Positions 1 through 34,066 of a stretch of 34,066 nt of DNA are shown here, in pieces. Source of the stretch: Bacteroidetes bacterium GWF2_35_48 (GTDB lineage: Bacteria; Bacteroidota; Bacteroidia; Bacteroidales; GWF2-35-48); assembly GCA_001769125.1 (NCBI GenBank), contig MEOG01000027.1, positions 1-34,066 on the forward strand. The letters run 5' to 3'. Each line of letters begins with the position of its first letter. Within the stretch, counting starts at the first letter, position 1. The position numbers were made by a program, and so were the translations under genes. Under the pieces are notes generated by a model. The model did no database searches and was not told the origin of the DNA. It saw only the letters and a program-made list of their open reading frames with translations.

Positions 1-871
1 TATGATGGAGTTCCACCATTCACTGGTGTTGCAGTAAATGTAACATTTGTCCCATCGCAAATTGTTGTGGCATCAGCAGCTATGGTTACACTAACAGGAA
101 GGTTTGAATTTACAGTCATTGTAACAGTATTTGAGGTAGCCGGATTTCCTGTTGTACAAATTGCATCAGAGGTAAGCACGCAATAAATTTCATCTGCATC
201 TGAAAACGATGTATTAGAATATGCGTCGCTATTTGTCCCGACTGTTGCGCCATTCAAATACCACTGGTATTGAGGATTTGCGCCACTATTGGTTGGTGTT
301 GCTGTAAATGTAACATTTGTGCCATCGCAGATAGTTGTGGCATCTGCAGAAATACTTACGCTGACAGGAAGATTTGGATTCACCGTCATTGTAACAGTAT
401 TTGATGTTGCAGGACTGCCTGTCGCACAGGTCGCATCAGATGTCAATACGCAATATACTTCATCATTATCTGTTAGTGTGGCACTGGAATAAATGTTACT
501 ATTTGTTCCAATTGTGCTACCGTTCAAATACCATTGGTATGATGGAGTTCCACCATTCACTGGTGTTGCAGTAAATGTAACATTTGTCCCATCGCAAATT
601 GTTGTGGCATCAGCAGCTATGGTTACACTAACAGGAAGGTTTGAATTTACAGTCATTGTAACAGTATTTGAGGTAGCCGGATTTCCTGTTGTACAAATTG
701 CATCAGAGGTAAGCACGCAATAAATTTCATCTGCATCTGAAAGCGATGTATTAGAATATGCGTCGCTATTTGTCCCGACTGTTGCGCCATTCAAATACCA
801 CTGGTATTGAGGATTTGCGCCACTATTGGTTGGTGTTGCTGTAAATGTAACATTTGTGCCATCGCAAATAG
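1..871 (-). repeat. Near-identical tandem duplication inside the Ig-repeat gene (1-334 and 538-871)
   Basis: Bases 1-334 match 538-871 at a fixed offset of 537 bp (179 codons, two Ig repeats). By eye I find two differences: 206 a against 743 g (Phe versus Leu), and 330 g against 867 a (silent). The match ends sharply at 335/872. The middle unit (335-537) belongs to the second repeat subtype, so the duplicated unit is a pair of domains. The first copy is cut by the window edge. Confidence 0.9.
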
Positions 872-2096
872 GATTGTTATCTGGCGCAATAGTTAGGCTG
901 ACAGGATTTATAACTGTCGGTTTAACTACAACGCTTTTACATTCCGTAATGCCACAAGTACCTTCTGCACGCACATAAAATGTAGTAGTTCCGGAAACAC
1001 TTTGAATTAGAGTATTTCCTGTTCCTATATGCGTTGTTCCGCATCCGTCTGTGTACCATTCCCATGATGCACCTGTTCCAAGAGATCCACCATGCACCGT
1101 CAGTGTTACAGATTCTCCATCGCAAACGGTTAATGGGCTATATGTGGCAGAATCAGCAGCAACAGAGGGCACACAACTGAATAATGCAAAAGGAGTTTCT
1201 GTATAATCATTCCAACTGTTAATAGTAAGACTACTAAGTACAGGAGAAACATTAGTAAGAGGAACAACCGTACCTGCATCTTCCCATCTTGCAGTTGGAG
1301 TATCGTCCCAATGTGTAATGCCAAAAAAACCGCCATCATCCACATTATCATAAAAAATACTTATTGCTGCATTGTCAGAGCCTGAAAGCTGATTAATTTT
1401 ATGAAAAAATTTATCATTGATATTACTCACAGACCCATCTGTAATGGTCCTGTCAAAGCTTTCTGTTGTAGCATCTGTATTTGCCATTCGTACGGAAAAA
1501 GTATTAGCAGATGCTGTTGCAGGCATAATTTCTACGGGGCGATAACGTGCTATTCCTAAAGAAGAGCCTACCGGAAATAAATATGGTGAAGAAGACAATG
1601 TCGCTCTTGATAAAAATCCATTGCCCGTACTGCTGACAAAACCGGTTGTTCTTGTTATTGCAGCAATATTGGAATTAAAAACAAAAAGACCAAAATTATT
1701 TGTAATAAGTTCTTTATCATTAAGAGCCAAAACTCCCTCTACACTTGTGTTAACTCCTATTTGTTTCGATCCGGTTCCTTCTAAACTCAGATTATAAAAA
1801 ACAGTGCTGTCTGTTCCATTAACAAGTTGGTTGCTTCCATTTAATACAACAGTTCCCGGGCTTGAATTGACAAAAGCTGTATTTCCTGCGTTATTAGTCC
1901 AGTTGCCTGTTAATTGAATAGTTCCTGAATTATCGAATGCTCCATTATTATTATTTAGCACATTGCCTTCAACAACAACATACGTTCCTGAAAGCAAATG
2001 AACCTGTGAATTGTTATTTACAATCCAGGACTGGCTCTGGGCAGTGTAATTAAAAATTAAAAATGCTAATAAAATTAAAAATGGTGTATGTTTCAT
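1..2096 (-). CDS. Large secreted Ig-repeat surface protein, partial (C-terminal end outside the window)
   Basis: The frame is open from ATG at 2096 to the window edge, giving at least 698 residues with no stop. Residues 1 to about 20 form a signal peptide ending TAQS. Next comes a region rich in NNN, GTI and LNG turns (about 20-160) that resembles the N-terminal part of the protein at 8762-10300, then a T9SS-type linker region (about 160-320). Then come an Ig-like domain starting at CDGESVTL and at least four Ig/PKD-like repeats of about 89 residues. Each repeat begins with an ICDGTNVTFTATP motif and carries QWYLNG and YCVLTSDA with paired cysteines. Repeats 1 and 3 are nearly identical, as are 2 and 4. 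This is the last gene seen in the operon, 4 bp after the frame-restored end of the response regulator. It is probably a surface adhesin. The sorting domain expected at the C-terminus is not visible, so T9SS export is an inference. Confidence 0.85.
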   Translation of the reverse strand, partial: MKHTPFLILLAFLIFNYTAQSQSWIVNNNSQVHLLSGTYVVVEGNVLNNNNGAFDNSGTIQLTGNWTNNAGNTAFVNSSPGTVVLNGSNQLVNGTDSTVFYNLSLEGTGSKQIGVNTSVEGVLALNDKELITNNFGLFVFNSNIAAITRTTGFVSSTGNGFLSRATLSSSPYLFPVGSSLGIARYRPVEIMPATASANTFSVRMANTDATTESFDRTITDGSVSNINDKFFHKINQLSGSDNAAISIFYDNVDDGGFFGITHWDDTPTARWEDAGTVVPLTNVSPVLSSLTINSWNDYTETPFALFSCVPSVAADSATYSPLTVCDGESVTLTVHGGSLGTGASWEWYTDGCGTTHIGTGNTLIQSVSGTTTFYVRAEGTCGITECKSVVVKPTVINPVSLTIAPDNNPICDGTNVTFTATPTNSGANPQYQWYLNGATVGTNSDAYSNTSLSDADEIYCVLTSDAICTTGNPATSNTVTMTVNSNLPVSVTIAADATTICDGTNVTFTATPVNGGTPSYQWYLNGSTIGTNSNIYSSATLTDNDEVYCVLTSDATCATGSPATSNTVTMTVNPNLPVSVSISADATTICDGTNVTFTATPTNSGANPQYQWYLNGATVGTNSDAYSNTSFSDADEIYCVLTSDAICTTGNPATSNTVTMTVNSNLPVSVTIAADATTICDGTNVTFTATPVNGGTPS

Positions 2097-2100
2097 GATA

Positions 2101-2159
2101 TTATATTTTACTGAAAGGAATAATCTTATTAATAAGTTCCAATAATTTTTCTTTTTTTA
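2101..2159 (-). other. Out-of-frame remainder of the receiver domain (alpha-5 helix)
   Basis: Directly after the KP codons, the -1 frame reads IKKEKLLELINKIIPFSKI and then a stop at 2101-2103. This is a typical amphipathic fifth helix of a response regulator. Restoring the frame needs one extra base around 2160-2163. It would give a normal length of about 128 residues and put the stop 4 bp from the next ATG at 2096. The in-frame TAA precedes the A7 run, so classic slippage on that run cannot bypass it. Confidence 0.7.
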
Positions 2160-2486
2160 TGGTTTTTGTATGAAATTGGCTATTTCTATTTCTTTACAAT
2201 CAGGTATTTCATTTAATTGGTAATTACTCATAAATAAAACCGGAATTTTGCTTGTCCGTTTTATAGATTTAAGCATATTTCTAAATTCAATACCATTGAT
2301 ATCTGGCATGGAATAATCTGTTAAAATCAAATCTATTTTCTGATTAATAAGAATAGAAATTGCATCGGGTACATTGCTTGTTTTTAATATTTTTTTCGTT
2401 TCATCAGATTTTAATAAATAGTCTATAAACTCTAAATGCTTGATATCATCATCAATTACCAATATGCTGTTTCTATTTATTTCCAT
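2157..2486 (-). CDS. Single-domain response regulator (receiver only), C-terminally shortened
   Basis: This 109-residue protein is a CheY-like receiver domain with no output domain. The acidic pocket is D12/D13 in the VIDDD strand, the phosphoacceptor is D57 in LTDYSMP, the switch Ser is S87 in FMSNY, and the conserved Lys is K108 in the final QKP. Receiver domains usually run about 115-125 residues and finish with a fifth helix after the KP motif. Here the reading frame stops immediately after KP. The missing helix is readable in the -1 frame (see 2101-2159), so the gene looks frameshifted. It lies 36 bp downstream of the thioredoxin-like gene in the same operon. A receiver without output domain would act by protein contact or as a phosphate sink. 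No partner kinase is encoded in this operon. Confidence 0.85.
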   Translation of the reverse strand: MEINRNSILVIDDDIKHLEFIDYLLKSDETKKILKTSNVPDAISILINQKIDLILTDYSMPDINGIEFRNMLKSIKRTSKIPVLFMSNYQLNEIPDCKEIEIANFIQKP

Positions 2487-2522
2487 TTTAAATATATGAT
2501 TTTTTTCTTCTGTAATGTCAAG

Positions 2523-4127
2523 TTATTTAAACTGTTTTATCATAGATTCTTTAAACTGCTCAAAAGTTTCCGGCATATTTAAAATTGTATTGTTTTTTGT
2601 TTCAACTATAAACATTACAGGAGTGCTAAGTATAAAATAATCGTTTGCAACAGTACTATTCACGCCTCCCTCTGCCCTTAGGTGTTTCCAATTATTTAAG
2701 GTCTGTTTTGCTTGCTCCCATTTGGGGATTTCAGTTTCCGTATTATCCAGGCTAACTGCAATTACATCTATTTTTGTTTTATTATCTCCGGTGTTAAACC
2801 ATTGATATAGGGAATCAACAATGTGTTTGCAATGTGCACAGTCTGCCGACCAGAAAAGAAGTAGTTTATTGGGCGCTTTTCCCTGATACGTATGAAATTC
2901 AAAATCTTTTCCTTCGCTGTCTTTTATAATGAAATCGGGAGAAACCGTTTCTGGTTTCAGCTTTTCAATTCCTTTAAGCCGTTTGAGAATCTGTAGTTTT
3001 TTATTTGTTAAACAATTTGGATTATTGATATGAGTTTGGAGCATTTGCATGCCCTGATTAATTTGATACGTTTCAAATCCACTATAAAAATAATCCACCA
3101 TCCATCCATATAATTTAGGATGCCCTTTCGATGCCTTTTCACATGCTACCCGGCCAGCTTCAGTAAATACAGAGTCTTTCATATATTCTTTAGTGATCTG
3201 TAATCCGTATATACCCATAAAGTCACCCATCATTTTATTGATTTCTTTTGTACGGATTATCAATGTATCATTAAAATCAATACCTTCAAAAAAAAGTTGT
3301 GTAACCTGATTCATTCTTTTTTTTTCATCAAGCTTCCAATCAAGTGCCGGTATGTAATGAAATTGAAACAAATGACTAATGTATAATTTTTTATGTGTTT
3401 CAGCCTCTTTTAAAAGCCATGTATTGTACTCTTTCCTACGATTTTCATATTCTTTCATTCCCTGATCATAAAACTTTGATTTCGGGCTATCATATCCTAT
3501 TAAAAGCTGTCTGAGCAAATCGAGTTGTGTTCTTTTCTCATTATTTTCCTTCATAAATAGACTATACACCGTATTTTCTTTTTCGTCTGTATTAAATTTG
3601 ATGCTGTCTGTTTTATTTATAAAGGGTGGATTAACATACAATTCAATGTTTTGGTTATTGATGAATAAAGTTCTCTCTGAAGGATACGGGCTATCGGCTT
3701 CTTTTCCTCGGTAATCTATTCTTAGCACAAATTCCCCTGGTAAATATTGTGAGGGGATATTCAGAGTCGTGGTTTCACCATTTTTAATACCAGATATTTC
3801 TGCAACTTTATTTATTGCTTTTAAACCCGTAAAAGAAGTCAGTGAAATACCGGCATCAAAAACACCACGCAAATGTACTATTACCATACGATTTCCGGTT
3901 TCTTGTGATAATGTCGGATTGCTAATCAGTAATTGAGAAAGGGTGCAAATTATAAAAATTACATAAAAAACAATGCGTGAAAAAAATATTGAAGTTTTCG
4001 GGAATTTTATTGTTTTTGCATTCAAATAAAAATGTTTTACATTGGTTGAAAGGGAATATCTGGGTTCAGTTGATACAAAATCTTCTTTATTAAAAATCAT
4101 TATGACATTATAAAAAAAATTACGCAT
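2523..4127 (-). CDS. TlpA-like thioredoxin-fold protein, membrane-anchored or exported
   Basis: The 534-residue protein has one hydrophobic segment near residues 48-69 ahead of a LSQE junction, so it is exported to, or anchored facing, the periplasm. Residues about 80-400 resemble the N-terminal extension of Bacteroidota AhpC/TSA family proteins: a beta-rich part, then a helical charged part. Residues about 400-534 are a thioredoxin fold with active site C430-A-H-C433 in FWSADCAHC and the cis-Pro of STP near 503. TlpA/ResA relatives transfer electrons to or from periplasmic disulfides, but the substrate is unknown. The gene starts 6 bp after the FISUMP gene stop, so it is translationally linked to cysteine-rich secreted proteins. 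Met10 (4100) is an alternative start, and the N-terminal 45 residues before the hydrophobic segment are unusually long. Confidence 0.82.
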   Translation of the reverse strand: MRNFFYNVIMIFNKEDFVSTEPRYSLSTNVKHFYLNAKTIKFPKTSIFFSRIVFYVIFIICTLSQLLISNPTLSQETGNRMVIVHLRGVFDAGISLTSFTGLKAINKVAEISGIKNGETTTLNIPSQYLPGEFVLRIDYRGKEADSPYPSERTLFINNQNIELYVNPPFINKTDSIKFNTDEKENTVYSLFMKENNEKRTQLDLLRQLLIGYDSPKSKFYDQGMKEYENRRKEYNTWLLKEAETHKKLYISHLFQFHYIPALDWKLDEKKRMNQVTQLFFEGIDFNDTLIIRTKEINKMMGDFMGIYGLQITKEYMKDSVFTEAGRVACEKASKGHPKLYGWMVDYFYSGFETYQINQGMQMLQTHINNPNCLTNKKLQILKRLKGIEKLKPETVSPDFIIKDSEGKDFEFHTYQGKAPNKLLLFWSADCAHCKHIVDSLYQWFNTGDNKTKIDVIAVSLDNTETEIPKWEQAKQTLNNWKHLRAEGGVNSTVANDYFILSTPVMFIVETKNNTILNMPETFEQFKESMIKQFK

Positions 4128-4133
4128 ATTTTT

Positions 4134-5420
4134 TCAATCTTTAAGGCAGCGCACTGAAAAGGCGTATGCTTTATTCCAAACAGTACTAAGGTTGCAGGAA
4201 AAGGAAGTAATAGAAAGAACACGGCTATTCGTTCCGTTATATTGGGTACTGCTCCAATAGCGACCACTACTACCTCGAGAAGATATTGCACCGGTGGTTT
4301 CAAGAAGATATCCGGCTGCGTGGAGTTTCAGTACAGAAGAGAAGGTATTCGAATAGCTTTCCCAATTTTGAGGAGCGCCATCTGCATTAGTCCATTCGGT
4401 TTCTGTAGGAAGTCTCCAGCCTGTTCCAAAAAATAAAGTACAGGGATCGTTTGCTCCAGTCCAGTCACTGGCTTCATCAATGGAGGTTATCCAGGCTGTA
4501 GCAGGTGTACGAGAAGTGGTGTACTTGTATCCCTGTGGTTTATTAAACTGCCAGTACCAGCCTGCAGCAGCTTCGGTAGTGGTAGTAGCGGTAGCGGCCT
4601 GATTATCGGCGCCAAGATTTTGGGTAATCCAGCATTTGGTAGTGCCTGTTATTGCAGTTGATACAGTGCCATACGTAACGGTCTTGGTTACTGGCGCAAC
4701 AGAGCCCGCTATGTGAGTAATCTGAAAAGTGTTGCCGCATGACCAACAGGAAGATGTAGCCTGTGAAACAGTATTGCTATAACTTGTAAAACCACAGGAA
4801 TTTTCTGCCCTGACCCGATAATAGTACACCGTGCCACCACAGGTTAAGCCTGTTACGGTATATGTCAATACATTCCCTACATTCAGGTTTTGATAACCGG
4901 ATAAAAATGATGAAAAATCACTTACTGTGGAAACATCTAAATAATACGTATCTGCGCCTAATAACGCTGTCCAATTAGCAGAGAAGGAAGGGTTTAATTG
5001 GTTAACATTTGTGGCTGCTGTTGCAACAACAGAGCCAGAGAAAACACAGTTTAAACAACCTAAATTTATCCATTGGGAAATATCAGCATTATACGCCTGA
5101 AAACAGTTACAGGTTGAATTAAATATTAACAAACTTTCGGGGATAGGCGCAGTAATTGTATTGCGTTGTGCATCGGTAAGGCGTGGTATCAGCAAACCGG
5201 CTTTTGGATTTTGCCCGGACACATCTATATCCAGCAATGCTTTTGAATTTGGCTGGGCTCCGGTAGCATTAATACCAACACCCTGAGAAAATATATTCAA
5301 ATTAAAAAACAGCAGACATATAACAATAACAAAAATGCCGGTAAAATTATCAGGGTTTAATATTTTTTTTACCTGCTTTGTAAAACTATCTATATAAAAA
5401 ATATTCATTTTATTTTCCAT
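4134..5420 (-). CDS. Secreted FISUMP-domain protein, paralogue 1
   Basis: This 428-residue protein has an N-terminal hydrophobic export segment (about 27-46, ending FSQ). Next comes a module found at the start of many secreted Bacteroidota proteins: GVGINATG, LLDID, GLLIPRLTDAQRN, SLLIFN. A fibronectin III-like domain (about 125-220) has a cysteine pair in TCG and NSCG. The C-terminal half is a FISUMP domain (Fibrobacter succinogenes major paralogous domain, TIGR02145): KCWITQNLG, WYWQFNKPQGYK, GWRLPTETEW, RYWSS and a terminal VRCLKD. The fold is thought to be C-type-lectin-like and the ligand is unknown. There is no T9SS sorting domain, so the final location (periplasm or surface) is open. 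It is the third of three adjacent paralogues, 25 bp after the previous stop. Met5 is an alternative start. Confidence 0.88.
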   Translation of the reverse strand: MENKMNIFYIDSFTKQVKKILNPDNFTGIFVIVICLLFFNLNIFSQGVGINATGAQPNSKALLDIDVSGQNPKAGLLIPRLTDAQRNTITAPIPESLLIFNSTCNCFQAYNADISQWINLGCLNCVFSGSVVATAATNVNQLNPSFSANWTALLGADTYYLDVSTVSDFSSFLSGYQNLNVGNVLTYTVTGLTCGGTVYYYRVRAENSCGFTSYSNTVSQATSSCWSCGNTFQITHIAGSVAPVTKTVTYGTVSTAITGTTKCWITQNLGADNQAATATTTTEAAAGWYWQFNKPQGYKYTTSRTPATAWITSIDEASDWTGANDPCTLFFGTGWRLPTETEWTNADGAPQNWESYSNTFSSVLKLHAAGYLLETTGAISSRGSSGRYWSSTQYNGTNSRVLSITSFSCNLSTVWNKAYAFSVRCLKD

Positions 5421-5445
5421 GTTAATTTTTAATTAAAAAAGAGGT

Positions 5446-6654
5446 TTAATCTTTTAAACAACGAATAGGATATGCCCGTGTTTTATAATAAGAGCTCGTA
5501 CTACAAATATTGATATTTAGATATGTAGCATATGTGTTAGTGCTTTGATTAGCGCTCCAATATACTCCACTGCCTCCCCGAGATTGTAAACTGCCGGCAC
5601 CCTCTGACAAATAACCTGCTTTATGAAGTTTCAAAACCGATGCAAATGCCTCCGCAGATGTAGTCCATGGTCCATTCGTTAATGCAGCGTTCCACTCTGT
5701 AGAAGTAGGCAGTCTCCATCCTGCGCCAAGGAGAAGATGGCAGGGATCGTTTGCTCCAGTCCAGTCACTGGCTTCATCAATGGAGCTTATCCAGGCTGTA
5801 GCAGGTGTACGGGTGGTGCCATCAATATCGAGCTTGTATCCCTGTGGTTTATTAAACTGCCAGTACCAGCCTGATGCTGTTTCAAAGGGTGAAGTTTCAG
5901 TCGCAGCCTGTATATCCGCTCCCAGATTTTTAGTTATCCAGCATTTAGTACCACCGGTTAGTGCAGTAGAAACTGTACCATATATTACTGTCTTATTCAC
6001 GGGTGCAACACTGCCTTCCGTATGGTTAACCGTAAAATCACTGCCACAAGACCAACATGCTATAGTCAGTGAAATTATATTTGTAGGCACAGTAACACCA
6101 CAGGAATTGGCTGCCTTCACACGGTAATAGTAGGTGATTCCACAGGTTAATCCCGTTACGGTGTATGTCAATACATTCCCCACGTTCAGGTTTTGGTAAC
6201 CGGTCACAAATGTTGAAAAATCACTTGTTGTTGATATATCTAAATAATACGTTTCAGCACCAACAGAGGCTGTCCAGTTAGCCGAAAATGTAGTAACTGA
6301 TAGGTTGAAATTTGTTGCAACAGTTGCAACAAAATACGAAGGCGGCATGCAGTTGATATTCCAGACACTGATCCAGAGAGAAGAGGCAGAATTATAAGCA
6401 TCAAAGCTTTGTGTGGTCGTATTAAAAATAAGTAAAGATTCTGTAGGTGATGGTATCGCATCTCTTTCGGCGGTGGTCATACGGGGTATAAGCATTCCTG
6501 CTTTTGTCAACATACCGGCAACATCCACATCAAGCATAGCGTTTGTGTTGACGGCAGCACCATTTGTATTAATAGCAACTCCCTGTGAAAAAGCCCAACG
6601 GCTAAATACCAACATGAAAAATAAAAAAACGAACTTTATAAAGAATTGATTCAT
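5446..6654 (-). CDS. Secreted FISUMP-domain protein, paralogue 2
   Basis: The 402-residue protein has a clean signal peptide (residues 1-24, ending AFSQ). The same GVAINTNG / MLDVD / GMLIPRMTTAERD leader module follows, then one fibronectin III-like domain with the TCG/NSCG cysteine pair, a CWSCG linker and a FISUMP domain ending IRCLKD. The layout matches paralogue 1 domain for domain. DNA blocks in the FISUMP and fibronectin parts are almost identical between the two genes (for example 5741-5811 against 4441-4511). The last 45 or so residues differ strongly. The gene lies 26 bp downstream of paralogue 3 and is probably cotranscribed. No sorting signal for T9SS is seen at the C-terminus. The function is probably ligand binding, but this rests on domain type only. 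Confidence 0.88.
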   Translation of the reverse strand: MNQFFIKFVFLFFMLVFSRWAFSQGVAINTNGAAVNTNAMLDVDVAGMLTKAGMLIPRMTTAERDAIPSPTESLLIFNTTTQSFDAYNSASSLWISVWNINCMPPSYFVATVATNFNLSVTTFSANWTASVGAETYYLDISTTSDFSTFVTGYQNLNVGNVLTYTVTGLTCGITYYYRVKAANSCGVTVPTNIISLTIACWSCGSDFTVNHTEGSVAPVNKTVIYGTVSTALTGGTKCWITKNLGADIQAATETSPFETASGWYWQFNKPQGYKLDIDGTTRTPATAWISSIDEASDWTGANDPCHLLLGAGWRLPTSTEWNAALTNGPWTTSAEAFASVLKLHKAGYLSEGAGSLQSRGGSGVYWSANQSTNTYATYLNINICSTSSYYKTRAYPIRCLKD

Positions 6655-6680
6655 ACTATCTATAATTTAAAAATTAAAAT

Positions 6681-8744
6681 TTAATCTTTCAGGCAACGTA
6701 TGCTGTTTCCCTGGGCCTTATTAAATGTGCCTGGATTCCAGTAATCGCTACCACCCTTATATGCCCATCCTATAGTATTACTAGACGATTTACTGCTCCA
6801 AAATTTTGAATTATAACCATATCCTGTTAAAATGTCTCCCGTTGAATAATCCAAAAAGCCCCTATTGCTTGTGTGAAGTTTCAAGTCGAAGCTATAACCT
6901 TCAGGATAAAATTGCGCACAAGAATAATCATCTACATTTACCCATTCTGTATAGGTAGGCAGTCTCCATCCTGTACCAAGCAAAAGAGCGCAAGGATCGT
7001 TAGCAGCCTGCCAATCGCTGCTTTCGTTAATAGGTGTTATCCAGGCCGTAGCAGGTGTACGGGTAGTGCCATCATGCTGAAAGCCTTGCTGTCTGTTAAA
7101 TTGCCAATACCACCCTTGAGCAGCCTGTGTGTCATCATTATAAGAGCTGGCTTCATTATCAGCCCCAAGATTTTGGGTAATCCAGCATTTGCTTGCCCCT
7201 GATGCCGGTGTTTGAATCTGATGATATGTAACCGTTTTTGTTACTGGCGCAACCGCCCCTGCTGTATGGCTTTTTGAAAAAGTAGTGCTCCCATTCCAGG
7301 AACAGGCGGTTCCGGGTGTCAGGCAAGCAGTCGTGCTTTCTGTCATAATAGTTACAGCAGAATAACCTGCTGCATTATAAGCCCAAAGATAAAAAGTGTA
7401 TGAAGTGTTGCAGGTTAAACCGCTTGGAATATATCCTGAATAACCTCCCATGATAGCCGTTCCAATATCATCTGCGGTGCTATAATCATTTACAGTATTC
7501 CATTTATACCTGACACACGCTTGTACATTCCAATAGAAATTAATATGATTTCGGCAAGGAAATGTTGTTTGCAATACAGGCTGGCTGGGGGTTGGATTTC
7601 CTGTAGATTGTGTTAATGTAACAGGCGAAGCTGAGGGTCCACAATCATTATAAGCCCATACATATAAAGTATAATCATTACCACAGGTCAACCCTGTTTG
7701 AATATATGAAGTTGTACCTGCTGGATTTGTAGCGGTGGCAGTAGTGAAATTGTTTACCGTATTCCACTTATAACCTGTTGCACCGCTCACAGAATTCCAG
7801 TTCCATGTGATTTGAGTAATCGTTGCCACGTGAGTGCCGGCCGTAGGAGTTCCTGGTATAGTAATTAAACTCACAGAGGCAGTGTTAACCGGAGTAGCTG
7901 GTCCAACAGAGTTGCTGGCCGTAAGTGTATATACTCCTGCAGTAGCAGATGACATATTTGCAACTGTTGGATTTTGCATTGTGGAAGAAAAACCATTAGG
8001 ACCAGACCAACTCCATGATGTTGCATTCGTTGCAGAGCCATTAAGTGTTAATGTAGCTCCAAGGCAAACAGGATTGGGAGTTGCGGTAGCCGTAACATCT
8101 GTGGGTGGTGTTGCACAAGTATTTATAACATTTGAGGGTACTGTTATTCCACATGCATTTGCAGCATATATCCTGTAATAATATGTTATTCCGCTGCTTA
8201 AACCCGTAACGGAATAAGTATTTGTGTTACCAACATTAAAACTATTACATGGGCTTCCACCGCATCCACTTACAAAAGAGGAAAAAGTGGAATTGTCAGA
8301 AACATCAAGCAAATAATAGGTTGCACCAGCAGAAGAAGACCAATTGGCAGAAAAAGATGTAGCAAGTACATTGGTTGCATCGCCGGCGTTAAAATATTCT
8401 GGCAATAAACAACCCAGGCATCGAATGCTAACCCATTGTAAAATCAAGGAGTTGTATGCCTCAAAACAGCGTGTGGAGGTGTTAAAAATCAGTAAAGATT
8501 CGGGAATGGGAGCCGTTATTGTATTTCGTTCAGTTGTTGTCATTCTGGGGATTAAAAGCCCTTTTGCATTGGTTAAATTGTTTGCTCCGTCAATATCTAG
8601 GGCAGAAGAATTATCAGGTGGATTTCCAGTGTTATTAACACCAATACCCTGAGAAAAAGAATGAGGCGCATTCAATAGGTATATAGAAAAAATAATAAGA
8701 TAAAAGAAGATTATCGAAGATTGAACAAGGTACTTTTTTTTCAT
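6681..8744 (-). CDS. Secreted multidomain FISUMP protein, paralogue 3 (long form)
   Basis: The 687-residue protein has a signal peptide (about 1-32, ending SFSQ), the GIGVNNTG / ALDIDG / GLLIPRMTTTERN leader module and a first fibronectin III-like domain (about 120-205). Residues about 210-295 are an Ig/PKD-like domain with NPVCLGATLTL and a WSWSGPNG core. Two more fibronectin-like units follow, each with a GYKWNTVNNF or RYKWNTVNDY motif, a GLTC motif and an YVWAYN or YLWAYN motif. The FISUMP domain (about 500-687) has KCWITQNLG, WYWQFNRQQGFQ, GWRLPTYTEW, FWSS and a terminal IRCLKD. It is the first and longest of the three paralogues, 17 bp downstream of the type A sorted protein gene. The extra domains would set the FISUMP head further from its anchor. 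There is no T9SS sorting domain at the C-terminus. Confidence 0.88.
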   Translation of the reverse strand: MKKKYLVQSSIIFFYLIIFSIYLLNAPHSFSQGIGVNNTGNPPDNSSALDIDGANNLTNAKGLLIPRMTTTERNTITAPIPESLLIFNTSTRCFEAYNSLILQWVSIRCLGCLLPEYFNAGDATNVLATSFSANWSSSAGATYYLLDVSDNSTFSSFVSGCGGSPCNSFNVGNTNTYSVTGLSSGITYYYRIYAANACGITVPSNVINTCATPPTDVTATATPNPVCLGATLTLNGSATNATSWSWSGPNGFSSTMQNPTVANMSSATAGVYTLTASNSVGPATPVNTASVSLITIPGTPTAGTHVATITQITWNWNSVSGATGYKWNTVNNFTTATATNPAGTTSYIQTGLTCGNDYTLYVWAYNDCGPSASPVTLTQSTGNPTPSQPVLQTTFPCRNHINFYWNVQACVRYKWNTVNDYSTADDIGTAIMGGYSGYIPSGLTCNTSYTFYLWAYNAAGYSAVTIMTESTTACLTPGTACSWNGSTTFSKSHTAGAVAPVTKTVTYHQIQTPASGASKCWITQNLGADNEASSYNDDTQAAQGWYWQFNRQQGFQHDGTTRTPATAWITPINESSDWQAANDPCALLLGTGWRLPTYTEWVNVDDYSCAQFYPEGYSFDLKLHTSNRGFLDYSTGDILTGYGYNSKFWSSKSSSNTIGWAYKGGSDYWNPGTFNKAQGNSIRCLKD

Positions 8745-8761
8745 GTTTTACAAATTAATTG

Positions 8762-10300
8762 TTAATCAATCACAAATTGTTTACTCATTTTATACATCCC
8801 ATTGTTAGTACTTACTTTCAGAAAGTAAATAGCGCTTCCTAAGTTAGAAACATCTATTCTATGGAGGGTTACTCCTTTTTCAATTTTATGTTTTTGGTAA
8901 AATAATACCTGACCTAAAATATCTGTAACAAATGTTTCAATATTTGAATTTTCTGATGAACAAACCAAATAGAACATATCGCCTTTTATAACAGGATTGG
9001 GGTAAATGGAAATAATATCGAAGCCTATATTATAGCAATCGGCAAAAATAATCTTGCTGTATTCGGCAGTACCATTAAGGTCAATGCTTACAAGTCGATA
9101 ATAATAAACACCATCTTCTGAAACATCGGTATCAATATACGAATATTGCAAAAGCTGGTTGCTGTTGCCCGCTCCATCTATACTTGTTATTTCGTTCCAT
9201 AGCAATGCATCTGTACTGCGTTCTAAAAGAAAATGACTGTTATTGGTTTCAGTTGCGGTTTGCCAGTAAATGATTATTTTATTGGAGCTGCATCGAGCTG
9301 AAAAATCGAGTATCTCAATAGGTAGTGGGTTCTTTCCTGTTTTCGAGCCAAAAGAAACAGGGCTGTAACCCGCAAAAGCGAAAGAGCTTGTTATTTGACC
9401 AGCTGGCCATGTACCCCCTGCTGTTCCGCCCATGTTGCTCCATTGTGTTCCGTTCCAGTGGACGAGCGCCAAATCACTTAAAGTGTCCCCATCATAAGGA
9501 GATGTTTTTTCAATAAGGCTATTTAATGCATTTTTCCAATAAAGTGTTATAGCAGGAGTTTGTGTTCCAGCCCCTGCTCTATCAACCAGCCAGAATTCTT
9601 TACCACTTATTTTGGCTAAACCCGTTCCCAGACTTACCCCGTCCTGCCAGGTATGAATCCCTAATGAATCATATATTGATTTATAAGTATAATTAATTAT
9701 GAAATCATTGGTATTGTTCCATGAATCAATTTGAATGGGTGCCCATATTGGAACTCCAGACTGAACATCTCCGGTTTGAAACGTAAAAGCAGCACCATTT
9801 CCTGACTTTTTCAGTTTTCCATCAATAAAGCTGGTAGATGAACCTCCTGTTATGGTTGCAGATGATGATAAAGAAAGGGTATCTTCCCCTGTATAAAGAA
9901 TCCCATTTGTTATGTTAATATTATTGTTAACGATAACATTTTTAGCAAGCTTGATGCCATTGGAGTTATACATACAATTGTAGAAAGCTACAGCATGGTT
10001 AGCTGTTGATGTTCCGCCAATAATCTGAGGACTACCTGAACCATTAAAATGAACGATACCATTCCCAAAGTCAAGAGTTGATGTGGCATCGTTATATAAA
10101 TCCCCTGAAATCTTAACTGTTCCGCCAGAAGTAATAGCAAGACTACTATTCGGTAAATTTCTATAACTTCCTGAAATAACAAGATACGTATTAGCAGCAA
10201 CCACAAGCTTGTTCTCTTTATTATAAAGAAATTGTGCATTTAAAGCAATTGTAATTGCAAATGTGCCAAAAAAGAATACTGATTTCAGTAAATATTTCAT
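8762..10300 (-). CDS. T9SS type A sorted surface protein, first gene of the FISUMP operon
   Basis: I start this protein at ATG 10300 (512 residues), because MKYLLKSVFFF begins a standard signal peptide cut after LNAQ. An in-frame ATG at 10327 would only add a short leader. Residues about 20-170 are rich in short beta turns (SGGTVKISGDL, IVHFNGSG) and resemble the start of the Ig-repeat protein at 1-2096. A conserved Bacteroidota region precedes the sorting domain (LPIEILDFSA, NSHFLLERS, YYYRLVSIDLNG). The last 80 or so residues are a type A T9SS sorting domain: ISIYPNPV, DILGQVL, GSAIYFLKV, KQFVID. The protein should be exported by T9SS and attached to the cell surface or released. Its binding target is unknown. 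It heads the operon, with a candidate promoter about 115 bp upstream. Confidence 0.88.
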   Translation of the reverse strand: MKYLLKSVFFFGTFAITIALNAQFLYNKENKLVVAANTYLVISGSYRNLPNSSLAITSGGTVKISGDLYNDATSTLDFGNGIVHFNGSGSPQIIGGTSTANHAVAFYNCMYNSNGIKLAKNVIVNNNINITNGILYTGEDTLSLSSSATITGGSSTSFIDGKLKKSGNGAAFTFQTGDVQSGVPIWAPIQIDSWNNTNDFIINYTYKSIYDSLGIHTWQDGVSLGTGLAKISGKEFWLVDRAGAGTQTPAITLYWKNALNSLIEKTSPYDGDTLSDLALVHWNGTQWSNMGGTAGGTWPAGQITSSFAFAGYSPVSFGSKTGKNPLPIEILDFSARCSSNKIIIYWQTATETNNSHFLLERSTDALLWNEITSIDGAGNSNQLLQYSYIDTDVSEDGVYYYRLVSIDLNGTAEYSKIIFADCYNIGFDIISIYPNPVIKGDMFYLVCSSENSNIETFVTDILGQVLFYQKHKIEKGVTLHRIDVSNLGSAIYFLKVSTNNGMYKMSKQFVID

Positions 10301-10415
10301 GTTTTTTTTATGAATAAATAGTAACACTTTACCATAATATTCTAATTTCAGAAACTCTTTATTTCTATTATCTGATAAATTGAAACTGCATTTTTTAGAG
10401 TAGCAATGCTATTTT

Positions 10416-10446
10416 CAAATATACGAAATAAAAGATAGAAAACAAA
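10416..10446 (-). promoter_or_regulatory. Candidate Bacteroidota promoter for the seven-gene FISUMP operon
   Basis: On the minus strand, TTTG (10443-10446) is followed by 19 bp and then TATATTTG (10416-10423). This matches the Bacteroidota sigma-ABfr type pattern TTTG / TAnnTTTG with the usual spacing. Transcription would start near 10409, leaving a leader of about 110 nt before the ATG at 10300. Positions 10447-10611 show nothing else I can support. Confidence 0.6.
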
Positions 10447-10611
10447 GATTTTATTGATAAATCTAAATACAAAGCATTTTAAACGGAAAAAATCAGGATG
10501 AAATTTTAGAAAAGGTTGACTTTATCCGTTTAGCCATTCTTTAAAAAGATGGGCTTTCTCTTTGCTGATGATAAATTAACATTCATTATTTTTGTTTTCA
10601 TTTTTATTTAA

Positions 10612-10851
10612 TTAATGATACATATTTAAAGATGAATTCCAAACCACTTTTTCGTGAACAAAAGTTTTGCAAACAACACTCCTTGTAATACCTGGATTAG
10701 TTAACTTAACCATTTCCAGTACTTCATCCAAAAGCAACCATGTAGATTTTCTTATTGATGAAATTAGTATTTTCTCAAAATCATTCAATGCATAATGTAT
10801 ACTTTTATCGGTCATTATTTTCTCAATCGTTGAAACCCTTTGAGGTCTCAA
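10612..10851 (-). pseudogene. IS481-like transposase N-terminal remnant
   Basis: This 79-codon reading frame, most likely starting at Met13 (10815, MTDKSIHYALNDFEK), carries a helix-turn-helix-like stretch: an FEKILISSIRKSTWLLLDEVL segment and then NPGITRSVVCKTF. The pattern of an S/A-x-R-K/R-x-T core, LLLDE/LPLDD and PxxTRS resembles the N-terminal DNA-binding part of IS481-family transposases, recognised from memory rather than by a search. The full family protein is about 300 residues or more and has an rve DDE integrase core, which is absent. The frame ends at 10612 and the following sequence is AT-rich non-coding. Its start lies inside a dispersed repeat whose second copy (31325-31621) keeps the same MTDKSI start before diverging. 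It could instead be an unrelated small protein. Confidence 0.45.
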
Positions 10852-10915
10852 CGTGCCTATCCAATGGAGACCTCAAGGGTTTTCCAAAAGCGCAAATAAT
10901 GACCGGGCTTGGTAT
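10805..10915 (-). repeat. Palindromic dispersed repeat, copy 1 (uninterrupted)
   Basis: The minus strand reads ATACCAAGCCCGG, CTTTTGGAAAACCCTTGAG, then an imperfect palindrome (CCTTGAGGTCTC about 16 nt from GAGACCTCAAAGG) and then CGATTGAGAAAATAATGACC. The same order is found at 31325-31621. This copy has no insertion at the position where the other copy carries a 177-bp element, so it shows the empty site. It overlaps the start of the transposase-like remnant. Confidence 0.8.
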
Positions 10916-10954
10916 ATTTAAATTATTTGGCGGCTTGACTTAACAACATATTAG

Positions 10955-13900
10955 TTAAAATGACCTGACAGGGCGTACTAAATATTCAAATTCCCTACTG
11001 CCGGTTGATGGTTCATAACCGGAGACATTTAAAACCAAGTAATACGCATTGTAAATGGTAGACTCTGTAGAAGTCCAGTAATAACAACATTCAAAAAACG
11101 ATGAGCCAAGGATACTTCTGTTTAAATATATCGCGTATAATTCATCTCTACTGGGTAAATACCAATCTTCATAACCGTCTGATGTATAATTACTGCAAAT
11201 TCTTGCAGCGATATCGCCACCACAATAACTCACTATATCTATTGTGTTTTGCATACCTGTACCAATAGATGTGTGATCCCCTCCATATGGATGAATATTT
11301 ATCCCATTACAGCCCCATGGTGCGGTACCCTGATTCGTTAAAGATACAATTAAACCATGCGTTTCACCTACTACATAACCAAGGTCATCACTTTCCAATA
11401 TATATGCGACAATACCTCCCTGATAGTTAGCGCCTACAACAATTCGAACAACTTCGTTTCCATAAGCTGTACCAACACTATTCGTTGCATAAGCTCTTAT
11501 GTAATAGATTGTGGCAAGAGCAAGCCCACTGATAAAGCTTGTGAAACTACCAGTACCAGTACCACCGGTGTTATGATTATCTGTTATTAAAGGATTTTGT
11601 GAGGTACTCCAACAAACACCACGATCAGTAATTGCTGAGCCACCATCACTCGTAATATTCCCTCCAGTCCAAACTGAAGTTGTAGAATAAGGTGTCACGG
11701 CAGCAGTCGTAATTGTCGGCAAAGTTATGTTTTGTAATGTAGTAAAACTTATCTCGTTTCCATAAGCTGTACCAACACTATTAGTTGCATAAGCTCTCAC
11801 GTAATATGTTGTATTTGCAGTAAGACCCGTTATACTACTTGTAAAAGCACCTGTGCCTGTCCCATCGCTTGTGTGATTTCCGGTGGCTACAGGATTTGTT
11901 GATGCGCTCCAACAAACACCTCTTGAAGTTACCGATGCTCCGCCATCACTTGTAATATTTCCGCCACTGGTGGCTGTTGTTTGAGCGATACTACTTACTG
12001 CTGTTGTGGTAAGAATTGGAACAGTTATGTTTTGTGAAGTAGTAAAACTTATTTCGTTTCCATAAGCTGTACCTGCGCTGTTGGTAGCATAGGCTCTTAC
12101 GTAATAAGTTGTATTCGCTGTAAGACCCGTTATACTGCTTGAAAAAATACCAGTGCCTGTACCATCGGAAGTATGACTCCCTGTAACAACAGGATTTGCA
12201 GAAGTACTCCAGCATACGCCGCGAGCTGTTACTGATGCGCCTCCATCATTTGTGATATTACCACCACTCGTGGCTGTGGTTTGTGATATATTTACTACAG
12301 ATGCCGTGGTAAGGGTTGGAATAGTTATGTTTTGTGAAGTAGTAAAACTTATCTCGTTTCCATAAGCTGTACCTGCGCTGTTGGTAGCATAGGCTCTTAC
12401 GTAATAAGTGGTATTTGCAGTCAGTCCTGTAATATTACTAGTAAAGATTCCTGTACCCGTTCCATCGCTTGTGTGATTTCCTGTAACTACAGGGTTTACA
12501 GAGGTACTCCAGCATACTCCGCGAGCTGTTACAGAGGCTCCTCCATCACTTGTTATATTCCCACCACTTGTAGCTGTTGTTTGTGTTATATTTACTGTAG
12601 ATGCCGTGGTTAGTGTTGGAACAGTTACAGACGTACCTCCATAAACACAAATGGTAAAAAGCCCGGCAACAGTTGAAGAATAACTGTAAATTCTTATATA
12701 ATATGTTGCTCCTACTGTAAGACTTGTTGCATTTATTGTTTCAACTCCTCCTGTTGTAGTTGCATCAGCACAATCTATATTTGTTCCATTACATGATCCG
12801 GAAAGTAATTCAACTACAACATCAATAGCGTCCCCCTCAACAATTATTGTTGGGGAAGAGGTTGTTGCAACAAATTTATACCAAACATCATCATCGGCTG
12901 TACCCGTATAACCATCGCAAGCAATTGCCGGAATTGACTGAGTAGCACCAATTGTTGTTCCATTTACTATAACACAACTTGTATTTTGTATTAAAGTTAT
13001 TGCATTCGCGCAATCATCATTTTCTATACTCATTTCTGTTGTTGTAAATGTATAATCACTGCCATAAGCCGTACCAGCACTGTTGGTAGCATAAGCTCTT
13101 ACATGATAAGTTGTGTTAGCAATCAAACCTGTAATGCTACTTGTGAAACTTCCTGTACCTGTTCCATCGTTAGTATGATTTCCAGTGACCACCGGATTTA
13201 CTGAAGAACCCCAGCAAACACCTCGGGCTGTCACGGTTGCACCGCCATCGCTTGTAATATTTCCTCCGCTTGTAGCAGTTGTTTCAGACACATTGCTTGT
13301 TGCAAACGTGGTAAGGGTTGGAACAGTTATGTTTTGTGAAGTTGTAAAGCTAATTTCATTTCCATAAGCAGTACCTGCGCTATTCGTCGCATACGCTCTG
13401 ACATAATAAGTGGTATTTGCAGTTAATCCTGTAATATTACTGGTAAAACTTCCCGTACCCGTTCCATCGCTTGTGTGATTTCCTGTAACAACAGGATTTG
13501 AAGAAATACTCCAGCATACGCCGTGAGCTGTTATTGCAGCACCTCCATCGTCTGTTATGTTTCCTCCACTTGATGCTGTGGTTTGTGCTATCAAAGAAAT
13601 AGTACTTGTTGTTACTGTCGGGATACCTATAAAATTAAAAATTATTGTTTCATTACCAGTGGGGATATCTGTTACAATTGAGGTATAAAGACCTGAAAAA
13701 CCTGTGTAACGCAAAACATCTCCTGTTGTGTAGTCCATGTCTATTATTGCCTTTATGCTTTTAGAATTGCTGTTTAATTCTATTGATTCTATTTCTTCAA
13801 GTCCAAGATATTCTAAGGTTTCAGTTCCTTTTGGTGCAATATTTAAACTAATAATTTTTGCATTATGAAAATAGTTTTCTCCAATAATGTGTATAAAATA

Positions 13901-14323
13901 TAAACCTTGTTTTAAATTTGTCATCTTATATCTTTGAAGCCCTGTTGCATGATAATTTTTAGACTCCAGTACTTTTCTTCCCGAAATATCGTAGATTATA
14001 AGGTCTGTATTCCCTGATTGTTTTGCGAAAAATATTATTTCAGCATGTTCATTCATTGGATTTGGATAAACTTGTATGCTCTGATCGCCCGTAGTAAGAT
14101 CTTTAACACTTACATTTAAAACCAAATGCAAGATATCCGTGCCTAAAAGGCTGAGAGAAGTGTTTTGCGTTATGTTTTCTACTTTTACACTATCAATTGA
14201 TGATGTAATACCAGTTGCTGAAAAGTTTATTTCATAATCTTGAGCTTGTGTTTTTATAGAACCCGTTAATATAAAAATTATTAACAGCATCAGAGAAATG
14301 AGAGGTAACGCTTTTGTTTTCAT
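10955..14323 (-). CDS. Secreted repeat protein with N-terminal sorting-like module, six 100-residue repeats and DUF1566/Lcl C-terminus
   Basis: The 1122-residue protein has a signal peptide (1-28, ending TQAQ) and a short beta domain. Residues about 80-160 look like a T9SS type A sorting domain (IQVYPNPMNEHAEI, DISGRKVL, LKQGLYFIHI), placed N-terminally instead of at the end. A TTGDVLRYTGFSG linker follows. Six fibronectin-like repeats of exactly 100 residues carry ATSGGNITSDGGA, RGVCW, DGTGTG, TGLTANTTYYVRAYATNSAGTAYGN. They are arranged as two, then an inserted PPC-like domain (about 433-566, NDDCANAI and DDVWYKFVA), then four. Residues about 965-1122 are a DUF1566/Lcl-type domain with WYLPSRDELYAIY, YYWTSTES and a terminal VRPVRSF. 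It is probably a surface ligand-binding protein. A type A-like module here has been seen in related FISUMP proteins, so its sorting role is doubtful. Confidence 0.88.
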   Translation of the reverse strand: MKTKALPLISLMLLIIFILTGSIKTQAQDYEINFSATGITSSIDSVKVENITQNTSLSLLGTDILHLVLNVSVKDLTTGDQSIQVYPNPMNEHAEIIFFAKQSGNTDLIIYDISGRKVLESKNYHATGLQRYKMTNLKQGLYFIHIIGENYFHNAKIISLNIAPKGTETLEYLGLEEIESIELNSNSKSIKAIIDMDYTTGDVLRYTGFSGLYTSIVTDIPTGNETIIFNFIGIPTVTTSTISLIAQTTASSGGNITDDGGAAITAHGVCWSISSNPVVTGNHTSDGTGTGSFTSNITGLTANTTYYVRAYATNSAGTAYGNEISFTTSQNITVPTLTTFATSNVSETTATSGGNITSDGGATVTARGVCWGSSVNPVVTGNHTNDGTGTGSFTSSITGLIANTTYHVRAYATNSAGTAYGSDYTFTTTEMSIENDDCANAITLIQNTSCVIVNGTTIGATQSIPAIACDGYTGTADDDVWYKFVATTSSPTIIVEGDAIDVVVELLSGSCNGTNIDCADATTTGGVETINATSLTVGATYYIRIYSYSSTVAGLFTICVYGGTSVTVPTLTTASTVNITQTTATSGGNITSDGGASVTARGVCWSTSVNPVVTGNHTSDGTGTGIFTSNITGLTANTTYYVRAYATNSAGTAYGNEISFTTSQNITIPTLTTASVVNISQTTATSGGNITNDGGASVTARGVCWSTSANPVVTGSHTSDGTGTGIFSSSITGLTANTTYYVRAYATNSAGTAYGNEISFTTSQNITVPILTTTAVSSIAQTTATSGGNITSDGGASVTSRGVCWSASTNPVATGNHTSDGTGTGAFTSSITGLTANTTYYVRAYATNSVGTAYGNEISFTTLQNITLPTITTAAVTPYSTTSVWTGGNITSDGGSAITDRGVCWSTSQNPLITDNHNTGGTGTGSFTSFISGLALATIYYIRAYATNSVGTAYGNEVVRIVVGANYQGGIVAYILESDDLGYVVGETHGLIVSLTNQGTAPWGCNGINIHPYGGDHTSIGTGMQNTIDIVSYCGGDIAARICSNYTSDGYEDWYLPSRDELYAIYLNRSILGSSFFECCYYWTSTESTIYNAYYLVLNVSGYEPSTGSREFEYLVRPVRSF
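11461..13560 (-). repeat. 300-bp periodic repeats in the fibronectin-like gene
   Basis: The block starting cataagc(t/c/a)gtacc occurs at 11461, 11761, 12061, 12361, 13063 and 13363. Neighbouring spacings within each group are exactly 300 bp. The 702-bp gap between 12361 and 13063 is where the PPC-like domain is inserted. Units 4 and 3 (12061 and 12361) are the most alike at DNA level. Confidence 0.85.
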
Positions 14324-14401
14324 TTTTATTTATGTTTTGGATTAATATTTTATACAAAAAATTTTCAGCATTTGTTTCAATGAGTAATTGATTAAATAAA
14401 A

Positions 14402-14500
14402 CAAAAATAATTTAAAACTCATGATTTCCCTTGAATATAAGCTATTGATGACCGTCTGTGCGCTTTTCAGGGACAACTACAGCATACCACAGGACAACTA
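14402..14500 (-). promoter_or_regulatory. Candidate LytTR-type operator (direct repeat) and -7 box upstream of the repeat-protein gene
   Basis: On the minus strand, TAGTTGTCC occurs twice (14492-14500 and 14471-14479) with 12 bp between, a 21-bp period equal to two helical turns. LytTR regulators bind pairs of 9-bp direct repeats with 12-13 bp between them and a GTT core, which is the layout here, although the bases match the published consensus only partly. A TATTTTTG box (14402-14409) lies downstream of the repeats, about 80 bp before the ATG at 14323, with no good -33 TTG. That would fit an activator-dependent promoter. Confidence 0.45.
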
Positions 14501-14539
14501 AGGAAAGTTGATTTTCGAGCCTAAAAGGCTTTAATTTTA

Positions 14540-15310
14540 TTATTTGTGGGCTTTTAACAGAAATTCTAAAAAATTGTTGCGATTGACCTGTGATACATTT
14601 AAAACAATATCATTTGTTAAAACAACTTTTGCTATTTTCCCTTTAATATACTTTTTTATATGTGACATATTTATCAGAAAAGAGTTGTGTATTCTAATAA
14701 ATTCAAAAGGTGTAAGTATTTCTTCTATATGTTTAAGCGGTAAAGAAATGATGTGTTTTGTTTTGTTACAGAAATGAACTTCAGTGTAGTTTCTGTCGGA
14801 ACAACAATATATAATTTCAGATATTTCTACAATATCGAAACCATTTACATTAGGTAAAACAATCTTATTAACTACATTTTTATTTTTTGAGAAAAAATCA
14901 GTAAAAACCTGAAACCTTGAATTACTATTAACAGGCTTTGATTGTCTTTCTATGTACTTTTGAAGAGCATTATTAAGCTCAGTACCATCAATAGGTTTTA
15001 GCAGGTAATCAAGAGCGCTAACTTTAAAGGCTTTAATTGCATATTGATTAAAAGCTGTAGTAAATATAACATCAAAGTCCGGCGGATTAAAGTGATCTAT
15101 TATTTCAAACCCATTTCCATCAGGTAATTCAATATCTAAAAATACCAAATCAGGATTACATGACTCAATTATTTCAATGCCTTTATTAATGGAATCGGCT
15201 GTGCCAACAATATCTATGTTGAAGACGCTATTTTTAAGACGTATAAGAAGTGCTTCCAGAGCATTTATTTCGTCTTCAATAATAACTGCTTTAATTACTT
15301 TATTATTCAT
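14540..15310 (-). CDS. LytTR-family DNA-binding response regulator
   Basis: This 256-residue protein has a receiver domain (about 5-120) with acidic residues E12/D13, phosphoacceptor D59 in VFLDIELPDG, T84/T85, and K105 in the LLKPI motif. A LytTR DNA-binding domain follows (about 150-256) with an IVEISEIIYCCSDRNYTEV strand region, LKHIEEIL and FIRIHNSFLINMSHIKKY. The start codon lies inside the end of the upstream kinase gene (8-bp overlap), so the two are translationally coupled and form a two-component system. The target is not shown directly. The nearest candidate is the direct repeat at 14471-14500, just downstream of its own stop codon and upstream of the repeat-protein gene. Confidence 0.92.
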   Translation of the reverse strand: MNNKVIKAVIIEDEINALEALLIRLKNSVFNIDIVGTADSINKGIEIIESCNPDLVFLDIELPDGNGFEIIDHFNPPDFDVIFTTAFNQYAIKAFKVSALDYLLKPIDGTELNNALQKYIERQSKPVNSNSRFQVFTDFFSKNKNVVNKIVLPNVNGFDIVEISEIIYCCSDRNYTEVHFCNKTKHIISLPLKHIEEILTPFEFIRIHNSFLINMSHIKKYIKGKIAKVVLTNDIVLNVSQVNRNNFLEFLLKAHK

Positions 15311-18300
15311 TATTAGGATAGAATTTGTAATATGTTAATACAGTAACCTTTGTACCAGATGGATTTTTATGCTCATCGAACAAATCTACAAAAATTATTT
15401 TATTTTTCATTTTTGTAACATCGTTGAAAATTTGCAATCGTTTTTGTAAAATATCTAAACTTAAACTTTTCTTCCCTGTTTTGTTTCTTTCTTTTATTTC
15501 CATTGCCTTATCTCTTCCAACGCCATTATCTTCTACAGATATTGCCAAAATTTTATTTTTAATTTGAAAAGTAATTGACAAATGCCCTTGCCCTGTTTTT
15601 TTTGACAAACCATGCCATATTGCATTCTCTACTAATGGTTGTACCATCATTGATGGGATTTCAATTTTATTTTTCTGAATATTTTCTCCCTTGATGAGTA
15701 TATTAAATGAGAACTTATTATTTAATCGCAATTGCTCAATTTCTATATAGTTGTTTAAAATTTCAATTTCCGCTTCAAGAGTTATTGTCCCCCTTTCAGA
15801 AGTATCAAGCATTAAGCGAATCAATTTTGTAAATTTTGAAAAATACTTATCTGCTTCACTTGTGTTTTGACTTAAAATGAAACGCTGGATTGAACTAAGC
15901 GCGTTAAATAAAAAATGTGGATTCATACGCGAGCGAAGCGCTTTTATTTCAGCTTCGGCAATCATACTTCTGATTTCGGCTTTTCTTTTTATTTTGTTTC
16001 TATAATATAATACATAAAAAAAAGAAAGAAGTATGGAAAAACATACAATTAATACAATAAACCAGACTTTTTGCCAATATGGCTTACTAATAATAAAACT
16101 TATTGATTTCGTTGCTTCCGGTTGCTCTGTAACCGGATTAATTGCTTGTATCGTAAAAACATTATGACCGGGTAAAAGCTGAATATTAATAATACGAGAT
16201 TCTGTTTCAAACCATTGAGACGCATTACTTGTATCATATTTATATCGAAATTTTTGCTTCTCGAAATTATTAAATGTAGGATAACTAATTTTTAGCTGAA
16301 TTTTATTTTCGTTATTATCTAATTCATATATTTTTTTTTCAGGAAGGCTTTTATCATTTACCTTGATATAGTTGATGGAAAGTTTTCTGTCTCTAAATTT
16401 TGGAGTAATACATGATGAGTGAATTGCATTTATCCCAGTAGGTGTATTTAAATACAAATAAGCTTTAATTTTTATTATTTTTTGTATTTGTGCAGACAAT
16501 AATCCCGAGGATGTGCAGTATTTCTCAATTGAATATTTTTTCTCTTTTGAAAATATAATTTTATTCAGCCCATTGTTTGTACCAGCCCAAAGAGTATCTG
16601 CATCAAAAAAAAGCGTATTGCATTGATCTGAAGACAAGCCTTTTCTTTTGTTAATATAAATAACAGAGTCTTCGTTAAAAGCAATAATTCCTTCATCTCT
16701 TGTTGCAATCCACAATAAATTATTATATTCTTTAATATCTGTTATATTATACAGAAATAGATTTAAAAACTTTTTATGGACGTATTTGTAAAACTCTTTT
16801 TGATTGTAATACCACAGACCATTGCGCCTTCCAATCCATAAAATAGATTTCGAGTCTTCGTAAACAGTAGTAGTTCTAAATAATTTAAACTTTTTTGTTA
16901 GATTTGTTATTTTAGATTCACTAACATGAAATATACCATTATGGTGAGCAATATACACTGTTGAGTCGGATTTTCTCAAACACATTACTTTTGGGTGTCC
17001 TTCAAAAAAAAATGTATTAACAAGAAACTCGTTTTTATATGTATGTAAAAAAACTTTATCACCCTTATAGCCTATGTTTAATAATTTATTGTTCGGTGTC
17101 TTAAAAATTAATAATGGTCTATGAAATAAATTAGATTGAGTGTAGTTTATCGCGTTTTTTTTTAAAGCATATTTATATAAAGAAAAAAAATAATTGTCAT
17201 TAGTTTGTAATAACAAAATTGAATCATTAAATTGCGTGATATCTGTTATATCATCGAGAAGTAACCCCTTTCCCGGCAAATAACTATAAATCCCAAAAGA
17301 ATTACACAAAAAGATACCTTTATTTAGAGTTGTTATCCAAATATTGTTATCAAAGTCTATTAAGATGCTGCTAGCAGGTATAGAAGTAAACAATAAAGGC
17401 TCAGCATTAAATATATCTGTGTTTGGGTAGTAAAACACCCCTTTTTCAGTAGCTAACCAAATAATATTATTTTTGTCCTTAAATACAGAAACAATTTTAC
17501 CAAATTTTGTTTTTTTAGGAATAAAAGATATTTTATTATTTAAAAAATAATAAAGATTATTATCAATAAAAATAAAATATTCATTTTCCGAATTTTTAAT
17601 AACATTAATTCGTGGTATATAAAATTTATTACATTGAGGTATCGCTTGTGGTACAATTAATTGCCGCTTATTAAAGAAATAAATAGACCATTCATTTGAA
17701 AAAAGTTCGCCAAATAATCCTGAAAAAAAGAAATCTTGCATTTCAATTAAAAAAAAATTTCTATATAAAGGGAGTTTAGCTGGTAGCATATAGGAAATAT
17801 TTCCATACTTGTCAATCGAAAAAGGTGTTCTTCGAAAAAAACTTATATATAATGTTTCATTGTTATCAATAAAAATAGATTTGATAAATTTATTGTATGC
17901 AATACTTATAATTTGATTATTATATCTATAAGGATATATTTTTTCATTATAAAAATAACACAGCTTACAGTTAAAAGTACAAAACCAAATCCGACCTTTT
18001 TTGTCTTCGTAAATATTAAAAACTGTATTATCGGTTAAGCCATCAGAAGTTGTAAAATTTTCAAATTCATTTCCATCAAACCTGCTCACTCCGGCATCTG
18101 TTCCAATCCATATAAACCCTTTTGAATCCTGAAAAACGCAATAGGTTTCATAGCTTGGTAAACCATTTTCAGGAGTATATTGTATAAGCTTCGGTTCCTG
18201 CCCGTAATAATTAAATTGAGCGCAAATAAAAATAATTATAACTGTAAAAAATTTTTGCATTTTTTTTGGAAACAGGGACAATAATAATTTTACAAAAATA

Positions 18301-18386
18301 ATAAATTTGACTATGGGTAATATTATTATTCTGCTTATTTTCATGAAAAATACATTAACGGAAATAACGTAAAACGCCTTATTCAT
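15303..18386 (-). CDS. Beta-propeller sensor histidine kinase (Reg_prop / Y_Y_Y / His_kinase)
   Basis: Protein of 1027 residues. A signal peptide lies at about 43-64 (MQKFFTVIIIF, ending YYGQ), so the true start may be Met43 at 18260. The longer form adds a second hydrophobic stretch. The periplasmic part (about 65-690) is a propeller with repeated two-component propeller motifs such as DSKGFIWIGTDAGVSRFDG, EDKKGRIWF, DADTLWAGTNNGL. A Y_Y_Y-type beta domain follows (about 690-765), then a membrane helix (about 775-796), a short coiled linker and a LytS-type kinase with phosphoacceptor H824 in MNPHFLFN. The ATPase region has PLVENAIWHG and a DNGVGRD box. The kinase overlaps the LytTR regulator gene by 8 bp and is its probable partner. 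In Bacteroidota such propellers often sense polysaccharide fragments, but the ligand here is unknown. Confidence 0.92.
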   Translation of the reverse strand: MNKAFYVISVNVFFMKISRIIILPIVKFIIFVKLLLSLFPKKMQKFFTVIIIFICAQFNYYGQEPKLIQYTPENGLPSYETYCVFQDSKGFIWIGTDAGVSRFDGNEFENFTTSDGLTDNTVFNIYEDKKGRIWFCTFNCKLCYFYNEKIYPYRYNNQIISIAYNKFIKSIFIDNNETLYISFFRRTPFSIDKYGNISYMLPAKLPLYRNFFLIEMQDFFFSGLFGELFSNEWSIYFFNKRQLIVPQAIPQCNKFYIPRINVIKNSENEYFIFIDNNLYYFLNNKISFIPKKTKFGKIVSVFKDKNNIIWLATEKGVFYYPNTDIFNAEPLLFTSIPASSILIDFDNNIWITTLNKGIFLCNSFGIYSYLPGKGLLLDDITDITQFNDSILLLQTNDNYFFSLYKYALKKNAINYTQSNLFHRPLLIFKTPNNKLLNIGYKGDKVFLHTYKNEFLVNTFFFEGHPKVMCLRKSDSTVYIAHHNGIFHVSESKITNLTKKFKLFRTTTVYEDSKSILWIGRRNGLWYYNQKEFYKYVHKKFLNLFLYNITDIKEYNNLLWIATRDEGIIAFNEDSVIYINKRKGLSSDQCNTLFFDADTLWAGTNNGLNKIIFSKEKKYSIEKYCTSSGLLSAQIQKIIKIKAYLYLNTPTGINAIHSSCITPKFRDRKLSINYIKVNDKSLPEKKIYELDNNENKIQLKISYPTFNNFEKQKFRYKYDTSNASQWFETESRIINIQLLPGHNVFTIQAINPVTEQPEATKSISFIISKPYWQKVWFIVLIVCFSILLSFFYVLYYRNKIKRKAEIRSMIAEAEIKALRSRMNPHFLFNALSSIQRFILSQNTSEADKYFSKFTKLIRLMLDTSERGTITLEAEIEILNNYIEIEQLRLNNKFSFNILIKGENIQKNKIEIPSMMVQPLVENAIWHGLSKKTGQGHLSITFQIKNKILAISVEDNGVGRDKAMEIKERNKTGKKSLSLDILQKRLQIFNDVTKMKNKIIFVDLFDEHKNPSGTKVTVLTYYKFYPNNE

Positions 18387-18495
18387 CCTTTGTAATTCTT
18401 CATTTATACATTAGTCTGAATTTTCCTTGGATAGAAATTTGCATTAAATACTTTTGTGTCTCCTACCTCAAAATTCCTTCCTCAATAAACGGGTT

Positions 18496-18526
18496 AAAAA
18501 AAAAGCCGCAAGTGCGGCTTTTTTTT
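18496..18526 (-). terminator. Intrinsic terminator after the PorP/SprF gene
   Basis: A GCCGC/GCGGC stem with an AAGT/ACTT loop is extended by A runs on one side and T runs on the other. It directly abuts the stop codon at 18525. On the minus strand the stem is followed by nine T residues. It should end the adhesin/PorP transcript and separate it from the kinase gene, whose promoter must then lie in 18387-18495. I see no clear TAnnTTTG box there. Confidence 0.88.
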
Positions 18527-19538
18527 ATATCTTTGGACAGGGTACTACAACTTTTTTTCTTTTTTTCTGCAAATGCTGATCCTGATTGAATTCGTAGATT
18601 ATTGAAATTTCATGGGCTCCATCTGTGTTTGAGAAAAGCCTTGATATGGTAAGGTCGTAACTATATCCTGCTATGAATTGTTTGAATTTTATACCTGCCA
18701 TGACAACAAGCGCATCGTGGTTTAAATAACCGGGTTTATAATTTTTCTGAAGAGGAATTCCCCTGTACCAAATTCCCAGTAATATAGGCTTCCTAAACCA
18801 GTAGCCGCCTAAGTCAAGCTGGTCGTATTTATTTTGATGTCGATAGTTAAATACTAATGAGATGTATTCTTCTTCATAAAGACCGGCCGATTTTCTCAAA
18901 AATAATTTTACACCGCCGTGTATTGAAAGTTTCATAGGAATCGGACTGGCACTGCCTATAAGCGATTGGTTGGGTTCAAGTATATGATCAAAGACAAAAC
19001 CTCCCCAGTATTTGTCTGAAAAAACTATTGCAGATGTGGCAAAATCAATATACCCTTTTTTCTCTACATTGTATGTTTCAAGATTAGATGTTGCAAGCGG
19101 ACCGTTGAATGTAAGCTGGTCGCCAAAAATTAATTTGTCAAAATCTATGCTTCTTTGCGTGAAGGAAAATTGTAACCCAGGTCTTATGCTCCATTGCCTG
19201 TTGATTGAAATATTATAGGTGTATTGCCCTGCAATCTTTGTACTTCGTAGTCTTCCGGTTCCGGCTTTGTCATTAAGGAAAAGTAATCCAACACCGCTTT
19301 TCATAGAAGCAAAATAATGATCTGCCGATAGTGCAGTAGACACGAATGCTCCCGGAATGGCTGGCCATTGGTTTCTGTAATTCATTACCGCCCTGCTACC
19401 ATCTGTTGATCCTGCAAAAGAGGGATTAAGATATGAAGGCGCAACAAAGAATTGTGAGAATTGCGGATCCTGCGCAAAAGAGCTTGTGCCACAAAAGCAG
19501 ATAATTCCAATTAATAATATGGTAAAATATCTTTTCAC
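18525..19538 (-). CDS. PorP/SprF family T9SS outer-membrane protein
   Basis: The 337-residue protein has a signal peptide (1-22, ending SFAQ) and the family signature directly after it: DPQFSQFFVAPSYLNPSFAG, followed by RNQWPAIP. The rest is an outer-membrane barrel-like series of alternating beta strands, including YWGGFVFDHI, GIWYRGIP and FIAGYSYDLTIS. Length and layout are normal for the family. PorP/SprF proteins act at the outer membrane with the T9SS. SprF of Flavobacterium johnsoniae is needed to secrete the adhesin SprB, which has a type B (CHU_C) sorting domain. A CHU_C adhesin is encoded three genes upstream here, so this protein is probably its dedicated partner. Its ATG overlaps the stop of the 114-residue protein by 4 bp. 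Confidence 0.93.
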   Translation of the reverse strand: MKRYFTILLIGIICFCGTSSFAQDPQFSQFFVAPSYLNPSFAGSTDGSRAVMNYRNQWPAIPGAFVSTALSADHYFASMKSGVGLLFLNDKAGTGRLRSTKIAGQYTYNISINRQWSIRPGLQFSFTQRSIDFDKLIFGDQLTFNGPLATSNLETYNVEKKGYIDFATSAIVFSDKYWGGFVFDHILEPNQSLIGSASPIPMKLSIHGGVKLFLRKSAGLYEEEYISLVFNYRHQNKYDQLDLGGYWFRKPILLGIWYRGIPLQKNYKPGYLNHDALVVMAGIKFKQFIAGYSYDLTISRLFSNTDGAHEISIIYEFNQDQHLQKKRKKVVVPCPKI

Positions 19539-19879
19539 TGCTTTTCTGATTTTTCTGCAAAGTCAATCAATTCAATTGCTATTTCCGATATTTTGTTTAT
19601 TACTTCTTCTCTTGCAATGTCTGCGCTTCTGAATATTTTCATGTGTTCGTAAATTTCATATAAAGCTGCCAGCATTTTTTTTCTGTGTCTTGTTTTTTTA
19701 TTGTTTTGTTTTATTACTTCACTGCACACATAATTGGAAAACGATTTATATCCCGCTTCTTCAATAGGGTGAACAATCATATCCATTTCCATTGAATGCG
19801 TTAGAGAGTACAAACCCGACATTGCGCCTATCATTTGCGCGTGTTTTTCAAGAATGATATTATTTAATAAAGCTTTCAT
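19535..19879 (-). CDS. Unrecognised 114-residue helical protein of the SprB/SprF-like module
   Basis: I do not recognise this family. The protein has no signal peptide or membrane segment and is predicted to be mostly helical: an N-terminal LLNNIILEKHAQMIGAMSG helix, a short middle part with HPIEEAGYKSFSNYVCSEV, a basic KKTRHRKKM patch, and a C-terminal acidic amphipathic helix pair ending IDFAEKSEKQ. It should be cytoplasmic. Its stop overlaps the PorP/SprF start by 4 bp, and it begins 9 bp after the PD40 protein gene, so it is clearly part of the same translational unit. The context suggests a role in regulating or assisting export of the giant adhesin, but nothing in the sequence shows a mechanism. 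Confidence 0.8.
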   Translation of the reverse strand: MKALLNNIILEKHAQMIGAMSGLYSLTHSMEMDMIVHPIEEAGYKSFSNYVCSEVIKQNNKKTRHRKKMLAALYEIYEHMKIFRSADIAREEVINKISEIAIELIDFAEKSEKQ

Positions 19880-19888
19880 TATATTATT

Positions 19889-21478
19889 TTACTCTGTATT
19901 TTTTTTTCGTTTAAGTTGAATATTTTTGAATATTATTTGTTCTTCTACAATTGCAGGAATTTCAAGCCAGTCAATCATGCTTTCATATCCTTCTGCTTCA
20001 ATAATTATTTTATATTTTTTTCCGGGGTCAACAATAAACAGATAGTTGCCGGTTTCTTTATTTGTTCTATAAACTCCCTGTAAAGAATTCGTCTGATTAT
20101 CTATAAGCGTTATAATAATGGTCGCTTTAATTGTAACAGGAATAGAGTCATTACTCAAAACTACGCCTTTCAATAATTTGTAATTTGAATTATTTTCGGG
20201 CATATCAATTGTGAAGATTTCGTGGTTGCCGTTGCCTTCTTTGTCGCACGAATAGTAGCCTCTCATATTATCTGCCGTGATAACAAAAAATAAATCATCG
20301 TGAACAGAATTTAAAGGGTAGCCAAGATTTTCAGGATTACTCCATTCTCCTTCATAATTCATTACTGTTTTAAAGATGTCATATCCTCCCATGTTTTTGT
20401 GCCCCTTAGAGCTAAAATAAAGTGTTTGTCCATCGGGATGAATAAAGGGCGCATCTTCGTCATAAGGAGTGTTTATGGTTGGTCCCATGTTTTGCGCTTT
20501 GCTCCATTTTCCATTGGGAAATTTAATAACGCGGTACAGGTCTTTGCCTCCATAACCACCGGATCTGTTGCTGGAAAAATAAAAAACAGATTCATCGGGA
20601 GATATTGTTCCGCTGCTTTCCAAGCCTTCTTTGGTATTGATTTCTGCATCAATTTTTACAGGTTCTGTCCATTGATTGTTTTGCCTTTCACTAATGAAAA
20701 TATTACCTCCCGTAAGCTCGCTGTTTGTCCTGTACAAAAATAATTTCTGTCCATCCGGAGTAATTGCCACGCAGGCATCGTGTGTTTCTGAATTAACAGG
20801 AGTGCCTAAATTCTGAGCCTGCGACCAGCCTGTGTCTGTTTTATTTGAAATATAAATATCTTCGAAATATTCTCCTAAAGGATCTTTTTTATCTCCGATA
20901 CTACCCTCTCTGCGCGATGTAAAAAACAATGTATTTTCATCAGAAGTAATGAGAGGAACATAATCAGAAGAAAGAGAATTTATCGTATTCCCCAAATTTT
21001 TTATTGTTACCCTTACCGGATGTAGTATATATGTTTTTGCTGTCAGACACTTGTTAATATGATAATCAGCTTCATCCCATGTAAATGATTTTTTTCCATA
21101 CCAGTATTTGTAATATTGAAATAACTCAATTGCTTTGTCAAAGTTCATCTGCAATTGGCAAATCAAACCAAGATAATAGTACGCATCAATAAAATCATTT
21201 TTCGACTGTTCAAAATATTTTTTTGCTTCCGGTTTATTTCTGGTAGTATTAAATTTACATAAGGCTATTTTATAGTTTATGTCCGAGTTTGTGGAATCCA
21301 TCGCGTAAAGCTCTTTCAGTACAGGTAGCGCAAGATGATAATTTTCAAAACTGTAATAATAATTTGCTTCCTCCACTTTCTTTTTTGGCAATTTAATTTT
21401 TTCCTGACTCTTCGCTGCTATAGTAAATGCTATCAGAAACAGAGTAATCAAAGTTATATGTCTTGTTAAAAGTTTCAT
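19889..21478 (-). CDS. TPR / PD40 beta-propeller protein, PorE-like without OmpA domain
   Basis: The 529-residue protein has a signal peptide (1-24, ending AKSQ). Next comes a TPR-type helical region (about 30-140) with YYYSFENYHLALPVL and AYYYLGLICQLQMNFDKAIELF. A WD40-like PD40 propeller spans about 165-420 with repeated TPDGQKLFL, SPDESVFYFSSNRSGGYGGKDLY and HPDGQTLYFSSKGHKNMGGYDIF. The last 100 residues are a carboxypeptidase-regulatory-like beta domain (LKGVVLSND, GNYLFIVDPGKKYKI). T9SS component PorE and related proteins share the TPR, PD40 and regulatory-like layout but end in an OmpA peptidoglycan-binding domain, which is absent here. The protein is periplasmic and probably belongs to the adhesin/PorP export unit. 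Confidence 0.88.
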   Translation of the reverse strand: MKLLTRHITLITLFLIAFTIAAKSQEKIKLPKKKVEEANYYYSFENYHLALPVLKELYAMDSTNSDINYKIALCKFNTTRNKPEAKKYFEQSKNDFIDAYYYLGLICQLQMNFDKAIELFQYYKYWYGKKSFTWDEADYHINKCLTAKTYILHPVRVTIKNLGNTINSLSSDYVPLITSDENTLFFTSRREGSIGDKKDPLGEYFEDIYISNKTDTGWSQAQNLGTPVNSETHDACVAITPDGQKLFLYRTNSELTGGNIFISERQNNQWTEPVKIDAEINTKEGLESSGTISPDESVFYFSSNRSGGYGGKDLYRVIKFPNGKWSKAQNMGPTINTPYDEDAPFIHPDGQTLYFSSKGHKNMGGYDIFKTVMNYEGEWSNPENLGYPLNSVHDDLFFVITADNMRGYYSCDKEGNGNHEIFTIDMPENNSNYKLLKGVVLSNDSIPVTIKATIIITLIDNQTNSLQGVYRTNKETGNYLFIVDPGKKYKIIIEAEGYESMIDWLEIPAIVEEQIIFKNIQLKRKKNTE

Positions 21479-21537
21479 TTTATTTTATTTTATATTTTCA
21501 GGACTTTCATTTTATTTATTTTTATCTTTTTTGCTCC

Positions 21538-21599
21538 GTACTGTAGAATCGCTCCACCTGTGCTGAGCGAAGTCGAAGTATGGAGCGATTCTACAGTAC
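21538..21599 (-). repeat. Inverted repeat downstream of the giant adhesin gene
   Basis: The arms gtactgtagaatcgctcca (21538-21556) and tggagcgattctacagtac (21581-21599) are perfect 19-bp complements around a 24-nt loop. The loop holds a ctgagcgaagtcgaag motif, a common dispersed motif in bacterial genomes. The repeat sits immediately after the adhesin TAG. It could form a strong hairpin that limits read-through into the PD40 gene, but no T run follows. A related element lies at 28891-28946. Confidence 0.85.
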
Positions 21600-24500
21600 C
21601 TACCTCAACACCGTAACATCTCCCGCTGCTTCATATTCTTTTCCGTCTGCGCAAATCCAGCTTGCTTTCCACACATAAACATCTTGCTTACATATATCAT
21701 TTTTATAATATCCGTCCCATCCCATCATAATATCATCACTTACAAAAAGCAATTCGCCCCACCGGTTAAATATTTCTAATTTATAAGAACTCACACTTCT
21801 GAAAAGCGGATGAAACACATCAAACGAAAGATCGGGTAAGGTATACGCGCCGCCATTTCCTCCCCCGGTATTTGGTGTAAAGGCATTCGGGAAAATTACA
21901 TTGCACTCTGATCGTGCGCGTACGCCATTTGATAACGTAAACGTGTCCGTGCAAGCCTCTGCTGAATATGCAATCAATGTTATGTCGAACATCCCTGCGT
22001 TTATATATGAGTGAGAAGGATTTTCCAAAGTGGATGTATCTCCATCGCCGAAATGCCATAAGTAATTTGCTCCATTGTCTGAAAGGTTATAGCATTGAAT
22101 CTGTTCATCGGGTATAGTTACAATTGCCGGATTGATATGAAAAAAAGCATTTGGGGGCTGATGCACAACAATTGTCTGAAACGAATTACTCTGTCCGCTA
22201 AAACCTGTTGCCGTTAATTCAACTTCATACGTGCCGGGTGTATAAAATGTGTGTTCAGGATTTTCCTGAGTTGAAACACTGCCGTCTCCAAACTCCCAGT
22301 AAAATGAGTTGCTATAGAGCGATTGATTCGTGAAATTTACAACTAAAGGAGGACAACCATGCAGGGCTGAACTTGTAAATTGCGAAACAGGAGTAACGGG
22401 AATAATTTTTATTGTCTGCGATATTGAATCAATGCAATGTTCTCCCGACGCAACAAGTGTAATCGTGTATTCACCCCATGTATTGTAAATATGGACACCC
22501 GGAGCTGGTCCCTGCGCTGTTTGCCCGTCTCCGAAAGACCATGAATAATACCATGTACCTTGTGTTGTATTTACAATGCTTACTGTTGATGAAGGATACG
22601 TTTGCTCTGTGGGTGTAGCAAAAAAGCTTGCATCAGGACTGGGATAAACAGTAATTTTTTTTGTAATCGTATCGCTGCATCCGTAAGTTGATTGAGCAAT
22701 AAGTGTTACATCATAATTTACATCCTGATACGTTGTATTTGTAAAAGTATGGTTTGGATGATACACTAAAGAATTTGTGCCGTCTCCGAAATTCCATTGC
22801 GCGCTTGTTGCTCCTTCAGATGTATTGATAATCCCTGCTTCATAGGGGCTACATTCTGCATTGTTTATTGTAAAATTTGCAACAAGATTCGGAAATACAA
22901 AAACGGTTTTTGAAAATTGCGCAGTGCATCCTTCTACCGTTACAGCATTCAGAACGAGCTGGTAGGCTTGCATCTGGCTTGAGTTGTTTACGTAAAGATG
23001 CGAAATATTGGCTGAATCTGAAACGAGCGAGTCTCCATCTCCAAAGTTCCATATATAACTGTCTCCGCCTGAAGAGAGATTCTGGATTGCTAGAGTAAAG
23101 GGAGTACAAGATTCTGTTGTATCTGTTGTAAACAGGGCAACAGGCGCTGGAGATACATTTACGTTAATTTTTGATGAATCAATGCAGTTGTAAAGAGAGT
23201 AGGAGAGGAGGCTAACTGAATACAGTATGTCTTCATTACTTTCATTTATGAAAACATGTGTGGGGTTTTCTGCCTGAGATATAATTCCATCGCCAAAATT
23301 CCACAAATAATTAGCAGCGCCTTCTGATTGATTTGTAAAATTAACAGCAAGCGGACTGCATCCCTGAAGTGGCTCTGATGCAAAAGCAGAAGTTATTTGC
23401 GGATATACTGTAATTTGCCTGATGATGGTATCTGTACATCCGGTGCTGCTTCCCGCAATAAGAGTTATATAATAATTAAGCGGTGTATTTCCACTGTTTG
23501 AGAATGTGTGATAAACAACCGAATCGTTGCTTGTCATTGTATCTCCATCTCCAAAATTCCAAAAGCAGAATTCGGCATTGCCCGAAATATTTAATATTTG
23601 TGCGTTGTAAGGTGCGCAGCCCGTATAATTTTCAATGATGAAATTTGCTGTAACCTGCGGATGAACTATTATCGTATTTCTGGCAGTATCATTACAACCG
23701 TAAACAGAATTGACGATAAGCACCGCTTCGACTGAATCATTCATTGAAGAAAAATTGTAATACAGATGTTCCGGATTTTGTTGAATGGAAGAGCCACCGT
23801 CTCCAAACTCCCAAACTAAATTTTGAGAGCCTACAGATGTATTTTGAAAATTTACATTCAGAGGAGAACATCCATTTTCAGGAGAATTCGTAAATGCCGC
23901 GTGAACACCCGGGAAAATAATTACATCGCGTGATAATGATTCCATACAACCATGGCTGTTCCATACATCAAGATTAATGGTATTCGTGTCTGGCACAGAT
24001 GTATTATTTGTATAAGAATAGCTGAAATTTTGAACCGGCGTATCACTGAATGTACCATCGCCCATCGTCCAGTAATACTGCGTTGCGCCTTCCGATGAAT
24101 TTATAATTTCTGCAACAAAGGGACTGCATCCTGAATTATATTCAAAAGTAAAGTTTGCAAAAAGTTTTCCATAAACAGTAATGTTTTGTGAAAATGTATC
24201 GTTGCAATTATATTGAGAAGTAGCAATCAGAGTGGTATTGAAGACCGTATCTTGTGTTGAAAGGTTTGTGAAAAGATGTTCGGGATTTGGTAATTCTGAT
24301 GAACCGCCATCTCCATAATTCCAAGTATAATTTTCTGCATTGGATGAAAAATTTGTAAACTGAACCGATAGCGGATTGCAGCCATTAATGGGGCTTGCAG
24401 TGAAATATGCCGTAACAGGTGGAAATACTGTAATGTCTTTTTGAATTGTGTCGGCGCATCCGTGAGAATTTGTAACAGCAAGTTCAATTGTGCGAATTAA

Positions 24501-27500
24501 CGGTGTGCTGCCGTTATTATTATAAGTATAATTAATTACGGTATTACCCGACTGTGAGGTCATGCCATCGCCAAAAGCCCAGTCATAAGTGATAGCACCA
24601 ATGGAGTTATTTGTTATTACAGCATCGAAAGGAGCGCATCCTGAATAATTTTCTAAAGCAAAGTTTGCAAGCAGATATGAGTAAACCGTAATTTCAGATG
24701 TAATTGTATCAGTACAATTATAGGGCGAAATCGCAATAAGAGAAACATGATACGTCGTGTCGTTATTACTAAAATTAACAAAAGAATGGATGCCTGATGG
24801 AAACGCGGAAGAGCTGCCATCGCCGTATATCCAGTCGTAAGCAGTTGCGCCTGTTGAGTTATTTGTAAATGTTACCTCAAGCGGATTGCAGCCTATGGTA
24901 ATATCGGGTGTAAATGATGCAACAACAGAGGGATTGACGGTAATTGTTTTCCTGATAGTATCCGTGCAATTATTGCTGTTTGTAACAATCAGTTCCATAA
25001 CATAATCAACAGGGTTGACGCTTGTGTTAATATAGGAATGACTGAAAGATAAAGCAGCCGTATCAGAAATTGTTCCGTCTCCAAAATTCCATTGATATGA
25101 ATTTGCTCCGATAGAATTATTTATAAGTTGAAGATTAAATGGTGTGCAACCTGAGGCAGATTGAATCGCAAAGTCCGCTTTCAGATATGGATAAACAGTT
25201 ATGGTTGTAATGGCGGTATCCGTACAATTGAATTGAGAAATAGCAATGAGTTGCGCATTGAAAATTGTATCATTTAATGAATAATTCTGATATTCATGTA
25301 TTGGATTTTCATTAGCAGAATTGCCACTGTCTCCGAAATTCCATTGATAATTACTCGCTCCTGTTGATGTGTTTGTAAATTCTACGCTTAGCGGATTGCA
25401 TCCCTGAATAGGTTGCGCGGTAAAATCAGCATTGATTCCCGGGTAAATTGTTATTGTTCTCTGCATGGTATCTGTGCAGGCATTAGCTCCCTGTACGGCA
25501 AGTGTGATGTTGTAATTCAGAGGATTGTTCGTATTATTTTCATACTGATAAGTTAAATTCGCGTTGTTATCTTCGTAAGAAATTCCATCGCCAAAATTCC
25601 ATGAATTGCTTGTTGCCCCTATCGAATTATTAGTAATAACAGCATTAAACGGAGTACAACCCTGTGAATATTCAATACTGAAATCTGCTTTTACTAATCC
25701 CGAAACTGTGATTGGAATTTCTAAGGTATCATAACATAAAAACTGCGATATAGCAACAAGCTGAACATAATAAATTGTATCTGTCAGGTTGTAATTTAAA
25801 AAGGTATGATCAGGAGATTCAATTGAGGAAGAGCTGCCATCAGCAAAGTTCCAGAAATAATTTACAGCACCCAGACTTGTGTTTAAAAAAGAAACTTCAA
25901 GCGGACTGCAGCCATTATCAATACTTGCATTTGCCTGTGCGATAACCTGTGGATTTATTGTTATTGGAATAGAGAGCGTATCTGTGCAATTGTGATTATT
26001 GTATGCTATTAATTCAATAATATTTACTGCCGGATTTGCATTCAAATTTGTGTATATATGAGTAAAAGAAGTAGCAGAAGTATCCGAAGAAGTTCCATCT
26101 CCATAATTCCAAAGATAGCTGACAGCACCGATTGAAGCATTTGTTATTTCTGCATTATAGGGAGAACAACCTGTAACATTTTCCATGCTGAAATTTGCAT
26201 TGAGATAAGAAAAAACAGTAACCGGCATGCTGGCCGTATCGCGGCAATTGTATTGAGAAATGGCTATCAGTAAGGTATTGAAGGTTGTGTCATTTGGAGA
26301 AAGATTTTCATAAATATGAAACGTATCTTCAAAAGAAGATGTTCCACCTTCGCCATATTGCCAGTCGTAAATTGTTGCGCTTGTTGAAAGATTTGTGAAT
26401 GCAACATTAAGCGGATTGCAGCCGATAATGGGCGTTGCGGTGAAATCTGCATTTACGGGAGGAAAGACTGTTATCTGACGAATCAATGTATCTGTGCAGT
26501 TGTAGCTGTTTTTTACAACCAATCGTATGTTGAAAATTTCAGGAATACCGGATGTGTTTGTGAAGATGTGCTCTAATGTTGCATCGGGTAAATCAGAAGT
26601 AAAACCGTCTCCGAAATCCCATTCATAAACACTTGCTCCTATAGATGCGTTGATAATTTCTGCATGAAAAGGAGAACAACCGGAAACGTATTCAGCAGTG
26701 AAATCAGCGCGCAGATAGGGAGCAACAAGAACAGGCAGAGAGCTGGTGTCTGAACATCCGTATTGCGAGAAAGCAAGCAGAGAAGTTGTGTATGTCGTGT
26801 CGTTATTTCCCCAGTTATAAAAAGTATGATCTGGTTGATCTTGCGATGAACTTCCGCCGTCTCCGTAATTCCATTCATAATAATCTGCTGCCACGGAGTT
26901 GTTCGTATAAGCTACGGTTAATGGATGGCATCCCGTTACCGGACTTGCAGAAAATACAGCCTGCACATCGGGATAAACTGTTATTTGCCTTGTAACAGTA
27001 TCTTTACAATCGTAAATATTATTGCCGATGAGGTCAAGCGTATATATTACAGGATTTGTCGTGTAGTTATTGTATGTATAAGAAAAATTATTGCCGGAAA
27101 AATCGGATGAATCTCCATTCCCAAAATACCAGTTGTAATCTGTTACTCCTGTTGATGTATTCAGAATATTTGCAGTAAAAGGAGTACACCCCGCGGTATT
27201 TTCAATAGAAAAGCTGACATTCATGGGAGGCGCGACAAAAACAGTAATGCTTGCAGAATCTGTCATGTTGCATGCTCCGCTTACAGTAACCGTGTATTTT
27301 GTCGTGGTAAGAGGTGTAACAATCGGAGTTGCGATATTCGGATTATCCATATTTATTGTAGGCGACCAGATATATTGCGCTCCACCTGTAGCAACAAGCT
27401 GGGCAGATTCTCCATAGCATCTCTTAATTACATCAGAGCCTGTTCCTGCAACAATAGCATTAATCTGCATCACATTAAAATCTGAGAAATAGCCGTACCT

Positions 27501-28805
27501 GCACCCGACACTGCTGCTTCCATTAATTATTCCTATATGAAACATATCTTTTGTGTTTGAAAGAAGGCTTGCGGCACCGGTTGGAACGGTTGCTCCTGCT
27601 GTGAAATTAAATACTGCTGCTTTCCAATCAGTCGTTCCTGGTACATTTTGAAACGCAGTTGCCGGAATAATTGTATTTGGACCATCCCCATTCAGTATAA
27701 ATCCGTCTTCAGCTCCTGTGCGCACCATGATATTCATGTAAAAATCCTGATCAATAGATCGGGTAAATCCAACCTGAGTAGAGCCTGTGCATTGGTCTAT
27801 TGGAGGGAGGATGGCACTTCCAAGTTCACATTGAAAACCTGCAACATGATACATATAAACAGGATGTGTTGCTCTTACGTGCGTTGCCTGAGTAATAACA
27901 TAAGAATATGTTTGCGCTTCATTAATTGTGGTTGTAGAAATGCCATCTATAAAAATTTCCGTATTGTCTTCCGTGGCAAGTACAAAAAATCGTTCGTCTG
28001 TAAAAATCTGACCTTTCATGATAATATATTCAAGTCCGCAAATAGCAACGGGAACAGTCTGGTCACCTATGAGGTCGCGGCATCCGTCTTTTGCAACAGA
28101 ATCGTCTGAAATAGTAATTGCAATAGGTTTGCCTGATACAACTTTTGATCCTTGCAGATGATTTACCGCAGCCTGACTGCTAGCTTTTGCAGAATAGGTT
28201 TGTCCTTTATTTAATGTAATAGTGAATGTTGAGCCTGCAGCATGTCCAATTATTGCATTGCTTACAGTTATCGTAACATTCGTGTTATCTTCTGTTGCAA
28301 CAATTTCAAAACTACTGTAAGGTTGAGGAGTATAATTTCCGTTATCCCAGGTGTTCTGTGATGAAATATAAAATATCAGACCTAAGGCATTTTTCCCTTT
28401 CAATGCATATATTTCCGGATTGTACCATTGATTTACTTCGTAATATACTGTTATAAGATTTGTAGAATGTATTTGAATTCCGAAATTATTTATGTTGTCA
28501 GCTGGCACATTTTCAAGCATATTGAGTCTCGCTGTTATGTCGTAACTAACGGTTGCGTTTGCAGGTACATTTAAAATAATTGGAATGAAAGCAGGATTCG
28601 CAGGTTGTGAAATGGTAACAGTTGAAGCCAAATCCATAGTTGAAATTCTGAAAAGAACCGGTTGACCTCCGGGGCAGGTAGCACCCGCGCAATGTCCAGT
28701 ACTGTTATAGGGAGCAACAAACCAAAAAAGCGTGTCGGTTTGAGCGCATAGTTTTGTCCCGAGAAGCAGAGAAAGCAAAATGCCATATATTAACTTGCTA
28801 CGCAT
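21600..28805 (-). CDS. Giant SprB-like PKD adhesin with IgGFc-binding-like head and CHU_C (type B) T9SS sorting domain
   Basis: The 2401-residue protein has a signal peptide (1-21, ending LCAQ). Residues about 25-445 resemble the IgGFc-binding N-terminal domain (DTLFWFVAPYN, VATEDNTNVTI, PVAICGLEYIIMKG, SFEIVATEDNT, HVAGFQCELGSAILPPIDQCTGS). An Ig-like link with CYGESAQLVATGG follows (about 446-525). Then come 21 PKD domains of about 84 residues (about 527-2300), each with a W-x-F/Y-GDG core. The first 16 alternate between two subtypes (GCxPFxAxIxNxSIGA and GCNPLxVxFTNxS). The last 101 residues are a CHU_C gliding-associated domain: FPNAFTPN, LEIFNRWGELLF, GWDGYYKND, YVWKASW, GDVTVLR. It should be exported by T9SS with the nearby PorP/SprF protein and stay at the surface as a long stalk with a binding head. 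The ligand is unknown. Confidence 0.93.
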   Translation of the reverse strand: MRSKLIYGILLSLLLGTKLCAQTDTLFWFVAPYNSTGHCAGATCPGGQPVLFRISTMDLASTVTISQPANPAFIPIILNVPANATVSYDITARLNMLENVPADNINNFGIQIHSTNLITVYYEVNQWYNPEIYALKGKNALGLIFYISSQNTWDNGNYTPQPYSSFEIVATEDNTNVTITVSNAIIGHAAGSTFTITLNKGQTYSAKASSQAAVNHLQGSKVVSGKPIAITISDDSVAKDGCRDLIGDQTVPVAICGLEYIIMKGQIFTDERFFVLATEDNTEIFIDGISTTTINEAQTYSYVITQATHVRATHPVYMYHVAGFQCELGSAILPPIDQCTGSTQVGFTRSIDQDFYMNIMVRTGAEDGFILNGDGPNTIIPATAFQNVPGTTDWKAAVFNFTAGATVPTGAASLLSNTKDMFHIGIINGSSSVGCRYGYFSDFNVMQINAIVAGTGSDVIKRCYGESAQLVATGGAQYIWSPTINMDNPNIATPIVTPLTTTKYTVTVSGACNMTDSASITVFVAPPMNVSFSIENTAGCTPFTANILNTSTGVTDYNWYFGNGDSSDFSGNNFSYTYNNYTTNPVIYTLDLIGNNIYDCKDTVTRQITVYPDVQAVFSASPVTGCHPLTVAYTNNSVAADYYEWNYGDGGSSSQDQPDHTFYNWGNNDTTYTTSLLAFSQYGCSDTSSLPVLVAPYLRADFTAEYVSGCSPFHAEIINASIGASVYEWDFGDGFTSDLPDATLEHIFTNTSGIPEIFNIRLVVKNSYNCTDTLIRQITVFPPVNADFTATPIIGCNPLNVAFTNLSTSATIYDWQYGEGGTSSFEDTFHIYENLSPNDTTFNTLLIAISQYNCRDTASMPVTVFSYLNANFSMENVTGCSPYNAEITNASIGAVSYLWNYGDGTSSDTSATSFTHIYTNLNANPAVNIIELIAYNNHNCTDTLSIPITINPQVIAQANASIDNGCSPLEVSFLNTSLGAVNYFWNFADGSSSSIESPDHTFLNYNLTDTIYYVQLVAISQFLCYDTLEIPITVSGLVKADFSIEYSQGCTPFNAVITNNSIGATSNSWNFGDGISYEDNNANLTYQYENNTNNPLNYNITLAVQGANACTDTMQRTITIYPGINADFTAQPIQGCNPLSVEFTNTSTGASNYQWNFGDSGNSANENPIHEYQNYSLNDTIFNAQLIAISQFNCTDTAITTITVYPYLKADFAIQSASGCTPFNLQLINNSIGANSYQWNFGDGTISDTAALSFSHSYINTSVNPVDYVMELIVTNSNNCTDTIRKTITVNPSVVASFTPDITIGCNPLEVTFTNNSTGATAYDWIYGDGSSSAFPSGIHSFVNFSNNDTTYHVSLIAISPYNCTDTITSEITVYSYLLANFALENYSGCAPFDAVITNNSIGAITYDWAFGDGMTSQSGNTVINYTYNNNGSTPLIRTIELAVTNSHGCADTIQKDITVFPPVTAYFTASPINGCNPLSVQFTNFSSNAENYTWNYGDGGSSELPNPEHLFTNLSTQDTVFNTTLIATSQYNCNDTFSQNITVYGKLFANFTFEYNSGCSPFVAEIINSSEGATQYYWTMGDGTFSDTPVQNFSYSYTNNTSVPDTNTINLDVWNSHGCMESLSRDVIIFPGVHAAFTNSPENGCSPLNVNFQNTSVGSQNLVWEFGDGGSSIQQNPEHLYYNFSSMNDSVEAVLIVNSVYGCNDTARNTIIVHPQVTANFIIENYTGCAPYNAQILNISGNAEFCFWNFGDGDTMTSNDSVVYHTFSNSGNTPLNYYITLIAGSSTGCTDTIIRQITVYPQITSAFASEPLQGCSPLAVNFTNQSEGAANYLWNFGDGIISQAENPTHVFINESNEDILYSVSLLSYSLYNCIDSSKINVNVSPAPVALFTTDTTESCTPFTLAIQNLSSGGDSYIWNFGDGDSLVSDSANISHLYVNNSSQMQAYQLVLNAVTVEGCTAQFSKTVFVFPNLVANFTINNAECSPYEAGIINTSEGATSAQWNFGDGTNSLVYHPNHTFTNTTYQDVNYDVTLIAQSTYGCSDTITKKITVYPSPDASFFATPTEQTYPSSTVSIVNTTQGTWYYSWSFGDGQTAQGPAPGVHIYNTWGEYTITLVASGEHCIDSISQTIKIIPVTPVSQFTSSALHGCPPLVVNFTNQSLYSNSFYWEFGDGSVSTQENPEHTFYTPGTYEVELTATGFSGQSNSFQTIVVHQPPNAFFHINPAIVTIPDEQIQCYNLSDNGANYLWHFGDGDTSTLENPSHSYINAGMFDITLIAYSAEACTDTFTLSNGVRARSECNVIFPNAFTPNTGGGNGGAYTLPDLSFDVFHPLFRSVSSYKLEIFNRWGELLFVSDDIMMGWDGYYKNDICKQDVYVWKASWICADGKEYEAAGDVTVLR

Positions 28806-28848
28806 GGGACATTTTTATTTGTTTACGGAACTTTTTGCACAATGTTAT

Positions 28849-28890
28849 ATATTTTTTTTTATTTTTTTATTTTTTTATTTTTATTTTATA
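28849..28890. other. Long T-rich tract between divergent genes
   Basis: Runs of 7 to 10 T are broken by single A residues over about 42 bp, followed directly by the inverted repeat. It lies about 45-85 bp upstream of the adhesin start on the minus strand, where it reads as an A-rich tract of the kind that can act as an upstream promoter element or phase-variable tract. I see no TAnnTTTG box for the adhesin gene here. Confidence 0.5.
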
Positions 28891-28946
28891 ATCGCTCTGT
28901 ATTGTAGAATCGCTCTATGGAGCGATTCTACAGTACATGGAGCGAT
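28891..28946. repeat. Inverted repeat between the giant adhesin and the divergent type A sorted gene
   Basis: The arms atcgctctgtattgtagaat... (28891-28916) and ...attctacagtacatggagcgat (28919-28946) are near-perfect complements with a 2-nt gap in one arm and almost no loop. The core tgtagaatcgctc is shared with the element at 21538-21599. Both ends of the adhesin gene therefore carry a member of this family. Confidence 0.8.
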
Positions 28947-29012
28947 TGTTCAATCCTTTTGCCTTTTAATTTTTTTTATTATTTTTACATTGTAATTATA
29001 AACTTGACCTAT

Positions 29013-31157
29013 ATGAAAAATTTTATCTCTGCTCTAATTTTGTTATTGCCTTTTTATTGTTTTTCGCAGCAACAGGTATTACCAATAATAAACCTTCAGT
29101 CTAATGAATATATTCAATCGCAGTATCCATCTTTTGATGCAATGAAGATTGAGTCCGGTAATCCCGCGAAAGTAATGGGAGACACATTGCTTTTTGAAAC
29201 ATTTTCTGACACTTCACGCTGGATTTCAGCAAACCTCGGAATGGGAGACAAAAAATGGAAAATCGGACCTTATACAAATTCCGATGCTGTTCAACTCACT
29301 AATTATACACAGGTTTTTACTGCGTGGAATCCTGCGCCACAAACCGGAGATTCTATTGCATATTTTAATGCGTATCAATATATCGCTACTCCACCGAATC
29401 CATTTCCAACAACTATCAATGTTACGTTAACCTATAACGGATCGTTTGATTTTTCATCAAATCCTGCGATTGGCGTTTCGTGGTTTCAGAATTACAGAGC
29501 CTATAACGGAGATAAAATTTATTTTGAATACAGCCTAAACGGTGGAATAACCTGGGTTGCAGTCAGACCTTGGGATAACCAGACTGTTACCGAATTGTAT
29601 CCATGGGTGGAAGCAAATATGTATGCTCCTGACTATTATTATGAAAATATTTCATCTCTTGTAGGCGGGCAGACAAATGTAAAATTCAGATTTCGTTGGG
29701 AATGTATATGGACATCCTCTTCTCCTCAACTTTATGGAGCAGGCTATGGCTGGATGATTGATGATTTTATTATTTATGGGTTAAAAGAAAACGACCTGCT
29801 GGCAGAACAGGTGTTGCCTGCCTTTTATGGAGTTGGTTATTATTCGAGTATTCCTGAAAATCAGCGAATGAAAATTTCTTCTTTCAGTGAACGGATTTTA
29901 AATAATGGCAGCATAACGCAGAACAATATGACATTGACTGCCAAAGTCGAGACAGCAAGCGACACTACTGCCGAATTTTTGTTTAACGGAACACATCAGC
30001 TTGCTTCCATAGCACCCGGAATGCGCGATACTGTTACAACCGATACGCTTTCTTTCGATGTCCCTTCAGGTTTTCAGAGGCATATTATTACATGTACTGT
30101 AAAACAAAACCAAGACGATTTTAATATTTCTGACAATAAAGATACAATCGGTTTTTGTGTGAGCGATTCTGTTTATGCACGAGACAGAGGAAGAACAGGA
30201 AAGTTTGGACCCACCAGAGTTACAGGCTCACAAGATGGAGATTTTATGGCTGTTGCCTATTATATTTCAAATCTTGATACAGTACATTCCCTATCGGTGT
30301 ATATTGCTTCGGGGACTAAACCAGGAAGCCAGATTCAGGGTATTATTTATACCTATGAGGCGGGTACTGGTTTTATTGAAGGGATTAGTACGAACGTACG
30401 AACACTTGCCACGGCTGATATAAACAAATGGATCGTGCTTTCGTTTAAACCAAATTTTGATGGTATATTTGAAATACTTGAGCCCGGGAAAGTATATTAC
30501 GCTGGAATAAAATTTTTCTGGCAAACGGTAGTGCCGACTACTCAAGGTCTTTATTTAGGTGTTGATCGCGATGTCCCGATGACAGAAAATCATTGGAGTC
30601 AAACAAACGTATATGTAAAATCTTCCGGTATTCCCAGCTATATCAAAGAAATGGCACTGATACGCCTGAATCTCTCATCTTTTTCGTGCAATATGATATT
30701 AAGCACTGTTGTTACAGATCCTACCGGAGCAAATAATGACGGTTCTATCGCGCTGAATCCTCAAAACGGAATTTCTCCCTTTACCTATAACTGGTCTAAT
30801 GGCGCAACAAGCCAGAATATTTCAGGTTTGATTCCCGGCACTTATTCTGTAACTGTTACAGATGGCGCTTCCTGCACACAAACCGGCTCATGGGTTGTTC
30901 ATACAAGCGGTATTGATGATATGGAGCAAGAATTGAATCTGAATATTTATCCGAATCCGGCAAAAAACAGTATTTCTATTTCTACGGATAGAGCATTTAC
31001 TATGACAATACTTGATGTTTTAGGAAAGCCCGTAATGTATAATGAAAATTGTTTCTCCGGTAAATTTTCTTTAGCTATGCTTTCTGATGGATGTTACTTT
31101 ATTAGAATTACAAGTGCAAAGAAAACAACCTTGAGAAAATTACAGATTTGCAGATAA
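29013..31157 (+). CDS. T9SS type A sorted surface protein with SprB repeat
   Basis: I start at ATG 29013 (714 residues), because MKNFISALILLLPFYCFSQ is a clear signal peptide. The longer in-frame ATG at 28917 would begin inside the inverted repeat. Residues about 40-260 form a jelly-roll-like region with FETFSDTSRWISAN, SFDFSSNPAIGVSWFQNY, YFEYSLNGGITWVAVRPWD and YGWMIDDFIIYGL. Two beta-rich regions follow. Residues about 555-625 are a SprB repeat (VVTDPTGANNDGSIAL, FTYNWSNGATSQNISGL, GTYSVTVTDGASC). The last 80 or so residues are a type A sorting domain: LNIYPNPAKNSISI, ILDVLGKPV, LSDGCYFIRI. The gene is divergent from the giant adhesin. The function is unknown, and an extracellular binding role is likely. 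Confidence 0.9.
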   Translation: MKNFISALILLLPFYCFSQQQVLPIINLQSNEYIQSQYPSFDAMKIESGNPAKVMGDTLLFETFSDTSRWISANLGMGDKKWKIGPYTNSDAVQLTNYTQVFTAWNPAPQTGDSIAYFNAYQYIATPPNPFPTTINVTLTYNGSFDFSSNPAIGVSWFQNYRAYNGDKIYFEYSLNGGITWVAVRPWDNQTVTELYPWVEANMYAPDYYYENISSLVGGQTNVKFRFRWECIWTSSSPQLYGAGYGWMIDDFIIYGLKENDLLAEQVLPAFYGVGYYSSIPENQRMKISSFSERILNNGSITQNNMTLTAKVETASDTTAEFLFNGTHQLASIAPGMRDTVTTDTLSFDVPSGFQRHIITCTVKQNQDDFNISDNKDTIGFCVSDSVYARDRGRTGKFGPTRVTGSQDGDFMAVAYYISNLDTVHSLSVYIASGTKPGSQIQGIIYTYEAGTGFIEGISTNVRTLATADINKWIVLSFKPNFDGIFEILEPGKVYYAGIKFFWQTVVPTTQGLYLGVDRDVPMTENHWSQTNVYVKSSGIPSYIKEMALIRLNLSSFSCNMILSTVVTDPTGANNDGSIALNPQNGISPFTYNWSNGATSQNISGLIPGTYSVTVTDGASCTQTGSWVVHTSGIDDMEQELNLNIYPNPAKNSISISTDRAFTMTILDVLGKPVMYNENCFSGKFSLAMLSDGCYFIRITSAKKTTLRKLQICR

Positions 31158-31215
31158 AAAACGGTCGCTGAGCTTGCGATGCATTGAGGTTATCGAAATG
31201 TCGAAGCACCGTTTT
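31157..31215. repeat. Short inverted-repeat element with a ctgagcttg...tcgaagc core
   Basis: aaaaacggt (31157-31165) pairs with accgtttt (31208-31215). The inside carries gctgagcttg and tgtcgaagc, the same kind of common dispersed motif found in the loop at 21538-21599. It begins right at the stop codon of the plus-strand gene and may fold at its transcript end. Confidence 0.55.
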
Positions 31216-31324
31216 CTCTCTGTAGTTTCAGAACTCCTGACCCGATAATTGATTATCAATTATTTCTGTAAGTTAGCCTGTAAACGAAGAAACTGTTTTG
31301 AATTTACTATAACAAATATTATTT

Positions 31325-31621
31325 ATACCAAACCCGGTTATATATTGCCCTTTTGGAAAACCCTTGAGGTCTCCATTGGGTAGGCACGCTGAGACCTCAA
31401 GGGTGGGGTGACCTAAATCAATGCAAAATAAATTATTTGCCCCCGTAGGGTGGCAAATAGTGATAAAAAATAAAACACTCAAAAGCAAGCACCCTGTTGG
31501 GGTGCAATAGAAATTTTTTATGCAATTGTTTATTTAAATGGAACGAAAAAATATTCAAAATTATGCGATTTAGGTCACCCCACCTCAAGGGTTTTACCGA
31601 TTGAGAAAATATGACAGATAA
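31325..31621 (+). repeat. Palindromic dispersed repeat, copy 2 (interrupted by a MITE-like insertion)
   Basis: 31325-31404 plus 31593-31621 match copy 1 (10805-10915, opposite strand): ataccaaacccgg, cttttggaaaacccttgag, the palindrome cccttgaggtctc/gagacctcaaggg, then cgattgagaaaat and atgac. Bases 31405-31592 are extra and represent the insertion plus one target-duplication copy. Confidence 0.85.
31405..31581. mobile_element. 177-bp MITE-like insertion with 15-bp terminal inverted repeats and 11-bp target duplication
   Basis: The ends are perfect inverted repeats: ggggtgacctaaatc (31405-31419) and gatttaggtcacccc (31567-31581). The flanks carry the same 11 bases acctcaagggt on both sides (31394-31404 and 31582-31592). 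The inside is non-coding and holds two hairpins (atttgcc...ggcaaat and gcaccc...gggtgc). The empty site is preserved in the other copy of the host repeat at 10805-10915. The element is non-autonomous. The parent transposase family cannot be named from the ends alone. Confidence 0.85.
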
Positions 31622-31630
31622 GAGTATAAA

Positions 31631-31670
31631 TAGTGCCTGCAAGAAAACTCATGTTTTCTTGCAGGCACTA
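31631..31670. other. Perfect 18-bp hairpin with 4-nt loop
   Basis: tagtgcctgcaagaaaac (31631-31648), loop tcat, then gttttcttgcaggcacta (31653-31670). The stem has no mismatches. There is no T run on the plus strand. It stands 3 bp from the intrinsic terminator at 31674 and adjoins the end of the dispersed repeat. It may protect a transcript end or be part of another small repeat element. Confidence 0.75.
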
Positions 31671-31673
31671 AAT

Positions 31674-31705
31674 AAAAAAAACCGGAAAATTTCTCCGGTT
31701 TTTTT
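31674..31705 (-). terminator. Bidirectional intrinsic terminator
   Basis: An AACCGGA/TCCGGTT stem has a 7-nt loop and an A run on one side with a T run on the other. It lies about 70 bp past the stop of the BNR-like gene (minus strand), which it should terminate. The T run on the plus strand would also stop any transcript coming from 31157. Confidence 0.85.
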
Positions 31706-31776
31706 AAATTTATAATTGAGTAAATCAAGGTTGGTTTTTAAAATCAGCCTACCCTGATTTATCAAATTCAGTACTA

Positions 31777-33720
31777 TTACTCAACAAGAACTTTTGTGAT
31801 TGATTTTTCTATACCTGTAATAACAGTGCAGAAATACATTCCTTTGCTCCATGAAGAAGTGTTAACGTTAATTTTATGATTGCCTACAGAAAGATTGTTG
31901 GTGTTTTCATAAACAATCTGGCCTAACATATTTGTAAATTTAACTTTAACAGTTTCATTCGCTTTTAAAGTAACATTAATAGTTGCATTGCCTATAACAG
32001 GGTTCGGATAAACTTTAACAGTTGAATTTTCAGCAACATTTGAATTTACATTATTAGGAATAATAATAGGGGGACCCTCAATTGTAAATTCAGCATCAGT
32101 AAATTCAATACCTTTTAGTAAATAATGTTTCTGAGTTCCGTCTGTATTCAAATTACTTTCATAAATGTCTACATAAGTAGCAGGAATCTGATAACTAGTA
32201 CCGTCAAATAATGCTTTTGAAGAAGTTTTCAGGTAATAGATATTTGCATTACCAGTTTCAAAAGAAGTAACAGGAGTAACTAAGTTTGCATCAATATCAA
32301 ATCCCCAAGCTTTTGGTTCCGGCATTGTATTATCGGAAACACCCCAGTTTAATGTATCAGTATCTGTCCATGATACAAAAACTTTATTACCATCAGGGCT
32401 TTTTGAAATATTGATCCAATGTCCCCATCCGGCACCACCACTTGATCCTGTAAATGGAGAAGCATCATCGGCAACCATGTTTGCGCGGAGTGTATCAATA
32501 AATGCAGCATTCCATGCACCGTTCTGTTGGAAAACATCAAATAATAATTTTGGATGAGCAGCATAGGAGTAACCTAATGAATCTGGATGATCGGAATACA
32601 AACCTTCAATAACGCAGGCAATGTGTAAGTTTCCATCGGCATCAACAACTGCAGGGTAGCCACTGGGTTCTACAGTAGAACCTGCGGGGAAGTTAGGGCG
32701 GAAAACCCATTGATCAATAGGAAGATCTAAAGATGCTCTTGTTGGCCAAATTTGGTTTGTTATAGCAGAAATAGTGTCCCATTCTTGGAAAATAGGTTCT
32801 TTAACCCAGATTGCGCCACCATCATTGGTTTCCCAAACTACAGGTACACCGGAATTGTAAGGACCATTTGCAGAGTCGTTACCCATGCTATAGAAGTAGC
32901 CATGAAGACCATCGTTGCTCATTGCAATACCATCATTAAATGTCCAGGGGTAATTTCCATTAGAGAAAGCTCTAACTCTCCAAAGGTTATGAACATAAGT
33001 AGGTGTCCAGTTTACCTGATTGGTATTGAAAACGCCATTCATAATTTTATAGTACTGAGTTCCAGGAGGTACATCACTTGCCATAGAAACAGTAGAAACG
33101 GCATTATAATAACCATTGGCTCCATCCATGCCACTCATGAAAACAACAGAGTCATTAGGATTTGCAACTTCCAACATAGCAGGAGTTCCTCCTTTTTTAT
33201 TAGAAGCAAAATAATTTGATACCCATCCTGAACCGTTTGTCTGAGGACCAGAAATAACATAATACTGTTCGTCAGGATTTGTGTTTCCTGAGGGGTTGTG
33301 GATTCTTCCGTTAGGATATCTGGCGGCTGTTGCAGGTTGGAATGATAAACTGTCCCATGTAGCACCCCAGTTTGAAGTAACTTTCGAGTAGAGGTATCCT
33401 CCGTTGCCACCCCAAGTACCACCTTGACGGTGTACAAAAAGAATAGAATTTGTTGCAGGGCAAGCGTCTAACCAATGGGGACCTTCTGCTATAATCGTAA
33501 ATACGTTTGCAGACGTTCCAATTGCAACAGAACTCATAGCCTTGTTTGAATTAGACAACACGCGAGGTTTAAACGGAACATTAAAAGATACATTTGCGTC
33601 AATTTTTGACTGCAAAGACTTAGCTGTTTGATCTGACAATTTCTTGTAAGCATTTTTGTTCTGGGCTTGAGCACCAACTATGATGCCGAGAGCCATAATC
33701 ATTAGTAATACTTTTCTCAT
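31777..33720 (-). CDS. T9SS type A sorted protein with BNR/sialidase-like propeller
   Basis: The 647-residue protein has a signal peptide (1-20, ending AQAQ). The body (about 60-540) looks like a beta-propeller with Asp-box-like motifs, for example SNWGATWDSLSF, TNDGGAIWVKE and SPDGNKVFVSW, and many aromatic strands. Sialidase catalytic residues cannot be identified with confidence, so enzyme activity is not claimed. The last 75 or so residues are a type A sorting domain: VKVYPNPVIGNATINV, TNMLGQIVY, WSKGMYFCTV, KVLVE. It should be exported by T9SS and end at the surface or in the medium. It is a single-gene unit with its own candidate promoter and terminator. Confidence 0.9.
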   Translation of the reverse strand: MRKVLLMIMALGIIVGAQAQNKNAYKKLSDQTAKSLQSKIDANVSFNVPFKPRVLSNSNKAMSSVAIGTSANVFTIIAEGPHWLDACPATNSILFVHRQGGTWGGNGGYLYSKVTSNWGATWDSLSFQPATAARYPNGRIHNPSGNTNPDEQYYVISGPQTNGSGWVSNYFASNKKGGTPAMLEVANPNDSVVFMSGMDGANGYYNAVSTVSMASDVPPGTQYYKIMNGVFNTNQVNWTPTYVHNLWRVRAFSNGNYPWTFNDGIAMSNDGLHGYFYSMGNDSANGPYNSGVPVVWETNDGGAIWVKEPIFQEWDTISAITNQIWPTRASLDLPIDQWVFRPNFPAGSTVEPSGYPAVVDADGNLHIACVIEGLYSDHPDSLGYSYAAHPKLLFDVFQQNGAWNAAFIDTLRANMVADDASPFTGSSGGAGWGHWINISKSPDGNKVFVSWTDTDTLNWGVSDNTMPEPKAWGFDIDANLVTPVTSFETGNANIYYLKTSSKALFDGTSYQIPATYVDIYESNLNTDGTQKHYLLKGIEFTDAEFTIEGPPIIIPNNVNSNVAENSTVKVYPNPVIGNATINVTLKANETVKVKFTNMLGQIVYENTNNLSVGNHKINVNTSSWSKGMYFCTVITGIEKSITKVLVE

Positions 33721-33760
33721 TTTTAATAAATTTAATTAAACATTAGGGTTTCAAATCACG

Positions 33761-33790
33761 CAAAAATATAAATTTTTTTTTTAATACAAA
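33761..33790 (-). promoter_or_regulatory. Candidate Bacteroidota promoter of the BNR-like gene
   Basis: On the minus strand, TTTG (33787-33790) is followed by 18 bp and TATTTTTG (33761-33768), matching TTTG / TAnnTTTG. The start of transcription would be near 33755, about 35 bp before the ATG at 33720. Confidence 0.55.
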
Positions 33791-33864
33791 TTAAATTTTA
33801 ATAAGTATTGGTTAATTGTGTATAAGACTTTGTTTTTCAGTGAAAGGTTGCATCTGGTTTTTTT

Positions 33865-33966
33865 GGAAGTTGGAAGTCGGAAGTCAGAAGTCAGTTCTTC
33901 TTCCGACTTCTGGCTTCTGTCTTCGGTCTTTCTGCTTCCGGCTTAGGTCTTTCTGCTTCGGTCTTT
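33865..33966. repeat. Degenerate gaagtc repeat block with inverted and direct repeats
   Basis: gaagtcggaag (33873-33883) pairs with cttccgacttc (33900-33910), and ggtctttctgcttc occurs at 33925-33938 and 33946-33959 (21-bp offset). The block has the look of a simple repeat copied many times in a genome rather than coding sequence. Confidence 0.7.
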
Positions 33967-34066
33967 CGACTGTTTAAGAAACTGTTTTGAATTTTAATAT
34001 ATGATAACAATGAACAATATTTTGTTCATAACTATTTGATAATCAGTTGGTTAATTAAATAAATTA

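Follow-up and report, generated by a model that had tools for sequence, protein, structure and literature searches.

Mobile DNA that lands in REP repeats has been described earlier in other bacteria: nine copies of ISRm22, a member of the IS4 family, were found inserted into REP palindromes, and Tn5/IS50 prefers 9-bp targets, inserts at palindromic sites, and often has GC pairs at the two ends of its direct repeats (PMC1525189, cited here and below for the excerpts used). Among Bacteroidota, the nearest described MITEs that we found are those of Porphyromonas gingivalis, BrickBuilt and MITE239/464/700, which are present in around 10-20 copies and share terminal inverted repeats with full-length IS elements (PMC4596501, likewise cited for the excerpts used). 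In the present work, we analyzed a 34,066-nucleotide stretch of DNA (the window) from Bacteroidetes bacterium GWF2_35_48 and found a 179-bp MITE-like element that interrupts a dispersed palindromic repeat and is flanked by 9-bp target duplications. It is most probably a non-autonomous transposon derivative (MITE) for which a larger element with similar termini supplied the transposase in trans (our estimate of the probability is about 0.9).

The element resembles the P. gingivalis MITEs in being short, devoid of a transposase, and resident in Bacteroidota, but it differs from them in the following respects: (i) the ends of the P. gingivalis MITEs match those of the IS5 family (GAGACC..., ACGTCA...), whereas the present ends read TGGGGTGAC...; (ii) BrickBuilt is flanked by irregular duplications (CT, GAAA, a run of A), whereas 9 bp are duplicated in all copies of the present element that were compared; and (iii) the P. 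gingivalis MITEs have full-length IS partners, whereas none was recovered for the present element (PMC4596501). In the source genome, where all five copies are inserted into dispersed extragenic palindromes, it recalls ISRm22, ISPpu9, ISPpu10, ISPa11, ISPsy8, and IS1397, but, unlike these REP-inserting IS elements, it is a MITE, it entered two unrelated palindrome families, and its relative is not confined to palindromes (PMC1525189). The likeness to Tn5/IS50 is one of target profile, i.e. a near-palindromic 9-bp target with G or C at both ends (PMC1525189). Searches of the literature by end sequences and by MITE plus REP retrieved no description of the present MITE family; the end sequences occur in two papers, neither of which has a title that points to transposons. 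REPINs and RAYT-mobilized REP sequences are likewise small palindromic repeats of extragenic space; to our knowledge, RAYT elements lack long inverted ends and target duplications, both of which are present in the 179-bp element.

Results

Throughout the text, G000 denotes the source genome of the window, G170 the MAG Bacteroidetes bacterium GWA2_31_9, and G001 the genus mate, while C27 stands for the window copy of the element. The features of the window to which the analysis refers are given below.

31404..31582, plus strand: MITE-like element of 179 bp, TGGGGTGACC...GGTCACCCCA (sequence; five same-length copies in the genome)
31404..31419, plus strand: left terminal inverted repeat, 16 bp, TGGGGTGACCTAAATC (sequence)
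31567..31582, minus strand: right terminal inverted repeat, 16 bp, perfect against the left one in the window copy (sequence)
31395..31403, plus strand: left copy of the target duplication, 9 bp, CCTCAAGGG (sequence and flank comparison among copies)
31583..31591, plus strand: right copy of the target duplication, 9 bp, CCTCAAGGG (sequence and flank comparison among copies)
31541..31546, minus strand: subterminal TCGTTC motif, about 20 nt inward of the right inverted repeat (pattern searches)
31432..31461, plus strand: internal hairpin 1, core ATTTGCCCCCGTAGGGTGGCAAAT (fold)
31489..31505, plus strand: internal hairpin 2, GCACCCTGTTGGGGTGC (fold)
31324..31403, minus strand: host palindromic repeat family 1, interrupted, larger part, stem CCCTTGAGG...CCTCAAGGG (repeat search)
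31583..31628, minus strand: host palindromic repeat family 1, interrupted, remaining part (repeat search)
about 10798..10916, plus strand: uninterrupted paralogous copy of host repeat family 1, the right arm of which holds one CCTCAAGGG (repeat search)

The outermost sequence of the element reads TGGGGTGACCTAAATC...GATTTAGGTCACCCCA. While the terminal inverted repeats of the window copy are perfect, those of the other four G000 copies show 1-2 mismatches between the ends. A search for the inverted end with up to 2 mismatches returned 2 matches against 0.05 expected, and at least 2 were obtained in 1 of 100 shuffles. No open frame of transposase size is present within the 179 bp; the longest frames touching the element comprise 71 and 69 amino acids, and both extend beyond it. 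The predicted fold of the 179 nt is strong (-60.8 kcal/mol, z -6.7). The two internal hairpins, searched with up to 3 mismatches, occurred in an 834-kb sample in three element copies only, and this confinement rules them out as dispersed repeats on their own. The element is located between convergent reading frames (28917-31157, plus strand, and 31777-33720, minus strand). Downstream of it, positions 31637-31710 contain two strong-looking tandem hairpins, the second of which is followed by a T run, a terminator-like arrangement between the convergent frames. Elsewhere in the window, positions 21600-28805 encode a repetitive protein of 2401 residues (by eye, with PKD-like repeats), several related secreted-looking proteins, and repeated DNA units.

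The first-pass annotation had proposed that a MITE-like element entered a dispersed palindromic repeat and duplicated its target there, and four more copies in the genome together with relatives in another genome bear this out, but not the length of the duplication. A 177-bp element with perfect 15-bp ends between two copies of acctcaagggt had been described. Inverted ends are indeed found at 31405-31419 and 31567-31581, but their true length is 16 bp; similarly, acctcaagggt is present on both sides, but its outer T and A are the element's own, which leaves a duplication of 9 bp and an element of 179 bp. Since the target CCTCAAGGG is followed by T and mostly preceded by A, the terminal T and A of the element can be mistaken for target; in the C58 copy, the base preceding the target is T. 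We compared the flanks of ten complete copies, i.e. five of 179 bp in G000 and five of 255 bp in G170. With the element set at TGGGG...CCCCA and lengths of 5-12 tried, the flanks agreed at 9 only, and did so in 10/10 copies, whereas the first-pass limits, GGGG...CCCC, call for an 11-bp repeat, which is present in 3/10 copies (C27, C122:54531, and C121) and absent from 7/10. The copy at C122:45307-45485 reads ...AACCTCACAGG-T...A-CCTCACAGG-ATTG, so the 9-mer is duplicated and the outer bases are not. The idea that an 11-bp duplication narrows the transposase family was thus founded on a wrong length. Four of the five G000 insertions have CCTCAAGGG as their target, which at C121 is read as the reverse complement, CCCTTGAGG.

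An empty site had also been reported 20 kb away from the element. An uninterrupted host repeat does exist there and shows the insertion limits, but it is a paralogous copy of the repeat and not the same locus prior to insertion. It is 87% alike to the window host copy across the shared 85-bp stretch, and it still marks the limits because the CCTCAAGGG in its right arm is intact.

Five copies of the element, all of 179 bp, were found in G000 (C27, C58, C121, C122:45307, and C122:54531), so the first half of the refutation test set out in the first-pass annotation, no other copies anywhere, is contradicted by four further ones. Those at C58, C121, and C122:45307 are identical, and C122:54531 differs from them by 1 base. 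The window copy shows 9 differences in 179 positions from the three identical copies and 10 from C122:54531; it is thus an older or separate insertion, and the near-identity of the other four indicates that they moved recently. The inserts at C58 and C122:54531 are near-identical although the host repeats enclosing them differ from each other (81% and 93%, respectively, to the same query); host and insert thus did not travel together, and the copies were taken as separate insertions. Both flanking frames are co-directional at C58, C122:54531, and C122:45307, and C121 is near a contig end. No copy of the element was found in G001, the one other genome of the genus that was searched.

Host family 1 is about 117 bp long and gave 36 matches in the genome, corresponding to 31 loci, some of them fragments, after merging of the pieces of occupied copies (3) and of reverse self-matches (2); the search scored 40 of 46 candidates, and the alignment of unoccupied copies used 25 loci. 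The element is held by four of the 31 loci, in three of them in one arm and at C121 in the opposite arm. The family has imperfect inverted ends, TATACTCTTATCGGTCAT / TATACCAAGCCCGGTCAT (window 10798-10919 and 31324-31628), and may itself be a MITE, perhaps derived from an IS630/mariner-like element that targets TA. The fifth copy (C122:45307) lies in an unrelated palindrome, family 2 (GCAAACCTGTGAGG...CCTCACAGGATTGC), which has 8 matches in the 834-kb sample, that site included.

L182:15660-15716, L183:13619-13674, L190:19484-19537, L191:2551-2605: family 2 palindrome loci in the source genome (repeat matches)

On either strand of the 834-kb sample, CCTCAAGGG occurs 11 times in family 1 (element-flanking duplicates counted) and once elsewhere. 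The more general word CCYNNNRGG was found 213 times outside the element after 17 words at or in it had been set aside, namely 167 times in predicted frames, 24 times in other intergenic DNA, 13 times in family 2, and 9 times in family 1, with frames called crudely and 90% of the sample scored as coding. The palindromes' share of these sites is 22/213 overall and 22/46 in intergenic DNA; insertion of 5/5 copies into palindromes is striking against the former value and mildly so against the latter.

The target 9-mers are near-palindromic, and the two outermost positions at either end are almost always occupied by G or C. Among 15 nine-mers, comprising 7 two-sided (CCTCAAGGG counted once, CCTCACAGG once per genome) and 8 one-sided sites, 30 of 60 pairs were complementary versus 14.4 (SD 3.1; 0/20,000 shuffles). 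Addition of two G059 half-sites gave 34 of 68 for 17 nine-mers (0/20,000 shuffles), omission of the G000 repeat sites and of GGCTAAAGC gave 27 of 56 (1/20,000 shuffles), and the six distinct two-sided sites alone gave 10 of 24 (270/20,000 shuffles).

A search of the order with the end pattern (up to 1 mismatch) produced matches in 24 of 393 genomes, three of which were accepted: G000, G170, and G059. G170 contains five complete, identical 255-bp elements that have the same ends as the G000 element and 9-bp duplications in 5/5 cases, as well as three further elements of the 255-bp type, with the same ends, that are truncated where a contig stops or the assembly has a gap. A TCGTWC motif lies about 20 nt inside the right ends in G000; the 255-bp elements of G170 have it at either end and G059 has it at one, in both genomes as an equally placed TCGTTC. 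The motif is absent from the left ends of the five G000 copies, from one G059 end, and from the left kind of the G170 edge ends (see below). When 395 genomes of the phylum were scanned for the pattern of end plus motif, a single one, G000 itself, had it. An order sample of 392 genomes centered on G059 contained it in two (G059 and G170, with G000 not among the genomes listed), and, of three genomes in the family of G170, G170 alone showed it. A collection of 84,980 species yielded 8 stretches, 7 from GWA2_31_9 and 1 from the G059 MAG, in a scan that fixed C at position 9, was blind to the AAC variant, and may omit the window's own genome. The 23 single 1-mismatch hits of the order search outside G000, G170, and G059 (21 genomes) lie in stop-free frames of at least 188 amino acids and were rejected as chance coding matches. 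In one of these genomes, G346, another end, with 3 mismatches, is located at a distance of 1.4 kb, but the hit itself falls within a 550-amino-acid frame.

Several insertions in G170 are associated with genes. At G170:C105 (L222 2394-2648), an endonuclease-like frame with a DNA adenine methylase-like gene as its neighbor (translations read by eye) is split by the 255-bp element, which possibly inactivates a restriction system. At G170:C246 (L225 2532-2539), the element is inserted at the very end of a ruvB-like gene (name by eye), the stop codon of which is made of the element's first bases, TGGGGTGA, and a cut-off copy is found inside an IS110-type gene (name by eye). The G059 contig carries two ends pointing apart and, at its edge, a 59-amino-acid frame that is transposase-like by eye and gave no Pfam match, no plasmid match, and no viral relative.

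Similar ends, TGGGGTGAACTAAATM, with 1-2 mismatches to TGGGGTGACSTAAATC, are found at six contig edges of G170, where they read TGGGGTGAACTAAATC or ...ATA, each at most 100 bases from the edge and pointing off it. Three of them share one inner sequence and three another that carries TCGTTC, a pattern that a multi-copy element would leave with its left and right ends if it broke the assembly. They are probably the two ends of one longer, autonomous element lost in assembly, and we infer that its unseen interior encodes the transposase. The edge flanks of C118 and C248 both carry GGCTAAAGC beside the end, which may represent one insertion or a common GGGCTAAAGCCC palindrome hit twice. At G170:C248 (L180 95-200), a palindromic GGCTAAAGCCC...GGGGCTTTAGCCC adjoins the lost element, and here, too, the landing site is a palindrome.

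These probable ends at contig edges are the sole traces of a full-length transposon. When G170 was searched with the right end (94 bases), the three edge copies were obtained and otherwise only weak matches, and no contig with the whole element was seen. The second half of the refutation test in the first-pass annotation, no transposon with these ends, stands so far, as none of full length was found in the source genome, among 393 genomes from the order and 395 from the phylum, or, by the end-plus-motif pattern, in the 84,980-species collection; no transposase gene for these ends was recovered and no autonomous element was read end to end. In the source genome, ends with up to 3 mismatches gave 35 matches versus 36 for a backward control. 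Ten of these belong to the five element copies, and the surroundings of 8 of the other 25 (six contigs) revealed neither a partner nor a common inner sequence. Five stretches of viral contigs matched, all in stop-free frames of 82 to 815 amino acids. On one of these contigs (L085), another end with 3 mismatches is located at a distance of 4.5 kb; this one, too, falls into an open frame (217 amino acids) and was taken as chance. The looser end-plus-motif pattern added 4 viral stretches in frames of 74 to 175 amino acids and no partner, and no G170-type end was present in the viral contigs. Against plasmid records, the element gave 4 short matches at E 0.5 and the G170-type right end none.

Discussion

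The reading of the element as a mobile MITE is based on five same-length copies, matching 16-bp ends, exact 9-bp duplications, insertions in two repeat families, and the near-identity of four copies. If the composite of host palindrome and insert were instead the mobile or recombining unit, the copies would be duplicates of one nested structure, and C27, C58, and C122:54531 do share place, orientation, host family 1, and 9-mer. However, the inserts of C58 and C122:54531 differ at 1 of 179 positions whereas their host flanks differ at many, and the location of C121 in the opposite arm and of C122:45307 in another repeat family largely refutes this explanation, which we regard as highly improbable. 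Still less credible, to the point of being nearly negligible, is a chance structure or a functional RNA or terminator that is no mobile element at all: the strong fold and the site between two convergent frames would suit it, but the fold derives largely from the inverted repeat and the inner hairpins, nothing in Rfam reached the gathering score for positions 31150-31800, a terminator would not be expected to show exact duplications and five dispersed copies, and the other copies, where both sides are readable, do not lie between convergent frames.

Given that the element is a mobile MITE, its transposase might recognize the palindrome as such, as a hairpin or cruciform, and not the sequence of the 9-mer. 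This is suggested by the location of all five G000 copies in the arms of palindromes that belong to two unrelated families, by the share of CCYNNNRGG sites that these repeats hold, and by the strong folds of the empty sites at four of the five G000 copies (z -3.6 to -6.5), but the empty site of C58 (z -0.8) folds little better than shuffles, a strong hairpin is seen at one of the five sites of complete G170 copies (C173, z -4.2; the others +0.4 to -0.8), and G170 insertions also occur in the split endonuclease-like frame, at the end of the ruvB-like gene, and in the IS110-type gene. Since the G170 insertions are not confined to palindromes, the 9-mer rule is preferred over hairpin recognition, which we consider unlikely; a preference for the repeats beyond the 9-mer is weakly supported, given five copies and purging from genes. 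As for the enzyme itself, an IS4-family transposase of the IS50/Tn5 kind is possible, if on the doubtful side, as the likeness comes from a target profile that is not exclusive to IS4 and no protein was recovered; duplications of 8-9 bp are also made by IS1, IS256, IS903-type IS5, and ISLre2. The profile in question (9 bp, G/C-ended, near-palindromic) resembles that published for Tn5/IS50 and for IS elements that target REP repeats (PMC1525189).

For a mobile MITE that follows the 9-mer rule, the course of events might be as follows. A transposase, of the DDE type to judge from the anatomy of the element, would bind the 16-bp end together with, on one side or both, the TCGTWC motif that lies about 20 nt inward, cut the target with a 9-bp stagger where the outer bases are G or C and the sequence is roughly symmetrical and CCY NNN RGG-like, and join the element there, after which gap repair would copy the 9 bp. 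The palindromic repeats would supply many intergenic 9-mers of this kind, and the element would collect in them. The autonomous partner would probably resemble the element whose ends, TGGGGTGAACTAAATM, break the G170 contigs.

The element thus belongs to a recently active MITE family of an ordinary kind in a nested arrangement, and it extends the MITEs of Bacteroidota by a family whose 9-bp target signature is clean. It also calls for caution, because the length of a duplication that is read from one copy can mislead when the target happens to continue the end of the element. In the source genome, dispersed palindromic repeats are revealed, from sequence alone, as landing sites for other mobile DNA. 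The transposase for these ends is the part where novelty could lie: one may speculate, against the odds, that it represents an undescribed IS family of uncultured Bacteroidota, which seeks G/C-ended symmetrical 9-mers and so lives in the stems of extragenic palindromes. If this were true, the repeats would be a safe harbor for a parasite of parasites, with one MITE residing in what appears to be another.
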